From NCBI RefSeq assembly GCF_947494055.1, contig NZ_CANLTR010000008.1, positions 1-64,000 of the forward strand: 64,000 nt of DNA, in the 5' to 3' direction. Origin of the DNA: an uncultured Jannaschia sp. GTDB taxonomy: Bacteria; Pseudomonadota; Alphaproteobacteria; Rhodobacterales; Rhodobacteraceae. Below the pieces are notes generated by a model. That model made no database searches. It was not told where the DNA came from and saw nothing but the letters and a program-made list of their open reading frames with translations. The stretch's first letter is position 1. Every line of letters begins with the position of its first letter. Below, one piece after another: positions 1 to 64,000 of the stretch. The position numbers and the translations under genes are program-made.

Positions 1-362
1 GACGCCATCGCGAACCGCGGCGCGGACGCTGTCATCCCGCCCCGGCGAAACGCCAAACCCTGGAAGAGGGACAGCCCCGGCGCAGAAGCGAGGAACGAGG
101 CTCTGCGCACCATCAAGCGCCTCGACCGCACCGTCTGGCGACGATGAAGCGGCTATCACCGCCGCAGCCGCGCAGGGACGAAGCCTCTCGGGACATTGCT
201 TCGCAATGCCCTGCCGGCCAATCGATGAACTGCATGAAGCTGCTCGGCCAGACGCTCATGGCCCGAGACTTCGACCGCCAGACAGCCGAACTCCAGGTCC
301 GCATCGCCATCATGAACCGCTTCACTGCCCTCGGCATCCCCGTCACTCAACCCGTCGTCTGA
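1..362 (+). pseudogene. IS5-family transposase, C-terminal remnant (disrupted)
   Basis: Frame 1 from the window edge reads the end of an IS5-type DDE transposase (AIANRGADAVIPPRRNAK, then TIKRLDRTVWRR). It hits an in-frame TGA at 145-147, at the position where I expect the Trp codon of the usual WRRWSGYHRRSRA motif. The next residues SGYHRRSRAGTK are still readable after the stop. A 41-nt stretch (184-224) with no counterpart then shifts the frame, and the ending MNCMKLLGQTLMARDFDRQ through FTALGIPVT continues in frame 3 up to the stop at 360-362. One nonsense change plus one frameshift means the gene is dead. The rest of the gene lies outside the window. Confidence 0.8.
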
Positions 363-415
363 CCTCGGCTGGAACAGGGGGAGCTCGGCCTTCAGGCGTT
401 CCGTGCAACAGAGCC
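1..415 (+). mobile_element. IS5-like element, right end with terminal inverted repeat
   Basis: The transposase remnant is followed by TCCGTGCAACAGAGCC at 400-415. Its reverse complement, GGCTCTGTTGCACGGA, has the form of an IS903/IS5-type terminal inverted repeat. The element therefore ends near 415, 47 bases before the 3' end of the tRNA gene. The left end is outside the window, so target duplications cannot be checked. Confidence 0.6.
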
Positions 416-461
416 ACTCTGACAAAAAAGGCAGAACTATCTTCTAATTTCAAGGACGGCG

Positions 462-537
<76 letters not shown>

Positions 538-550
538 TGACCGGCCTGCC

Positions 551-578
551 ATCTAGGGCAGGGTCGGGCACGGCGCAA
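551..578 (-). promoter_or_regulatory. putative promoter for tRNA-Ala
   Basis: On the minus strand TTGCGC (573-578) and CTAGAT (551-556) are spaced by 16 nt and lie just upstream of the tRNA 5' end at 537. This fits the loose -35/-10 pattern of alphaproteobacterial stable-RNA promoters. It was assigned by eye only. Confidence 0.4.
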
Positions 579-619
579 GCGGAAAATCCCGCCCTGTTCG
601 CCGTTCCCGCAAAGGTAAA

Positions 620-964
620 TCAGTCGTCGTCGTCGTCGCCGCCCACATCCGCGATCTCGTCGAGGGAGACGGTGTCGTCGTCCTCGTCGTCGTCGAGCAC
701 GGCATCGGCCGTATCGTCCGCCTCCGCATTGTCGTCCTCGATATCGACGTCGTCATCGTCGAGCAGCAGATCCTCGTCCGCCGTCTCGTCCTTCTTGGCG
801 TCCACGTCGTCCTTGTCCGCCGCGAGGATGCGGGTCTTGTTGCCGGTGTCGACCGTGACTGTCTCGCCCGTATACGGGCTGACGATGGGCGAGCGGTTCA
901 TATCGTAAAAGCGCTTGCCGGTCGTCGGGCAGACCCGCTTGACGCCCCATTCTTCCTTCGGCAT
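620..964 (-). CDS. FYDLN acid domain protein (TIGR02300 family)
   Basis: A 114-residue protein. The N-terminal third (MPKEEWGVKRVCPTTGKRFY, then DMNRSPIVSPYTGE) matches the TIGR02300/FYDLN_acid family, which is widespread in alphaproteobacteria and has no settled function. The rest is a strongly acidic low-complexity tail dominated by Asp and Glu, ending in DDDDD. The start at 964 is chosen because AAGGAA sits just upstream and the family begins MPKxEWG. A longer in-frame extension upstream has no family support and overlaps the divergent metallopeptidase gene. Confidence 0.85.
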   Translation of the reverse strand: MPKEEWGVKRVCPTTGKRFYDMNRSPIVSPYTGETVTVDTGNKTRILAADKDDVDAKKDETADEDLLLDDDDVDIEDDNAEADDTADAVLDDDEDDDTVSLDEIADVGGDDDDD

Positions 965-1070
965 GTCGGTTCCTTCATCGCGTCCGGGCGCCTGTGCGGC
1001 ACCGCTGGTCAAGGGAATTTGGCCCGGATGCCACAGGGGGGAAGGGGTGGCAAGCCCCGGGGGGGCGGTC

Positions 1071-1763
1071 ATGTCCGAGACGTTGTCGGTGCCCGGCCTG
1101 GACGGGATCCCGGTACAGTTGCGCCGTTCCGCGCGGGCGCGTCGCATGTCGCTCCGGGTGGGCCGGTCGGACGGTCGCGTGACCCTGACGCTCCCGCAAG
1201 GCATGTCCGAGCGGCAGGCCGGCGCCTTCGTGCGGGATCAGGCGGCCTGGGTCCGGCGGGCCGTCGCCGCGGTGCCCGCGCTGCGGGTCGTGCGCGTGGG
1301 CGGGTCGGTGCCACTTCTCGGACGGGACGTTCCGGTGGTCGCGGGGTCGGGGCGGGCGGCGCGGCATCTCGGCGCGACCATCGCGGTCGCCGACGATGTG
1401 CAGGCCGGGCGGCGCGTGCAGGCGCTCCTGCTATCGTTGGCCCGGACGCATCTCGCCGCGTCGGTAGACCGGTATGCAGAGGCGATCGGCCGACGCCCGG
1501 CGAAGTTGTCGCTCAGGGACACGCGCTCCCGCTGGGGATCGTGTTCCTCGCGCGGGGCCCTGATGTTCAGCTGGCGGCTGGTGATGGCGCCGCCCGAGGT
1601 GCTGGACTACGTGGCCGCGCACGAGGTCGCGCACCTCCTTCACATGGACCATTCGCCGCGCTTCTGGACCGCCGTGGAGCGGCTGGTGCCGGACTACGCC
1701 GTCCACCGGGCCTGGCTCAGGACCGACGGCGCGGCCCTGCACGCGATCGACTTCACCGGCTAG
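1071..1763 (+). CDS. YgjP-like (SprT/M48-type) metal-dependent hydrolase
   Basis: 230 residues. The zinc-binding motif HEVAH (about residues 184-188), followed by LLHMDHSPRFW, is the hallmark of the YgjP/DUF45 metallopeptidase-like family; the earlier RSRWGSCSSRGALMFSWRL block is also typical. The substrate is unknown for the family. The ATG at 1071 follows a G-rich Shine-Dalgarno stretch and keeps the expected N-terminus (peptide RRSARARRMSLRV). The gene is divergent from the FYDLN protein gene and convergent with lpdA. Confidence 0.85.
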   Translation: MSETLSVPGLDGIPVQLRRSARARRMSLRVGRSDGRVTLTLPQGMSERQAGAFVRDQAAWVRRAVAAVPALRVVRVGGSVPLLGRDVPVVAGSGRAARHLGATIAVADDVQAGRRVQALLLSLARTHLAASVDRYAEAIGRRPAKLSLRDTRSRWGSCSSRGALMFSWRLVMAPPEVLDYVAAHEVAHLLHMDHSPRFWTAVERLVPDYAVHRAWLRTDGAALHAIDFTG

Positions 1764-1794
1764 CGCGCGTCGCACCAACCGGGGTCCGGTCGTA

Positions 1795-3189
1795 TCAGGC
1801 GTGGATCGGGCCGTCGCCGCAGGCCAGCGCCGCCTCGCGCATCGCTTCCGAATAGGTCGGGTGCGCGTGGCAGGTCCGGGCGAGGTCTTCGGACGCGGCG
1901 CCGAACTCCATCGCGACGCAGACCTCGTGGATCAGGTCGCCGGCCATCGGGCCGATCACGTGGCAGCCGAGGATGCGGTCCGTCTCCTTGTCGGCCAGCA
2001 GCTTGACGAAGCCGTCCGCGTTGAAGTTCGCCTTGGCGCGGCCGTTGCCCATGAAGGAGAACTTGCCGACCTTGTAGGCGCGGCCCTGTTCCTTCAGCTG
2101 CTCCTCGGTCAGGCCGACATTGGCGACCTCGGGATGGGTGTAGATCACGCCGGGGATGACGCCGTAATTCACGTGCCCAGCCTGGCCGGCGAGGATCTCG
2201 GCGAGCGCCATGCCCTCGTCCTCGGCCTTGTGGGCGAGCATCGGTCCCTCGATCACGTCGCCAATCGCGTAGATGCCGTCGATGCTGGTCTTGTAGCCGT
2301 CATCCACCGCGATCTGGCCGCGGTTCGTCATCGACAGGCCGAGCGCGTCGAGGCCGAGCCCCGCCGTGTGCGGCTTGCGCCCCGTCGCGACGAGCACGAC
2401 GTCCGCCTTCAGGCTCTGCGCGCTGTCGTCCTTGCGGAGCTTGTAGGCGATCTCGGCCTTTCCGTTCTTCGTCTCGACCTTCGAGACGGCGGCGCCGGTG
2501 ATGAACTTGAGGCCCTGACGGGACAGGATCTTCTGGAAATTCTTGGCGACTTCCGCGTCCTGGCCGGGGGTGATGCCGTCGAGGAACTCGATCACCGTCA
2601 CCTCGGCACCGAGCCGGGCGTAGACGCTGCCGAGCTCGAGGCCGATGACGCCGCCGCCGACGACGACCATGCTTTTCGGGATCTTCGGCAGGCTCAGCGC
2701 AGCCTCGCTGTCGACGACGATCTTGCCGTCCACCTCGATCTCGGCGCCGGGCACGGGGGCCACGTCGGAGCCGGAGGCGATGATGATGTGCTTTGCCTCG
2801 TGCGTCTCCTCACCGACCTTCACGCGGCCCGCTTCGGGGATGGAGCCCCAGCCCTTGAGCCATTCTATCTTGTTCTTTTTGAACAGGAACTCGATGCCCT
2901 TGGTGTTCTGGTCGATGGTGTCCTGCTTGTAGGCCTGCATCTGCGGCCAGTCGACGGAGGGGGTCTTGCCCTTGAGGCCCATCTTCGCGAACGTCGTCTC
3001 CGCCTCGCGCAGCGCCTCGGTCGCGTGGAGCAGTGCCTTGGACGGGATGCAGCCGATGTTGAGGCAGGTGCCGCCGAGCGTGTCGCGCCCTTCGACCACC
3101 GCCGTCTTCAGCCCGAGCTGGGCGCAGCGGATGGCGCAGACATAGCCACCGGGGCCGCTGCCGATGATGATGACGTCGTAGCTGGACAT
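1795..3189 (-). CDS. lpdA: dihydrolipoyl dehydrogenase (E3)
   Basis: 464 residues, usual E3 length. It reoxidises dihydrolipoamide on the E2 of 2-oxo acid dehydrogenase complexes, using FAD and NAD+. Visible features: N-terminal FAD motif [13 protein letters not shown], redox disulfide in [13 protein letters not shown] (Cys42/Cys47), second nucleotide-binding motif [17 protein letters not shown]-contacting AIGDV segment, and the C-terminal catalytic His-Glu in HAHPTYSE. As the last gene of the mdh-suc block it is presumably the E3 of the 2-oxoglutarate dehydrogenase encoded by sucA/sucB upstream. About 100 nt separate it from the MAPEG gene. Confidence 0.97.
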
Positions 3190-3297
3190 GAGGTCTCCGG
3201 GGTCGTTTGGGTCGGTCTGGCGGCGTGTTATGCGCGTGTTACGGCTGTGTTACGCGTGTGGCACAGATGTAGTGCATCCCCCCGCCGTGCAACACCC

Positions 3298-3693
3298 TCA
3301 GATCAGCGCGGCTGCGACCATCAGAAGCGTCGCGGCGAAGCCCAGGGCCCAGATGATCGACCGTCCCGGGCGCCAGCCGAACGCGTAGGCCGGCACGTAG
3401 AGGATGCGGGCGGCGAGGTAGATCCAGGCACAAAGGCCGGTGAATTCGCCCGCCTGACCCGAGAGCGTCACGATCACGACGGCGGCGGTGAAGAGGATCA
3501 GCCCCTCGAAATGGTTGGCGAGCGCGCGGCCGAGGCGGCCGGTCATCACCGACATCGGCCGCGACGGCTCCCGGTCGCGGGCGGACATGGTGTAGCCGGG
3601 GCCGAGCTCGCGATTGGCGGGGATGGCGTAGAGCGCGAACTGCACGGCCTGCAGGAGAACGGCGAGGGCGAGCGCCGTGAGTTCGGGCGTCAT
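3298..3693 (-). CDS. MAPEG family membrane protein
   Basis: 131 residues with about four hydrophobic segments and the MAPEG-type pattern ANHFEGLILFTAAV, then ARILYVPAYAFGW. MAPEG proteins are small membrane proteins related to eicosanoid/glutathione enzymes; bacterial members are mostly uncharacterised. The start at 3693 overlaps the stop of the upstream small membrane gene (ATGA at 3690-3693), so translation is probably coupled. It is the third of three overlapping small genes placed before lpdA. Confidence 0.85.
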   Translation of the reverse strand: MTPELTALALAVLLQAVQFALYAIPANRELGPGYTMSARDREPSRPMSVMTGRLGRALANHFEGLILFTAAVVIVTLSGQAGEFTGLCAWIYLAARILYVPAYAFGWRPGRSIIWALGFAATLLMVAAALI

Positions 3694-3917
3694 GACTCGG
3701 GCGGCGTGTCGCGCCGGGCGATCTGCCTCCGGCGGGCCCGCTCGATCATGATCGAGGAGAGGAGCGAGACGACGGCATAGAAGAGCAGGGCCACCGAAAG
3801 CCAGGGCGTCGGACCCTGCCACTTCGTGAGGATGACGGCGAGCAGGAAGACGATGGCGAGCCGCAGGGTCCAGGCGGACAGCACGCGGCGGACGGAGTCT
3901 CGGGTCTCGGGGGTCAT
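3690..3917 (-). CDS. small membrane protein, function unknown
   Basis: 75 residues, with two hydrophobic segments (LRLAIVFLLAVILTKW and LSVALLFYAVVSLLSSIM) followed by a basic tail. I do not recognise a family. It overlaps both neighbours by ATGA junctions (start 3917 with the upstream stop, stop 3690 with the MAPEG start), so the three small genes form a tightly coupled set in the odh-lpd interval. Confidence 0.65.
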   Translation of the reverse strand: MTPETRDSVRRVLSAWTLRLAIVFLLAVILTKWQGPTPWLSVALLFYAVVSLLSSIMIERARRRQIARRDTPPES

Positions 3918-4153
3918 GCGGTCCTCATGAACCGCGCGTCGAGGGAGGCGCCGGTGCGGCGCTCGGTCTCCAGCCAGGCCTCGGCCTTGTTCCGGTCGTT
4001 GGCCTCGAAGAGCGCGGTGACGCCGGTCCCGTCCGCGTCGCGCCAGAGCTGCATGAGGGTGAGGCCCGCGTTCATGCGCCCTTCCATGTCGCGGTCGAAA
4101 TCCGCCTTCCAGGTGGTGTAGTCGGCGGGGGCGAGGTGGACGAGGAGGTTCAT
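3914..4153 (-). CDS. small hypothetical protein (possible ferredoxin-like monooxygenase/cyclase fold)
   Basis: 79 residues beginning MNLLVHLAPADYTTWKADFD. The layout (short strand, helix with acidic/aromatic residues, then VTALFEANDRNKAEAWLE) resembles small dimeric alpha/beta-barrel proteins, but this is only a fold impression and no catalytic residues are recognisable. The start at 4153 is preceded by GGAG in the minus sense. The stop overlaps the next start (ATGA at 3914-3917). First of the three-gene set preceding lpdA. Confidence 0.6.
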   Translation of the reverse strand: MNLLVHLAPADYTTWKADFDRDMEGRMNAGLTLMQLWRDADGTGVTALFEANDRNKAEAWLETERRTGASLDARFMRTA

Positions 4154-4674
4154 GGGAGGGCTCCAGTTCGGGGACGGCCCGTTCGACCATCTCGGGATCG
4201 GGTGTTGCATAGCAAAAAAGCGGGGCGGGGGAAACTCGAACGGGCGGCGGGATGCGGAGGGCAGGTCCTGATTGCCGGTGGGGGCGGAGCCCTCGGGTCG
4301 TGCCGAAGGCATGCCTTCGGCGTAACGGGTTGGCCGGCGAGCCCTCGACGATGTGGCAGAGTTCACGGTCGCGATCGCGGAACGCGTCGATGGGACATGG
4401 TGAGGGCAGGCCCCGGCCGCCGGTGGGGGAGAAGCCCCCGCGCCGTGCCGGAGGTACGCCTTCGGCGTGACGGGGCGGTCGGGGGCTGCTCGGCCTGCGG
4501 CCGGGCGACGGAGTTAACGGTTATGGCCGATCTCGTAGCCTATAACGTTCTCGGGGTGGCGGTTAAGGTAGTGCCGTTTATTTTGCAGCATGCAGGGTCG
4601 GGTCATCCGAGCTGTTAAACAGAATGACGTTGCAAGTGGCTGAAACAGTCGGTTTCTTCCACCCACCGCTCATT
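4154..4674. other. gene-free stretch with repeats between two small genes
   Basis: No convincing gene. It holds two related G-rich repeat copies (separate entry) and, at 4500-4674, a more AT-rich part leading into the low-GC gene. Together with that gene it separates sucB from the lpdA-proximal genes, so transcription of lpdA either reads through about 800 bp of foreign-looking DNA or restarts here. I see no clear promoter. Confidence 0.5.
4257..4482. repeat. two imperfect copies of an ~80-bp intergenic repeat
   Basis: Copy 1 (about 4257-4337) and copy 2 (about 4402-4482) begin GAGGGCAGG and share CCGGTGGGGG, CGTGCCG and CCTTCGGCGT in register, about 80% identical by eye and 145 bp apart. 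Copy 1 contains a perfect 20-bp palindrome, GCCGAAGGCATGCCTTCGGC (4302-4321); copy 2 has a decayed version. A mobile palindromic element or REP-like family is plausible. Confidence 0.6.
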
Positions 4675-4935
4675 CTATGAACGCCCTTTCTTTCGGCTAG
4701 CCTTGGCCATCTCTTTTGCTTTTTCGGGAACCTTTTCCTCATTGATTTTATCAGAAAGTTTGTGAGCAGGGGCGATTAAGCCGTAGACCGTTACGCCATT
4801 CTGAATGAAAAAGTCTTCTGCCTTTTGCGTATTAAACTCATTGTTTGAAGAAATTTTTTGTAAAAGCGCTAGGGCATCTTTGACGCCAATAACGTTGTAG
4901 ACTTCAAACTTATTTTTCTGTTCGTAATTTGGCAT
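4675..4935 (-). CDS. hypothetical protein, low-GC, probably acquired
   Basis: 86 residues, MPNYEQKNKFEVYNVIGVKD at the start and a lysine-rich end (EKAKEMAKASRKKGRS). No family recognised. A good Shine-Dalgarno (GGAGAG) precedes the ATG at 4935, and the gene starts only 13 bp after the sucB stop, so it is probably expressed from the odh operon. Its DNA is conspicuously AT-rich, with Asn/Lys/Ile codons in AAA/AAT/ATT form, unlike the GC-rich genes on both sides; this suggests recent transfer. Adjacent repeats support an insertion here. Confidence 0.6.
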   Translation of the reverse strand: MPNYEQKNKFEVYNVIGVKDALALLQKISSNNEFNTQKAEDFFIQNGVTVYGLIAPAHKLSDKINEEKVPEKAKEMAKASRKKGRS

Positions 4936-4948
4936 TTAGTCTCTCCGT

Positions 4949-6553
4949 CTACAGATCCATCAACAGCCGCCGCGGGTCCTCCAGCGCTTCCTTCACGCGG
5001 ACGAGGAAGGTGACCGCGCCCTTGCCGTCGACGATGCGGTGGTCGTAGCTGAGCGCGAGATACATCATCGGGCGGATCACGATCTGGCCGCCGACGACCA
5101 TCGGGCGGTCCTGGATCTTGTGCATGCCGAGAATGCCCGATTGCGGCGGGTTCAGGATCGGCGAGGACATGAGCGAGCCGTAGACGCCGCCGTTCGAGAT
5201 GGTGAACGTCCCGCCCTGCATGTCCGCCATCGACAGCTTGCCGTCGCGGGCGGCCGCGCCCTTCTCGGCGATGGCCTTCTCGATCCCGGCGAAGGACATC
5301 GAGTCGGCGTCGCGGATGACGGGCACGACGAGGCCCTGCGGCGTGCCGGCGGCGATGCCCATGTGGACGAATTTCTTGTAGACGACGTCGGTGCCGTCGA
5401 TCTCCGCGTTGACCTCCGGCACCTCCCTGAGCGCGTGGCAGCAGGCCTTGGTGAAGAACGACATGAAGCCGAGCTTCACGCCGTGCTTCTTGGCGAACAG
5501 CTCCTTGTACTCGTTGCGGAGCGCCATGACCTCGGTCATGTCCACCTCGTTGTAGGTGGTCAGCATCGCGGCGGTGTTCTGCGCGTCCTTGAGGCGGCGG
5601 GCGATGGTCTGGCGCAGGCGGGTCATCTTCACCCGCTCCTCCCGGTTCTCGTCCTGCGCGGCGACTGGGGCGCGGGGCGCGGGCTTCGCCTCGGGCGCGG
5701 GGGCGGTGGCGGGCTTCGCGTCGCCGGCCTTCAGCACGTCCTCCTTCATCACGCGGCCGTCGCGGCCGGTGCCCTTCACCTGATCGGCGGAGAGGTTGCG
5801 CTCGGCCATCAGCTTCTTCGCGGAGGGCGCGTCCTCGACGTCGCCGCGCTCGCCGGCGGCCTCGACGTTCGAGATGGCTTCCTTCGTCTCGGACTCGCCG
5901 GCGCCCGACGAGGGCTTCGGATCGACGGCGTGGGGCGCGGACACCCGGGCGCCGGCACCGGTGGACATCTCCGCGAGCTTGCCGCCCGCGGCGACCGTCT
6001 CGCCCTCGCCGGCGACGATCTTCGTGAGCGTGCCGGCGGCGGGGGCGGGCACCTCGACGGAGACCTTGTCGGTCTCCAGCTCGCAGAGCATCTCGTCGGC
6101 CTCTACGCTGTCGCCCTCGGCCTTGTACCACGTGGCCACGGTCGCCTCGGTGACGGATTCGCCCAGTGCCGGGACCATAACGTCGACGGAATCGCCGCCC
6201 GCCGCGCCGTCGTCGTCCGAGGGCGCGTCCGGTTCGGGTGCGTCGACCGGCTTGTCCTCGGCCGAGCCGGGCTCCGGCACGGCGGCCGGGGCCTCGTCGG
6301 AGGCCGACGCGCCGGCCCCCTCGCTGATCGTCGCCAGGAGCGCGTCGACGCCGACCGTGTCGCCCTCGTTCGCGACGATCTCGCCCAGCGTGCCGGTGGC
6401 GGGCGAGGGGACCTCGACCGTGACCTTGTCGGTCTCCAGCTCGCAGAGCATCTCGTCGGTCGCCACCTCGTCCCCCGGCTTCTTGAACCAGGTGGCCACG
6501 GTGGCCTCGGTGACGGATTCACCGAGGGTGGGAACTTTGACGTCGACGGTCAT
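4949..6553 (-). CDS. sucB: 2-oxoglutarate dehydrogenase E2, dihydrolipoyllysine succinyltransferase
   Basis: 534 residues. Transfers succinyl groups from E1 to CoA via lipoyl arms. Order: lipoyl domain 1 (about 2-76, ETDK lysine at 43), acidic Ala/Pro linker, lipoyl domain 2 (about 123-197, ETDK lysine at 163), second linker, E1/E3-binding domain (peptide [20 protein letters not shown]), then the catalytic acyltransferase domain ending with the active-site [13 protein letters not shown]. Two lipoyl domains is one more than in the E. coli enzyme. Three bases separate it from the sucA stop, indicating translational coupling. Confidence 0.96.
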
Positions 6554-6556
6554 GAC

Positions 6557-9526
6557 TTACTCCGTGCTCAGCGCTTCTTGGACGAGCGCGGCTTGCTGTG
6601 ACTTGTGCTGGCTGGCCAGGCCGGTCGCGGGCGAGGCGGAGGCCGCCCGGCCGGCGTAGCGCGGCCGGGTGTTGGTGGCGCCGATGCGGGTGAGAACCCA
6701 TTCGAGGTTCGGCTCGACGAAGGTCCAGCCACCCTGGTTCTTCGGCTCCTCCTGGCACCAGACGAACTCGGCCTGCTTGAAACGCTGCAGCTCGTTGACC
6801 ATCGAGAGGGCGGGGAACGGGTAGAACTGCTCCAGCCGCAGGAGGTAGACGTCGTTCCGCCCGTCCGCGTCGCGCGCTTCGAGGAGGTCGTAATAGACCT
6901 TGCCGGAGCAGACGACGACGCGCTTGATCTGGTCGTCGGGCGCGAGGTCGAGCTCGGAATTGCCCTGCTGCGCGTCGTCCCAGAGGACGCGGTGGAAGCT
7001 GGAGCCGGTCGTGAACTCGGCCCGCCGGCTCACGGCGAGCTTGTGACGCAGGAGCGATTTCGGCGTCATCAGGATCAGCGGCTTGCGGAAGTCGCGGTGC
7101 AACTGCCGACGCAGGATGTGGAAGTAGTTCGCCGGCGTGGTGCAGTTGGCGACGATCCAGTTGTCGGAGCCGCACATCTGCAGGAACCGCTCCAGCCGCG
7201 CGGAGGAATGCTCCGGCCCCTGACCTTCGTAGCCGTGCGGCAGGAGGCAGACGAGCCCCGACATCCGGAGCCACTTCGACTCGCCCGAGGAGATGAACTG
7301 GTCGAACATGATCTGCCCGCCATTGGCGAAGTCCCCGAACTGCGCCTCCCACATGGTGAGCGCGTTGGGCTCGGCCAAGCTGTAGCCGTATTCGAAGCCG
7401 AGCACGGCGTATTCCGACAGCGCCGAGTCGATGACCTCGTAATGCGACTGTCCCTCCCGGATCTGGTTCAGGGGGTAATAGCGTTCCTCGTTCTCCTGGT
7501 TGACGAAGGCCGAATGGCGCTGGGAGAAGGTCCCGCGCGTCGAATCCTGTCCCGACAGACGGACGCGGTAGCCCTCCGTCAGCAGCGACCCGAAGGCGAG
7601 GCTCTCGGCCGTCGCCCAGTCGAACCCTTCGCCGGACTCGAACATCTGCGACTTCGCATCGAGCAGGCGGCCGACCGTCTTGTGCAGCGCGAAGCCGTCC
7701 GGCGTCTTCGTCAGCGCCCGGCCGATCTCGTCGAAGGTCTCGGGTGCGATGGCGGTCTCGCCGCGGACGTACTCGTCCGCGACCCGGCGGTCGAGATGCG
7801 ACCAGCGTCCGTCCAGCCAGTCGGCCTTGTTCGGGCGGTAATCCTTTCCGGCCTCGAACTCCGCGGCCATCTTCTCCTGGAACGCGGCCTTCAGCCCCTC
7901 GATCTCGCCCTCGGGGACCAGCCCCTCCCTGGTGAGACGATCAGTGTAGAGCGACAGGGTCGTCTTCTGCTTCTTGATCGTCTTGTACATGAGGGGGTTC
8001 GTGAACATCGGCTCGTCCCCCTCGTTGTGGCCGAAGCGGCGGTAGCAGAAGATGTCGATGACGACGTCCTTGCCGAATTTCTGGCGAAACTCGATGGCGA
8101 CCTTCGCGGCGTGGACCACCGCTTCCGGGTCGTCGCCGTTGACGTGGAAGATCGGCGCCTCGACCACCAGCGCGTTGTCGGTCGGGTAGGGCGAGGAGCG
8201 CGAGAAGTGCGGGGCGGTCGTGAAGCCGATCTGGTTGTTCACGACGAGATGGATCGTGCCGCCGGTCCTGTGCCCGCGCAGGCCCGAGAGCGCGAAGCAT
8301 TCCGCCACAACGCCCTGGCCCGCGAAGGCCGCGTCGCCGTGCAGCAGCATGCCGGCCACCTTCTTGCGGTCGGTGTCGCCGAGCTGATCCTGCTTGGCGC
8401 GGACCTTGCCCAGGACGACCGGGTTCACCGCCTCGAGATGCGAGGGGTTGGCGGTCAGCGAGAGGTGGACGACGTTGCCGTCGAAGGCGCGGTCGGAGCT
8501 TGCGCCGAGGTGGTACTTAACGTCGCCGGAGCCGTCGACGTCCTCGGGCTTGAAGCTGCCGCCCTGGAACTCGTTGAAGATCGCCCGGTAGGGCTTCTCC
8601 ATGACGTTGGCGAGCACCGAGAGGCGGCCGCGATGCGGCATCCCGATCACGATGTCCTGCAGGCCGAGCTGCCCGCCGCGCTTGATGATCTGCTCCATCG
8701 CCGGGATCAGGCTCTCGCCGCCGTCGAGGCCGAAGCGCTTGGTGCCCATATACTTGACGTGGAGGAACTTCTCGAAGCCCTCGGCCTCGACGAGCTTGTT
8801 CAGGATCGCACGCCGACCCTCGCGGGTGAAGGCGATCTCCTTGCCCAGCCCCTCGATACGCTCCTTCAGCCAGGCCGATTGCTGCGGATCGGAGATGTGC
8901 ATGTATTGCAGCGCGAAGGTGCCGCAATAGGTCCGCTTCAGGATCGAGACGATCTGGTTGAGCGTCGCGACCTCGAGGCCCAGCACGTTGTCGATGAAGA
9001 TCGGCCGTTCCAGATCGGCCCCGGTGAAGCCGTAGGATTGCGGGTCGAGCTCGGGATGCGGATCGCGCGTCCGCACGCCGAGCGGGTCGAGATCGGCCGC
9101 GAGATGGCCGCGGATCCGGTAGGCCCGGATCAGCATCAGCGCGCGGATCGAGTCGAGCACGGCGCGCCGAACCTGCGCGTCGGTGATCGCCGTCCCGGTC
9201 GCCTCGGCCTTCGCCTTGATCTTGTCGCCGGCCGCGCGCGCCTCCTTCGGGTCGACCGGCGGGGCGGGCCATTCCCCGGTCAGCGCCGCGGTCAGGTCGT
9301 CGGCCGGCATCGGCGGCCAGTCGGCCCGCGCCCAGGACGGCCCCGCCGCCTCCGCCTCGGCGGCGCCGGATTCGTCCTCCAGCGTGTCGAAGAACTGCTT
9401 CCATGCCTCGTCCACGGCCCCCGGATCGGAGGCGTAGCGCGCGTACATCTGCTCGAGATACGCGGCGTTGTGTCCATGCATGAAGGAGGTCGAGCGGAAG
9501 ATGTCGTTGGAGGACTGGTCGGTCAT
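6557..9526 (-). CDS. sucA: 2-oxoglutarate dehydrogenase E1 component
   Basis: 989 residues, usual SucA length. Thiamine-diphosphate enzyme that decarboxylates 2-oxoglutarate and succinylates lipoyl-E2. Visible: N-terminal FMHGHNAAYLEQMYARY, catalytic-region IGMPHRGRLSVLANV, ThDP/Mg motif beginning GDAAFAGQG and reaching VVNNQIGFTT, and the transketolase-like C-terminal half with QRHSAFVNQENEERYYPLN and VCLLPHGYEGQGPEHSSAR. It lies directly downstream of a glycosyltransferase gene rather than of sucD, which is unusual; the 10-nt gap to that gene suggests they share a transcript. Confidence 0.97.
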   Translation of the reverse strand: MTDQSSNDIFRSTSFMHGHNAAYLEQMYARYASDPGAVDEAWKQFFDTLEDESGAAEAEAAGPSWARADWPPMPADDLTAALTGEWPAPPVDPKEARAAGDKIKAKAEATGTAITDAQVRRAVLDSIRALMLIRAYRIRGHLAADLDPLGVRTRDPHPELDPQSYGFTGADLERPIFIDNVLGLEVATLNQIVSILKRTYCGTFALQYMHISDPQQSAWLKERIEGLGKEIAFTREGRRAILNKLVEAEGFEKFLHVKYMGTKRFGLDGGESLIPAMEQIIKRGGQLGLQDIVIGMPHRGRLSVLANVMEKPYRAIFNEFQGGSFKPEDVDGSGDVKYHLGASSDRAFDGNVVHLSLTANPSHLEAVNPVVLGKVRAKQDQLGDTDRKKVAGMLLHGDAAFAGQGVVAECFALSGLRGHRTGGTIHLVVNNQIGFTTAPHFSRSSPYPTDNALVVEAPIFHVNGDDPEAVVHAAKVAIEFRQKFGKDVVIDIFCYRRFGHNEGDEPMFTNPLMYKTIKKQKTTLSLYTDRLTREGLVPEGEIEGLKAAFQEKMAAEFEAGKDYRPNKADWLDGRWSHLDRRVADEYVRGETAIAPETFDEIGRALTKTPDGFALHKTVGRLLDAKSQMFESGEGFDWATAESLAFGSLLTEGYRVRLSGQDSTRGTFSQRHSAFVNQENEERYYPLNQIREGQSHYEVIDSALSEYAVLGFEYGYSLAEPNALTMWEAQFGDFANGGQIMFDQFISSGESKWLRMSGLVCLLPHGYEGQGPEHSSARLERFLQMCGSDNWIVANCTTPANYFHILRRQLHRDFRKPLILMTPKSLLRHKLAVSRRAEFTTGSSFHRVLWDDAQQGNSELDLAPDDQIKRVVVCSGKVYYDLLEARDADGRNDVYLLRLEQFYPFPALSMVNELQRFKQAEFVWCQEEPKNQGGWTFVEPNLEWVLTRIGATNTRPRYAGRAASASPATGLASQHKSQQAALVQEALSTE

Positions 9527-9536
9527 GGCGGGACCT

Positions 9537-10850
9537 TCATACTAAGCTGGGAGAGTCGGACCTGTGACGGTTCGGGCCTTTCGCGGGTACGACGCTTAGT
9601 CCCCCCGCAAGGTCCTCGGCAATGCGCGTCGTCACCGATGCGCGGGAATAGTAGCGTCTCTGCATGTTCTGCAGCATATTTCCCTTCGAAGTCGCTGCCG
9701 CGGCGTCTCTGAGATAACTAATGCATTTTTCGGCAAATGCATCAGCCTCGTCGACCGGCTCGATCGCAGCGGCGATTTCCCTGCCGAACCCCGATCCCGA
9801 CAGCGTCGTCGCGACGACGGGACGCGCATACGCGCACCCCTCAATCACCTTGATCTGGGACCCGGCGCCCTCGCGAATGGGGCAGACGACCACGCGCGCG
9901 TCCGAATAGGCATCGGGCAGGTTGTCGACCGTGCCGACGATCCGGACCCCGGGCGTGTCACCGTAACGCGAGGCGACCTCCGCCCAGTCGCCGAAACCCA
10001 CGATCTTGAAAATCGCATCTGGGACGGCGGCATGCACACGGGGCCAGCAATTCTTGAGAAACCAGAGCACGCCCTGACGGTTCGGCATGTGACCCGCTCC
10101 GCCGATGAACATGACGGACTTTCCCTCTCCGGCCGGTCCGATCGCCTTGGCCTGTTCGGATGCGAACGGGACGTTCGGGACGACGGACTGGTTCAGGTCC
10201 GGCGCCGCGAACAGGTCCTCTTCTTTGGCGACCCAGACATGCCCCGCCGCGCGAAGCCGCTCCGTCATCAGGGACCGGACGCGCGACGTCAGGGCACGTG
10301 CGGCGAGGGACCCCGCGCCCGCTCCGAGACGCGAGCGAAGCTGGATAGCCATCTTTCGATCGTCGCGATCGTCGACGTCGACGATGACGCGTCGATCGGC
10401 ATCGCTCTCGTCCGTCAGGCCGGAGCGCGCGAATGTGAGGTAGTAGCGGAACACGACGATTGACCGGCCGCCCTTGCGCGTCATCTCGTCTAGTCGGGCC
10501 TTGAGATCCGGCTCGGCCGCCATGTCGGCGCGCGGCAGGCAGACGCGTCGGACGATCTTCCAGACCTTTCCGATCCGCCCGGTTGCGTAGATATCGAACG
10601 ATCTGACGGGAAGTCCCACAACGCGCGCCGCGCCGGGAAAGAATACGCCCGCATCGGTATCCTCCGGAACCCCCAGAAGGACGACCGTAACGGGATGGAT
10701 CGACCGCAGCACGTCGAAGAGGATACGCGTGCGCTGGCCGCCCCCGGTCATCGGATGCACGGCACCGGTCGGAACGACCAGATACACGTGGGCGGGCTCC
10801 GCCACCGGACGGAGGGATTTCGCTGTGTGTTCTGGACCGGTCCCTTCCAC
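9537..10850 (-). CDS. glycosyltransferase, GT4-like, embedded between sucD and sucA
   Basis: 437 residues. The second half has the GT-B/GT4 signature: VMFIGGAGHMPNRQGVLWFL, then DAIFKIVGFGDWAE, then CPIREGAGSQIKVIEGCAYARPVVAT, which places the donor-sugar binding E and G residues as in family 4 enzymes. The N-terminal GGGQRTRILFDVLRS is the usual acceptor-side Rossmann start. Donor and acceptor cannot be read from sequence. The GTG start at 10850 lies 3 nt after the sucD stop, and the gene ends 10 nt before the sucA start, so it is a true operon passenger. Together with the sulfotransferases upstream it may belong to a glycan pathway (inference). Confidence 0.8.
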   Translation of the reverse strand: MEGTGPEHTAKSLRPVAEPAHVYLVVPTGAVHPMTGGGQRTRILFDVLRSIHPVTVVLLGVPEDTDAGVFFPGAARVVGLPVRSFDIYATGRIGKVWKIVRRVCLPRADMAAEPDLKARLDEMTRKGGRSIVVFRYYLTFARSGLTDESDADRRVIVDVDDRDDRKMAIQLRSRLGAGAGSLAARALTSRVRSLMTERLRAAGHVWVAKEEDLFAAPDLNQSVVPNVPFASEQAKAIGPAGEGKSVMFIGGAGHMPNRQGVLWFLKNCWPRVHAAVPDAIFKIVGFGDWAEVASRYGDTPGVRIVGTVDNLPDAYSDARVVVCPIREGAGSQIKVIEGCAYARPVVATTLSGSGFGREIAAAIEPVDEADAFAEKCISYLRDAAAATSKGNMLQNMQRRYYSRASVTTRIAEDLAGGLSVVPAKGPNRHRSDSPSLV

Positions 10851-10853
10851 CCC

Positions 10854-11741
10854 TCAACCCCTGTCGATCGCTTCCTTCACCGCTTCGCCCAGCGTCGCCG
10901 GGCTGTCGGCGACGACGATGCCGGCGGCGCGCATGGCCTCGATCTTCGACTCGGCATCGCCCTTGCCGCCCGCGACGATGGCGCCCGCGTGGCCCATGCG
11001 ACGGCCCGGCGGGGCGGTGCGGCCGGCGATGAAGCCCGCCGTCGGCTTCCAGCGGCCGGCCTTCCTCTCGGAGGCGAGGAACGCGGCCGCGTCCTCCTCG
11101 GCGGTGCCGCCGATCTCGCCGATCATGATGATCGAGGTCGTCTCCGGATCGGCGAGGAACATCTCGAGCACGTCGATATGCTCGGTGCCCTTGATCGGGT
11201 CGCCGCCGATGCCCACCGCGGTGGACTGGCCGAGCCCCATGTCGGTGGTCTGCTTCACCGCTTCGTAGGTCAGCGTGCCGGAGCGCGAGACGACGCCGAC
11301 GGAGCCGCGCTTGTGGATTTGGCCGGGCATGATCCCGATCTTGCAGGCGTCTGGCGTAATGACGCCGGGGCAGTTCGGACCGACCAGCCGCGTCTTCGCG
11401 CCGTCGAGCGCGCGCTTCACCTTCATCATGTCGAGCACCGGGATCCCCTCCGTGATGCACACGACGAGCGGGATTTTCGCGTCGATCGCCTCGAGGATGG
11501 AATCGGCGGCGAAGGGGGGCGGGACGTAGATGACGGAGGCGTTCGCGCCGGTCTTGGCCACCGCCTCGTGGCAGCTGTCGAAGACGGGCAGGTCGAGATG
11601 GGTCTGACCGCCCTTGCCGGGCGTGACGCCGCCGACCATCTTCGTGCCGTAGGCGATCGCCTGTTCGGTATGGAACGTCCCCTGGGACCCGGTCAGGCCC
11701 TGGCAGATGACCCTGGTGTTCTCGTCGATAAGTATGGCCAT
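10854..11741 (-). CDS. sucD: succinyl-CoA synthetase (ADP/GDP-forming), alpha subunit
   Basis: 295 residues. Forms succinyl-CoA or releases it with nucleotide synthesis, together with SucC. CoA-binding Rossmann start [20 protein letters not shown], the ligase signature [12 protein letters not shown], and the phosphohistidine in [15 protein letters not shown] are all present. The start at 11741 has an excellent GCAGGAGG upstream; a second copy of this start region occurs at 13071-13094. sucC is about 4 kb upstream instead of adjacent, because four cargo genes lie between. Confidence 0.97.
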
Positions 11742-11768
11742 CCGGGCCTCCTGCGGTGTGTCGTTCGG

Positions 11769-12920
11769 TTATTGCGGCGGCGCGGCGGGCGGCGCGTCGC
11801 CGGACCCGTTCCCCCCCGAGGAGCGGTGGCGTCGTGCGGCCCGGCCCTTGCGTGCGCCTTTGGGTGCCGTCCGGCCGCGGCCGCCCTTGCCCTGCGCACG
11901 AAGCGTCAGAAGCAGGTCGAGGCCGGCCCGCGCCACATCCTCGGCACGAAGGGCCGGCTCGTCCGCCTGCGGGTCCGGGCGCGCGGGGAACAGGACGTCG
12001 CGATCGGGGAAGAAGCGGGCGCGGAGCCGCTCGTTCGACGCCGCGTTGACCTCCCGCACATGCCGGACCTGCTCGGCGTTCAGGCGGACCTTCGGGAGAT
12101 CGAGCGTCTGCCGCTCCAGCGCCTGCCGGACCGCCAGCTTGCGGGGGTCGACCCTGGTCCCGTCGCTCGAGAAATGATTCATCCGCTCGTTGGCCACGCG
12201 CAGGAGGGCCGCCCCGGCCGCGCTGAGGGACTCGTTCAGGCGGGGGGCGTCCGCAAGGCCTTCGAGATCGGTTCCGATCCGCGCGGCGAAGTCCGCGACG
12301 AGGTCGCCGTCCCGAAGGGCGTCGCGTTCCGTCAGGCCGATCTCGACCCGATCCTTGCCGAGCGTGTCAGCCCAGAGCGCCGCCTTCGCATGCCAGTCCT
12401 GGACAGCGGATTGCGCGACGACCTGCGGCAGGGTCTCGGTCACGCCGCGCTTCAGGTCCTGGGAGTAGGCGCTGGCGAGCCAGTCCTCCTGTCGGCGGAC
12501 GTAGAAGATGTATCGCGTCGCGTCGAAGAACTGCGCGAGCCAGCTTTCCAGGGCCTCGACTTCGGCGGGCGTATGGGTATGGGCTGCGATGTATTCCGAC
12601 GAGACGATGAAGACCGGCTCTCGGCGCGACCGGACATGTGCGCCGAAGAACTCCTCGAAGGTCCGGACGAACCTTTTTTGGTCCGACAGGTCGGTGATCC
12701 CGTGGACGCGGCGCACGAAGGCGCTTTCCACGAGGCGCCCGAGCCGATGGCTGTGGCAGATCTTGATGCCTTCGTGGGCCGTGCTCGGGTAATGCCCCGG
12801 CAGCGACAGCCTGTCGTAGCCGACGCCGCGGGACGACAGCGCCGCGGCGTTGATGTCGAGCCATCGCTGGATCGAGGTGGAGCCGCATTTCGGCATGCCG
12901 ATATGGACGATCGCCTTCAC
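11769..12920 (-). CDS. sulfotransferase-like protein (tandem copy 1)
   Basis: 383 residues. Begins MKAIVHIGMPKCGSTSIQ: the GMPKCGST loop (residues 8-15) is the 5'-phosphosulfate-binding P-loop of PAPS-dependent sulfotransferases. A second conserved patch, YVRRQEDWLASAYSQ (about 140-154), carries the Arg and Ser expected of the 3'-phosphate site. The C-terminal 50 residues are a Lys/Arg/Pro-rich tail absent from copy 2. About half of all positions match copy 2 by eye, so the two arose by duplication. The gene ends 27 nt before sucD and lies in the sucC-sucD interval. Acceptor unknown. Confidence 0.8.
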   Translation of the reverse strand: MKAIVHIGMPKCGSTSIQRWLDINAAALSSRGVGYDRLSLPGHYPSTAHEGIKICHSHRLGRLVESAFVRRVHGITDLSDQKRFVRTFEEFFGAHVRSRREPVFIVSSEYIAAHTHTPAEVEALESWLAQFFDATRYIFYVRRQEDWLASAYSQDLKRGVTETLPQVVAQSAVQDWHAKAALWADTLGKDRVEIGLTERDALRDGDLVADFAARIGTDLEGLADAPRLNESLSAAGAALLRVANERMNHFSSDGTRVDPRKLAVRQALERQTLDLPKVRLNAEQVRHVREVNAASNERLRARFFPDRDVLFPARPDPQADEPALRAEDVARAGLDLLLTLRAQGKGGRGRTAPKGARKGRAARRHRSSGGNGSGDAPPAAPPQ

Positions 12921-13070
12921 GATCCGGATGGCCCCCGCCGTGCGGTCGGGGGCGACGTCCCGGTCCGTGGCGCGCCCCGCGGGCCGGACCCGGACCGCAC
13001 CGCGCGCGCCGGTCGCCGGGGAACGCGATCCGCCAGGGCGGCCTGCGGGAGGTCGGATCGTCCGCCTACG

Positions 13071-13094
13071 AGAATGGCCATCCCGGCCTCCTGC
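13071..13094 (-). repeat. relic copy of the sucD ribosome-binding site and start codon
   Basis: Read on the minus strand this is GCAGGAGGCCGGGATGGCCA followed by TTCT. The true sucD start region (11731-11754) has the same 24 positions with two substitutions. The copy lies in the 231-bp gap between the two sulfotransferase genes and is not followed by recognisable sucD coding sequence. It therefore looks like a scar left when a unit of sulfotransferase plus sucD start was duplicated. Confidence 0.7.
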
Positions 13095-13151
13095 ATTTCA
13101 TCGCCCCGTTCGGAGGTCGCGCGCCGTGTCTCGACCTTCGGGACGCTGGAC

Positions 13152-14210
13152 TCAAGCGCTTTGGGGTTCCTTCGTGGAATCACGGCCCTGAAGCGCCAGC
13201 ATCACGTCGAGCGCGACGGTCGCGACATCCTCCGCGCGCAGGGCCGGGCCGTTCGTATCCGAGACGGGACGCGGGGGGAACAGCTCCTCGCGGTCCGGAA
13301 AGAACCGGTCCCGCAGCTTGGCGTTGCCCGTCGCGTTCACCTCCCGCACCTGCGCGACCTGCGCCGCATCGAGCTTGATCTTCGGCAGCTTCAGCGTCTG
13401 TTGCAGGAGGGCCCGCCGGATCGCGATCTTCTGCGGGTTCACCCTGCGTCCGTTGTCGACCGTGTGGTCGATCTGGGTGTTCACCACGCGGAGGTATTCG
13501 GCGCCTGCGGCGGTGAGGGACTCGTTCTGGCGCTGCGGGGTCGCGAGGCCTTCGGCTGTGGTCCCGATGCGGTTCGCGAAATCCTCGAGCAGGTCGCCGC
13601 CGATCAGGAAATCAGGCTCCAGCAGGCGGACATCCACCCGATCGTCCCCGACGGTGTTTCCCCAGATGGCCGCCCTGCGGAACCAGTTCTGCTTGGCGTC
13701 GCCCTCGATCATCTCGGAAAGCGTCTGCGTCACGCCGCGCTTGATGCGCTCCGAGTAGGAACTCGCCAGCCAGTCCTCCTGCCGGCGGAAATAGACTAGG
13801 TAGCGGATGTCGTCGAAATACTGTCCGAGCCAGCTTTCGAGCGCGCGGACACCTTTCGGCGTCTTCGTGTTGGCGCCGAGATATTCCGACGAGACGACGA
13901 AGGTCGATTCCTTCCGCTTACGCACGAGATTGCCGAAATACTCGGAGAATTTCCGGGCGAAGCGTCGCTGGTCCTCGAGCGAGAAGATGTTGTGCGCCCG
14001 GCGGATCGTCGGGTTCTCGACCACCGCGCCGAGCAGGTCGTTCTGGCAGATCTTGATGCCTTGATGCGCGATCGTCACCGGATAGCCGGGCATGCTCGCA
14101 TTGTCGTAGGCGATCCCCCGCGCGGCCAGCGCCTCGGCATTCTCGTTCAGCCAGTTCTGGATCGTGGTGGAGCCGCATTTCGGCATCCCGATATGGACGA
14201 TGACTTTCAT
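13152..14210 (-). CDS. sulfotransferase-like protein (tandem copy 2)
   Basis: 352 residues, starting MKVIVHIGMPKCGSTTIQ with the same PAPS P-loop as copy 1, then the VSSEY and YFRRQEDWLASSYSERIKRG blocks (3'-phosphate region). It aligns with copy 1 from start to about residue 345. The start at 14210 overlaps the stop of the upstream lipoprotein gene (ATGA at 14207-14210), so translation is coupled. It is in the operon between sucC and sucD. The acceptor is not predictable; the nearby glycosyltransferase and lipoproteins make an envelope glycan conceivable (inference). Confidence 0.8.
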   Translation of the reverse strand: MKVIVHIGMPKCGSTTIQNWLNENAEALAARGIAYDNASMPGYPVTIAHQGIKICQNDLLGAVVENPTIRRAHNIFSLEDQRRFARKFSEYFGNLVRKRKESTFVVSSEYLGANTKTPKGVRALESWLGQYFDDIRYLVYFRRQEDWLASSYSERIKRGVTQTLSEMIEGDAKQNWFRRAAIWGNTVGDDRVDVRLLEPDFLIGGDLLEDFANRIGTTAEGLATPQRQNESLTAAGAEYLRVVNTQIDHTVDNGRRVNPQKIAIRRALLQQTLKLPKIKLDAAQVAQVREVNATGNAKLRDRFFPDREELFPPRPVSDTNGPALRAEDVATVALDVMLALQGRDSTKEPQSA

Positions 14211-14869
14211 TCTCGGAGTTCCGCTGTCTGGCTTGGGCCGTGCACGATCAGGATCACCGGGTGATCGAACACGGCGCCTTCGCCGGTTTCGGGGTTCAGG
14301 AACAACGTGCGCGCCTGTTGCAAGGTGATGGAGAGTCCGTCGAAAAAGAACCCGACACCCCCGTCGATGTTACGTCCCGCGCCGCGGGGCGCGGCCAGCG
14401 TGTCGCTGCCATCGACGAGGCGCGGCGCGAGGATCTCGCCGACGAGCCGGTTGGCCCGGTCGATCCCGACAGCGGGCGAGCCGACGGAACAGCCGCTGCC
14501 GCGGACGACCTGCCGCGCACCGGTCGCGTCGTTGTAGAACTGGTCCGGGACGGGACCGATCCGCACGAAGGTGAGGGTTCCGGGATTGGCGTAGATCGTC
14601 GAGCCCCCGTCGCGCTCTCGGACGGGAAAGTTCAATCCGCGCGCGGCCCGGTCCTGCGCGCTCTGGGAGCTGTTGTTGAGGCAGACCGCCTCCGCCGCGA
14701 ACCGCATCCGCTGCGCCGCGATGTCGGAAACGCCCGGCTCGAACCCGTTGGTGGTCGAGACGCAGCCGGCGAGGGCAAGGGGGAGAAGAGGTGCAAACCT
14801 TTTCGTCAGGCCAGTTCGGATCCACGCCCCGAACCTAAACTGGCGCCCTGCATTTTGTGCCGCCGTCAT
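14207..14869 (-). CDS. putative lipoprotein, function unknown
   Basis: 220 residues with a basic N-region, hydrophobic LTKRFAPLLPLALAGC and a lipobox (LAGC, Cys about residue 36). The mature part is about 185 residues with two further cysteines and no family that I recognise. The chosen ATG at 14869 is the last one before the signal peptide; an upstream in-frame extension lacks support and would overlap the preceding gene. It overlaps the next sulfotransferase gene by 4 nt and follows the other lipoprotein gene by 2 nt, so both belong to the sucC-sucD cargo. Confidence 0.6.
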   Translation of the reverse strand: MTAAQNAGRQFRFGAWIRTGLTKRFAPLLPLALAGCVSTTNGFEPGVSDIAAQRMRFAAEAVCLNNSSQSAQDRAARGLNFPVRERDGGSTIYANPGTLTFVRIGPVPDQFYNDATGARQVVRGSGCSVGSPAVGIDRANRLVGEILAPRLVDGSDTLAAPRGAGRNIDGGVGFFFDGLSITLQQARTLFLNPETGEGAVFDHPVILIVHGPSQTAELRE

Positions 14870-14871
14870 TG

Positions 14872-15534
14872 TCAGCAGCCTTCTCGCTGAGATGCCGAGA
14901 GAGACCTGTTCCTGCACGTCGGGTCGGACGCGCCATCGAGGTGATATAGCGTGATGGAGGCCGGCCGGTTCGCGGCGGGAGAGTCGGGACCGGCGCCTAC
15001 GAGTGCAAAGCGCGTTCCATTGCCGATCCAACGCTCGATCCCGCCACCGAAAGGCCCTTGTCCGACTTCCATGCGACGATAGCCGGCAGCTTCCAGCGTC
15101 GAGGAAGCTCGGGTGAAGACGTCCGGGCCCAAGGTGTAAGGCTGAACGTCTATCGTGCAGGCGATCCGCGGCGTGTCGTAGACCGACACCGTGATCGGGG
15201 TGCTGAAGCCGAAGAGGGACGGTATCTGTTCGGCGCTTTGCTTGACGAAGATCGTTCGACCAAGCGACATCGTTTCAATGTAGCCGTCTGTCCGAAGCGC
15301 TTGCAGCGTATCTGGACCGGACAGCTCGCTCCGACGGCAGGCATCAGTGAGACGTTGGGCCTCGACATCCTGGTTTAAGCCGACGCTCCCTGGAATATCG
15401 GGTCCGACCAAGATTTGCTGGCAAGCCGACAGGCCGAGCGTCAAACCGGCGACAATCAGCGAAAGGCGCAGACGCCGATTGCAGAGGGCAGATACCCTGT
15501 TCCAGATGGAATGGTGCCGCGACCCCAACAACAC
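14872..15534 (-). CDS. putative lipoprotein, function unknown
   Basis: About 220 residues if it starts at the GTG at 15534 (AGGA lies just upstream); there is no ATG near the signal peptide, so the start is uncertain. Signal peptide and lipobox: [20 protein letters not shown]. The mature part contains [16 protein letters not shown] and ends with two cysteines. No domain recognised. It is the first cargo gene after sucC, separated from it by about 250 bp, the widest gap inside the sucC-sucD interval, so an internal promoter there is possible. Confidence 0.55.
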
Positions 15535-15782
15535 ATTCCTGCCGATCTGCAAGGGATCGGGGCTCGTCCAGTCTATCCGGTCACTTGCTGTTTGGTCCGA
15601 GCTCTCTCCGGCAGTACGAGCGACTCGTGCGTGAAGGCTGCGCGCTCCGTAGTAGGTCGAAGGTTTAATCTGGCGATCTACTTCTGCGGGCCCCGCCCGG
15701 CGACCCGCTTCCGCGGTCCGCGTTCGCGCCTTCGATCGATCCACCGGATCGACCGCTCCGCGACGATGTCGCGGAGCGGCGC

Positions 15783-16976
15783 TCACCCCTTCACCGCCTT
15801 CACGATCTTCTGCGCGCCGTCCTTCAGGTCGTCGGCCGCGATCACGTCGAGCCCGGACTGGTTGATGATCTCCTTGCCCCGCTCGACATTCGTGCCTTCG
15901 AGCCGGACGACGAGCGGCACCTGCAGCCCGACCTCCTTCACCGCGGCGATCACGCCCTCGGCGATGACGTCGCAGCGCATGATGCCGCCGAAGATGTTGA
16001 CGAGGATGCCCTTCACGTTCGGGTCCGAGGTGATGATCTTGAACGCCTCGGTCACCTTCTCCTTGGTGGCGCCGCCGCCCACGTCGAGGAAGTTCGCGGG
16101 CTCCGCCCCGTAGAGCTTGATGATGTCCATCGTCGCCATCGCGAGGCCGGCGCCGTTGACCATGCAGCCGATCTCGCCGTCGAGCGCGATGTAGTTCAGG
16201 TCGTACTTGGAGGCGGCGAGCTCCTTGGAATCCTCCTCCGTCTCGTCGCGCAGCTCGGCGATGTCCTTGTGGCGGTAGATCGCGTTGCCGTCGAACCCGA
16301 CCTTCGCGTCGAGCACCTTGAGGTCGCCGGTATCGGTCACGATCAGCGGGTTGATCTCCAGCATCTCCATGTCCTTCTCGACGAAGGCCTTGTAGAGGAC
16401 ACCCATCAGGTTGACGCATTGCTTGACCTGCGTGCCTTCGAGGCCGAGCTCGAAGGCCACGCGACGGCCGTGCCAGGGCTGGTAGCCGGTGGCCGGATCG
16501 ACGTCGAAGCTCAGGATCCGCCCGGGGGTGGAGGCGGCGACCTCCTCGATGTCCATGCCGCCCTCGGTCGAGCAGACGAACCCGATCCGGCTCGTCTGGC
16601 GGTCGACCAGCAGCGCCAGGTAGAGCTCGCGCGCGATGTCGGAGCCGTCCTCGATATAGATGCGGTTGACCTGCTTGCCAGCCGGCCCGGTCTGATGCGT
16701 CACGAGCGTCCGGCCCAGCATGCGGCGCGCTTCCCCGGCCGCGTCCTCGACCGACCTGGCGATCCGGACGCCGCCCTTCTCGCCGGCATCGGCCTCCTTG
16801 AAGGAGCCCTTGCCGCGCCCCCCCGCGTGGATCTGCGCCTTCACGACCCAGAGCGGCCCGTCGAGCCGGCTCGCCGCGTCCTTCGCATCCGCCGCACGCG
16901 TGACCGCCACGCCATCGCCGACCGGCGCGCCGTAATCCCGCAGGAGAGCCTTGGCCTGATATTCGTGGATGTTCAT
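15783..16976 (-). CDS. sucC: succinyl-CoA synthetase beta subunit
   Basis: 397 residues, standard length. ATP-grasp N-terminal domain ([34 protein letters not shown]), Mg/nucleotide residues in EINPLIVT, and the C-terminal ligase/CoA domain with [13 protein letters not shown] and [15 protein letters not shown]. It catalyses the substrate-level phosphorylation step with SucD. The start at 16976 matches the invariant family N-terminus. The sucC-sucD pair normally adjacent in bacteria is split here by two lipoprotein and two sulfotransferase genes. Confidence 0.97.
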
Positions 16977-17561
16977 CGCGGACTCCTTCGCGGCTGGCCT
17001 GCGCCTTCCATGCCGCAACTTGTCCGTGGGAGAAACCCGCAGGAGGACAGAATCCGTCATTTCAGAGGCGCCGTCGGGTCGGAACGCCGAAATTGACGCC
17101 AGAGGTCTGCGTTTCGTGGAGTAGCTGCGCGTTCCGCGTTCGGAGCAACGTCGTGTCGGCGGCGTCGCTTGCCGGGCCGGGGCGCCGGTCATGCGTTGAT
17201 ACGATAAGCCGCGAGGTCGGCGTTCGGAGCGATCCGGACGGCGAGGTGCCGGTCGAACTTTCCGGCGAGCCTCGCGACGCAGGAGGAAGGCCGTGTTCGC
17301 GACCCGTTCGAACTTACGACAAAAGACGAGACCACACGCGCGACCCGGAGATCGGATCGCGCGGTGACCGCGAGCCACTGCGCGCCTCAGAAAGGCAGCA
17401 ATCAGATCAGGATCGCGTAGTCGTCAGGCCGTCCGCGAACTCGGCCGCGGCAACCTGACCTCCTGAGGCGTCCGCCAAAGGAGAACTGGATGACCAGCGC
17501 TCGCCTTCGTCGAGGGCCCGGCATGTTTCCCACAGGGCCGATCTCCTGCCTCCATCGGCGC
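16977..17561. other. 585-bp gap between mdh and sucC without a recognisable gene
   Basis: No ORF here has family features, a good Shine-Dalgarno or GC-skewed third positions that set it apart from chance open frames. The stretch may carry the sucC promoter and leader; I found no clear -35/-10 pair and no strong terminator hairpin after mdh. Confidence 0.4.
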
Positions 17562-18674
<1,113 letters not shown>

Positions 18675-19001
18675 TCAGGCGTCGGCGTCGGCCATGTAGG
18701 CGAGGTCGTCGACGCGATCCTCCCAGGACTGCCCGCTCGCCACCAGGCACATGCGCCCGTCGGGGAGGGTGACGGTGATCGTCCAGGAGCCGGTATCCTC
18801 GGAGGCGAATACCTCCACGACACGGTTCTTCGCCCCGAGGCCGAGGCCGCGTCGGGTCTCGCCGTATTTCACGCCGAGCCGCTCGATCACCTCGTTGCGG
18901 GCCCCGCAGGACTGACCCGCATGGGCGGGCAGGGTCAGGAGCGTCAGCGCGACTCCGGTCAGCGTCGCGAAGAAGGCGTTCAGGTACTGGGTCTTCGTCA
19001 T
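18675..19001 (-). CDS. small secreted protein, function unknown
   Basis: 108 residues. A signal peptide is evident (hydrophobic core ATLTGVALTLLTLPAHA, cleavage after AHA), then CGARNEVIERLGVKYGE and a compact domain with two cysteines (GQSCGAR and RMCLVASG) that could form a disulfide in the periplasm. No function known to me. It has its own downstream terminator and is divergent from the CoA-ester lyase gene. Confidence 0.7.
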   Translation of the reverse strand: MTKTQYLNAFFATLTGVALTLLTLPAHAGQSCGARNEVIERLGVKYGETRRGLGLGAKNRVVEVFASEDTGSWTITVTLPDGRMCLVASGQSWEDRVDDLAYMADADA

Positions 19002-19269
19002 GGCACATTCCTTTCACGAGTAGCGACGGGACGCATGCACGGACGTGAGCGGCAGAAGTCCCGTCTCGTCCATTGTGCGGACCCGGTCGGTGCCGGAACC
19101 GAAGTGGTGTGGCTCACCCTCACCCATGAACAGAAAGATAGGGTTAACGGACCGGACCTGCGCACGCTGGGCAGCAAATTCGAACGCAACGATCTGTCGT
19201 CGTGCCGGCTGCACCTTGCGCGAGAATTGCGGGCATGGTTCGAAGGCGCTGCCGCTCAGGAACCGCTCG

Positions 19270-20124
19270 ATGCCCGAATTGCGCCCCCTGCGATCCGTCC
19301 TCTACATCCCGGCGTCGAAGACGTCGGCGCTCCAGAAGGCCGTCGACCTTCCGACCGACGCGATCATCTTCGATCTCGAGGATGCCGTGGCCCCCGATCA
19401 AAAGGACGATGCCCGCAAGGCCCTGGTGGCGATGCTGCGCGAGGCGGATCACGGGGCCCGCATGCGGATCGTCAGGGTGAACGATGCCGCCACGGAATGG
19501 GGCGCGGCCGACGTGACGGCCGTCGCCGACCTCCCTATCGACGCGCTTCTCGTGCCGAAGGTGAACGGACCCGACGACGTGGCCCGTGTCGCCGGGGCGC
19601 TGACGGGGCCGACGCGCGTCTGGGCGATGATGGAGACGGCGGAGGGCATCCTGAACGCGGCCAGTATCGCGCGTGCGCCGGGGATTGGCGGGTTCGTACT
19701 CGGGACGAACGATCTTGCGGAGGAACTGGGTTGCCGGCCGGGCCCGGACCGGTTGCCGCTGATGACGGCCCTGCAGACCTGCCTCCTCGCGGCACGGATG
19801 GCCGGCATCCCCTGCATCGACGGGGTCTACAACGCCTTTCGGGACGAGGACAGGCTGCGTGCCGAATGCGTGCAGGGGCGCGATCTCGGCATGGACGGCA
19901 AGTCGCTGATTCATCCCGGGCAGATCGCGGTGGCCAACGAGGTCTTCGCGCCATCCGACACGGAGATCGAGCTGGCCCGCCGCCAGATCGCCGCATACGA
20001 AAGCGCGACGGCCCGAGGGCAGGGCGTCGCCGTGCTCGACGGCCGGATCGTCGAGAACCTTCATGTCGAGAGCGCGCGCCGCACGCTGGCACGGGCCGAC
20101 GCGATCGCGGGGGCCGGGAACTAG
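19270..20124 (+). CDS. CoA-ester lyase family; probable (3S)-malyl-CoA thioesterase
   Basis: 284 residues of the HpcH/HpaI-CitE superfamily: RSVLYIPASKTSALQKA, acidic Mg site FDLEDAVAPDQKDDAR, MMETAEGILNAASIA, GTNDLAEELG and SLIHPGQIAVANEVF. Length and short form resemble the Rhodobacter Mcl2-type malyl-CoA thioesterase rather than the longer malyl-CoA lyase Mcl1; citrate-lyase beta-like activities on other acyl-CoAs remain possible. The ATG at 19270 starts the conserved N-terminus. NnrU follows 3 nt later, so they are co-transcribed. Confidence 0.8.
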   Translation: MPELRPLRSVLYIPASKTSALQKAVDLPTDAIIFDLEDAVAPDQKDDARKALVAMLREADHGARMRIVRVNDAATEWGAADVTAVADLPIDALLVPKVNGPDDVARVAGALTGPTRVWAMMETAEGILNAASIARAPGIGGFVLGTNDLAEELGCRPGPDRLPLMTALQTCLLAARMAGIPCIDGVYNAFRDEDRLRAECVQGRDLGMDGKSLIHPGQIAVANEVFAPSDTEIELARRQIAAYESATARGQGVAVLDGRIVENLHVESARRTLARADAIAGAGN

Positions 20125-20127
20125 GAC

Positions 20128-20679
20128 ATGGGCATGGTTCTTCTGATCGCGGGACTTCTCCTTTGGACAGGGGCGCATTTCTTCAAGCGTGCCGCGCCGG
20201 GTCCGCGCGCGCGTCTGGGCGATCTGGGCAAGGGCCTCGTCGCGCTGGCGCTCGTTCTCTCCGTCGTCCTGATGGTCCTCGGTTACCGGGCCGCGCCCTA
20301 TATCGACGTCTGGTATCCGCCCGTCTGGCTCAAGCACCTCAACAACCTCCTCATGCTTTTGGCCTTCGCGCTGTTCGGGAACGGTGCCGCGAAGGGTACG
20401 CTCAGCGCCCGCATCCGGCATCCGCAACTGACGGCGTTCAAGATCTGGGCGGTGGCGCATCTTCTGGTGAACGGCGACCTCGCCTCGATCCTCCTCTTCG
20501 GCGGACTGCTGGCCTGGGCGGTGGCGGAGGTGATCGTGATCAACCGCAGCCAGGCCTGGGATCGGCCGACCGACGTTTCGGTCAAGGGGGACCTGAAGGC
20601 ACTGGCCATCGGCGTGGTGCTCTACGCCGTGGCCGCCGCGATCCATATCTGGGCCGGCGTGAACCCGTTCGGAGGATGA
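20128..20679 (+). CDS. NnrU family membrane protein
   Basis: 183 residues, about five hydrophobic segments, with the family pattern YPPVWLKHLNNLLMLLAF and KIWAVAHLLVNGDLASILLFGG. NnrU was first linked to nitric-oxide/denitrification gene sets; in non-denitrifying relatives its job is unclear, and no denitrification genes are in this window. It begins 3 nt after the CoA-ester lyase stop. Confidence 0.85.
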   Translation: MGMVLLIAGLLLWTGAHFFKRAAPGPRARLGDLGKGLVALALVLSVVLMVLGYRAAPYIDVWYPPVWLKHLNNLLMLLAFALFGNGAAKGTLSARIRHPQLTAFKIWAVAHLLVNGDLASILLFGGLLAWAVAEVIVINRSQAWDRPTDVSVKGDLKALAIGVVLYAVAAAIHIWAGVNPFGG

Positions 20680-20681
20680 CG

Positions 20682-20888
20682 ATGACGACGCTGTACCGCC
20701 TGCTGACCGAGGAGGACACCTCCGCCTTTTGCCACAAGGTCAGTGCGGCCCTGTCGAAGGGCTGGGTCCTGCACGGCTCGCCCGCCTATGCCTGGGACCA
20801 AGCGGCCGGCGTGATGCGCTGCGCGCAAGCCGTGACGAAGGACATCGACGGGGACTACGATCCGGAGATGAAGCTCGGCGCGCAGTGA
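20682..20888 (+). CDS. DUF1737 domain protein
   Basis: 68 residues. MTTLYRLLTEEDTSAFCHKV followed by LSKGWVLHGSPAYAWD is characteristic of the DUF1737 family, small proteins of unknown role. Two adjacent in-frame ATGs exist (20676 and 20682). GGAGG at 20671-20675 is correctly spaced only for the second, which I use. It is the last gene of the lyase-NnrU set. Confidence 0.8.
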   Translation: MTTLYRLLTEEDTSAFCHKVSAALSKGWVLHGSPAYAWDQAAGVMRCAQAVTKDIDGDYDPEMKLGAQ

Positions 20889-21069
20889 TCGGGGCAAGGC
20901 CGCTCCGGGCGCTTCCTCGAGGATGACCGGTTCGGCGAGGCCATCTCGCGGCTGGGCACCCGTCACCTTGGCGCGCGATTTGTCCTTCCGGCCCGATCTC
21001 GATTATCCAGTTCTGACAACGAGTTGACCGCCGGACTTCCGAATTAGTCATTCCGCTTGATTAACTCGG

Positions 21070-21405
21070 TCAACCCTTCTTCGGATCGTGCCCCCAGTTC
21101 ATCAGGGAGTAGCGCCAGTCCGAGTGCTCCATGTCCTCGTCCGGGCCGCCCTGCGCCTTGTGGCGTTTGATGTAGCCCACGACCTTGCCCATGTGGTCCC
21201 ACTGGTCGTCGGACAGGTCGGCCTTCCTGGTTTGCTTGATCTCGACGATCCTCTTGCCGGACTTGTGCCCGGTCGCTTCCCCGTCGCCCGAGTCCCAGCC
21301 GACGGACTTGCTCTCCTCCGTCTCGAGCCAATCCTCCAGCTCCTTGGGCGCCATGTTCACAAGGTCGCTCCATTCGTCCCAGATCTCGTCGTGCGACTTC
21401 GCCAT
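21070..21405 (-). CDS. DUF3140 family protein
   Basis: 111 residues. The run LVNMAPKELEDWLETEESKS, then HKSGKRIVEI, HMGKVVGYIKRHKAQGG and WRYSLMNWGHDPKK matches DUF3140, a small soluble family of unknown function. ATGs at 21411 and 21405 are both in frame; GGAGG with proper spacing favours 21405. Divergent from sdhC. Confidence 0.85.
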   Translation of the reverse strand: MAKSHDEIWDEWSDLVNMAPKELEDWLETEESKSVGWDSGDGEATGHKSGKRIVEIKQTRKADLSDDQWDHMGKVVGYIKRHKAQGGPDEDMEHSDWRYSLMNWGHDPKKG

Positions 21406-21562
21406 CGTCATCCTCCGTGATTTGCGGATGAACGAGCGCGTTTCCGGCCGGGTTCCCGCCTGCGCCCCTACGCCGCAAAGCGGAGGTTTCCGGCCGACGG
21501 CCCCGTGACACTGCCGGGAAAACCGCTAGAACCGACGCAGATCGACGACAGAGGGAAGCCGC

Positions 21563-21946
21563 ATGGCCGACGTGAACCGGGGCAACCGCCCGCTGAGCCC
21601 GCACCTGCAGGTCTACCGGCCGCAGGTCACCTCGATCACGTCGATCCTGACGCGGATCACCGGCAACGCCCTGGTGGTCGGCGCGCTCTTGGTCACCTGG
21701 TGGTTCATCGCCGCCGCCGCGGGGCCGGACGCGTTCGAGACGGCGAACGCGGTGCTGACGTCGTGGTTCGGCAAGCTGGTCTTCCTCGGCTCGATCTGGG
21801 CGCTCTGGTATCATACGCTCGCGGGCATCCGGCATCTGATCTGGGATACCGGACGCGGCCTCGACATCGTCAGCGCCGAGCGGCTCGGCTGGGGCTGCAT
21901 CGTAGGCTCGGTCGTGCTGACGCTTCTCACGATCATCGTGCTCTGA
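21563..21946 (+). CDS. sdhC: succinate dehydrogenase cytochrome b556 subunit
   Basis: 127 residues, three membrane helices. Conserved N-terminal RPLSPHLQVYRP and TSILTRITG lead into helix 1; the LWYHTLAGIRHLIWD segment supplies the haem/quinone-site histidines. Anchors the SdhAB catalytic dimer and passes electrons to ubiquinone. First gene of the sdh operon; a GAGG-type ribosome site precedes the ATG. The 157-bp divergent gap to the DUF3140 gene should hold the operon promoter. Confidence 0.95.
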   Translation: MADVNRGNRPLSPHLQVYRPQVTSITSILTRITGNALVVGALLVTWWFIAAAAGPDAFETANAVLTSWFGKLVFLGSIWALWYHTLAGIRHLIWDTGRGLDIVSAERLGWGCIVGSVVLTLLTIIVL

Positions 21947-21957
21947 GGGAAGACGCC

Positions 21958-22344
21958 ATGGAAACCCCCGCCCAGACCTTTCTGACCGACCGCAAGCGCG
22001 CGAACATGTACGGCTCCGCCCATACCGGGACCACGCAGCATTGGCGCGTGACGATCTCCTCGCTCGCGCTGCTGATCGTCGTGCCGCTGTTCCTGTTCAC
22101 CTTCGGCGCCATTCTCGGCGCCCCCTACGAGGAGGTGGTGGCCTATTACACCCGGCCGTTCCCCGCGCTCGTCGCCGCGGCGACCTTCGCGATCGGCTGG
22201 TGGCACTATGCCAAGGGCACGCAGGTCCTGCTTACGGACTATGCCCGCGGGATGACGCTGAAGCTCCTGCTCGCGCTGTCCCATATCGTCAGCTTCGCCG
22301 CCGCGCTCGCGTGTCTCTACGCGCTCGCCCGGCTGGCCCTGTAA
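21958..22344 (+). CDS. sdhD: succinate dehydrogenase hydrophobic anchor subunit
   Basis: 128 residues with three helices. [19 protein letters not shown] begins helix 1, and the [18 protein letters not shown] loop carries the residues (His, Asp, Tyr) that pair with SdhC at the quinone/haem site. Starts 11 nt after sdhC and ends 13 nt before sdhA. Confidence 0.95.
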
Positions 22345-22357
22345 TCCGGAGAGAATG

Positions 22358-24169
22358 ATGGCCGCCTACGAGTACGAGACACACGAATACGACGTCGTCG
22401 TCGTCGGTGCCGGCGGGGCGGGGCTTCGGGCGACGCTGGGCATGGCGGAGCAGGGACTTCGCACCGCCTGCATCTCCAAGGTCTTTCCGACCCGTTCCCA
22501 CACCGTCGCCGCGCAGGGCGGCATCGCCGCATCGCTGGGCAACATGGGGCCGGACAGCTGGCAATGGCACATGTACGACACCGTGAAGGGGTCGGACTGG
22601 CTCGGCGATACCGATGCGATGGAATACCTCGCCCGCGAGGCGCCGAAGGCCGTCTACGAACTCGAGCATTACGGCGTGCCGTTCTCGCGGACCGAGGACG
22701 GCCGGATCTACCAGCGCCCCTTCGGCGGCCATACGACCGAGTACGGCGAGGGCCCCCCCGTGCAGCGCACCTGCGCCGCGGCCGACCGGACCGGCCACGC
22801 GATCCTCCATACGCTCTACGGCCAGTCGCTGAAGGAAAAGGCGCAGTTCTTCATCGAATACTTCGCCATCGACCTCATCATGTCCGAGGACGGCGTGTGC
22901 CAGGGCGTGCTCTGCTGGAGCCTCGACGACGGCAAGCTGCACCTGTTCTCGTCGAAGATGACGGTGCTGGCCACCGGCGGCTACGGCCGCGCCTACTTCT
23001 CCGCGACCTCCGCCCATACCTGCACCGGCGATGGCGGCGGCATGATCGCGCGGGCCGGCCTGCCGCTGCAGGACATGGAGTTCGTGCAGTTCCACCCGAC
23101 CGGCATCTACGGCGCCGGCTGCCTCATCACAGAGGGGGCGCGGGGCGAGGGGGGGTACCTCACCAATTCCGAGGGCGAGCGGTTCATGGAGCGGTATGCG
23201 CCGACCTACAAGGATCTCGCCTCCCGCGACGTCGTCTCGCGCTGCATGACGATGGAGATCCGCGAGGGGCGGGGCGTCGGCAAGGACAACGACCACATCC
23301 ACTTGAACCTCAGCCATCTGCCGCCAGAGACCCTGCATCTGCGCCTGCCCGGCATCTCCGAGAGCGCGCGGATCTTCGCGGGCGTCGACGTCACCAAGGA
23401 GCCGGTCCCGGTTCTGCCGACCGTACATTATAACATGGGCGGCATTCCGACGAATTACTGGGGCGAGGTGCTGGCGCCGTCGGCCGATGACGACGACCGC
23501 GTGGCGCCGGGGCTGATGGCCGTGGGCGAGGCCGGCTGCGCTTCCGTCCACGGGGCGAACCGGCTGGGTTCGAACTCGCTCATCGACCTCGTCGTGTTCG
23601 GCCGCGCCGCCGCGATCCGCGCAGGGCAGGTAATCGACCGCGACTCCGCCCTGCCCACGCCCAACATCCGCTCCGTCGAGATGGCGCTGGCCCGCTTCGA
23701 CGGGCTGCGCCACGCGCGGGGTCAGGTGGCCACGGCCGAGCTGCGCCTGCAGATGCAGAAGACGATGCAGGACGACGCCGCGGTGTTCCGGACGTCCGAG
23801 ACGCTGGCGCAGGGCAAGGAGAAGATGACCGACATCGCCGGCAAGATGGACGACGTGCAGGTCACCGACACGTCGCTGATCTGGAACTCCGACCTGATGG
23901 AGACGCTGGAGCTTGCGAACCTGATGCCGAACGCCGTCGCCACCGTGGTCGCGGCCGAGGCGCGAAAGGAAAGCCGGGGCGCCCATGCCCACGAGGATTT
24001 CCCGGACCGCGACGACGAGAACTGGCGCAAGCATTCGCTGACCTGGTTCAAGGGCGACGACATGAAGTACGACCTCGGCTACCGGGGCGTCCACATGAAC
24101 CCGCTGACGAGCCACAACGACGGCGGAATCGACCTGAAGAAGATTGCACCGAAGGCGAGGGTCTATTGA
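22358..24169 (+). CDS. sdhA: succinate dehydrogenase flavoprotein subunit
   Basis: About 603 residues. Dinucleotide-binding [18 protein letters not shown], the covalent-FAD histidine in [15 protein letters not shown], substrate/capping region [20 protein letters not shown] and [20 protein letters not shown], and the C-terminal [20 protein letters not shown] are all present. Oxidises succinate to fumarate. ATGs at 22355 and 22358 are tandem; GGAG at 22348-22351 is better spaced for the second. The stop overlaps the next ATG (TGATG at 24167-24171), so a lipoprotein gene rather than sdhB follows immediately. Confidence 0.96.
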
Positions 24170-24390
24170 TGCGCTACCTGTCACTTGCCGCCGCCGCGCT
24201 CACGCTGACCGCGTGCCAGCCCGCCGGGCCGGAGGTCGAGGTGGATGCCGGGGCCCGGACGCTGGCCAATGCCTGCCTCGCCGAGATCGGCCAGCCCATC
24301 CTGCCCGACCGCGTGACCGAGGATGCGACGATCGAGCTGACGGAGGCGGAGCAGGCCGCCTATGCCGCCTGCCTCCAGCGCCGCAGCTGA
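24169..24390 (+). CDS. tiny lipoprotein in the sdh operon (1)
   Basis: 73 residues: [20 protein letters not shown] gives a signal peptide with lipobox LTAC (Cys16). The mature peptide has NACLAEIGQPILPDR and a second Cys in YAACLQ. It shares the CL-x-x-IG-x-P pattern with the third lipoprotein of this set (SNCLSDIGRPDV), indicating duplication. The start overlaps the sdhA stop, so translation is coupled to the flavoprotein. Function unknown. Confidence 0.65.
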   Translation: MRYLSLAAAALTLTACQPAGPEVEVDAGARTLANACLAEIGQPILPDRVTEDATIELTEAEQAAYAACLQRRS

Positions 24391-24393
24391 GGC

Positions 24394-24591
24394 ATGGGCC
24401 GGGTCGTCCTGCTCGCGCTGACGCCGGTGCTCGCGCTCACGGCCTGCATGTCGACCGGGCCCGACGCGCGGCGCGCGGCCTACCTGCGCTGCGCCCGCGA
24501 CCAAGGCGTGCCGGTACGGGACGGCACCATCGTCTCGCGCGGACCGGCGGATCTGGCGCGGCTCGATGCCTGCGAGGCGATCCCGCGGTGA
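24394..24591 (+). CDS. tiny lipoprotein in the sdh operon (2)
   Basis: 65 residues: MGRVVLLALTPVLALTACMS, lipobox LTAC (Cys18), followed by about 47 mature residues with a Cys pair (YLRCARDQG and LDACEAIP). It begins 3 nt after the previous gene, and its TGA overlaps the GTG of the next (GTGA at 24588-24591). No family recognised. Confidence 0.6.
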   Translation: MGRVVLLALTPVLALTACMSTGPDARRAAYLRCARDQGVPVRDGTIVSRGPADLARLDACEAIPR

Positions 24592-24827
24592 TCCGGGGGC
24601 GCTTTACCCTCCTGCTGGCGGGCGTCGTGCTAGCAGGGTGCGTCCCGGTGGGGGGGCGCCCGCTGCCGACCGATCCGGCGATCATCGATGCCGGCGCGAG
24701 CCGTGCGCTGTCGAACTGCCTCTCCGATATCGGCCGGCCGGATGTCGCAGCCGACCCGTACGCCCCGATGAACGGCGCCGAGATCACGGCGCTTCTGACC
24801 TGTACCTCCGGCCGGGCCCATCGCTGA
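24588..24827 (+). CDS. tiny lipoprotein in the sdh operon (3)
   Basis: 79 residues from a GTG start that overlaps the upstream stop. Signal peptide and lipobox RGRFTLLLAGVVLAGCVPVG. The mature part SNCLSDIGRPDVAADPYAPM and the later LLTCTSG parallel the first lipoprotein. One nucleotide separates its stop from the sulfotransferase start. Confidence 0.6.
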   Translation: MIRGRFTLLLAGVVLAGCVPVGGRPLPTDPAIIDAGASRALSNCLSDIGRPDVAADPYAPMNGAEITALLTCTSGRAHR

Positions 24828-24828
24828 C

Positions 24829-25623
24829 ATGGAGTTGGTGGCCCCCCGCATCTACGGCATCGGCACGCATCACAAGACGGGCACGCTCTGGATGCGCGCC
24901 GTCTTCCGACAGCTCGCCGAGGCGATCGGCGTCGCGTTCCGGCAGGTCCACCCGAACAGCGCGCCGGACGTCGTGCCGGTGGCGCATCGCGTGTTCCTGG
25001 CCCAGTGGTCCTCCGCCTTCCCCGCCTGGCTGCGGTTCCGGCCGGACGCGCGTGTCCTGCATGTCGTTCGCGACCCGCGGGACGTGCTTCTCTCGGGGAT
25101 GCGCTACCACCGCGACACCGATGCGACGGAGGAGGGATTCCTGCACGCGCCGCGGGACGATCTCGGGGGGCGCAGCTATCAATCGCATCTCCGCGCGCTG
25201 CCCGATGATGCCGCCCGCCTGCGCTTCGAGATGACGGGCCGGCACGCCGAGACCCTGGCGGAGATGACGGGCTGGACACCGGGCCCGAACACGATCGAGG
25301 CGCGCTACGAGGCGCTCGTCGGGCCGAGCGGTCAGGACGTCTTTCGCGAGCATCTGCGGGATCTGGGAATGCCGGAGCCGGAGGTCGAACGGGGGCTTCG
25401 CGCGTTCTGGGAACATTCGCTGCAGGGCGGCCTCGCCCGGCCCGAAACGCGTCGGTCTCGGGTCAGGTCGCATGTTGCCGACGGAGCCGCCACGCAATGG
25501 AAGACACAGCTTCCCGTGGACATTGCCCGCGACTACGCGGCGCGCTATGGCGACGCGCTCGTCGCGCTCGGCTACGAAACGCACCCGACGCGTTGGGCGG
25601 AGAGATTGGCCGATGCCGCGTAA
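24829..25623 (+). CDS. sulfotransferase domain protein inside the sdh operon
   Basis: 264 residues. IGTHHKTGTLWMR (about 11-23) is a 5'-phosphosulfate P-loop and VVRDPRDVLLSGMRYHR (about 79-95) is the classical 3'-phosphate-binding RDPRD motif with its serine, i.e. a PAPS-dependent sulfotransferase of the common Sulfotransfer_1/3 type. It is not closely similar to the two tandem sulfotransferases in the suc block. It starts 1 nt after a lipoprotein stop and overlaps the following lipoprotein gene by 11 nt, so it is an integral sdh-operon gene. Acceptor unknown. Confidence 0.82.
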   Translation: MELVAPRIYGIGTHHKTGTLWMRAVFRQLAEAIGVAFRQVHPNSAPDVVPVAHRVFLAQWSSAFPAWLRFRPDARVLHVVRDPRDVLLSGMRYHRDTDATEEGFLHAPRDDLGGRSYQSHLRALPDDAARLRFEMTGRHAETLAEMTGWTPGPNTIEARYEALVGPSGQDVFREHLRDLGMPEPEVERGLRAFWEHSLQGGLARPETRRSRVRSHVADGAATQWKTQLPVDIARDYAARYGDALVALGYETHPTRWAERLADAA

Positions 25624-25927
25624 CGTGATCCTCCTTGCCTCGCTTCTGTGCGCCTGCAACACGCCGGTGGCGGACGAGGTCGCGCGCAGTGCGGCGAGGC
25701 GTGCCGTGGAGCCGGTGCTCGCGGCGCGGTTCCCGGGCATTCCCCTCATGCCCGCGACGAACTGCATCATCGACAATGCCACCGCGCCCGAGATCATAAC
25801 GCTCGCGACCTCGGCTCGATCGGCGCCCGAAAGCGCCAAGCGGATCGTCCTTGACGTCGCGCAGCGACCCGCCACCATCCAGTGCCTTGCGACCGACGGT
25901 CTGCCGGTGCTGCTGAACACCCTTTAG
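25613..25927 (+). CDS. lipoprotein preceding sdhB
   Basis: 104 residues. MPRNVILLASLLCACNTPVA gives a short signal peptide with lipobox LCAC (Cys15). The mature domain has two widely spaced cysteines (ATNCIIDNA and TIQCLATDG) that may pair, and a VARSAARRAVEPVLAARFPG helix. It overlaps the sulfotransferase gene by 11 nt and ends 9 nt before sdhB. Function unknown; the position suggests expression at succinate dehydrogenase levels. Confidence 0.7.
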   Translation: MPRNVILLASLLCACNTPVADEVARSAARRAVEPVLAARFPGIPLMPATNCIIDNATAPEIITLATSARSAPESAKRIVLDVAQRPATIQCLATDGLPVLLNTL

Positions 25928-25936
25928 GAGGCTGTC

Positions 25937-26716
25937 ATGGTCCAATTCACCCTGCCGAAGAACTCGAAGATCGTCGTGGGCAAGACCTGGCCGAAGCCCG
26001 AGGGCGCGAACAACCTTCGCAAGTTCCAGATCTACCGCTGGAACCCGGACGACGGGAAAAACCCGCGGCTCGACACCTACTGGGTCGACCTCGACACCTG
26101 CGGACCGATGATCCTGGACGCGCTAATCAAGATCAAGAACGAGATCGACCCGACGCTGACCTTCCGACGTTCCTGCCGGGAAGGCATCTGCGGCTCCTGC
26201 GCGATGAATATCGACGGGGTGAACACGCTCGCCTGCACCTGGGGCATCGACGAGGTGAAGGGCGACGTGAAGATCTATCCGCTGCCGCACATGCCGGTGA
26301 TCAAGGACCTGATCCCCGACCTCACGCATTTCTATGCGCAGCATGCCAGCGTCATGCCGTGGCTCGAGACGAAGTCGAACACGCCGGCAAAGGAGTGGCG
26401 CCAGTCCATCGCCGACCGTGAGAAGCTCGACGGACTCTACGAATGCATCATGTGCGCGTCGTGCTCGACGGCTTGCCCGTCCTATTGGTGGAACGGCGAC
26501 CGTTACCTCGGGCCGGCCGCGCTCCTGCACGCCTATCGATGGATCGTCGATTCGCGGGACGAGGCGACCGGGGAACGGCTCGACGATCTCGAGGATCCGT
26601 TCAAACTCTATCGCTGCCACACGATCATGAATTGCGCCAAGACATGCCCCAAGGGCCTGAACCCGGCGCGGGCGATCCAGAACATCAAGAAGATGATGGT
26701 CGAACGTCAGCTCTGA
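25937..26716 (+). CDS. sdhB: succinate dehydrogenase iron-sulfur subunit
   Basis: 259 residues. [2Fe-2S] ligands in [18 protein letters not shown] and LACTWG, [4Fe-4S] ligands in [17 protein letters not shown], [3Fe-4S]/second cluster ligands in [17 protein letters not shown]. Transfers electrons from SdhA to the membrane subunits. A strong AGGAGG precedes the ATG. It is separated from sdhA by about 1.8 kb of small lipoprotein and sulfotransferase genes, which is atypical. A strong terminator follows. Confidence 0.97.
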
Positions 26717-26750
26717 ACGAGCGGCTTCTGCAAAACGGGTAGGCATGAAA

Positions 26751-26778
26751 AAAGCCCCGCCGATGAGGGCGGGGCTTT
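26751..26778. terminator. bidirectional intrinsic terminator after sdhB
   Basis: 11-bp stem AAAGCCCCGCC/GGCGGGGCTTT with a 6-nt loop and an A-run upstream (26748-26753) that reads as a U-tract on the minus strand. It serves sdhB (plus) and the small lipoprotein gene (minus). Confidence 0.9.
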
Positions 26779-26797
26779 CGTCGAACCTAGCGCAGGG

Positions 26798-26977
26798 TCA
26801 ATCGCCGTCGGCTGCGACCTCGACCCCGCCCTGCGGAATGGTGCCGTCGCCGTCGATATCGCTGTCGGTGGTCGCCTCGATCTCGGAGATCGTGTTCACC
26901 GGGTCGTTCGCCGGGACGCAACCGGCCATGAGCGCAACGATCGGCAGGGCGGTCAGCAGTTTGAGGGGCGTGGTCAT
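26798..26977 (-). CDS. small lipoprotein, function unknown
   Basis: 59 residues: MTTPLKLLTALPIVALMAGC, lipobox MAGC (Cys20), then an acidic Thr/Asp-rich tail ending GGVEVAADGD. GGAGAA upstream supports the ATG at 26977 over the in-frame ATGs 12 and 21 nt further up. Convergent with sdhB and sharing its terminator. No family recognised. Confidence 0.6.
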   Translation of the reverse strand: MTTPLKLLTALPIVALMAGCVPANDPVNTISEIEATTDSDIDGDGTIPQGGVEVAADGD

Positions 26978-27059
26978 TGGGTTCTCCATCGTTTCCATTC
27001 GGTCGTTAACAAATCTGTGACCGGCAATGTTCCGACGTCAACACCCGCACATGCGGGAT

Positions 27060-27262
27060 AGCGCAATTTTGCCGGATTTAGTGTCTTGACCTGAATCGGA
27101 TTTGGCCCCAATTGCGCGCTACAGACGCCAACGCACGCGCCTCTGGCACGGCATTACGCACGGTTACGTAGCGACGGTAACGTCTCCCTTGGAACTGAGC
27201 GGTCTTGGCCGGACCCCCGATCGGGGCGTTCCGGAATGGCCGGGTCTGAACGGAGATGACCC
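27060..27262 (+). promoter_or_regulatory. structured leader of ornithine decarboxylase, candidate cis-regulatory RNA
   Basis: A 263-bp gene-free interval precedes the decarboxylase. It contains a possible -35 (TTGACC near 27084), an inverted repeat GTTAC/GTAAC around 27162-27182, and a GC-rich hairpin at 27209-27234 (CCGGA, CCCC, loop GATC, GGGG, TCCGG) placed about 20 nt before the Shine-Dalgarno GGAG. Alphaproteobacterial ornithine decarboxylase genes are known to carry the speF RNA motif in their leaders; whether this is one cannot be decided by eye. Confidence 0.35.
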
Positions 27263-28429
27263 ATGAACGCAGTAACCGGCTTCGGCCGTCCGATCGTCGT
27301 CGCGCCCACCCGTGTCGAATCCTACATCCACTCCCGTGATTTTGCCCACCCGACGCTGGTGATCGACGTCGAAGCCGTCGAACGGCAGTTCCGCGCGCTG
27401 CGTGCCGGTCTGGGCCGTGCGCACATACACTATGCCGTCAAGGCGAACCCGCATGCCGCGATCGTCGAGCGGCTGGTTCGTCTCGGCTCCGGCTTCGACG
27501 CGGCCTCCCGCGGCGAGATCGAGCTCGTGCTGGGGCAGGGCGCCGACCCCGCGCATGTTTCCTTCGGCAACACGATCAAGAAGGCGGCCGATATCCGCTT
27601 CGCCCATCATGCCGGGATCACCCTCTTCGCGGTGGATGCCGAGGCGGAGCTCCTCAAGATCGCCGAGAACGCCCCCGGCGCGTACGTCTACGTTCGCGTG
27701 ATCGTCGATAATTCCGAAGCCGACTGGCCGCTCAGCCGCAAGTTCGGCTGCGCCGCCGACAAGGTGCTGTCGCTGCTGGGGCTGGCGCGCGACCTCGGGC
27801 TCGTCCCGCACGGCCTGTCGTTCCATGTCGGGTCCCAGACGCGCGAGGCGCGGATGTGGACGGGGACGCTCGATCAGGTCGCGGCGATCTGGCATCGCGC
27901 CGTCGGGGCGGGGTTCGACCTGCAGCTTCTCAATATCGGCGGCGGCTTCCCGGCCTTCTACGGCGAGGACATTCAGGATCCGACGACCTACGCCGCGGCC
28001 GTCATGGGGTTGATCGCCGAACGCTTCGGCGACGTGCCGGAGATCATGGCCGAGCCGGGACGCGGCCTCGTCGCGGAATGCGGCGCGATCGCGGCCGAGG
28101 TCCTGCTGGTGTCGCGCAAGTCGGACGACGACCTGCACCGCTGGGTCTATCTCGACATCGGCCGCTTTTCCGGCCTTGCCGAGACCGAGGGCGAGGCGAT
28201 CCGCTACCAGATCGCCACGCCGCGCGACGGGGACGCGACCGGGCCCTGCGTCCTGGCCGGTCCCTCCTGCGACAGCGCCGACGTGCTCTACGAGAAGCGC
28301 CCCGTGCAGCTTCCCCTGACCCTTCAGACGGGCGACAAGGTCGTGATCCGCAGCTGCGGCGCCTACACCTCGACCTACTCTTCGGTCGGATTTAACGGGT
28401 TCCCGCCGCTCGACTGCGTGGTGATCTGA
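27263..28429 (+). CDS. ornithine (type III, PLP) decarboxylase
   Basis: 388 residues, alanine-racemase-fold decarboxylase. PLP lysine in HYAVKANPHAA (Lys60), the SFHVGSQTRE and NIGGGFPAFY phosphate/PLP contacts, EPGRGLVAECG, the active-site cysteine loop GPSCDSADVLYE, and the C-terminal YTSTYSSVGFNGFPPL that closes the dimer site. It converts ornithine to putrescine for polyamine synthesis; activity on lysine is possible in this family. ATG at 27263 with GGAG upstream. Preceded by a long leader that may regulate it. Confidence 0.9.
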   Translation: MNAVTGFGRPIVVAPTRVESYIHSRDFAHPTLVIDVEAVERQFRALRAGLGRAHIHYAVKANPHAAIVERLVRLGSGFDAASRGEIELVLGQGADPAHVSFGNTIKKAADIRFAHHAGITLFAVDAEAELLKIAENAPGAYVYVRVIVDNSEADWPLSRKFGCAADKVLSLLGLARDLGLVPHGLSFHVGSQTREARMWTGTLDQVAAIWHRAVGAGFDLQLLNIGGGFPAFYGEDIQDPTTYAAAVMGLIAERFGDVPEIMAEPGRGLVAECGAIAAEVLLVSRKSDDDLHRWVYLDIGRFSGLAETEGEAIRYQIATPRDGDATGPCVLAGPSCDSADVLYEKRPVQLPLTLQTGDKVVIRSCGAYTSTYSSVGFNGFPPLDCVVI

Positions 28430-28478
28430 CGGGTCGCGCGACCGCCGAGGCGTCCTCCGGCCCGGCCGGAGGGCGACT

Positions 28479-29183
28479 TCATGCGAAGGCTGCTTCGAGC
28501 GCGATCTCGACCATGTCGCCGAACGAGGATTGCCGATCCGATGCCGGCAGGGCCTCGCGGGTCAGCAAATGGTCGCTGACGGTCAGGACGGCCAGGGCGC
28601 GGCACCGATGCCGGGCGGCGAGGATGTAGAGCTCGGCCGCTTCCATCTCGACCGCGAGGATGCCGTGGCGCGTCATGCTTTCGTTCAAATCCGGACGTTC
28701 GTCGTAGAAGACGTCGGAAGAATAGATTCCGCCGACATGCGTCCTCGACCCCTTGGACTGCGCGGCCGCATGCGCAGCCGACAGCAGGCCGTAATCGGCG
28801 CAGGGTGCGAAGTTCATATCCCGCAGAATGCCCCGCGACGGTGTCGAGATGGACGTCGCCGACATCGCGAGAATGACGTCCCGGATCGCGATGTCTTCCT
28901 GCATCGCGCCGCAGGACCCGATCCGGATCAGCGTCTTCGCTTCGTACGACGTGATGAGCTCGTTGGCGTAGATCGACAGGCTCGGCATTCCCATGCCGGT
29001 CCCGTGGATCGTGACGCGGTTTCCCCGCCAGGTTCCGGTGAAGCCCAGCATGCCGCGGACGTCGTTCACGAGTACGGGGTCGTCGAGATACGTCTCCGCT
29101 GCCCATTTCGCTCGGAGCGGATCGCCGGGAAGCAGGACGGTCTCGGCGATGTCGCCGGAGCCGGCGCGGATATGGGGTGTCAT
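28479..29183 (-). CDS. deoD: purine-nucleoside phosphorylase, DeoD type
   Basis: 234 residues, hexameric trimer-of-dimers PNP type. [20 protein letters not shown], phosphate site [12 protein letters not shown], nucleoside site [13 protein letters not shown] and catalytic Asp in [11 protein letters not shown]. Splits purine nucleosides with phosphate in salvage. ATG at 29183. It is convergent with the decarboxylase gene and downstream of the H-NS gene, from which a terminator separates it. A nucleoside-type ABC importer lies 9 kb away at 37915-42993, consistent with purine salvage. Confidence 0.93.
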
Positions 29184-29203
29184 CAAGACCTCCGGAAACG
29201 AAA

Positions 29204-29228
29204 AAGGGATGCGACTGGCGCATCCCTT
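29204..29228 (-). terminator. intrinsic terminator of the H-NS family gene
   Basis: 10-bp stem AAGGGATGCG/CGCATCCCTT with loop ACTGG, followed on the minus strand by TTTTTCGTTT. It lies between the H-NS gene stop (29252) and the deoD start. Confidence 0.85.
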
Positions 29229-29251
29229 GTCGGTCCATTCCGGTCCGGAAT

Positions 29252-29557
29252 CTAGATGGCCAGATCGGATTCCGTCTTGCCGCTAGCCAAGGCATCCTTG
29301 AACCATTGCGGTTGACGGCCGCGACCGGACCACGTCTTCCCCGGATTTTCCGGATGCACGTATTTCGGCGCGGCCCCGGACGCTTTCGCCTTCTTCGTGC
29401 CGGTGAAATCGGAAAGGTTGAAGCCCATCTCCTTTGCAAGACTTTCCAGCTTCGCGTGCGCTTCCTTACGCTGACGCTCATCGTAGCTTTTGACGGCGGC
29501 ATTTACCTTCTTTTGCAAGTCCAGCAACTCGTCCTTGCTCATTTTATCTAGATCCAT
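29252..29557 (-). CDS. H-NS family (HvrA-like) nucleoid protein
   Basis: 101 residues. An N-terminal coiled-coil oligomerisation part ([19 protein letters not shown]) and the C-terminal DNA-binding core [20 protein letters not shown], whose TW-S-GRGRQP loop is the AT-hook-like minor-groove motif of H-NS/HvrA. Expected to bind and silence AT-rich DNA or tune photosynthesis/metabolic genes as HvrA does in Rhodobacter. ATG at 29557; a GTG codon precedes it directly. Own terminator downstream. Confidence 0.93.
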
Positions 29558-30346
29558 CACGGTCCCACCTTATTCATCATTACTCGGAATTAGATCGGGC
29601 CCTACGCCGTTTCAAGGCAAATATAATCGGCGGCCAATTGCTGCGAACGGCCCGCGGGAGGAGTCGACGCGTGATCGGATCAATTCGAGTCATCTCGAGC
29701 ATGAACCAACGCGCTGTCGTATTTTTCCTATAGTGCCCCGCGCAGATCGGGTGGAGCTACAGGTCAGGTTCTTCTACCCTGTTCCAATCTGGGTCGGGCC
29801 ATCCACTAATGCGCCATCTCTTAAGGCTGATGTTGAGGCCGATGCGATGCCTGCTTACCGTCGTGCCTGACGTCATTCGATGCCGGAAAGACGGCTCAGG
29901 AACAGTTTCGTCGCGACAGGCACGAAAGCTGGGCGTCGCGGTTCGGGATTTTGCATGAACAACCCGGTCCTGCGCGTTCCTTGAGAGACACCATACGGGG
30001 GTCAAGGGATACGTTCGATGGCTAGTCGATTGTAACTTGGCCAATAGAGGGATGCCGGCTTGGAAATGACAGAACAGGCGCCAAACCGGCTGTTCCGAAT
30101 TACTATGCCCCGCATAAACGCAACCACGCAATTCATCCACACGCGCTTCCAGAGCCTTCCGGTGGCGAAACGGCAGCGGAGCTCATTTCAATGAATCTCA
30201 GATGACAATCCCGGAGCGAGACAGTGCCGGGCGCAAGGCGCCATTCCGCCGAGCGGAGTGAATGCTGCGGACGCATTTGGGATGCGAAAGCGATTTTCGC
30301 TTGAAACCTTGTGGACGCCTTCCCGGGAAGGCGGCACAATCCCGGC
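29558..30346. other. 789-bp intergenic region, lower GC, no gene supported
   Basis: It separates the divergent H-NS and acyltransferase genes. Several short open frames exist on both strands (the longest 127 codons on the minus strand at 29757-30140), but none has a ribosome site, family motif or codon bias. AT content is higher than in neighbours near 29560-29640 and 29960-30120, and the stretch may be degraded acquired DNA plus promoters. Confidence 0.4.
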
Positions 30347-31759
30347 ATGTTCCGAACCGTCGAGGTTCCTCTCTGGGCGCTTCTGCTGCTCGTCGGGTTC
30401 GCTGCGGTGACGTTTGCGTCGCATTTCCTGTTTCCGTCCGTCCGCTGGTTCTTCCGTCGTTGGGCCGAACGTCTCGTTGCCCGACTGAATGCGCGGCTCG
30501 TCCAGCCGATCGAGCCGTTCAAGCTGGCGCACCGGATGGATACTGTGAACCGGGTCATCCATGACCCGGACGTCGCGCGGGCCATTCTCGACCATGCCAG
30601 AGAGAAGGGCGTCCCGGAGCAGGTCGCGTTCGAGACCGCGCGGCGTTACGCGCGGGAGATCGTGCCGGGCTTCTCCGCGCTCCTTTATTTCGGCGTCGCG
30701 ACGCGACTGGCGCAATGGCTCTCGCGGAGCCTCTATCGCATCAGGGTCTCGGGCGAGGCGGAGGCGATGGAGGGGATCGATCCGCAGGCCACGATCGTGT
30801 TCGTCCTGAACCACCGCTCGAACATGGACTACGTGCTCGTCACTTGGCTCGTAGCGCGCCGCGCCGCGCTGGCCTATGCCGTCGGCGAGTGGGCCCGGCG
30901 CTGGCCCCTCGGCTCGCTGATCCGGGCAATGGGGGGCTATTTCGTCCGGCGGCGCGACCTGAACCCGCTTTATCGAAAGGTCCTCGCGCGCTACGTACAG
31001 ATCGCCACGGAGAACGGCGTCACGCAGGCGATCTTCCCGGAGGGGCGGCTCAGCCGGGACGGATCGCTGCACGCTCCCAAGCTTGGCCTTCTCAGCTACA
31101 TCATCGCCGATCACGCCGCGGGGGCGACGCGTGACGTCGTCCTCGTTCCGGTTGCCGTCAACTACGAACGCGTGCTCGAGGATCGAGGGTTGATCGCCGC
31201 TCAGGCCGGCGCCGTGAATCCGTTCCGGCTCCGGTGGTGGATGGTGGCCCGTTATCTTGGACGGCACCTGCAGCTTCGCGTCACCGGCCGGTTCACCAGG
31301 TTCGGCTACGCTGCCGTCGTCTTCGGCCGTCCGATGTCGCTTCACCGCTTCCTCTGGTCCGGCCACGATGATCCGGCGGCGGATCTCGGGGCGGCGTTGA
31401 TGCGACGGATCGAGGAGGTGCTGCCAGTCCTTCCCATGGCTCTGGTATGCGAAGCGCTGGTCGGCGGCGCACGCGACGTCGCGACAATTGCCGAGCGACT
31501 ATCAAAGCGAGCGACCGCGTTGCAGGACGCAGGCCATATCGTCCATGCGGAGGCGCGCGACGCACGACAGGCCACGCTCATCGCCCTGCGCATGCTGGAG
31601 GTCCGCAACGTCGTCGCCCTGCACGGAGATCGAATTTCTGTGACCTCGGATCTCGAACCGATCTTGGGATTCTACGCCCGGACGCTGCCCCGCAGCCATG
31701 GGGGTGCGGCGTCGAACGAAGGATCCACCAAAGACACCTGGGGCAGCATCCGAAGCTGA
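30347..31759 (+). CDS. PlsB-like glycerol-3-phosphate/lysophosphatidate acyltransferase
   Basis: 470 residues with an N-terminal membrane segment (LWALLLLVGFAAVTFASHFL). The PlsB/PlsC acyltransferase block is complete: VFVLNHRSNMDYVLVT (HX4D catalytic motif), GGYFVRRRD, QAIFPEGRLSRDG (acceptor-phosphate FPEG) and LVPVAVNYERVLED. It should acylate glycerol phosphates in membrane-lipid synthesis. The ATG at 30347 has a weak ribosome site; a GTG 36 nt upstream is an alternative. Long flanking gaps suggest that it is monocistronic. Confidence 0.82.
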   Translation: MFRTVEVPLWALLLLVGFAAVTFASHFLFPSVRWFFRRWAERLVARLNARLVQPIEPFKLAHRMDTVNRVIHDPDVARAILDHAREKGVPEQVAFETARRYAREIVPGFSALLYFGVATRLAQWLSRSLYRIRVSGEAEAMEGIDPQATIVFVLNHRSNMDYVLVTWLVARRAALAYAVGEWARRWPLGSLIRAMGGYFVRRRDLNPLYRKVLARYVQIATENGVTQAIFPEGRLSRDGSLHAPKLGLLSYIIADHAAGATRDVVLVPVAVNYERVLEDRGLIAAQAGAVNPFRLRWWMVARYLGRHLQLRVTGRFTRFGYAAVVFGRPMSLHRFLWSGHDDPAADLGAALMRRIEEVLPVLPMALVCEALVGGARDVATIAERLSKRATALQDAGHIVHAEARDARQATLIALRMLEVRNVVALHGDRISVTSDLEPILGFYARTLPRSHGGAASNEGSTKDTWGSIRS

Positions 31760-32160
31760 TGTGACGGTCAAATATTTACAGGAGGCGGGTTGTCATGCCG
31801 ACCGTCGGTTCGATCGATGCCCGCAAATTCGCCTTCTCTGTATTTACCGACAGGACAGCCTGCGCGCCGAACCGGCCAGTCGAAGGCCGGCCCATGTTTC
31901 GAGCGAACGTCGAGAACCGGGTCTTGTCGGCGGGAAGGGGCGCAACGTTCCCAAGGCGCTTCGTGCCTGATTCGCTGTTTTGGTTTCCCCCGATCCGGCG
32001 AGGCTTTGTTCTCTCTCCGTTCTGTTGCTTGAAAGTTCAACCGCCTACGGAAGTGTCCCTCGCCAATTTGGGGGATGGATAAACCGCGAATATCGAGCCT
32101 TCGACCGTGCGTTCTACTGTGCCTTTAACGCTCCGTTAACCCTCTCGAAAGGAAAGTCGG
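31760..32160. other. ~400-bp gap upstream of the LuxR locus
   Basis: It contains one short frame with a Shine-Dalgarno-like GGAGG (31795-32082, 95 codons) that I do not accept as a gene, and a hairpin CCGGCC/GGCCGG near 31869-31887 that could end the acyltransferase transcript. The last 80 bp are AT-rich with two TTAAC boxes, a likely promoter region for the following operon. Confidence 0.35.
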
Positions 32161-32352
32161 ATGTCAAAGGAATGGATCATCGACGTGTTGGGCGATCTTC
32201 GTAGTTTCGCACAGACGAACGCCATGCCGTGTCTGGCCGATCAGTTGGACGAAGCGATCATGGTTGCCGCGATCGAAATTGCGCAAACGCCCGCAATGTA
32301 TGCGGGGACGGATGGCACGCAAACTCGAAAGTTTGCTCGAGCGGCTGGATGA
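32161..32352 (+). CDS. small conserved protein upstream of a LuxR-type regulator
   Basis: 63 residues, MSKEWIIDVLGDLRSFAQTN then LADQLDEAIMVAAIEIAQ: a short helical protein of a kind I recall seeing before LuxR/LuxI genes in roseobacters; the function is unknown to me. GAAAGGAAAG precedes the ATG. Its 3' end overlaps the presumed luxR start (32312) by 41 nt in another frame, so the two are probably translationally coupled. Confidence 0.6.
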   Translation: MSKEWIIDVLGDLRSFAQTNAMPCLADQLDEAIMVAAIEIAQTPAMYAGTDGTQTRKFARAAG

Positions 32353-33022
32353 GGCCACACGACTCGCCGACCTGCGCGAGGCGATCGCCGACCTGCGCGA
32401 CGTCTACGAGGTCGAGCATCTCGTCTATCATTCCGTCAAGTCGGGTGGTGAGCAATGGGCGGCGCTCACCTACGACGACGCCTGGGTCAGAACCTATATC
32501 GACCAGAACTTCCAGAATGTGGACCCGGTGGTCCTGGCGTGCTTTCGCGGGTTCACGCCCATCGACTGGAAGCGGCTCGACTGGTCCGGTCGTGCCGCGA
32601 GGCAGGTGCTTTCCGAAGGCCTCGCACACGGTCTCGGCAATCAGGGGTTCAGCCTTCCGGTCCGCGGGCCCGCGGGACAGTTCGCGCTCTTCACGGTCAA
32701 TCATCGGATAGGGGACGAAAGCTGGAACCGCTTCACGCGCCAGAACCTCCACGATCTCCTGCTGGCCGCCCATTACTTCAACGAGAGAGCGCTGCTTCTC
32801 GACGGCGACGGGAGCTATCCGAACGCCTCCCTTTCGCCCAGGGAGACGGATGCCCTGACGCTCCTGGCGGCGGGGATGTCTCGCGCCAAGGCGGCGGAGA
32901 AGCTGAAGATCTCCGAGCACACGCTGCGCGTCTACATTGAAAGCGCGCGCTTCAAGCTCGGTGCCGTCAACACGACGCACGCCGTCGCGAACGCCCTGTC
33001 CCGAGGACTGATTTGCCTTTGA
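32312..33022 (+). CDS. luxR: LuxR family autoinducer-binding transcriptional regulator
   Basis: About 236 residues. N-terminal acyl-homoserine-lactone domain with YDDAWVRTYIDQNFQNVDPV (the Y-x-x-x-D-P pocket) and LPVRGPAGQFALFTVN; C-terminal LuxR/GerE helix-turn-helix from LSPRETDALTLLAAGMSRAK to HTLRVYIESARFKLGAVNTT. It should sense the signal made by the adjacent synthase and control its gene and others. Start uncertain: ATG 32312 gives the usual domain boundary; an ATG at 32264 would extend it into the upstream small gene. Confidence 0.9.
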   Translation: MARKLESLLERLDEATRLADLREAIADLRDVYEVEHLVYHSVKSGGEQWAALTYDDAWVRTYIDQNFQNVDPVVLACFRGFTPIDWKRLDWSGRAARQVLSEGLAHGLGNQGFSLPVRGPAGQFALFTVNHRIGDESWNRFTRQNLHDLLLAAHYFNERALLLDGDGSYPNASLSPRETDALTLLAAGMSRAKAAEKLKISEHTLRVYIESARFKLGAVNTTHAVANALSRGLICL

Positions 33023-33039
33023 GAGAAATGTAAGTAAAA

Positions 33040-33057
33040 CTGACGCAATCTGACGCA
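33040..33057 (+). promoter_or_regulatory. 10-bp-spaced direct repeat in the luxI promoter region
   Basis: CTGACGCA occurs at 33040-33047 and again at 33050-33057, exactly one helical turn apart, in the 122-bp luxR-luxI gap. Regular spacing suggests a protein-binding site. It does not resemble the classical 20-bp lux box. Confidence 0.4.
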
Positions 33058-33105
33058 TGGGCCGTCGATTTCCGCGTTTCGTTAACAATTCGTAAATCCG
33101 CTCGC

Positions 33106-33143
33106 TCAGAGTCTCCCGGTTGTAGACAAACTGGAGACTCTGA
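33106..33143 (+). promoter_or_regulatory. inverted repeat enclosing the luxI ribosome-binding site
   Basis: TCAGAGTCTCC (33106-33116) and GGAGACTCTGA (33133-33143) are a perfect 11-bp inverted repeat; inside it GGTTG/CAAAC can add four more pairs around loop TAGA. The GGAG at 33133-33136 is the luxI Shine-Dalgarno, and the luxI ATG (33145) is one nucleotide outside the stem. In the mRNA this hairpin would hide the ribosome site. Confidence 0.65.
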
Positions 33144-33144
33144 A

Positions 33145-33762
33145 ATGATTCACTTCTTTTACGGCTCGCAGCTGGAATCCCACGCCGAACTGGCCACGGA
33201 GATGTTTCGCGATCGGGCGACGCAGTTCCGCGATCGCATGGGCTGGGACGTCACCGTGGACGCGATGGGCTGGGAAACCGATCAGTACGACGTCCTCGAT
33301 CCGCTTTACGTCGTGGTGGCGGACAAAGACGGCCATCATGCCGGCTCGATGCGGTTCCTGCCGACGACCGGCCGGACGATGCTGGCCGAGATCTTCCCGC
33401 ATCTCGTCGCCGGCATTCCGATCCGCAGCTCGGCGGTCTGGGAATGCACCCGCTTCTGCCTTTCGCCCAACGCCACGGGCAACGTCGCGCAGATGCTCCT
33501 TCTCGCCGCTTCCGAGGTCGGGCTCGCGATCGGCGTCCGCCAGGCGGTGGGCATCTTCGACCGGCCGATGTTGCGGGTCTACCGCCGCCTCGGATGGAGC
33601 CCGGAGCTTCTCGGCCATGCCGACGGCATCGCCGCCGGGCTCTGGACCTTCTCGGAGGACGTGCACGACAAGCTCTGCACCGAGACCGGGATCGAGGCGC
33701 GCACGCTGCGGGGCATCTTCGAGGACGCGCTCGTGAACCTGCCCCTTCCCGTTCACGCCTGA
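33145..33762 (+). CDS. luxI: acyl-homoserine-lactone synthase (LuxI family)
   Basis: 205 residues. LuxI core residues are visible: R-F-R-W in RATQFRDRMGWDV, acidic pair in TDQYDVLDPLYV, GSMRFLPTTGRTMLAEIFP, and WECTRFCLS with the catalytic-site Glu/Arg, then the acyl-ACP side AVGIFDRPMLRVYRRLGW. It makes an N-acyl-homoserine lactone from S-adenosylmethionine and acyl-ACP; chain length cannot be read. It lies downstream of luxR in the same direction, with a hairpin over its ribosome site, and 17 nt before a helicase gene. Confidence 0.93.
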   Translation: MIHFFYGSQLESHAELATEMFRDRATQFRDRMGWDVTVDAMGWETDQYDVLDPLYVVVADKDGHHAGSMRFLPTTGRTMLAEIFPHLVAGIPIRSSAVWECTRFCLSPNATGNVAQMLLLAASEVGLAIGVRQAVGIFDRPMLRVYRRLGWSPELLGHADGIAAGLWTFSEDVHDKLCTETGIEARTLRGIFEDALVNLPLPVHA

Positions 33763-33779
33763 CCCTATAGAAGGGGGCG

Positions 33780-35306
33780 GTGAACCACGTCGCCCCTTCG
33801 CTCTCTCCCGACCAGGCCCATGCCTGGGACCGCATCGCCGGCCTCCTCTCCGACAGCGGCGTCTTGATCGAGGACGGGACCGCCGGCAAGCGTCCGGACG
33901 AGGAGAGCCGGGTGATCGCCGTGACCGGCAAGGCCGGGTCGGGCAAGACGCTCCTCCTCGCCGAACTCGTCCGGACGCTGCGGGAGGCGGGCCTCGACCT
34001 CGTCTCCGGCGATTACGAACGCAAGCGGAAGGACCGGCGCAGCCTCGCCGTGCTCGCCCCGACCAACAAGGCGGCGAGCGTCCTGCGGAACCGTGGCGTG
34101 CCGGCCACGACCATCCATCGCATTCTCTACACCCCTGTCTACGATCCGGAATACGAGCGCCTCGCCGAATGGCTTGCGGGCGACGCCGACCGTCCGACGG
34201 TGGAGGGCCTCAGCGAGGAAGCGCTGGACCGCGCGAAACGCGTCTACGAGGAGACGTCCTCCGTTCCCGGCGCACTCGCCGCGGCGGGGCTGCGCGGGTC
34301 GGACTTCATCACCGGATGGAAGCGGCGGGATTCGCCTCTCGACATCGGCTTCGTCGACGAATCCTCGATGCTCGACGACAAGCAATACGAGGATCTGCGC
34401 GAAATCTTCCCAACTCTCGTCCTGTTCGGCGATCCCGCGCAGCTCGCGCCCGTGAACCAGTCCGGCCGGATGGTGTTCGATCGGTTCGAGGGCGACATCC
34501 TGCTTCATCTCGAGCGCGTCCACCGGCAGGCCGCCGACAGTCCGATTCTCGACTTGGCCCATGCACTCGGCGATCCCGATCTCGAATTCGAGGCCTTCGA
34601 GCGAATGGTCGAGGATGCGGCCGCGCGCGACGACCGCGTGCAGGTCGCCGCCCGCGTGGACAGCGACCTGATGGCCCGCTCCCCTGTCCTCGTCTGGCGA
34701 AACGCCACCCGCATCCGCATGATCCGGGCCTTCCGCAGCGCCTACGGCGCCGACGATACGCAGCTCCTGCCGGGCGAGCCGTTGATCTGCGACGGGCTCG
34801 AATTGCCGCTCAAGCATCGCAAGCGCCGGATCGACCTCGAGGCGCGAGGCCTCATCAAGGGCGCGCAGGTCGTCTATCTCGGGCCCGGACGGAAGCCGGG
34901 CTTTTCCAAGCTCCACGTCGTCGGCGCTCCCGATCCGGAGATCAGTGTCAGTTCCATCGTCAAGATCGAGCACCCGGACGAGGACGAGCCGTTCCTGCCC
35001 TTCGCCGCCCGGATGGGGGCCGCCTTCCTGCACGGCGCGGCGGTCACGATCCACAAGGCGCAGGGCTCGCAATGGGACGCGGTGCAGGTTTTCGCGCCCG
35101 ACCTCTATGCCGCCAGCCGCGCGGGACGGGTGGAGGCGGGACAGCAACTCTGGAAGCGGCTCGCCTATGTCGCGATCACGCGCGCGGTGAATCGGGTGAT
35201 CTGGGTGCGGCGTTACGCGCTGGCCAAGCCCCGCGCCGCGCTCGACACGTCGGACCTGAAGCCCGTCCGCGTGCCGCTCGCCCTGGAGGAGGACTCCCCC
35301 GAATGA
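33780..35306 (+). CDS. stand-alone RecD/Dda-like ATP-dependent DNA helicase
   Basis: 508 residues, SF1B helicase. Walker A AVTGKAGSGKTLLLAELV, motif Ia VLAPTNKAASVLR, Walker B DIGFVDESSMLDDKQ, motif III LVLFGDPAQLAPVNQSG, C-terminal AAVTIHKAQGSQWD and LAYVAITRAVNRVIWV (motifs V/VI). No RecB/RecC partners are nearby, so it is a free-standing RecD2/Dda-type enzyme, probably in repair or replication. GTG start at 33780 after GAAGGGGG. Its proximity to luxI (17 nt) suggests co-transcription. Confidence 0.85.
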   Translation: MNHVAPSLSPDQAHAWDRIAGLLSDSGVLIEDGTAGKRPDEESRVIAVTGKAGSGKTLLLAELVRTLREAGLDLVSGDYERKRKDRRSLAVLAPTNKAASVLRNRGVPATTIHRILYTPVYDPEYERLAEWLAGDADRPTVEGLSEEALDRAKRVYEETSSVPGALAAAGLRGSDFITGWKRRDSPLDIGFVDESSMLDDKQYEDLREIFPTLVLFGDPAQLAPVNQSGRMVFDRFEGDILLHLERVHRQAADSPILDLAHALGDPDLEFEAFERMVEDAAARDDRVQVAARVDSDLMARSPVLVWRNATRIRMIRAFRSAYGADDTQLLPGEPLICDGLELPLKHRKRRIDLEARGLIKGAQVVYLGPGRKPGFSKLHVVGAPDPEISVSSIVKIEHPDEDEPFLPFAARMGAAFLHGAAVTIHKAQGSQWDAVQVFAPDLYAASRAGRVEAGQQLWKRLAYVAITRAVNRVIWVRRYALAKPRAALDTSDLKPVRVPLALEEDSPE

Positions 35307-36028
35307 CCCGAACCATCCTCGTCACCGGGGCGTCCTCCGGCATCGGCGCCGCGACGGCACGCCTGTTCCTCGAGGCCGGCTGGACCGTCGGCCTGATGGC
35401 GCGGCGCGAGAGGGCGCTGCGCGAGGTGGCGGGCGACCATCCGGCGGCGCATGTCCTGCCGGGGGACGTCTCCGTTCCGGAAGACGTCGATGCCGTGGTC
35501 GACCGCTTCGTCGCGGCGGCCGGTCGGCTCGACGTCCTGTTCAACAATGCCGGCATCTTCATCCCCGCCGCCCATATCGACGAGACCTCGGTCGAGGACT
35601 GGTCCCGGGCCGTCTCCATCAACCTGACGGGCATGTTCCTGATGGCCCGGGCCGCGTACCGGGTCATGCGAGGGCAGGGCGGCGGGCGGATCGTCAACAA
35701 CGGCTCGATCAGCGCCCATGTCCCGCGCGAGGGCGCGGTCAGCTACACCGTCACCAAACACGCGATCACAGGGCTCACGCGGCAACTCGCGCTCGACGGC
35801 CGCTCGCTCGGCATCGCCTGCGGACAGATCGACATCGGCAACGCCCGCACGCCGCTTCTCGAGGAACTCGACGCGGCGCAGCGCGCCAGTGGCGGGGACG
35901 GCGTGCCGATGATGGCGGTGGAGGATGCCGCAAGGGCCGTCCTCCACATGGCCGACCTGCCACCGGACACGAACGTCCTGACCATGACGATCATGGCGAA
36001 CGCGATGCCCTATGTCGGGCGCGGCTAG
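35303..36028 (+). CDS. short-chain dehydrogenase/reductase
   Basis: 241 residues, classical SDR: coenzyme loop LVTGASSGIGAATARLF, NNAG in LFNNAGIFIPAA, catalytic Ser in NNGSISAH and YxxxK in SYTVTKHAITG. The Arg pair in LMARRERALRE suggests NADP(H). Substrate unknown. The ATG overlaps the helicase stop (ATGA at 35303-35306), so it is the last gene of the luxI-helicase set. Confidence 0.9.
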   Translation: MTRTILVTGASSGIGAATARLFLEAGWTVGLMARRERALREVAGDHPAAHVLPGDVSVPEDVDAVVDRFVAAAGRLDVLFNNAGIFIPAAHIDETSVEDWSRAVSINLTGMFLMARAAYRVMRGQGGGRIVNNGSISAHVPREGAVSYTVTKHAITGLTRQLALDGRSLGIACGQIDIGNARTPLLEELDAAQRASGGDGVPMMAVEDAARAVLHMADLPPDTNVLTMTIMANAMPYVGRG

Positions 36029-36106
36029 TGGCGGAACTCGTTGCCTGGACCGCGGCGTCTCCGCGCCCTGACCGCTCGCGGATAACGAGCCAGTCCATCG
36101 AGTTCC

Positions 36107-36862
36107 TCAAAGCCGCGTGTATCGGAAGATCGCGGATGCGCCCCAGCCGGCCGCCACCGCGATGAAGAGCGACAGACAGCCGTAGATCAGCGGCTGTTCG
36201 TGCGCGAGAACGTAGAGCCATCGCTCCAGCCCGACTTTCTGGACGTAGAGCGCGGTCGCGTAGCTGTCCGTGACGCGGCCGTCCTGCGTCAGGTAGATGC
36301 GCGTGGTGTAGTTGCCCTCGGTCAGCGCGGCGGGCAGGGCGATCTTGGTCGAGAACAGCGTCCCTTCGCGCAGATCGACCGCATCCTCCGACGTCGTGTA
36401 GGCTCCGGCATCCGTGTTGACCCGGACCAGCGCGTTCAGGAAGTCCGGGTCCTTCCGCGCCATCCGCGCCCCCCCCGGTGCCGACAACGCGCGTCGCGTC
36501 GTGATCCGCCAGCGCAGATCCTCCTCCGGGCTCAACGCCTCCGCGATCGGCCGGCTCGACGCGACGGCGTAGAAGCTGGGCACGCCCTCCATTTCGACGC
36601 TGTCCGCGTTCACCCAGATCCCCATGACGCGATCCTTGCGCCGGACGGCCACGTCCTCCCGCGGCCCCGCCACGGTGATGAGGATCGCCATCTTGGTGTC
36701 GAAGTTGCGCGGCGCATCGCGCCGGATCGCGCCGAAGATAAGGATCTCCGAGCCGTCGAAACTGGTGGAGATCGACACGCGGTCCTGGCTCAGATCGGCC
36801 ACGATCTCCTCCGCTCGCGCTGGCAGCGCGATCGAAAGGAGGAGCAGGATCGCCCGGATCAT
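36107..36862 (-). CDS. TIGR02186 family membrane-anchored protein
   Basis: 251 residues: signal peptide (MIRAILLLLSIALPARAEEI), a beta-rich extracytoplasmic domain with ISTSFDGSEILIFGAIRRDA, and one C-terminal membrane helix (PLIYGCLSLFIAVAAGWGAS). This matches TIGR02186, a family found next to TauE/SafE-type permeases in alphaproteobacteria; the role is unproven. Start 36862 overlaps the permease stop (ATGA), supporting a joint function in anion or sulfur-compound handling. Confidence 0.85.
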   Translation of the reverse strand: MIRAILLLLSIALPARAEEIVADLSQDRVSISTSFDGSEILIFGAIRRDAPRNFDTKMAILITVAGPREDVAVRRKDRVMGIWVNADSVEMEGVPSFYAVASSRPIAEALSPEEDLRWRITTRRALSAPGGARMARKDPDFLNALVRVNTDAGAYTTSEDAVDLREGTLFSTKIALPAALTEGNYTTRIYLTQDGRVTDSYATALYVQKVGLERWLYVLAHEQPLIYGCLSLFIAVAAGWGASAIFRYTRL

Positions 36863-37782
36863 CCCGGTCCTCCCACGCCGATCGAGTAGAGCTCCGACGG
36901 CTCGAGGAGCAGGTCGAGCGCCAGCTTGCCGCACATGAGGAGGACCATCGTCGCCAGCAGGATGCGGAGCTGCTCGGCCTTCAGCCGCGTCCCGATCCGT
37001 GTGCCGAACTGCGCCCCGATCACGCCGCCGACGAGCAGGAGGACGGCCAGCACCATGTCCACCGTGTAGTTGGTCATCGCGTGGAGCAGCGTGGTGAAGG
37101 CGGTGACGAAGATGATCTGGAACAAAGACGTGCCGATGACGACCTTTGTCGGCATGCCGAGCAGGTAGATCATCGCCGGCACCATGATGAAGCCGCCGCC
37201 CACCCCCATGATCGCCGCGAGCACGCCGACGAGCAGGCCGACGGCAAGGGGCGGGATGACGCTGATATAGAGGCCGCTCGCGCGGAACTTCATCTTGAAG
37301 GGCAGCGCGTGGATCCAGTTGCGCTGCCGCCGCACGGTCCGGGCGGCCGGTCCAGCCGCGCGGGCGCGGCGGATGGCGTTCAGGCTCTCGACGAACATCA
37401 GCCCGCCGATCACCGCGAGGAACAGGACGTAGCAGAGGTTCACCAGCAGATCGACCTGACCCAGATCGCGCAGGACGGAGAAGACCTGCACCCCGATCGC
37501 CGCGCCCAGAAGGCCGCCGATCAGCAGCACCGTGCCCATCCGCAGGTCGACCGTCCGCCGCCGGAAATGGGCCAGGACGCCGGAGATGCTGGAAGCGACG
37601 ATCTGGTTCGTTCCGGTCGCCACGGCCACGGCGGGCGGGATGCCGATCATGAACAGCAGCGGCGTCAGAAGGAACCCGCCGCCGACCCCGAACATCCCCG
37701 ACAGGATGCCGACCAGCCCGCCCAGCCCGAGGATGAGAAAGGCATTGACCGAGACTTCGGCGATCGGGAGGTAGATCTGCAC
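36859..37782 (-). CDS. TauE/SafE family permease (sulfite exporter-like)
   Basis: About 307 residues with eight hydrophobic segments and the two family repeats, each with a glycine-rich GMFGVGGGFLLTP or IMGVGGGFIMVPA motif. The family moves sulfite, sulfoacetate or other small anions across the inner membrane. I take the GTG at 37782 (giving MQIYLPIAEVSVNAFLILG) with GAGG upstream; an ATG 57 nt further up adds a non-conserved extension. Coupled to the TIGR02186 gene by a 4-nt overlap. Sulfite export beside three sulfotransferase genes elsewhere in the window may be coincidence. Confidence 0.88.
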   Translation of the reverse strand: MQIYLPIAEVSVNAFLILGLGGLVGILSGMFGVGGGFLLTPLLFMIGIPPAVAVATGTNQIVASSISGVLAHFRRRTVDLRMGTVLLIGGLLGAAIGVQVFSVLRDLGQVDLLVNLCYVLFLAVIGGLMFVESLNAIRRARAAGPAARTVRRQRNWIHALPFKMKFRASGLYISVIPPLAVGLLVGVLAAIMGVGGGFIMVPAMIYLLGMPTKVVIGTSLFQIIFVTAFTTLLHAMTNYTVDMVLAVLLLVGGVIGAQFGTRIGTRLKAEQLRILLATMVLLMCGKLALDLLLEPSELYSIGVGGPG

Positions 37783-37914
37783 CAAGGCACCTCGCGGGGC
37801 GGGTATATCCTCTAAACGGCCTTGCGCGAAGTCTGTCAAACCCCGGCCCGATCACGAGTCCCGTGCGGGCCAAGGCAGGCGCGCGCTGGCGCCATCGTCG
37901 CCATGCGCCTGGCC

Positions 37915-38880
37915 CTAACGTTCCTTTATGTAAGGCTCGCCGCCGGCCCGGGGCGGGATGGCCCGGCCGACGAAGCCCGCGAGGATCACCACGGTCAGGA
38001 TGTAGGGCAGGGCCTGCATGAACTGCGTCGGCACCGTGATGTCGAAGACCTCGATCGTCTGGAACCGGTTGCCGAGCGCCTCGAGCAGGCCGAACAGCAG
38101 CGTCGCGCCGAGCGCGTACCACGGCCGCCACTTCGCGAAGATCAGCGCGGCCAGCGCGATGAAGCCGCGCCCCGCCGACATTTCCTTGACGAAGCCGGCC
38201 GAGAGCGCGGTGGCGAGATAGGCGCCGGCGAGGCCCGTCAGCAGGCCGCAGATCATCACCGCCGCGTAGCGCAGTCCCACGACCGACACGCCAGCCGTGT
38301 CCACGGCCGCCGGGTTCTCGCCCACGGCGCGCAGGCGGAGGCCGAACCGCGTGCGGTAGAGCACCCACCAGGTGAGCGGCACGCAGAGGAGCCCGATATA
38401 GACGAGCGCCGAATGGCCCGACAGAAGGTTCGCGTAGATCGGGCCGAGCAGCGGCACGTCGGCGATCTCGCGCGCGAAGGGCAGGTCGATCTCCTGGAAC
38501 CGCGCCGCGCCCATAAGCTGCGGCGTGCGTCCGCCGAGCCCGAACCACGCCTCGCCCACCACAACGGTCAGGCCCGAGGCGAGGAAGTTGATCGCCACGC
38601 CCGAGATGAGCTGGTTGCCGCGGAACGTGATCGAGGCGACCCCGTGGATCGCCGCCAGCATCAGCGACGCGCCGATCCCCGCGAGGCAGCCGAGCCAGAC
38701 GTTGCCGGTGTAGCTCGCCGCCGCGGCCGACAGGAAGGCGGAGGCCAGCATCTTGCCCTCCAGCCCGATGTCGAAGATCCCCGCCCGCTCGCTGAACAGC
38801 CCGGCAAGGCAGGCGAAGAGCAGCGGCGTCGCCAGCCGCAGCGTCGAGTCGAGTATCTGGAGAAGGCCCAGGAAATCCAT
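37915..38880 (-). CDS. BMP-type ABC transporter, permease 2
   Basis: 321 residues, about eight to nine membrane segments. Typical of the nucleoside-type (BmpA/Nup/YufQ-like) permeases: FSERAGIFDIGLEGKMLASA near the N-terminus, FRGNQLISGVAINFLASGL, and LRAVGENPAAVDTAGV, the coupling-helix loop that meets the ATPase. Last gene of the transporter operon. Confidence 0.9.
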   Translation of the reverse strand: MDFLGLLQILDSTLRLATPLLFACLAGLFSERAGIFDIGLEGKMLASAFLSAAAASYTGNVWLGCLAGIGASLMLAAIHGVASITFRGNQLISGVAINFLASGLTVVVGEAWFGLGGRTPQLMGAARFQEIDLPFAREIADVPLLGPIYANLLSGHSALVYIGLLCVPLTWWVLYRTRFGLRLRAVGENPAAVDTAGVSVVGLRYAAVMICGLLTGLAGAYLATALSAGFVKEMSAGRGFIALAALIFAKWRPWYALGATLLFGLLEALGNRFQTIEVFDITVPTQFMQALPYILTVVILAGFVGRAIPPRAGGEPYIKER

Positions 38881-38895
38881 GTCAGCCCGCCCCCG

Positions 38896-40080
38896 TCACG
38901 GTTCCACCTTCCGCTCCTTCGGATCGCCATCCGAACGCGTCGCGCTTGTCGGCAGGGCGGGCTCCGGGCGGCGGCGATTCAGGAACAGCGCCTCCATCGG
39001 TGCCCGCACCATGTTGTCGAGCGCGCCGGTGAACAGGATGACGAGCGCCTGGATCACCAGGATCATCTCGCGGGAGATGGCGGGGATATCGAACTCCACG
39101 TAGCCCCCGCCCTGGTAGAGCATCCCGAAGAGAAGCGCGGCGAGGCAGATGCCGATCGGATGCGACCGGCCCATCAGCGCCACCGCGATGCCGACGAAGC
39201 CCGCCCCCTGCACCGGGTCGATCACCAGACGCTCGGCCTCGCCCATCACCGCGTTGATCGCCATCAGCCCGCAAAGCCCGCCCGAGATCAGCATCGCCAC
39301 CATGATGATCTTCGTGGGGGAGATGCCCGCGTAGAGCGCGGCCGGCTCGGAATGGCCGAAGGCACGGATCTCGTAGCCGAGCCGCGTCCGCCAGAGCAGC
39401 GCCCAGACGGCGAATCCGGCCAGGAGCGCCAGCAGGAAGGCGATGTTGAGCGGGGCGCGGCAGACCGACGCGATCGGCCGCTCGACGCAACCCCAGCCCA
39501 TGAGCGCGTAGAGGTCGCCGATCGCCGGCAGGTTGGTCGCCGCCGCGAACCGTGCCGTCTCGGGCGAGCCGCCGGCGCCGGGCACCAGCAGGACACGGGA
39601 GAGCAGATAGACCATCAGCGCCGAGGCGATGAAGTTGAACATGATCGTCGTGATGACGATGTGGCTGCCCCGCCGGGCCTGCAACCAGGCCGGGATCGCC
39701 GCCCAGGCCGCCCCGAACAGAGCCGCCCCCGTCATCGCCGCCAGCAGCGCCAGCGACCAGTGCGGCCACGGCACGTAGAGGAGCGCGAGCGCGACGCCGA
39801 GCCCGCCCAGCATCGCCTGCCCCTCGCCGCCGATGTTGAAGAGCCGCGCGTGGAAGGCGACCGCGACGCCGAGGCCCGTGAAGATGAAGTTCGTCGCGTA
39901 GTAGAGCGTGTAGCTCCACCCGTCCGCCGACCCCACGGCTCCCTCGATCAGCAACGACAGAACCTCGAACGGGTCCTCGCCGATGAAGCCCACGACGAGG
40001 CCCGACACGATCAGCGCGAGCGTCAGGTTGAGGAGCGGGATCAGCGCGATGTCGGCCCATTTCGGCAGCGCGTCGTTCAT
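38896..40080 (-). CDS. BMP-type ABC transporter, permease 1
   Basis: 394 residues, the longer partner of the permease pair. FHARLFNIGGEGQAMLGG, ITTIMFNFIASALMVYLLSR and IRAFGHSEPAALYAGI (coupling loop) are family marks. The start at 40080 overlaps the ATPase stop (ATGA). It ends with a hydrophilic tail rich in Arg and Pro. Confidence 0.9.
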   Translation of the reverse strand: MNDALPKWADIALIPLLNLTLALIVSGLVVGFIGEDPFEVLSLLIEGAVGSADGWSYTLYYATNFIFTGLGVAVAFHARLFNIGGEGQAMLGGLGVALALLYVPWPHWSLALLAAMTGAALFGAAWAAIPAWLQARRGSHIVITTIMFNFIASALMVYLLSRVLLVPGAGGSPETARFAAATNLPAIGDLYALMGWGCVERPIASVCRAPLNIAFLLALLAGFAVWALLWRTRLGYEIRAFGHSEPAALYAGISPTKIIMVAMLISGGLCGLMAINAVMGEAERLVIDPVQGAGFVGIAVALMGRSHPIGICLAALLFGMLYQGGGYVEFDIPAISREMILVIQALVILFTGALDNMVRAPMEALFLNRRRPEPALPTSATRSDGDPKERKVEP

Positions 40081-41636
40081 GCCGCCGCACCCGCCATGCC
40101 CGCCATCAGGAGGCCGAGCTCCCGCTGGTCGGTCTCCCCGGGCAGGCGCTCGCCCATGATGCGGCCGTCGAACATCACCGCGATCCGGTCCGAGAGCGCC
40201 ATGATCTCGTCGAGTTCCACCGAGACGAGGAGGATCGCCTTGCCCTGGTCGCGCAGGGCGACGATCTGCTCGTGGATGAACTCGATCGCGCCGATATCCA
40301 CGCCCCGCGTCGGCTGGCCGATGAGGAGGAGGTCGGGGTTCCGCTCGATCTCGCGGGCCAAAACGATCTTCTGCTGGTTGCCGCCCGAGAAGTTCTTGGC
40401 GGCGAGCGTCGGGTCCGGCGGTCGCACGTCGAAGCGGCGCATCTTGTCGTCGCAATCGGCGCGCATGGCCGCGTGATCCATGAACAGGCCGGAGCTGAAG
40501 CGCGGATCGGAATGGTAGCCGAAGGCCACGTTCTCCCAGGCGCGGTAATCCATCACCAGCCCCTCGCGCTGGCGGTCCTCGGGCACGTGGGCGATGCCGC
40601 GGGCGCGCCGCGTCCGCGCGTCGCTCGCCGTGCCGGTCAGGTCGATTTCCTGTCCGTTCATGCGGATGGAGCCGGTGCCGTTCGCGTAGCCGCCCAGCAC
40701 CTCCAGAAGCTCGGACTGCCCGTTGCCCGACACGCCGGCAATGCCGAGGATCTCGCCCGCCCGGATCGTCAGGTCGATCCCGCGGAGGCGCTCGACCTTC
40801 TGCTCGTCCACGACGCGCAGGTCGCGCACCTCCAGAACCACGTCGCCCGGCCGCGCCGGCGCCTTGTCGACGCGCAGCAGCACCTTGCGTCCGACCATCA
40901 GCTCGGCCAGTTCCTCGGGCGAGGTCTCGGCGGTCGGCACCGTCGCCGTCATCTCGCCGCGCCGCATGACCGAGACGGAGTCGGTGATCTCCATGATCTC
41001 GCGCAGCTTGTGGGTGATGAGGATGATCGTCTTCCCCTCGTCGCGAAGCCCGCGCAGGATGCGGAACAGGTGATCCGCCTCCGCCGGCGTCAGCACGCCC
41101 GTCGGCTCGTCGAGGATCAGGATGTCCGCCTCGCGGTAGAGCGCCTTCAGGATCTCGACCCGCTGCTGCTGGCCCACGCCCAGTTCCTCGATCACCGCTT
41201 CGGGATCGACGTCCATCTCGTAATCGTCGGCAAGCTGCTTCAGGAGCCGCCGCGCCTTGGCGAGCGACGGCTTCAGGAGGCGCCCGTCCTCTGCCCCGAG
41301 GATGACGTTCTCCAGCACGGTGAAGTTCTCGACCAGCTTGAAGTGCTGGAACACCATGCCGATGCCCGCGTCGATCGCGGCCTGGCTGTCGGGGATCTCC
41401 GTGCGCCGCCCGCCGATCAGGATCTCGCCCGCATCGGCCCGGTAGAAGCCGTAGAGGATCGACATCAACGTCGACTTGCCCGCGCCGTTCTCACCGATGA
41501 TGCCGTGGATCGTGCCGCGGCGCACCTCGATGGAGATGTCGCGGTTGGCCTGGACCGGCCCGAAGGACTTGGAGATGCCGCGAAGCTCGATGGCCAGGGC
41601 GGCATCGCCCTCGTCGCGCGGGGCGGCCCGGCTCAT
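40077..41636 (-). CDS. BMP-type ABC transporter, dual ATP-binding protein
   Basis: 519 residues with two nucleotide-binding domains, as in RbsA/YufO. NBD1: Walker A HGIIGENGAGKSTLMSILY, LGVGQQQRVEILKAL signature, DILILDEPTGVLTP Walker B. NBD2: degenerate Walker A LGIAGVSGNGQSELLEVLGG, signature NFSGGNQQKIVLAREI, LLIGQPTRGVDIGA. This asymmetry is normal for the sugar/nucleoside class. Overlaps neighbours by 4 nt on both sides. Confidence 0.93.
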   Translation of the reverse strand: MSRAAPRDEGDAALAIELRGISKSFGPVQANRDISIEVRRGTIHGIIGENGAGKSTLMSILYGFYRADAGEILIGGRRTEIPDSQAAIDAGIGMVFQHFKLVENFTVLENVILGAEDGRLLKPSLAKARRLLKQLADDYEMDVDPEAVIEELGVGQQQRVEILKALYREADILILDEPTGVLTPAEADHLFRILRGLRDEGKTIILITHKLREIMEITDSVSVMRRGEMTATVPTAETSPEELAELMVGRKVLLRVDKAPARPGDVVLEVRDLRVVDEQKVERLRGIDLTIRAGEILGIAGVSGNGQSELLEVLGGYANGTGSIRMNGQEIDLTGTASDARTRRARGIAHVPEDRQREGLVMDYRAWENVAFGYHSDPRFSSGLFMDHAAMRADCDDKMRRFDVRPPDPTLAAKNFSGGNQQKIVLAREIERNPDLLLIGQPTRGVDIGAIEFIHEQIVALRDQGKAILLVSVELDEIMALSDRIAVMFDGRIMGERLPGETDQRELGLLMAGMAGAAA

Positions 41637-41998
41637 TCGCTCTCCACGAACCCCGCGACATGCGCGAGCCCGCCTTCGCCCAGCGTGCCGACATAGACGA
41701 GCCGCGCGAAGGGCTCGCCCGACCGGTCGATCCGCGCCCGCACCATCGCCGTGCCATGCGTCACCTGCGGCGTGCCGACCGGCAGCAGGACAGCGTCGGG
41801 CAGGTTGTCGCGGAATATCTTGAGATAGGCCGCAATCCCCTCGACGTCCGTGATCGGGGCCGGCGCGTGCGGGTCCGCGTAGGTGAACGAGGCCGCGAGG
41901 GCCTCGTCCAGGATCGCCGCGCGGGCCTCCGCGTCGGCCTCGTTCCAGGCCGAGAGAAGCGTCAGCAGCGTCTCGCCGGGATTGCCCGCCTCCGCCAT
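41633..41998 (-). CDS. NTF2-like (SnoaL-type) protein within the transporter operon
   Basis: 121 residues. LLTLLSAWNEADAEARAAIL, then FTYADPHAPAPITDVEGIAAYL and the C-terminal sheet VGTPQVTHGTAMVRARIDRS fit the NTF2-like cone fold. Such proteins can be isomerases or ligand-binding proteins; no catalytic residues can be assigned. It sits between the substrate-binding protein and the ATPase with overlapping ends (1 and 4 nt), so it probably acts on or near the imported compound. Confidence 0.7.
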   Translation of the reverse strand: MAEAGNPGETLLTLLSAWNEADAEARAAILDEALAASFTYADPHAPAPITDVEGIAAYLKIFRDNLPDAVLLPVGTPQVTHGTAMVRARIDRSGEPFARLVYVGTLGEGGLAHVAGFVESE

Positions 41999-42993
41999 CA
42001 GTAGGCCGGGCAGTTATTGTCGGAGAGGTAGTCGTGCACTTCGACCTCGCCGGAGGCGATCTGCGCCTTCGCCTCGTCGATGGCCGCCGTCATCTCCTCG
42101 GTCACGAGCTCCTGGTTGTTCTCGTCCACCGCGACGCCCACGCCCTCGTTCTCGAGGCCCAGCACCTCGACCCCGGTCTCCAGCTCGCCGGCCTCGCCCG
42201 CCGTGAAGGCGTCGTAGACCGCGTTGTCGACCCGCTTGACCATGGAGGTCAGCACTTCGCCCGGATGCAGGTAGTTCTGGTTGCTGTCCACGCCGATCGA
42301 CAGGATGTCGGCATCCGCCGCCGCCTGCAGCACGCCGATCCCGGTGCCGCCGGCCGCCGCGTAGACCACGTCGGAGCCCTGGCTGATCTGCGAGCGGGTC
42401 AGCTCGGCACCCTTCACCGGGTCGTTCCACGCGGTCGGCGTGGTGCCCGTCATGTTGACGATCACGTCGATGTCCGGGCTCACCGCCTTCGCGCCCTGCG
42501 CGTAGCCGCAGGCGAACTTGGAGATCAGCGGCACGTCCATCCCGCCGATGAAGCTGACCGTGCCCGTCTCGGAGGCCATCGCGGCCATCATGCCCACGAG
42601 GTAGCTGCCCTCGTGCTCGGAGAAGACGATGGACTTCACGTTCGGCTGCTCGACGACGCTGTCGACGATGACGAAATCGGTGTCGGGATAGTCGGGCGCG
42701 ACCGCATCCAGCGTGGAAGCGTTGGCGAAGCCCAGCACCACGACCGGGTTCGCGCCGCGCTCGGCCATGCGGCGCATCGTCTGCTCGCGCTGCGCCTCGT
42801 TGGCGAGCTCGGTCTCGTAGTATTCGCCACCGGTCTCCTCGACCCAGCGCTGCGCGCCGTTGAAGGCGGATTCGTTGAAGCTCTTGTCGAACTTGCCGCC
42901 GAGATCGATGATCAGCCCCGGATCGGCCAGCGCCGCCCCGGCGCCCAGGGCGAGCGCCGCCGAGGCCCCCATCAGGGTCTTGAAGATGGTCAT
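41998..42993 (-). CDS. BMP family substrate-binding lipoprotein/periplasmic protein
   Basis: 331 residues. Signal peptide MTIFKTLMGASAALALGAGA, cleavage probably after ALA. The BMP (PF02608) body shows GLIIDLGGKFDKSFNESAFN, VVLGFANASTLDAVAPDYPD, FSEHEGSYLVGMMAAMASET, FIGGMDVPLISKF and YAAAGGTGIGVLQAA. Relatives bind nucleosides or purines. First gene of a complete importer operon; the 124 bp upstream should hold the promoter. Confidence 0.93.
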   Translation of the reverse strand: MTIFKTLMGASAALALGAGAALADPGLIIDLGGKFDKSFNESAFNGAQRWVEETGGEYYETELANEAQREQTMRRMAERGANPVVVLGFANASTLDAVAPDYPDTDFVIVDSVVEQPNVKSIVFSEHEGSYLVGMMAAMASETGTVSFIGGMDVPLISKFACGYAQGAKAVSPDIDVIVNMTGTTPTAWNDPVKGAELTRSQISQGSDVVYAAAGGTGIGVLQAAADADILSIGVDSNQNYLHPGEVLTSMVKRVDNAVYDAFTAGEAGELETGVEVLGLENEGVGVAVDENNQELVTEEMTAAIDEAKAQIASGEVEVHDYLSDNNCPAY

Positions 42994-43117
42994 GTGTCAC
43001 TCCCGTCGAAGGGCGCGCGTCGGCCCGTCCCGAACCCCTCGCGCCGCGATTGATGGACCGGATAAGGCCGCAGGGGGGCGGGAAGGTCAACCGCCCTGTC
43101 GGGGATATGACCCCTCG

Positions 43118-43513
43118 TCAGAAGGACGTGACGAGGATCAGGGCGTCCGTGCCGCCGTAATAGCCACGGCGCCGACCGGCCTCTCGCCAGCCGGTCCGCG
43201 CGTAGAGCGCACGCGCCGCGGCGTTGTCGGCCGCGACTTCGAGGAACCCCGTCCCCGCGCCCCGGTCGCGCGCCGTCGCCGCAAAGGCGGAGACCAGGGC
43301 GCGCCCCTCTCCCCGCCGCCGATGCTCCGGTGCCACCACGAGCGTCAGGAGCTCCGCCTCGTCCAGCGTCACCCGCCCGATGGCGAACCCGGCCGGGCTT
43401 GTGACGACGATGGTCTCGGGGGCCGAGAGCGTCGCGGCGAAGGCGGCCTCCGACCAGCGGGCGGCGCCGTCGAAGGCGGACGCGTGCAGCGCCGCCATCT
43501 CCGCCGGCGTCAC
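43118..43513 (-). CDS. rimI: ribosomal-protein-alanine N-acetyltransferase
   Basis: 131 residues, GNAT fold. LTLVVAPEHRRRGEGRALVSA is the acetyl-CoA loop (R/Q-x-x-G-x-G/A), then FLEVAADNAAARALYARTGW, the usual RimI ending motif. The GTG at 43513 overlaps the tsaB stop (GTGA), and the tsaB-rimI pairing is widespread, which supports the assignment over a generic GNAT. Confidence 0.88.
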   Translation of the reverse strand: MTPAEMAALHASAFDGAARWSEAAFAATLSAPETIVVTSPAGFAIGRVTLDEAELLTLVVAPEHRRRGEGRALVSAFAATARDRGAGTGFLEVAADNAAARALYARTGWREAGRRRGYYGGTDALILVTSF

Positions 43514-44133
43514 GGCAGGATCGCGGGCGGCGCGTCGGCGGGCGGGGCCGCGTCGGCCGGGCGCAGGTAGAACGGCGCGGGCCGCGGCCGTCCCGGACCC
43601 GCGCGGCGGGCGGCGATCCGTGCAATGGCGGTGGCGAGATCCGGCGCCGCCACGACGGCGTGTCCCGTCATTGCGCCGAGCGCCGCCGCCGCCGGGCCGG
43701 TCAGCGGCGCGGTCCAGCCGGGCGGGATGGTATTCTCGGTCGTCACGATCTCGCCCGCATGGGCCAGATGCACCATGTCGCGCGGGGCGGGCAGGCAGAC
43801 GATCACGTCGCGTCCGTCGGCATAGGCGTCCGACACGCTCACGCCCTCCGCCGGAATGCCCAGTCCCAGCGCCAGGCCCCGTCCGGCGGCGACCGCGATC
43901 CGCGTCCCGGTGAAGTTGCCGGGCCCCGTGCCGATCCCGAGCGCGGCGAGGTCGCGCCAGCCGGTGCCGGCCTCCGCCAGCACTTCCGCCAGCATCGGCA
44001 TCAGCCGCTCCGCCTGGCCCTTTCGCATCGCCTCGCAGCGCGCGGCGAGGATCCGGTCGCCCGAGACGAGAGCGGCCGCGCAATGCGCGGCCGACGTGTC
44101 GAACCCGAGGACGAGGCGATCAGATGCCGACAG
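43510..44133 (-). CDS. tsaB: tRNA threonylcarbamoyladenosine biosynthesis protein TsaB
   Basis: About 207 residues. The N-terminal ASKHA block DRLVLGFDTSAAHCAAALVS, then MRKGQAERLMPMLAEVLAE and GIGTGPGNFTGTRIAVAAGR identify TsaB, partner of TsaD/TsaE in t6A synthesis. There is no ATG, GTG or TTG in frame before this essential block; the stop just upstream leaves only CTG at 44133 (giving SASDRLVLG) as a start. Starting at the internal ATG 44028 would delete the DTS motif. The gene overlaps the nifU-like stop by 14 nt. Confidence 0.82.
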   Translation of the reverse strand: MSASDRLVLGFDTSAAHCAAALVSGDRILAARCEAMRKGQAERLMPMLAEVLAEAGTGWRDLAALGIGTGPGNFTGTRIAVAAGRGLALGLGIPAEGVSVSDAYADGRDVIVCLPAPRDMVHLAHAGEIVTTENTIPPGWTAPLTGPAAAALGAMTGHAVVAAPDLATAIARIAARRAGPGRPRPAPFYLRPADAAPPADAPPAILP

Positions 44134-44680
44134 GGCGGACCTCGGTCACTTCGGGAATGTAGTGCCGAAGCAGGTTCTCGATCCCCATCTTCAGCGTCAT
44201 CGTGGAGGAGGGGCAGCCGGCGCAGGCACCCTGCATCCGGAGATAGACAACGCCGCGCTCGAAGCCGTGGAAGGTGATGTCGCCGCCGTCCTGCGCGACG
44301 GCCGGACGGACGCGGGTGTCGAGAAGCTCGGTGATCTGCCCGACGATGGCGCTGTCGGCCTCGTCATGCGCGGTCCCGTGCGCGGCCTCGGTCGCGCCCT
44401 CCATGACCGGCTCGCCGGACTGGTAATGCTCCATGATGGCGCCGAGGATCGCGGGCTTCGCATGGTCCCATGCGGTGCCCTCGTTCTTGGTGACGGTCAC
44501 GAAGTCGTTGCCGAGGAACACCCCGGTCACGCCGTCGACGGCGAAGATCCGGCGGGCGAGCGGCGAGGGAGCGCCGGCCTCCGCATCGGGAAAATCCGCG
44601 GTGCCCTGCTCGAGCACGGCCTGGCCGGGCAGGAACTTGAGCGTCGCGGGGTTCGGCGTGGTCTCGGTCTGGATGAACAT
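44120..44680 (-). CDS. NifU-like iron-sulfur scaffold/carrier (NfuA type)
   Basis: 186 residues. N-terminal Nfu domain MFIQTETTPNPATLKFLPG and C-terminal NifU domain with the cluster-binding Cys pair in GACAGCPSSTMTLKMGIEN; TRVRPAVAQDGGDITFHG is the conserved lead-in. Delivers Fe-S clusters to target proteins. Preceded by a good promoter with an adjoining palindrome (separate entry). tsaB and rimI follow in overlapping frames. Confidence 0.92.
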   Translation of the reverse strand: MFIQTETTPNPATLKFLPGQAVLEQGTADFPDAEAGAPSPLARRIFAVDGVTGVFLGNDFVTVTKNEGTAWDHAKPAILGAIMEHYQSGEPVMEGATEAAHGTAHDEADSAIVGQITELLDTRVRPAVAQDGGDITFHGFERGVVYLRMQGACAGCPSSTMTLKMGIENLLRHYIPEVTEVRPVGI

Positions 44681-44704
44681 GTGTCGCCTCCGGGTCAGGC
44701 GCTC

Positions 44705-44752
44705 TATGTGCGCCCGGGGCCGGCCCCTGTCAAGAAGTTGGAACGGTTCTAA
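44705..44752 (-). promoter_or_regulatory. promoter and candidate operator of the NifU-like gene
   Basis: On the minus strand: TTAGAACCGTTCCAA (44738-44752), a near-palindrome of TTxGAAC/GTTCxAA form, then TTGACA (44728-44733), a 17-nt spacer and CACATA (44705-44710), about 25 nt before the ATG. The box abuts the -35, so an iron or Fe-S responsive repressor (IscR- or RirA-like) is a reasonable guess, unproven. Confidence 0.5.
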
Positions 44753-44852
44753 AGTGCGCGGCAGGTGTCGGTTGTCCCGCCCGGCTGCCCATCCCGAATG
44801 AGACCCGGCCGATGCCCGGCGCGAACGGACAGCGCAGGTTGCACACGCCTCT

Positions 44853-44888
44853 CGCACGGATCCAAGCCGAATTGCTTCGATCCGTGCG
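44853..44888. repeat. 15-bp inverted repeat upstream of the NifU-like gene
   Basis: CGCACGGATCCAAGC (44853-44867) and GCTTCGATCCGTGCG (44874-44888) pair with one mismatch around CGAATT. No U-tract follows in either direction, so it looks more like an operator or a structured RNA than a terminator. It lies in the 313-bp gap between the NifU-like gene and the USP gene. Confidence 0.6.
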
Positions 44889-44970
44889 TCTGTGCCAACG
44901 AATGGCATTGGTTAAGAGAATCTTTCATTAACCAGCGAAACGTTTCCTAAACATTTATGAATAAACGGTT

Positions 44971-44988
44971 ATTTCCCCGCGGGGAAAT
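44971..44988 (-). terminator. 18-bp palindrome after the USP gene, possible terminator
   Basis: ATTTCCCCGCGGGGAAAT is a perfect palindrome starting 6 nt past the USP stop on the minus strand. It could form a hairpin with a minimal loop, but only a short AT-rich stretch follows (AACCGTTTATTC), so termination is uncertain. Confidence 0.4.
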
Positions 44989-44993
44989 GGCCG

Positions 44994-45449
44994 TCAGGCG
45001 ATCCCCTCGAGCTGCTCCCGCGTCAGGTTGCCCGGTACGATCGTCACCGGCACCGGCAAATCGCCCGCGCTCCGCGTCAGTTGCGTCACCAGCGGACCCG
45101 GGTCCTTGCCCTCCGCGCTCGCACCCAGCACGAGCACGCCGATCTCGGTGTCTTCGGTGACCTGCGCGAGGATCTCCGTCACCGGCTCGCCCTCGCGGAT
45201 CACCAGATGCGGCTCCAGCCCATGGCGGTCGCGCATCCACTTCGCGAAGACCTCGAAATGCGCCACGATCCGCTCGCGCGATTCTTCCCGCATGATGTCG
45301 CCGACGCCGATCCAGTGGTTAAAATCCTCGGGCGGAATTACGGCCAGCACCTCGATGCCGCCGCCGGTATGCTCAGCCCGGAGCGCGGCGAAGCGCATGG
45401 CGTTGAGGCATTCGCGGGTGTCGTCGAGCACGACCAGGAATTTGCGCAT
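44994..45449 (-). CDS. universal stress protein (UspA family)
   Basis: 151 residues. MRKFLVVLDDTRECLNAMRF, VLAVIPPEDFNHW and the C-terminal nucleotide-loop region IGVLVLGASAEGKDPGPLV with LPVPVTIVPG fit the USP fold. The exact ATP-binding G-2x-G-9x-G(S/T) is only partly kept (GASAEGKDPGP), so ATP binding is uncertain. Roughly 70 bp downstream of the membrane-protein gene and possibly co-transcribed. Confidence 0.85.
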   Translation of the reverse strand: MRKFLVVLDDTRECLNAMRFAALRAEHTGGGIEVLAVIPPEDFNHWIGVGDIMREESRERIVAHFEVFAKWMRDRHGLEPHLVIREGEPVTEILAQVTEDTEIGVLVLGASAEGKDPGPLVTQLTRSAGDLPVPVTIVPGNLTREQLEGIA

Positions 45450-45520
45450 CGTCTCCTCGCGGGTCTTTGAACGCGGGACAGCATTGCCCGTCCGGGCCGC
45501 GCCTGTCCACCTGCGCGGCG

Positions 45521-46630
45521 CTATCGCCGCGGACGCGGGCCCGCCGGGCCGAGGCGCGGGGTTCGCAGCCGCGTGCGGCGGGCCGGGACGGGGGCCGGCA
45601 GCACCGCCCGCCACAGCGCCCGACCTGCCCAGCTCGCCAGCACGATGCCGGCCTGCAAAAGCGTGAGCCACAGGAGCACGAGCGCGCCTGCCGCCAGTCG
45701 GCCGAGCCGGATCGTCGCGCGGAACACCCGGCCCTTGCCCAGCACCTCGAAGCTGCGCGTCGCGCGCGGCCCTGCCGCCTCCGCCACGCGGGCGAGGCGG
45801 GACGCGTCCTCCGGCGTGTCCACGAGGCGCGCCAGACGCAGCGCCTCCGCCGTGGAGGTCGCGTCGCGCACCCGGCCCATATCGGCCGCCACGCCGGAGA
45901 CCCGCGCGAGCGCCGCCGTATCGGTCACGTCCGCGAGCCGGGCCGTGCCGCGCAGGAAATCCGGCACGACGCCCCATCGGATCGGCACCCGCAGCGTGCG
46001 CGCCAGTTCCGGCGTCAGGCTGCCGATGCGGCGCGCGAGCCGGAGAAGCCCCGCCCCGGCCTTCACCGTGACCGAGGAGCCGCCGGAGAGCACCATCGCC
46101 CCCGTCGCGCCGAGTCCGAGCAGCGCCAAGCCCGCGTCGAGCTCGTCCACGTCCTCCCCCGTCATCCAAGCCTGCCCGGCACGGCGCAGCGCGTTCGCGT
46201 CGCCCAACGGCGAGAGCTCGAAGGGCACCGCGCAGGCGCCGAGCTGCGCGAGCGTGGGGCAGGTGGTGGCATCGGCCATGCAGGCGGCGCAGTCCCCCGC
46301 ACTGGCGAGCCAGCCGGAGCGCGCCGCGATCATCGCCTCCGCCGCCGTCACGTCCACCGGCCGGCCGAGATCCTGCGCCAGTTCGATCAACATCGCGGCA
46401 CGGTCGGCGTCCGCATCGGCGACGGCCGCGTCCAGCGCGGCGGCGATCCATTCCGCCGTGGCCGTGCGCCGTACCTCGCGTTCCAGCGTCAGCGCGAGTT
46501 CGGTCTGGCCCCGCTCCACGAAGGGCGCGGCGAAGGGGTTGGCGGAGAGCATCCAGAGCGTCGCCGCGAGCGACAGCCCCAGCGGCAGCGCCCGGAGGAC
46601 GCGCAGGATCAGGCGGCCGAGCGCGCCCAA
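45521..46630 (-). CDS. membrane protein of unknown function
   Basis: Up to 369 residues. Hydrophobic segments at the N-terminus (LRALPLGLSLAATLWMLSA), in the middle (LALLGLGATGAMVLSGG) and near the C-terminus (GALVLLWLTLLQAGIVLAS), a cysteine-rich stretch GDCAACMADATTCPTLAQL, and a proline/arginine tail. No family recognised. No ATG is available; the TTG at 46630 overlapping the aminotransferase 3' end is the best start but is uncertain. GC-rich codon use matches its neighbours. Confidence 0.55.
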   Translation of the reverse strand: MGALGRLILRVLRALPLGLSLAATLWMLSANPFAAPFVERGQTELALTLEREVRRTATAEWIAAALDAAVADADADRAAMLIELAQDLGRPVDVTAAEAMIAARSGWLASAGDCAACMADATTCPTLAQLGACAVPFELSPLGDANALRRAGQAWMTGEDVDELDAGLALLGLGATGAMVLSGGSSVTVKAGAGLLRLARRIGSLTPELARTLRVPIRWGVVPDFLRGTARLADVTDTAALARVSGVAADMGRVRDATSTAEALRLARLVDTPEDASRLARVAEAAGPRATRSFEVLGKGRVFRATIRLGRLAAGALVLLWLTLLQAGIVLASWAGRALWRAVLPAPVPARRTRLRTPRLGPAGPRPRR

Positions 46631-47472
46631 TCCCAGTACATCTCCCGCACCCGACGCGTCACCGGGCCGACCTGGTAGGAGCGGTCGTCGAAGGCCGTCA
46701 CGGGCGTGACCTTGGTGAGGTTGCCCGACAGGAACACTTCGTCGGCATCGCGGAAATCCTCGAAGGTCAGCACCGTCTCGTGCACCCGCTGCCCGTCTGC
46801 GGCGAGGTTGGCGATGTGCCGCGCCCGGGTGATGCCCGACAGGAAGGTGCCGTTCGCGATCGGCGTGAAGACCTCGCCATCCTTGACCATGAACACGTTG
46901 GAGGTCGCGCTCTCGGCCACGTTGCCCATCGCGTCGGCGACCAGCGCGTTGCCGAAACCCTTCTGCTGCGCCTCGGCCAGCATCCGCGCGTTGTTGGGAT
47001 AGAGGCAGCCGGCCTTGGCGTCGCAGACCGCATCCTCGAGCACCGGGCGGCGGAACCGCGTCCGGGTCAGCGTCGTGGTCTTGTCGGCGCCGTACATCGG
47101 GACGTGCTCGAGGCAGATCGCGAAGCCCGTCTCCTCCCGCGAGGGGACGAGGCCGAGCTCGCTGCCGTGGATGCCCCAGTACATCGGGCGGATGTAGATC
47201 GCGTCGTCGGGGGCGAACCCTTCGAGCCCCTCGGCGATCAGTTCCAGCATCCGTTCCACGCTTGCGGTGGGCTTGAGCATCAGCGCCTCGGCCGAGCGGT
47301 TGAGCCGCGCGCAATGGCGGTCGAGATCGGGGGTCAGTCCCTCGAACCGGCGGGCCCCGTCGAAGACGGACGAGCCCTGCCAGCTGCCGTGGTCGGCCGC
47401 CCGCATGATCGGAACGTCGCCGTCGTGCCACGTCCCGTCGAACCAGGTGCGGACCCGCTTGCCGAATGCCAT
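46609..47472 (-). CDS. class IV (branched-chain-type) aminotransferase
   Basis: 287 residues, fold-type IV PLP enzyme: N-terminal TWFDGTWHDGDVPIM, GSSVFDGARRFEG, catalytic Lys in AVCDAKAGCLYPNNARMLAE, VAESATSNVFMVKDGE and GNLTKVTPVTAFDDR. Probably a branched-chain amino acid aminotransferase; D-amino-acid or aminodeoxychorismate-type relatives share the fold, so specificity is not proven. ATG at 47472. Divergent from ydcF-like gene. Confidence 0.88.
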   Translation of the reverse strand: MAFGKRVRTWFDGTWHDGDVPIMRAADHGSWQGSSVFDGARRFEGLTPDLDRHCARLNRSAEALMLKPTASVERMLELIAEGLEGFAPDDAIYIRPMYWGIHGSELGLVPSREETGFAICLEHVPMYGADKTTTLTRTRFRRPVLEDAVCDAKAGCLYPNNARMLAEAQQKGFGNALVADAMGNVAESATSNVFMVKDGEVFTPIANGTFLSGITRARHIANLAADGQRVHETVLTFEDFRDADEVFLSGNLTKVTPVTAFDDRSYQVGPVTRRVREMYWDWARSAA

Positions 47473-47584
47473 GCCGTGCCTCTCTCGCTGTACGGCGCGT
47501 TGATAGGGGTGGGGTCGGGCGGCGTCCAGCGGGCCGCGCCGCGGATCCCTTGTCCCCACACCGCAAACCCGCGCAGAAGGCCGC

Positions 47585-48082
47585 ATGACCGCGCGCAATG
47601 TCGAGATCATCGCCATCGTCCTCGGCGCGGCGGTCGGGCCGGACGGCGAGGCCTCGCCGACGCTGGCGCTGCGGACGGAGCATGGCGTGGCGCTGTGGCG
47701 TACAGGTCGGGTGGACCGGATCGTGCTCACCGGCGGGGTGGGGCGTCACGGGCCGGCGGAGGCGGTGGTGGCGGCGCGGCTGGCGCGGGCCGCGGGCGTG
47801 CCGGAGGCGGCGCTGTTGATCGAGGACGGGTCCGCCACGACCTTCGACAACCTCCGCCGCGCGCTCGACCTGATCCCGCGGGACGCGGCGATCGTGCTGG
47901 TCTCGAACCGGTGGCATTTGCCGCGGGCCTGGCTGACCCTGCATCTGATGGGCCGGCGGGGGCGGGTCTCGGGTCCGGCCGGGCAGGCGCCGTGGTCGGG
48001 CACCGTCGTGATGATCCTGCGCGAGACCCTGGCGACGCCGCTCGCGGCGGCGCGGGCCCTGCGATGGCGGTTCCGGTCCTGA
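47585..48082 (+). CDS. YdcF family (DUF218) protein
   Basis: 165 residues. IIAIVLGAAVGPDGEASPTL, IVLTGGVGRHGPAEA, the conserved ATTFDNLRRALDL and IVLVSNRWHLPRAWLTLHL match DUF218/YdcF, a Rossmann-like family implicated in envelope processes and SAM binding in E. coli; real function open. Unlike many relatives, it has no N-terminal membrane helices. A strong terminator follows. Confidence 0.85.
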   Translation: MTARNVEIIAIVLGAAVGPDGEASPTLALRTEHGVALWRTGRVDRIVLTGGVGRHGPAEAVVAARLARAAGVPEAALLIEDGSATTFDNLRRALDLIPRDAAIVLVSNRWHLPRAWLTLHLMGRRGRVSGPAGQAPWSGTVVMILRETLATPLAAARALRWRFRS

Positions 48083-48093
48083 GGGAGACAGGA

Positions 48094-48125
48094 AGGGCCG
48101 CCGCGGGTTTCACCGGGGCGGCCCT
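48094..48125 (+). terminator. intrinsic terminator of the YdcF-like gene
   Basis: 9-bp stem AGGGCCGCC/GGCGGCCCT with a 14-nt loop, followed by CTTGTG; 12 nt after the stop codon. The poor U-tract lowers confidence. Confidence 0.65.
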
Positions 48126-48387
48126 CTTGTGAGTGACGGTCGCGACTTCGCCGCGCCGTTGCCCACAATCTGCCGCGATTCGCTTGAGAATCCATTAACG
48201 CGACGAGTCGCGTCGCCGGCCTGCGGAGGTGCCGGCGGCGCGGCTTGGGCGCAGCGGGGAGGGCAGCCCTCGTCCACGGGGGCGGACGGGGGCTGCCTGA
48301 CCGTCGCGGCCGGACGGAAGGCGGACGCCTGCATGTCGAACCGCGGCGCTTGTCGCCCGGCCCGCCGAGGACCGAGGCAATCAGACG

Positions 48388-48780
48388 TCAGGCGCCGACC
48401 TCGGGGTCGCGCAGGATCTCGACGCCCGCGATCTTCCAGCCCCCGGGCGTCTCGATCATCGTGTAGGCGAGCGTGTGCAGCCGGCCGGCCTCGTCGGTGA
48501 TGAGCACGTCCTGCCGCCAGCTCGCGCCCTCCTCGCTGGTGCCGAGATACTGCACGCGGCCCGGATGCCAGACCATCGGATAGCCTTCGCGAACCATCCG
48601 CCCGAAGGTGTCCGGGTTGCGGAAGATGTCCTGGATATTGGGTGCGGCGAAGGTGAAGGCGGACGCGAAATCGTCGGCCCGGAAGGCGTCGAGCTGGTCG
48701 TCGATCACGCCCCGGATCGCCGCTTCGTCCGCCTGCGCCCCGCCCGCAAGGAGCATCAGCCCCGTCAGTAACCCCTTCAT
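48388..48780 (-). CDS. DUF4864 secreted protein
   Basis: 130 residues, with a short signal peptide (MKGLLTGLMLLAGGAQA) then EAAIRGVIDDQLDAFRADDF, ASAFTFAAPNIQDIFRNPDTF and YTMIETPGGWKIAGVEIL. The layout fits DUF4864, an NTF2-like small periplasmic family of unknown function. It starts 49 nt after the lysK stop; the signal peptide and family start agree on ATG 48780. Confidence 0.85.
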   Translation of the reverse strand: MKGLLTGLMLLAGGAQADEAAIRGVIDDQLDAFRADDFASAFTFAAPNIQDIFRNPDTFGRMVREGYPMVWHPGRVQYLGTSEEGASWRQDVLITDEAGRLHTLAYTMIETPGGWKIAGVEILRDPEVGA

Positions 48781-48828
48781 GCCGCATCCTCCTCGCTGGC
48801 GATCGTTCTAGACCGCCGGAGACACGGA

Positions 48829-50418
48829 TCAAACGGCGGCTGAGTTTCCCACGAGTTCGCCCGCCATCGCGCGGTCGATGAGATCGGCCGTCTCCCGCAC
48901 GCCGTAGAGCGCGATGAAGCCGCCGAAGCGCGGCCCCTGATCGGCGCCGAGGAGGACCTGGTAGAGCGCGCGGAACCAGTCGCGCATCGGGTCGAACCGA
49001 TCGCGCCCGACCTCGTAGACCACGCCCTGCAGCGCCTCGTCATCCACGGGGCCGTCCCAGCCGCGCAGCCGGTCGCGCAACTCCGACAGCGCCGCGCGCT
49101 CGGCCTCGGTGGGCAGGCGGAACACCTTGGCGGGCTTCACGAAGTCGTTGTAGTACCGCACCGCCCCCTCGGCCGCGCGGTCGAGCTGGGGGTTGGCCTC
49201 GGGCGACGCGTCGGGCGCGTAGCGACGGATGAAGCCCCAGAGCGCGTCCTTGTCCTCGGCACCGGCGACGGAGGCGAGGTTGAGGAGCATGGTGAAGGGC
49301 ACGACCATGTCGCTTTGCGGCACGTCGCCCGAATGGACGTGGAAGACCGGGTTCGCCGCGCGCTTGTCGGGGTCGTTCGCGGCGTGGAACGCGCGGAGCT
49401 GCTGGTGGTACTCGTCCACCGCCTTGGGGATGACGTCGAAATGCATCCGCTTCGCCGTCTTGGGCTTCTGGTACATGAAGTACGACAGCGACTCGGTGGC
49501 TGCGTAGGTCAGCCATTCGTCGATCGACAGGCCGTTGCCCGAGGACTTGGAGATCTTGTGGCCCTCGGCATCGAGGAACAGCTCGTAGGTGAAGTGCTCC
49601 GGCGGCCGGCCGCCCAGCGTGCGGCAGATGCCGTCGTAGATCGGGGTATTGGCGGCGTGATCCTTGCCGTACATCTCGAAATCCACGTCGAGCGCCGCCC
49701 AGCGGGCGCCGAAATCGGGCTTCCATTGCAGCTTCACGTTGCCGCCGGTGACGGGGAGCGTCCATTCGCGGCCCGCCTCGTCGTCGAAGGTGACGGTCCC
49801 GTCGGCCCCGTCCACGTGCTTCATCGGTACGTAGAGGACGCGGCCCGTCTCCGGGTGGATCGGCAGGAAGATCGAGTAGGTCTGCCGGCGTTCGTCCCGC
49901 AGGGACTTCAGCATGATCGCCATCAGGTCGTCGTAGCGCTCCGCCGCGCGGCGAAGCACGTCGTCGAACCGGCCGGAGCGGTAGAACTCTGTGGCGGAGA
50001 CGAACTCGTAGTCGAAGCCGAACGTGTCGAGGAAGCGGCGCAGGCGGGCGTTGTTGTGCGCGCCGAAGCTCTCATGGGTGCCGAACGGGTCCGGCACGTC
50101 GGTCAGCGGTCGTTGCAGGTGCTCGCGCAACGCGGGCGGGTTCGGGACGTTCTCGGGCACCTTGCGCATTCCGTCTAGGTCGTCGGAGAAGCAGACGAGC
50201 CGGGTCGGGATGTCGCCGATCAGATCGAGGGCGCGGCGGATCATCGTGGTGCGCGCGACCTCGCCGAAGGTGCCGATATGCGGCAGGCCGGAGGGGCCGT
50301 AGCCGGTCTCGAACAGGACGTGATCCTTGTCCCGCGCCTCCGCGCGTTTCAGCAGGCGACGCGCCTCCTCGAACGGCCAGGCCTTCGATGTCATCGCCGC
50401 GTCGCGCAAGCTCGTCAT
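48829..50418 (-). CDS. lysK: lysyl-tRNA synthetase, class I
   Basis: 529 residues. Class I signature [18 protein letters not shown] (HIGH-type) and [14 protein letters not shown] (KMSKS-type), with [25 protein letters not shown] between. Charges tRNA-Lys. The class I enzyme, common in archaea and many alphaproteobacteria, replaces the usual class II LysS. ATG 50418 begins [19 protein letters not shown]; an upstream in-frame ATG adds nothing conserved. Confidence 0.95.
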
Positions 50419-50503
50419 GGGATCGTCCTCGGGATCGGAAGCGACCCGCACCTATTGCCCCATTGGGGTGCCGTCAATAAACGCGAGGGTGAAGGAGCTC
50501 AGG

Positions 50504-50920
50504 ATGGCCAAACCGGATTTCACCCCGCAGGACGCGCTCGTCGCGATGATGATCACGGTCTCGGCCTCGGACGCGACGATCCGGACGTCGGAGCTCCTGA
50601 CGATCCAGTCGATCGTGAATCACCTGCCGATCTTCGCGGATTTCGACGAGGACCGGCTGGAGAGCATCGCGCAGACCGTGTTCGACCTGCTGGAAGAGGA
50701 GGACGGGCTGGACGCGATCCTCGGGCTGATCCGCGACGCGCTGCCCGTCTCCCACCGGGAGACGGCCTATGCGCTGGCCTGCGACGTGGCGGCCGCCGAC
50801 GGCAAGGTCTACCAGACCGAACTCGAGCTTCTGCGCGAGATCCGCTACGAGTTCGAGATCGACCCGCTGCACGCCGCGGCGATCGAGCGGGGCGCGCGGG
50901 CACGGCACCTGAAGCTCTGA
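50504..50920 (+). CDS. TerB family (tellurite resistance-like) protein
   Basis: 138 residues, all-helical. FTPQDALVAMMITVSASDAT and, later, ACDVAAADGKVYQTELELLREIR are the two TerB-type acidic loops (S/A-D and A-A-D-G). These proteins bind metal in other systems; tellurite resistance itself should not be assumed, because no other ter genes are present. GGAG precedes the ATG at 50504. Convergent with trpS. Confidence 0.85.
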   Translation: MAKPDFTPQDALVAMMITVSASDATIRTSELLTIQSIVNHLPIFADFDEDRLESIAQTVFDLLEEEDGLDAILGLIRDALPVSHRETAYALACDVAAADGKVYQTELELLREIRYEFEIDPLHAAAIERGARARHLKL

Positions 50921-50929
50921 GCGCGTCGT

Positions 50930-50956
50930 CCGCCGGACGGGGGGAGCCTCCGGCGG
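50930..50956. terminator. terminator within a roseobacter-type intergenic repeat (copy A)
   Basis: Stem CCGCCGGA/TCCGGCGG with an 11-nt loop, followed by GGATATTTCGG. It lies between the convergent TerB-like gene and trpS. The flanking text, read on the minus strand as TTCCGAAATATCCCC, resembles the element at 60651-60695. Confidence 0.65.
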
Positions 50957-50987
50957 GGATATTTCGGAAGCAAAGACGCGGGGGCCG

Positions 50988-52001
50988 TCAGCGGACCATG
51001 CCGACGATCTCGTAGGTGCGCTCAAGGATCGGAACGGTGATTTCGCGCGCGCGTTCGGCGCCGCGGGCGAGGATGCGGTCGATCTCGGCCGGCTCGTCCA
51101 TCAGGCGCGCCATCTCGGTCGAGATCGGGGCCAGGCGGGCAACGGCGAGATCGGCGAGGTCCTGCTTGAAGTGGCCGAACATCCGTCCCTCGTGTTCGGC
51201 GAGCACGGTGGCCGGGTCGCTGTCGGACAGCGCGGCGTAGATGTTGACGAGGTTGCGGGCGTCGGGGCGTTCGGAGAGGCCGGTCGGGTCGCCGGGCAGG
51301 GGATCCGGGTCGGTCTTGGCCTTGCGCAACTTCCGCGCGATCGTGTCGGCATCGTCGGTCAGGTTGATGCGGCTGGCGTCGACGGGATCGGATTTCGACA
51401 TCTTCTTCGTGCCGTCGCGCAGCGACATGACGCGGGTGGCCGCGCCCTCGATCACCGGCTCAGTCATCGGGAAGAAGTCCACGCCGTAATCGTGGTTGAA
51501 CTTCGCCGCGATGTCGCGCGTGAGCTCGATATGCTGCTTCTGGTCCTCGCCCACGGGGACGTGGGTGGCGTGGTAGACGAGGATGTCGGCCGCCATCAGC
51601 GCAGGGTACGCGAAGAGGCCGAGCGAGGCGGCCTCGGCGTTCTTGCCGGACTTGTCCTTCCACTGCGTCATCCGGCCCATCCAGCCCATCCGCGCGACGC
51701 AGTTGAAGATCCAGGCGAGCTGCGCGTGTTCGGGCACCTGGCTCTGGGCGATCAGGATCGAGCGTTCCGGGTCGATTCCCGCGGCGAGGAAGCCCGCGCA
51801 GAGCTCCCGCGTGTTGCGGCGCAGCGTGGCCGGTTCCTGCGGCACGGTGATCGCGTGCAGGTCGACCATGCAGAAGATCGTCTCGTGCGTGCCCTTCGCC
51901 TGCCAGTCCACGAACTTGGTGATCGCGCCCAGGTAGTTGCCGAGCGTCAGGCCGCCCGAGGGCTGGATGCCGGAGAAGACGCGGGGGGTGAAGTCGGGCA
52001 T
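50988..52001 (-). CDS. trpS: tryptophanyl-tRNA synthetase
   Basis: 337 residues. [20 protein letters not shown] contains the HIGH-equivalent loop, [15 protein letters not shown] the KMSKS loop; [19 protein letters not shown] and [20 protein letters not shown] are TrpRS-specific. Start 52001 gives the family N-terminus; an ATG 36 nt upstream is not conserved. Divergent, 55 bp from the rhomboid-like gene. Confidence 0.96.
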
Positions 52002-52056
52002 CGGGGCCTCCGAAGGGCTGGTCTCGGAACGGGGCATCGCTTAGTCGGCGGGGGTC

Positions 52057-52767
52057 ATGCCGTCAATCGAGGCCCGGATGCAGCCCAGACCGCCGAACCC
52101 GTTCAACGACCTGCCGCCGCTCGTCGTCGCGCTCGCGCTGGTGATCGCGGGGGTCGAACTGATCTTCCAGGCGGGGGCGTCGGGTTTCGTGGGCGGACAG
52201 GCGGCCGTGGGCTGGCGGCTCACCGCGCTCGAGACGTGGTCGGTGCGCGCGGACGTATGGGACTGGATGCTGCGGACGCGGCAGGCGCCGCTGGACGAGG
52301 TGGCGCGGGTCTTCGCCTATCCGTTCGTACATTCGGGCTTCACCCATGCCGCCATGGTCTGCGTGTTCGTACTGGCGCTGGGCAACGTGGTGGCGCCGGT
52401 CTATCCGGGCTGGCGGCTCTTGGTGATCTTCTTCGGTGCCGCGCTGGGCGGGGCCTTGGTCTACCTGCTGCTCTTCGATGCGCGGTCGCCGCTCTACGGG
52501 GGCTATCCGCCGGCCTACGGCCTGATCGGGGCGTTCACCTACCTGACGCAGCGGGGGCTGACGCGGGCCGATCCGGCGAAGGCGTTCCTGCTGATCGGGC
52601 TCCTCCTTGCCATCCAGCCGGTCTTCGGGCTGCTGCTGGCGCGCAACTTCGCCTGGTTGCCGGACTGGAGCGCCGATCTGGGCGGGGCGGCATGCGGCTA
52701 CCTCGCGGCGATGCTGCTCTTTCCCGGCGCGCTGCACCGCATCCGGGACCGCCTGCGTCAGCGCTGA
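52057..52767 (+). CDS. rhomboid-like membrane protein lacking the catalytic dyad
   Basis: 236 residues, six predicted membrane segments in the rhomboid arrangement, with the first-half FVHSGFTHAAMVCVFVLALG keeping the structural histidines. At the catalytic serine position (normally GxSG) it reads LYGGYPPAYGLIGAF, and at the catalytic histidine position (normally AHLGG) it reads WSADLGGAACGYL. Both active residues are therefore absent. It is probably a pseudoprotease. ATGs at 52057 and 52078 are both possible. Its 3' end overlaps convergent murJ by 10 nt. Confidence 0.8.
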   Translation: MPSIEARMQPRPPNPFNDLPPLVVALALVIAGVELIFQAGASGFVGGQAAVGWRLTALETWSVRADVWDWMLRTRQAPLDEVARVFAYPFVHSGFTHAAMVCVFVLALGNVVAPVYPGWRLLVIFFGAALGGALVYLLLFDARSPLYGGYPPAYGLIGAFTYLTQRGLTRADPAKAFLLIGLLLAIQPVFGLLLARNFAWLPDWSADLGGAACGYLAAMLLFPGALHRIRDRLRQR

Positions 52768-54338
52768 CGCCGTGTGGCGCCGCGCAGCTCGGCCATCCGG
52801 AACGCGCCCATGAGCTGCGCGAAGGCGAAGTAGGACAGCATTCCGAAGCCCACGAGGATGGCCAGCGCGGCCCCGCGCCATGCGCCGCCGAAGAGCGGGC
52901 CGAGCGCGAGGTTCATCGCCCAGAGGACGACGCCCATCAGGAACGCGGCCGCCACGATTCCCCAGGCCCGCCGGCGCGCCCGCTGGTCGAGCACGGCCAC
53001 GGTGCCGAGCCCGCGCACACCGCGCGCGAGCAGCCAGACCATCGCCCAGGCGGCGAGCGTCGTGCCGAGCGCGGCGGCGGGCCATCCGATGAGGGGCGCG
53101 AGGCCGATCGCGACGGCGGCATTCACCACGAGGGAGACGACGGCGTAGCGGAGCGGACTGCGCGTGTCCTCCCGCGCGAAGTAGAGCGGCTGCAGCACCT
53201 TCTGGAGCACGAAGGCGGGCAGGCCCAGGGCGTAGATCATCAGCGCCAGCGCGGTGGCGGCGGTGTCGTCCACGTCGAAGGCGCCGCGTTCGAAGAGGAC
53301 GGAGACGAGCGGGAAGGGCACGACGAGGAGCGCCACCGCGGAAGGCAGGGTCAGGAGCCAGGAGAACTCGAAGGCGCGGGAATAGGCCTGCTGCTGCCCC
53401 TCGGTGTCGCCGGCACGGACGCGGCGGGAGAGGTCGGGGAGAAGGACGACGCCGATGGCGATGCCGACCACGCCGAGGGGCAGCTGGTAGAGGCGATCGG
53501 CGTAGTTCAGCCATGCCACCGCGCCGTCGAAGTAGCTCGCCACCTGCCGCCCGACGAGGAGGTTCACCTGCACCACGCCGCCCGCCAGCGCAGCGGGGGC
53601 GGCGATGACGAGGAGGCGCTTCAGGTCGGGCGTCATCCGCGGACGATGGCGCGGCAGAAGGCGGTGCCCGGCGCGCGCGGCGGCCCACCAGACGAGGCCG
53701 AGCTGCACCAGTCCGCCGAGCGGGACCGACCAGACGAGGCCGCGCGCGATCAGGCGCGAATGGGTCGGCGCCTCGAGCCAGTCCCAGAGCTCGGGTCGTG
53801 CCCAGACGGCGAGCATCGCGGCGATGAAGACGACGTTGAGGAGCGCGGGCGCCGCGGCGGCGGCGAGGAAGCGGTTGTTGGAGTTCAACACGCCCGAGAC
53901 CAGCGCGGCGAGCGAGATAAGCAGGATGTAGGGGAAGGCGATCCGGCCGTACATGACGGCGAGGGTGAACCGTTCGTCCTCCGCGAAGCCCGACGCCATC
54001 GCCAGGACGAGCGCCGGCATCGCGACGATGCCCAGCACGGTGAAGGCGGTCAGGATCACGACCATGCCGGCCACCGCATCGCGGGCAAAGGCGTCGGCCT
54101 CGCCCGCATCGCCCTCGAGCTTCTTGGCGTAGAGCGGCACGAAGGCCATGTTGAACGCGCCCTCGGCGAAGAAGCGGCGGAACATGTTGGGCAGCGAGAA
54201 GGCCACGAAGAACGCTTCCGCCGCCGCCCCCGTGCCGAGGAACCGTGCGATCAGGATGTCGCGCGCGAAGCCGAGGATGCGCGACAGGAGGGTCCAGCCT
54301 CCCACGGTGAGGAAGCCCTTGACGAGGCGTGGGGCCAT
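52758..54338 (-). CDS. murJ: lipid II flippase MurJ
   Basis: 526 residues with about 14 membrane helices. N-terminal KGFLTVGGWTLLSRILGFAR, FRRFFAEGAFNMAFVPLYAK and VQVNLLVGRQVASYFDGAVA with ADRLYQLPLGVVGIAIGVVL are MVF-family hallmarks. Flips the lipid-linked peptidoglycan precursor. The start lies 1 nt after the glnD stop, so the two are translated together. Confidence 0.95.
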   Translation of the reverse strand: MAPRLVKGFLTVGGWTLLSRILGFARDILIARFLGTGAAAEAFFVAFSLPNMFRRFFAEGAFNMAFVPLYAKKLEGDAGEADAFARDAVAGMVVILTAFTVLGIVAMPALVLAMASGFAEDERFTLAVMYGRIAFPYILLISLAALVSGVLNSNNRFLAAAAAPALLNVVFIAAMLAVWARPELWDWLEAPTHSRLIARGLVWSVPLGGLVQLGLVWWAAARAGHRLLPRHRPRMTPDLKRLLVIAAPAALAGGVVQVNLLVGRQVASYFDGAVAWLNYADRLYQLPLGVVGIAIGVVLLPDLSRRVRAGDTEGQQQAYSRAFEFSWLLTLPSAVALLVVPFPLVSVLFERGAFDVDDTAATALALMIYALGLPAFVLQKVLQPLYFAREDTRSPLRYAVVSLVVNAAVAIGLAPLIGWPAAALGTTLAAWAMVWLLARGVRGLGTVAVLDQRARRRAWGIVAAAFLMGVVLWAMNLALGPLFGGAWRGAALAILVGFGMLSYFAFAQLMGAFRMAELRGATRRQR

Positions 54339-54339
54339 G

Positions 54340-57030
54340 TCAGGCGCCGGCGCGTTCGGCCGCGCGGTCGATGGCGGCGTGGAGCTTGCGCGTCAGTGCG
54401 TCCTGCTTGGATTTCGACACGATCTTCAGGCCGAACAGGTCCTTCACGTAGAAGTTGTCGACGACCTGCACGCCGTAGGTCGCGATGACGGCCTGCGCGA
54501 TGTAGATGTTGGCGTTGGCCAGCGCCTGCGTCAGGTCGTAGAGCAGGCCGGGCCGGTCGCGGGTGTCGACCTCGATGATCGTGTAGATGTCCGACCCCTC
54601 GTTGTCGAAGCTGATATTGGTGGCCACACGGAACCGACGCTCGCGCTTCTTGATCTCGCGGCCCTCGAGCTCGCGCCGGGTGGCGACCTCGCCGTGCAGG
54701 ATGCGCTCGATCATCGAACGCAGGCGCGGCAGGCGGGAAGGCTCGTAGGGGTGGCCGTCGGCGTCCTGCAGCCAGAACACGCTCGTCGCATAGCCGTCGC
54801 GCGAGGTGTAGGTCCGCGCGTCCACGATATTCGCGCCCACGAGGCTCAGCGCGCCGGCCAGCCGGGAGAAGATGCCGGGATGGTCCTGACAGGCCATCAG
54901 CACGCGGGTCGCGTCCCGCTCCTCGTCGGCCTCGAGGTCGAAGCGGATCTCGTCCTCGCCCAGCCCGACGAGCAGGCTGGCGAACGCGACCTGCGCGGCG
55001 GTCGGGATGCCCTGCCAGTAGGGGCCGTAATGACGGGCGATCTCAGCGCGCTTCCGGCCCTCGGTCCAGTCCGTCATCGCCTCCCGGAAGAGCTGCTTGG
55101 CCTTCTTCTCGCGGGTCTCGCGGTTGACGTCCTCGAGACCGTTCTCCAATGCAGCGGCGGTGGCGCGGTGCAGCGCGCGCAGCATCTGCGCCTTCCAGTT
55201 GTTCCAGACGTTCGGTCCGACCCCGCGGATGTCGCAGACGGTCACGACGGTGAGCAGGTCCAGCCGCTCGCGCGTCTTCACCGCCTTGGCGAAGTCCCGG
55301 ATCGTGCGCGGGTCGGAGATGTCGCGCTTCTGCGCCATGTCCGACATCAGCAGGTGGTGGCGCACCAGCCATTCCACCGTCTCCGCCTCGCGCGGACGCA
55401 GGCCGAGGCGGGGCGCGACGCTGCGGGCGATGCGGGCACCGAGGATCGCGTGATCTTCCTGCCGGCCCTTGCCGATGTCGTGCAGGAGCAGCGCGATGTA
55501 GAGGATGCGCCGGCTTATCCCCGCATCGAGGATCGAGGTGACGAGGGGCAGGCTCTCGGAGAGCTCGCCGCGCTCGATCTGCGCGAGGTTGGAGATCACC
55601 TGGATCGTGTGCTCGTCCACCGTGTAGGCATGATACATGTTGAACTGCATCATCGCGACGATGGGCGCGAATTCGGGGATGAAGGCCGACAGGACCTCGA
55701 GCTCGTTCATCCGGCGCAGGGCACGCTCCGGGTTTCCGTGCTTCAGGAGCAGGTTCATGAAGATCCGCGCCGCGGCCGGGGAATCCCTCAGCTCGCGGTC
55801 GACCAGTTGCCGGTTCGCCGCCACCAGACGCATCGCGTGCGGATGCAGGAACATGCCGAGCCGCAGCGCCTCGTCGAAGACGCCCAGCATGTTGATCGGC
55901 TGGGCGAGGAACGCCGCTTCGTCCGCCACGTCGAGCCGGCCCTGACGCTCGGCGAAGGGCGCCCGGATCCGGCGGCGGCGCTTGAACAGGCCCAGCAGCG
56001 CCGGCTCCCGCTTCACATTGTCCGCCTCCAGCGCGACCAGCAGGATGCGCGTCAGCTCGCCCACGCGGGTGGCGTGGCGGAAGTAGTCCTGCATGAAATG
56101 CTCGACGGCGCGGCGGCCGGCATGGTCGCGGTAGCCCATCGCGCCGGCCACATCGACCTGCATGTCGAAGGTCAGGAGGTCGGCGGCGCGGTCGGCGATC
56201 AGGTGCATGTGGCAGCGCACGCACCACAGGAATCGCTCCGCGCCCTCGAAGGCGTCGAACTCGTCGGCGGTGAAGACGTCGAGCCGGACGAGTTCCCTGG
56301 TGCTCCGGACGTTGTAGCGATATTTGGCGATCCAGTAGAGCGTCTGGAGGTCGCGCAGGCCCCCCTTCGCCTCCTTCACGTTCGGCTCGAGGATGTAGCG
56401 CTGACCGCCGTGCTTCTGCAGGCGCTGGTCGCGCTCGGCGAGCTTGGCCTCGATGAAGTCGGAGGCGGTGCTGCGGAACAGGTCCTTCCAGAGCCTTACC
56501 GTCAGCGTGCCGGGCAGCGCCGCGTCGCCGCAGATCTGCCGCCGTTCGAGGAGGGCGGTGCGGATCGTGTAATCTTCGGTGCCCAGGCGGATGCAGTCCT
56601 TCACCGTCCGGGTGGAATGGCCGACCTTCAGTTTCAGGTCCCACAGGATGTAGAGCATCGATTCGATGACGCTCTCCACCCAGGGCGTCAGCTTCCACGG
56701 CGTCAGGAACAGCAGGTCCACGTCCGAGAACGGCGCCATCTCGCCGCGTCCGTAGCCGCCGACGGCGAGCACGGCGAAGCGCTCGCCTTCGGTGGGGTTC
56801 GGGCAGGGATGCAGCACGCGGCTCGCCACGAGCCAGGCGCATTGCACCAGGCGGTCGGTCAGGTGTGCGTAGGACCGGGTCACGGTCCGGGCACGGACAG
56901 GATCGGCCCGGAACGCCGCCGCGATCGTCTCCCGCCCGCGCGCCTGCGCATCGGCCAGCACGCCGACCACGGCGCGGCGCAGCGCGATGCCCTCGCCGCC
57001 GGCGATGGCCGCGTCGAGGGCGGCGAGCAC
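54340..57030 (-). CDS. glnD: [protein-PII] uridylyltransferase/uridylyl-removing enzyme
   Basis: About 896 residues. Nucleotidyltransferase site VGGYGRGEMAPFSDVDLLFL, HD domain (YIALLLHDIGKGRQEDH), and two ACT domains near the end (DHPGIFSRLAGALSLVGANI and DRPGLLYDLTQALANANIYI). It modifies PII in response to glutamine. In-frame sequence homologous to other GlnD N-termini continues about 30 codons further upstream (LIVAPDALFDDAAV) but has no ATG, GTG or TTG; the GTG at 57030 is the first usual codon, so the start is uncertain. Confidence 0.94.
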   Translation of the reverse strand: MLAALDAAIAGGEGIALRRAVVGVLADAQARGRETIAAAFRADPVRARTVTRSYAHLTDRLVQCAWLVASRVLHPCPNPTEGERFAVLAVGGYGRGEMAPFSDVDLLFLTPWKLTPWVESVIESMLYILWDLKLKVGHSTRTVKDCIRLGTEDYTIRTALLERRQICGDAALPGTLTVRLWKDLFRSTASDFIEAKLAERDQRLQKHGGQRYILEPNVKEAKGGLRDLQTLYWIAKYRYNVRSTRELVRLDVFTADEFDAFEGAERFLWCVRCHMHLIADRAADLLTFDMQVDVAGAMGYRDHAGRRAVEHFMQDYFRHATRVGELTRILLVALEADNVKREPALLGLFKRRRRIRAPFAERQGRLDVADEAAFLAQPINMLGVFDEALRLGMFLHPHAMRLVAANRQLVDRELRDSPAAARIFMNLLLKHGNPERALRRMNELEVLSAFIPEFAPIVAMMQFNMYHAYTVDEHTIQVISNLAQIERGELSESLPLVTSILDAGISRRILYIALLLHDIGKGRQEDHAILGARIARSVAPRLGLRPREAETVEWLVRHHLLMSDMAQKRDISDPRTIRDFAKAVKTRERLDLLTVVTVCDIRGVGPNVWNNWKAQMLRALHRATAAALENGLEDVNRETREKKAKQLFREAMTDWTEGRKRAEIARHYGPYWQGIPTAAQVAFASLLVGLGEDEIRFDLEADEERDATRVLMACQDHPGIFSRLAGALSLVGANIVDARTYTSRDGYATSVFWLQDADGHPYEPSRLPRLRSMIERILHGEVATRRELEGREIKKRERRFRVATNISFDNEGSDIYTIIEVDTRDRPGLLYDLTQALANANIYIAQAVIATYGVQVVDNFYVKDLFGLKIVSKSKQDALTRKLHAAIDRAAERAGA

Positions 57031-57127
57031 GGCCGCGTCGTCGAAGAGGGCGTCCGGCGCGACGATCAGCGCCGTGTCGGGCGCAGCCTCGGGCAGGTCG
57101 TTTGTGTTGAAGGCCGGGGCCGGTCCG

Positions 57128-58324
57128 TTACGATCCGGCGCCGCCGAAGCTGTTCGGGGCAGGGCTGACCACCTGTATCTGTCGGTTCACGATCTGTGCG
57201 ACGGCCAGCGCCCGGTCGTTGGTGCCGTCGCCGCGCAGGCGGAATACCCCGCCCGTGCCGGCAAAGCCAGCGTTCGCGGTCAGGGTTCCGCGGCCCACGG
57301 TCTGGCCCCGTCCGGCGATCGCGCCGATCGCCGCCACGCCGTCATAGGCGAGGCTGGCGAGCGGGTGCGGCTGCGCGCCGTAGGCGCCGGCGTAGCGGGC
57401 GTTGAACTGCGCCAGCGGTGCCGGGTCGGGCAGCGCGAAATAGCCGCCCTGCAGCCCCGGCAGCGACAGCGCGTCGGTCGGGATGTCCCAGCGGGTCAGG
57501 CCGAGGAAACGGGTCTCCTCGTCGCCCAGTCCCTGCTCGCTCAGGAGCTGGGAGATGACGGGAAGGTCGGCGGAGGTGTTGCCGGTCAGGAAGACGGCGT
57601 TCGTACCCGTCGCCTCAGCCCGCTCAGCGATTTGGGGCGCGGCGGCGGCGATCCCCTGCTGGCTCAACTGGTAGGGGACGGAACCGGTGATCTGCGCGCC
57701 CGTGCCGCCCGCGGCCCGCGCGATGGCGGCGTTGGCGACGGTTCCGGCCTCGTCGGAGGCATGGGTGACGAGGACACGGTTGCGGCCCTGCGCCGCCGCG
57801 AAGCCCAGCACACGGCGGGCGGTGTTCTCGAACGTGTTGCCCAGAACCCAGACATTGCCGCCGGCGATGGCGGTGTTGTTGGAGAAGCTCAGCACCGGGA
57901 CGGCCGACCCGGACACGGCGTTGCCCACGGCCACGGCGTTGTCCTGGTAAAGGGGACCGAGGATGACCTGGGCGCCTGCCGAGAGCGCGGCCTCCGCGGC
58001 GGCAGTGGCGCCGGCGGGCGTGCCCTGCGTCGGATAGACGTTCAGCGTCACGGTGGCGCCGCCCAGATCGGCCACGGCGAGACGCGCCGCGTTCTCGAGG
58101 TTGCGCGCGATGAGATCGTCGGTCGGCCGCGCCGAACCCTGCGGCACCAGCAGCGCCACCCGGACCGGTCCGTCGCCCTGGACCCCGCCCGCGCCGGAGC
58201 CGGAGAGGACCGGGCCGCCGACGTTGCAGGCCGCGAGCGTGGCGGAGGCGGCGACAAGGGCCGCGCCCTTGCGCGCCCGGCGCATGAATGAGACGAGTCT
58301 GGCGCGAAGGCCGCGGATGGACAT
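57128..58324 (-). CDS. penicillin-binding protein activator (LpoA-like) lipoprotein
   Basis: 398 residues. Signal peptide ending ALVAASATLAACNVGG (lipobox LAAC), then a type 1 periplasmic-binding fold: RVALLVPQGSARPTDDLIAR, AQVILGPLYQDNAVAVGNAV, VPVLSFSNNTAIAGGNVW, FLGLTRWDIPTDALSLPG and ASLAYDGVAAIGAIA. Relatives activate peptidoglycan synthases from the outer membrane or act as sugar/amino-acid receptors; the murJ-glnD neighbourhood favours the former. Divergent from rsmI. Confidence 0.85.
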   Translation of the reverse strand: MSIRGLRARLVSFMRRARKGAALVAASATLAACNVGGPVLSGSGAGGVQGDGPVRVALLVPQGSARPTDDLIARNLENAARLAVADLGGATVTLNVYPTQGTPAGATAAAEAALSAGAQVILGPLYQDNAVAVGNAVSGSAVPVLSFSNNTAIAGGNVWVLGNTFENTARRVLGFAAAQGRNRVLVTHASDEAGTVANAAIARAAGGTGAQITGSVPYQLSQQGIAAAAPQIAERAEATGTNAVFLTGNTSADLPVISQLLSEQGLGDEETRFLGLTRWDIPTDALSLPGLQGGYFALPDPAPLAQFNARYAGAYGAQPHPLASLAYDGVAAIGAIAGRGQTVGRGTLTANAGFAGTGGVFRLRGDGTNDRALAVAQIVNRQIQVVSPAPNSFGGAGS

Positions 58325-58408
58325 GGCGTGATCTCCCGGAATCGCACCCTCACGGGCGCGTGACGTCGCGGCGACGCTAGTGCGGCCGACCGGGCGAGTA
58401 AACGGTGG

Positions 58409-59281
58409 ATGAAGGAGCGTGCGCGAATGGCGGAGATCGGCGGGATCGAGGCGGCGCTGCACCTCGTCGCGGTGCCAATCGGTGCCGCGCGCGACATCAC
58501 GCTGCGCGCGCTCGACCTGCTCGCAGGCGCGGACGTGCTCGCCGCCGAGGACACGCGCTCGCTGCGCCGGCTGATGGAGATCCACGGCATCCCGCTCGGC
58601 GACCGGCCGCTTCTGGCCTACCACGATCATAACGGCGCGGCGGTGCGACCCAAGCTCGTCGCCCTGCTCCGGGACGGCAAGTCGGTGGCCTACGCGTCCG
58701 AGGCAGGCACGCCGCTCGTGGCCGATCCGGGGTTCCAGCTCGGCGTCGCGGCACGGGCCGAGGGCCTCACCGTCCGCGCGGCGCCGGGGGCCAGCGCCGT
58801 GCTGGCCGCGCTCTGCGTCGCCGGCCTGCCGACCGACCGGTTCCTTTTCGCCGGATTCTTGCCGCCGAAATCTGGCGCGCGGAAGGCAGCGCTGCAGGAG
58901 CTCGCCGCCGTGCCCGCGACGCTGGTCCTCTACGAATCGCCGAAGCGGCTCGCCGCGATGCTGCGCGACGCGGCGGAGGTGCTGGGCGCGCGGGAAGCAG
59001 CCATCTGCCGGGAGCTGACCAAGCGGTTCGAGGAGGTGCGGCGCGGTCCGCTCGACGCGCTCGCCGTGGCCTACGGGGACGAGGCCCCGCGTGGCGAGAT
59101 CGTCGTCGTGATCGACCGGCCTGCGGTTCGGGACGCGGACCCGGACACCCTGCGCGACGCGCTGCGGGCCGCGATGGCGGAGGGTTCCGTCAAGGATGCC
59201 GCGCAGGAGATCTCGGACGCGTTCGGCGTGCCCCGCCGGCAGGTCTACGAAATGGCACTCGCCCTCAAGGACGAGACGTGA
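58409..59281 (+). CDS. rsmI: 16S rRNA (cytidine-1402-2'-O)-methyltransferase
   Basis: 290 residues, tetrapyrrole-methylase fold: [68 protein letters not shown] and [12 protein letters not shown]. Methylates C1402 with RsmH. The start is at 58409; an internal ATG at 58427 is an alternative. The stop overlaps the yraN GTG start (GTGA at 59278-59281). Confidence 0.94.
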
Positions 59282-59631
59282 GCGGCTCCGGTTCGTACCA
59301 TGCCGGGCGTGCCGCCGAGGAGATCGTCGCCCGCCTCTACGAAACCGAGGGCTACCGCGTCATTGCCCGGCGCTGGCGTGGGCAGGGCGGCGAGATCGAC
59401 GTGATCGTCGCGCGGGAGGCGGAGACGGTCTTCGTCGAGGTGAAGTCCAGCGCGACCCACGCCGCTGCCGCGTGGCGGGTGAGCCCGCGGCAGGTCCGGC
59501 GCCTGTTCGACGCGGCTGCCGAATACATGGGCGCCCTGCCGGGCGGGCAGGACAGCGCCGTGCGCTTCGACGTGGCGCTCGTCGACGGGACCGGGCGGGT
59601 GGAGGTGATGGAGAACGCGCTCTCCGCCTGA
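59278..59631 (+). CDS. UPF0102/YraN family protein
   Basis: 117 residues: [46 protein letters not shown] in two runs ([11 protein letters not shown] and VFVEVKSS). E-I-D and E-V-K are the restriction-nuclease-fold residues of the family, whose function is unknown. GTG start overlaps the rsmI stop. The rsmI-yraN-gshB order is typical of these bacteria. Confidence 0.92.
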
Positions 59632-59690
59632 TTGCCCCGGGCCGCCGGCTGCGCCATCTAGCGCGGGACCGAACGCGCAGGAGACGCCCC

Positions 59691-60638
59691 ATGCCCAAAT
59701 CCCTCAAGGTCGGCTTCCAGATGGACCCGGTCGAACGCGTCGACATCGACGCCGACAGCAGCTTCCGCATTGCCATCGAAGCCCAGGATCGCGGCCATTC
59801 GCTCGTCTACTGGACGCCGGACCAACTCATCTACGACGAGGGGCGCATCGGAGCGCGCGCGCGGCCGATGGAATTGCGCCGCGAGCGGGGCAACCACGTC
59901 ACGCTGGGCGAGCCTGTGGATCTCGATCTCTCGGAGCTCGACGTCGTCTGGCTGCGTCAGGACCCGCCCTTCGACATGGCCTACATCACCAACACGCACC
60001 TGCTGGATCGCATCCACCCGGAGACGCTGGTCGTGAACGACCCGACCTGGGTGCGGGGCTGGCCCGAGAAGCTGATGGTGCTGGACTTCCCGGAGCTGAC
60101 GCCCCCGACGGCCATCGCTCGCGACCTGACCCGCCTCAAGGCCTTTCGCGAACGTCACGGAGAGGTCATCCTGAAGCCGCTCTATGGCAATGGCGGCGCG
60201 GGCGTGTTCCACCTGAGCGAGCTGGACCGGAACCTGAACTCGCTGCACGAGCTCTTCAGCCAGATGACGCGCGAGCCGCTGGTGATGCAGAAATACCTGC
60301 CCGCCGTGACGAAGGGCGACAAGCGCATCATCCTCGTCGACGGGGAGGCCATCGGCGCCATCAACCGCGTGCCGGCGAAGGGCGAGACGCGGTCGAACAT
60401 GCATGTCGGCGGCCGCGCGGAGAAGGTCGCGATGACCGACCGCGACCGCGAGATCTGCGCGGCGATCGGCCCGCGCCTGCGCGATGCGGGCCAGATCTTC
60501 GTGGGCATCGACGTGATCGGCGAGTACCTGACCGAGATCAACGTGACCTCGCCCACCGGCCTGCAGGAGCTCGAACGCTTCGACGGCACCAACGGCGCGG
60601 CGCTGATCTGGGAGGCGATCGAACGGCGGCGGGCCTGA
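59691..60638 (+). CDS. gshB: glutathione synthetase
   Basis: 315 residues, ATP-grasp. [56 protein letters not shown] (ATP-binding loop), [20 protein letters not shown] and [20 protein letters not shown]. Ligates gamma-glutamylcysteine with glycine. A GGAG precedes the ATG at 59691. Convergent with the yifB-like gene across a repeat-type terminator. Confidence 0.96.
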
Positions 60639-60667
60639 GCCTCTTCTTCTTGGCCGAAATACTCCGG

Positions 60668-60695
60668 GGAGCGCGAGGGGCAGGCCCCTCGCTCC
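60668..60695. terminator. terminator within a roseobacter-type intergenic repeat (copy B)
   Basis: GCGAGGGGC/GCCCCTCGC stem (60673-60681/60684-60692) extended by GGA/TCC, directly preceded by TTCTTGGCCGAAATACTCCG (60648-60667). It lies between the convergent gshB and yifB-like genes and parallels copy A at 50930-50985. Confidence 0.65.
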
Positions 60696-60698
60696 GCC

Positions 60699-62207
60699 CT
60701 AGCCGCTGGCGACCAGCCGGTAGGACAGCGCTTCGGCGACATGGGGGCGGCGTACCGTTTCGGCCCCGTCGAGGTCGGCGATCGTGCGCGCGACCTTGAT
60801 GACGCGGTGGTAGCCGCGCGCCGAGAGGTTGAAGCGCTCGACCGCCTGTAGAAGCATCGCGCGGCCCTCCGCGTCCGGCGCGGCGACTTCCATCAGCGCG
60901 TCGCCCGCGATGTCGGCGTTGACGGTGACGCCCGCCATCCCGTCGTAGCGCGCCGCCTGCACCTCGCGGGCGGCGGCGACGCGGGCGGCGACCGTGGCGG
61001 AGGTCTCGCCCGAAGCGGGAAGCGACAGGTCCGACACTTCGACGGCGGGCACTTCGAGGCGGAGATCGAAGCGGTCCATCAGGGGGCCGGAGATCTTGCC
61101 GATGTAGTCCTCGCCGCAGACGGGCGCCCGGGTGCAGGCGCGCTCGGCGTCGAACAGCATGCCGCAGCGGCACGGGTTCGCGGCGGCCACGAGCAGGAAG
61201 CGGCAGGGATAGCGCACATGCGCGTTGGCCCGCGCGATGACGACCTCGCCCGTCTCGATGGGCTGGCGTAACGTCTCCAGAACCGCGCGCGGGAACTCGG
61301 GAAATTCGTCCATGAAGAGGATGCCGTGATGCGCGAGGCTGATCTGCCCCGGTCCGGCGCGCTTGCCGCCACCGGCGATGGCCGCGACGGAGGCGGTGTG
61401 ATGCGGCTCCTGGAACGGGCGGGCGTGCAGGATGCCGCCTTCGTCGAGCGTGCCGGCCAGCGAGTGGATCATGGATGTCTCGAGCGACTCCATTGCCGAG
61501 AGCGGCGGGAGAAGGCCGGGCAGGCGGGCGGCGAGCATCGACTTCCCCGCGCCGGGCGGGCCGACCATGAAGAGGTGGTGGCGTCCGGCCGCCGCGATCT
61601 CCAGCGCGCGCTTGGCGCGACCCTGTCCGCGCACGTCGCGCAGGCAGGGCCCGTCCGGCGCCGCGGGGACGTGGCCGCGCCGGGCCTCCGGCAGGGGGTT
61701 GTTACCCGTCAGGTGATCGATGAGCACCTTCAGCGACGGCGCCGCGTAGACCGAGGCCGCGCCGACCCAGGCCGCCTCCGGACCGCAGGCCTCGGGGCAG
61801 TAGAGGTCGGCGTCGAGCGAGGCCGCCGTCATCGCGGCAGGCAGGGCGCCCGTCACCGCGACGAGCGCGCCGTCGAGCGACATCTCGCCAAGGCTCACGG
61901 CGCGGGCGACGGAACCGGCGGGCACGATCTCCAGCGCCGCGAGGAGCGACAGCGCGATGGGCAGGTCGAAATGCGCGCCCTCCTTCGGCAGGTCTGCGGG
62001 CGAGAGGTTGATCGTCACCTTCTTCGACGGAAGCGCGATGCCGAGTTCGGAGAGCGCGGTGCGGATGCGATCCTTGGCCTCCGATACGGCCTTGTCGGGC
62101 AGTCCGACCACCGAGAAGCCCGGCAGACCGGGCGTGACCGCGCATTGCACGTCGACGGGCCGCGCCTCGAGCCCCTCGAAGGCCACCGTGGTGGTGCGTG
62201 CGAGCAT
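60699..62207 (-). CDS. YifB/ComM family Mg-chelatase-like AAA+ ATPase
   Basis: 502 residues. N-terminal Lon-like fold (FSVVGLPDKAVSEAKDRIRT), Walker A MVGPPGAGKSMLAARLPGLL, Walker B/ILFMDEFPEF region, a four-cysteine zinc patch (NPCRCGMLFDAERACTRAPVC as two pieces NPCRCGM and ERACTRAPVC), and the C-terminal Mg-chelatase-type helicase lid FNLSARGYHRVIKVARTIAD. ComM members are branch-migration helicases for natural transformation. Alone here. Confidence 0.93.
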   Translation of the reverse strand: MLARTTTVAFEGLEARPVDVQCAVTPGLPGFSVVGLPDKAVSEAKDRIRTALSELGIALPSKKVTINLSPADLPKEGAHFDLPIALSLLAALEIVPAGSVARAVSLGEMSLDGALVAVTGALPAAMTAASLDADLYCPEACGPEAAWVGAASVYAAPSLKVLIDHLTGNNPLPEARRGHVPAAPDGPCLRDVRGQGRAKRALEIAAAGRHHLFMVGPPGAGKSMLAARLPGLLPPLSAMESLETSMIHSLAGTLDEGGILHARPFQEPHHTASVAAIAGGGKRAGPGQISLAHHGILFMDEFPEFPRAVLETLRQPIETGEVVIARANAHVRYPCRFLLVAAANPCRCGMLFDAERACTRAPVCGEDYIGKISGPLMDRFDLRLEVPAVEVSDLSLPASGETSATVAARVAAAREVQAARYDGMAGVTVNADIAGDALMEVAAPDAEGRAMLLQAVERFNLSARGYHRVIKVARTIADLDGAETVRRPHVAEALSYRLVASG

Positions 62208-62268
62208 GTCCGTCTCCGCCTGTGCCCGGTGGGGCTAGCGGATGCGGCGTTGCGGTCCGGTTAACGGC

Positions 62269-62952
62269 TCAGGCCATGGGAAAGGGCGCGGTGGGCAGGC
62301 CCATGTCGTAATTCTCGAGCGTCCGGTCCGCCGCCTCGCCCTCCGCCCGCCATGCGCGCAAGGGTGCATGCGACAGGTGCGCGTCAACATAGGCCCGCGC
62401 GGCATCGCCCATAGGCAAGGCGTAGCCGGCGATGCGCATGGCGACGGGCGCGAAGAAGGCGTCGGCGGCGGAATAGGTGCCGAACAGCCATGGGCCGTCG
62501 GCGATCGCGAGACCGCGTGCATGGACCCAGAGCGTCTCGACGCGGGCCAGGTCGGCGCGAACCTTCTGCGACGGTTCGAAGCCGCGCCACTGCACGCGCA
62601 GGTTCATCGGGCAGGCCCCGCGCAGCGTGCCGAAGCCTGCATGCATCTCGGCGGCGAGCGAGCGGGCCAGCGCGCGGGCGCGGGGCTCGGACGGCCAGTG
62701 GCCTGCCGCCGGATGGCGCTCGGCCAGTCCCTCGGCGATGGCGAGGCTGTCGGTCCAGAGCGCGCCGTCCGCCGCCCGTGCGACGGGCACGGTTCGGGCC
62801 GGACCCCAGTCTTTGAGCGTTTCGGCAAAGGCAGGGACGTACATCTCGTTCAGATGCACGCTCACCGGGATGTCGAAGGCCGCGAAGAGGAGCCAGCCGC
62901 GCAGGCTCCAGGACGAGTAGGACCGGTCGCCGATCAGGATGTCGTAGGTCAT
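62269..62952 (-). CDS. glutathione S-transferase family protein
   Basis: 227 residues. Thioredoxin-like N-domain: YDILIGDRSYSSWSLRGWLL with the Ser-rich active-site turn, VPVARAADGALWTDSLAIAE (glutathione-binding Pro and Asp-Ser); C-terminal helical domain with GPWLFGTYSAADAFFAPVAMR. Substrate unknown. Located 60 bp upstream of the yifB-like gene and near gshB. Confidence 0.9.
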   Translation of the reverse strand: MTYDILIGDRSYSSWSLRGWLLFAAFDIPVSVHLNEMYVPAFAETLKDWGPARTVPVARAADGALWTDSLAIAEGLAERHPAAGHWPSEPRARALARSLAAEMHAGFGTLRGACPMNLRVQWRGFEPSQKVRADLARVETLWVHARGLAIADGPWLFGTYSAADAFFAPVAMRIAGYALPMGDAARAYVDAHLSHAPLRAWRAEGEAADRTLENYDMGLPTAPFPMA

Positions 62953-62993
62953 GGCCTTCGACTACGTCCGCCGCCCGCCCGTGGGAAGCGCGA

Positions 62994-63551
62994 TCAAGCG
63001 ATGCGGTTGGCGAAGACCGCGCGTGGGCCGCCGGGTGTGAGGTCGATCCGCGTGAGACTCAGGTTGTCGATCCGCTGCGCCAGCGCGTCGTAGGGGCGCT
63101 TTCCGGTCGCGCGCGCCCATTGCGTCAGGATCACGCCCATATGCGCCACCACGATCAGGTCCGGACCGCTGGCGAGCCGGTCGAGCGCGGCGGTCACCCG
63201 GGCGGAGACGTCGTTCCACGATTCCCCGTTCGGCGCGCGGCGATGGCCCGGATCTTCGAAATAGGCGCGCAGCTCCGGACCCTCGATCTCCTCGAAGGGA
63301 CGGTGGTCCCAGTCGCCGTAATCGAACTCGCGCAGATCGCGCTCGTGGGGCAGGCGGGGACGGTCGTCCTGGATCGCGTCGGCGGTGGCGGCGGCGCGGA
63401 TCAGGTCGCTGCTGACGACAGGCGCCCTCGGCAGGGCGGCGGCGAGGCGGGCCAGCGCGACCGTGTCCGACAGGTCGGCGGGCAGATCGACATGGCCCAC
63501 CATGCGCTTCGCATGGGTCGGCCCGTGACGGACCAGCCAGAGCCGCGTCAC
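62994..63551 (-). CDS. cobC: histidine phosphatase, probable alpha-ribazole phosphatase
   Basis: 185 residues. LWLVRHGPTHAKR gives the catalytic RHG, followed by VVSSDLIRAAATADAI, LREFDYGDWDHRPFEEI and the second catalytic His in LIVVAHMGVILTQW. Phosphatases of this type remove the 5' phosphate of alpha-ribazole in cobalamin assembly; the overlap with cobU (GTG at 63551 within the cobU stop region) supports that role. Confidence 0.85.
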   Translation of the reverse strand: MTRLWLVRHGPTHAKRMVGHVDLPADLSDTVALARLAAALPRAPVVSSDLIRAAATADAIQDDRPRLPHERDLREFDYGDWDHRPFEEIEGPELRAYFEDPGHRRAPNGESWNDVSARVTAALDRLASGPDLIVVAHMGVILTQWARATGKRPYDALAQRIDNLSLTRIDLTPGGPRAVFANRIA

Positions 63552-64000
63552 TTGAGCCGCTGCGGCAGGCCGGCGGTGACGAGCACGACGGCGTCCATCG
63601 CGGCCGCCAGCCGCTGGTTCAACGCGCCCTGCGCCCGCTGGAACCTGCGCGCCAGCGGGTTGTCGGGCGTCACGCCGCCGCCGACATCGTTGCTCACCAC
63701 GACGAACCGGGCGGGGGAGGCGGCCATCGCGGCGATCCAGGCTTCGGCCGGCGCCTTCCAGTCGGCCGCATCCATCATTAGGTTGGTGAGCCACATCGTG
63801 GCGCAATCGACGAGCAGGACCTGCCCTGCTGCGGCCCGGGCGCAGGTCGCGGCAAGCTCTGTCGGCGCCTCGATCAGCGTCCAGTCGAGCCCTCGTCGCG
63901 CGGCATGCTGATCGACCTTCGCGCGCATTTCCGCATCGAGCACGCGCGCCGTGGCCACGTAGACGGGATCCCCTGCCTGTCGCAGCGTTTCGGCCTCCGC
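63548..64000 (-). CDS. cobU: adenosylcobinamide kinase/guanylyltransferase (5' end outside the window)
   Basis: 151 codons present; the N-terminus with the P-loop lies beyond 64000. Visible: YVATARVLDAEMRAKVDQHA, IEAPTELAATCARAAAGQVL, LLVDCATMWLTNLM, RFVVVSNDVGGGVTPDNPLA and the ending FQRAQGALNQRLAAAMDAVV. These are the bifunctional CobU/CobP motifs (VDC-W-TNL; SNDVGGG-P-NPLAR). Phosphorylates and then guanylylates adenosylcobinamide in B12 salvage. It overlaps cobC by 4 nt. Confidence 0.95.
   Translation of the reverse strand, partial: AEAETLRQAGDPVYVATARVLDAEMRAKVDQHAARRGLDWTLIEAPTELAATCARAAAGQVLLVDCATMWLTNLMMDAADWKAPAEAWIAAMAASPARFVVVSNDVGGGVTPDNPLARRFQRAQGALNQRLAAAMDAVVLVTAGLPQRLK

Follow-up and report, generated by a model that had tools for sequence, protein, structure and literature searches.

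The window, meaning the whole stretch of DNA that was analysed, comprises 64,000 nucleotides (bases 1–64000 of contig C8) from the 4.75-Mb genome, in 276 contigs, of a marine bacterium. It contains a minus-strand operon in the order mdh, sucC, lp1, lp2, STa, copied start, STb, sucD, a glycosyltransferase gene, sucA and sucB (Table 1); the suc and mdh genes, sucB included, are named for what we take their translations to be. The reading frames of lp2 and STa overlap as ATGA. Because the conserved part of lp2 begins at about residue 72–92 in all 18 genus members that carry this gene, the true lp2 start is probably internal.

Table 1. Coordinates of features in and around the sucC–sucD interval of the window
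Feature	Coordinates	Strand	Remarks
sucD (succinyl-CoA ligase alpha subunit)	10854..11741	-	match in 57/60 genomes searched, own included; 96% identity to G017
Genuine sucD translation-initiation region	11731..11754	-	AGGAGG, 5-nt spacing, ATG GCC; ATG at 11741
STb, sulfotransferase-like gene	11769..12920	-	GTG start; ~40 extra C-terminal residues past the part shared with STa
54-codon ORF from copied ATG	12917..13081	-	TGA overlaps STb GTG start (GTGA); Arg/Pro/Gly-rich; no Pfam match
Spacer, copied start to STb	12921..13065	-	matches neither sucD nor the lp2 3′ end significantly
Copied sucD translation-initiation region	13071..13094	-	22/24 identity; orthologous, more eroded copy in G017
STa, sulfotransferase-like gene	13152..14210	-	82% to G017 single copy; ATG overlaps lp2 stop
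lp2	14207..15031	-	upstream of sucD in 18/19 other genus members compared
sucC, upstream border of slot	15783..16976	-	locus comparison with relatives

The two genes that flank the copied start are homologous (56% over 343 aa), as the initial annotation had stated, and both have a sulfotransferase fold; Foldseek alone gave no PDB match for a sulfotransferase at E 0.001, and a second look with VIA was clearer. Neither STa nor STb matches a Pfam or NCBIfam family at E 0.001, which sets them apart from the known PAPS-dependent sulfotransferases (Pfam Sulfotransfer_3; heparan-sulfate-type folds), as does the location of the best-scoring members, which here lie mostly inside the suc operon. PF13469 gave E 0.024 and 15.3 bits against STa, below its curated cut-off of 27, and a best E of 1.8e-4 among 13 relatives.

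The repeated sucD initiation region

The sucD initiation region at 11754–11731 on the minus strand, GCAGGAGGCCCGGATGGCCATACT, recurs at 13094–13071 as GCAGGAGGCCGGGATGGCCATTCT, with the two mismatches in 24 bases first reported for it; elsewhere in the window, the closest match to this 24-mer has six. One of 5000 dinucleotide shuffles of the gap equalled the gapped score of 38. In a sample, covering 457 kb of the own genome, of 692 Shine-Dalgarno-plus-ATG ORFs of 50 codons or more, the copy scored 26/33 against its own sucD, the next two scoring 21, and 26 against the best of 21 sucD alleles, the next three scoring 23. A 457-kb portion of the own genome contains 11,280 ATGs; when the bases before and after each of them were scored separately against the sucD starts of the genus, the copy was the best non-self match on both sides: 15/16 after the ATG, to the sucD of L053 and L059 (a single other ATG reached 14), and 12/14 before it, where the best match was the window's own sucD (33 ATGs reached 11). 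The 16 bases after the copied ATG match the sucD of the window or of G017, a member of the same genus, at only 11/16. An upstream part closest to the resident sucD together with a downstream part closest to L053 and L059 fits a copy made within the lineage before the codon changes that the window and G017 share. These sequence comparisons confirm that the 24-bp match is real and not a product of chance, and sucD is the source of the copied start.

Clear similarity between the sucD start and its copy spans only about 24–35 bp, and nothing aligns significantly beyond about 35 bp within the window. The longer similarity that would have favored duplication was not evident in the 3′ flanks of the two copies past the start site (721/1000 shuffles as good), a comparison whose power was only 0.57. 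The ORF after the copied ATG reads MAILVGGRSDLPQ..., and it holds true that no sucD coding sequence follows the copy. The idea that a complete but decayed sucD lies between STa and STb was rejected, as the window spacer stayed within shuffles against the sucD of 20 relatives and 367/1000 shuffles were as good against its own sucD; the G017 spacer against the sucD of G017 (45/1000 shuffles as good) gave a weak result that was not borne out against the sucD of 20 relatives and is not counted as a match. Comparison of the spacer with the lp2 3′ end was also negative (181/1000 shuffles as good; power 0.945 at the expected distance and 0.03 at twice that), and its weak score against the longer lp1–lp2 region (15/300 shuffles as good) is not counted as a match. 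A second sucCD locus was rejected as the source of the copy: the sucD start of the paralogous compact sucCD pair of G000 (contig C34, 69–71%), ggggtaacgccATGTCCATTCTG, lacks the copy's Shine-Dalgarno sequence and second codon.

The locus in relatives and across the family

We compared the locus in 19 other members of the genus and in one genome of another genus. Among the 19, only G017 carries a sulfotransferase here, a single gene with 57% identity to STb and the higher identity to STa given in Table 1; searches of the other 18 genomes with STa gave eight weak matches (best E 1.6e-13) and ten without any. G017 is the closest relative of the window organism, the two forming a clade (100/100) in a tree of mdh, sucC and sucD, with a stem of 0.087 against tips of 0.038 and 0.019. 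Relatives with a single sulfotransferase before sucD, which the initial annotation had named as support, do exist, both in G017 and in five genomes of other genera (G231, G026, G208, G061 and G210). The latter have no start copy above shuffles, but G017 still has the copied start (L047, ATG at 4130), which lies after its sulfotransferase, in register with the window copy and 247 bp upstream of the real sucD start, measured start to start.

The G017 copy is identical to the window copy at 19/24 positions, to the window sucD start at 17/24 and to its own sucD start at 16/24. Alone it falls within the range of shuffles (17/27 to its own sucD start; shuffle maximum 18), and its orthology is accepted because of its position and its alignment to the window, in which 69 of 96 bases (72%) are identical over the stretch; against this level in the surrounding intergenic DNA, AGGAGG and ATGGCC are identical in the two copies. 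Its presence in G017 makes the copy at least as old as the species split, and its occurrence there with one sulfotransferase means that the copy requires no second sulfotransferase today. The two ends of the window segment have counterparts in G017, in the bases just after its copy and in the last ~48 bp before its sucD. The G017 gap gave a match to the 3′ part of STb that no shuffle equalled (0/500) and that rests mainly on these last ~48 bp, which are significant alone. A remnant of the STb body was not seen in this gap: its middle part, compared with the window gap plus STb, was rejected as such a remnant (43/500 shuffles as good), and the stretch after the G017 copy gave 25/500 against the window spacer.

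Copying of starts at insertions was no general rule in the gaps compared. When the sucD and sucA starts of the window and its relatives were compared with their own upstream gaps, the window sucC–sucD gap was the only one of 50 (27 sucC–sucD, 23 sucD–sucA) to beat all its 100 shuffles; the G017 copy did not rise above shuffles in this test, and neither did any of 16 further gaps at eight sulfotransferase loci, a ninth locus being without sucD.

Across 394 genomes of the family (393 genera), a search with STa found five other genomes at E 1e-50 or better, and in all five the gene lies between sucC and sucD. G017 is not among the family genomes matched in this search. A 13-row profile built from similarity matches found 51 of the 394 genomes at E 1e-25, and genomic context was read for the best match in the best 30 of these 51. 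Sixteen of the best 19 loci (L111–L129, own genome included) lie inside the suc operon, 14 of them between sucC and sucD, with G223 so counted where its contig ends before sucD could appear, and two between sucD and sucA. The three outside are those of G265 and G180 (18-kb stretches) and G331 (1.5-kb flanks), and none of the next 11 loci is in the suc operon as judged on 1.5-kb flanks. The slot can also be empty, since in G032 and G035 the sucD ATG follows the sucC stop after only 4 bp.

Origin of the copied start

Gene insertion or duplication inside a core operon is known, in the form of xenologous insertion and of tandem duplication. The window operon resembles these cases in having extra non-pathway genes between TCA-cycle genes, in the same orientation and with a paralogous pair among them, but differs in that the start of the downstream core gene has been copied before the added gene and in that the same sulfotransferase group recurs at the slot in many genera.

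In a tree of 26 sequences, STb is sister to STa plus the G017 gene (99/98), with G231 next, so that the paralogues are each other's closest relatives, as in a tandem duplication. This tree separates the halves of G063_2 and leaves out the long-branched G173, G253, G325 and G425, the last three of which are suc-operon members; an earlier tree, in which G063_2 was taken as one 659-aa double ORF, gave the same sisters at 99/96. The synonymous divergence pS is 0.50 for STa–STb, 0.35 for STa–G017 and 0.57–0.58 for pairs with G231. Because the STa–STb value is not above the pS of lp2 when the window is compared with two genus members (0.53 and 0.67), a duplication on the stem shared by the window organism and G017 is allowed; amino-acid change was faster between the paralogues (pN 0.28, against 0.10 for STa–G017). 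With STa and STb as sisters, STb may have arisen by local duplication and later have been lost from G017, and the copied start beside one sulfotransferase in G017 means that a duplication model also needs that loss. The tandem duplication of a sulfotransferase together with the sucD start, as first proposed, may thus stand as far as the sister relation and pS go; it falters on the loss required in G017, on the missing remnant of the STb body and on the junction, namely the sequence preceding STa (the lp2 3′ end) after the copied start, which was not found. Judged from sequence, an origin of the copy by duplication appears partly supported.

Our best explanation, held tentatively and with somewhat less than even confidence, is that the copy of the sucD start dates from the ancestor that the window organism shares with G017 and was kept as the start of a leader that feeds STb. 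In that ancestor, a sulfotransferase-bearing segment would have been duplicated or inserted directly before sucD, creating a second sucD start. The window copy would not simply have decayed: it has a full Shine-Dalgarno sequence and ATG and opens a 54-codon leader ORF that ends on the STb GTG, where ribosomes that entered at the copied start could, by translational coupling, begin again on STb, and it would be eroding in G017, where STb is absent. Against this explanation, among other points, G017 still keeps the Shine-Dalgarno sequence and ATGGCC without STb and shows no remnant of that gene, and the spacer is not accounted for by simple duplication.

It is possible, if unlikely, that STb arrived separately, either within a spacer-plus-STb segment inserted at the sucD start by a start-duplicating recombination, or by later addition, in the window lineage, between sucD and a donor sucD-start scar that had come with the ancestral sulfotransferase. 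The single sulfotransferase beside the copied start in G017, the correspondence of the G017 flanks to the two ends of the window segment and a spacer without clear local source are consistent with this course of events, and non-sister sulfotransferase pairs elsewhere give it a precedent. In Tropicimonas, the pair belongs to two clearly different groups and lies outside the operon, with no suc gene seen within 13 kb; in G063, two sulfotransferases (33% identical) are fused inside the slot, one grouping with G223 and G229, the other branching outside these. A pair in G265, 40% identical, may be sisters (91/92). The initial annotation had named independent arrival of the two genes in relatives as what would overturn duplication, and for STa and STb themselves the sister relation among the 26 sequences argues against it, as do the upstream bases of the copy, which match the resident lineage best. 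Nor was a donor found for the sulfotransferase segment: the 18 other genus genomes contained no close relative, there was no match to a phage carrier, and plasmid matches were distant (30% identity or less in the 8 records listed out of 9).

That the copy is a neutral relic of tandem duplication, without a present role, seems improbable. Every argument for duplication, from the sister relation and from pS, applies to such a relic equally, and an AGGAGG and ATG alone are no proof of translation, but the window copy is better preserved than neutral flanks predict, and its core motifs have stayed constant in both species against the divergence around them. For a copy made at the STa/STb node, the neutral expectation, which was derived from the window/G017 intergenic divergence and the tree using a borrowed protein clock and the 69/96 intergenic identity, is ~61% identity. 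The 22/24 of the window departs from it with a p of about 9e-4, a rough value because the copy is part of the 69/96 stretch and its match was the reason for picking the 24-mer, and the G017 copy does not under the same test (17/24, p 0.22; 16/24, p 0.37). The idea that the copy decayed after duplication fits G017 better than the window and was not upheld for the latter. Had the copy arisen no earlier than the species split, 22/24 would not stand out (p 0.21). On this evidence, the copy looks kept where STb follows, presumably by selection. Least probable of all is an independent origin, in which the strong, generic start of a small leader ORF came to resemble sucD by convergence, as the weak likeness of the G017 version to its own sucD start and the reading AGGAGGCC[CG]G at two of the genome's five other AGGAGG-N5-ATGGCC sites might suggest, but against which stand the match of the window copy to sucD after the ATG too and the rarity of such sites (only seven in 4.75 Mb, two of them inside the suc operon here).

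Possible leader function and the suc-operon slot

Translational coupling by ATGA or GTGA start–stop overlaps is well known, and the window shows such overlaps both between lp2 and STa and between the leader and STb, where the TGA of the leader lies on the STb GTG (GTGA at 12917–12920). The latter differs from known cases in that the upstream partner is a non-conserved 54-codon ORF whose start looks borrowed from sucD, and coupling here is putative. This ORF is probably a leader without conserved product, and its overlap with STb could be due to chance because high G+C keeps frames open. No AGGAGG precedes the STb GTG, the nearest G run (GGGGG) ending 11 nt upstream. Prediction of RNA accessibility gave no clear support for coupling: the copied Shine-Dalgarno sequence has a mean unpaired value of 0.13, against 0.41 for the genuine one, and the STb start itself (0.35/0.34) falls only a little below the STa, sucA and sucC starts in openness. 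Given the small numbers and the borrowed clock, we offer as a hypothesis only that a borrowed initiation site feeds STb by coupling, which would be the simplest functional reading.

We further propose, as a possible but rather doubtful generalization, that a dedicated sulfotransferase group recurs in a slot at the sucC–sucD junction of Roseobacteraceae, and that a gene added to this slot can capture, in copied form, the start of the core gene downstream, such that a TCA-cycle initiation signal would now drive a surface- or metabolite-modifying enzyme ('start capture'). A literature search gave no match to this topic in titles and abstract openings. The locus is ordinary in kind, an instance of gene growth inside an operon; what is unusual is that the start of a core gene is used again and that one group of sulfotransferases is tied to the suc operon. 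It provides one roughly datable case in which a gene was added inside a core operon and the downstream gene kept an intact start. The tie of this sulfotransferase group to the TCA-cycle operon extends across many genera of Roseobacteraceae, and suggests that members of the group are exchanged at a fixed address.

The sucD start and the end of STb

Codons 3 and 4 of sucD read ATA CTT in the window and in its closest relative, G017; the 19 other sucD starts compared carry ATT or ATC at codon 3 and CTC or CTG at codon 4. STb, the sulfotransferase gene directly before sucD, encodes approximately 40 additional Arg/Gly/Pro-rich residues at its C-terminus, a sequence that looks as if a stop codon had been lost and the frame read on into a former intergenic region. 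The TAA of STb has a counterpart ahead of sucD in G017.

Other sucCD arrangements

The fused sulfotransferases of G063 are 33% identical to each other and do not form a sister pair in the tree. Besides the operon sucCD, G000 carries on contig C34 another, compact sucCD pair that is 69–71% identical to it, with sucC and sucD nearly gapless. In a Rhodobacteraceae MAG (L075) the order is mdh, sulfotransferase, sucA, and sucC/sucD matches are absent between these genes.

The sucD–sucA junction

This junction is a variable slot too, because a glycosyltransferase lies there in the window, with a counterpart in G017 (73%) and a 46% relative placed after sucD in G005 (L057).

Coordinates of the features, by window or fetched locus
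Feature	Source	Position	Placement
sucD codons 3–4	window	11730-11735	
STb C-terminal extension	window	11769-11891	
Glycosyltransferase (Glyco_trans_1_4)	window	9537-10850	between sucD and sucA
Two sulfotransferases fused in a single open frame	G063, L144	4444-6354	between sucC and sucD
Sulfotransferase	G325, L147	5324-6268	between sucD and sucA, not sucC–sucD
Sulfotransferase	G253, L146	6082-7086	between sucD and sucA, not sucC–sucD
Second sucCD pair	G000, L152	6061-8167	
mdh, sulfotransferase, sucA	L075	4686-12351
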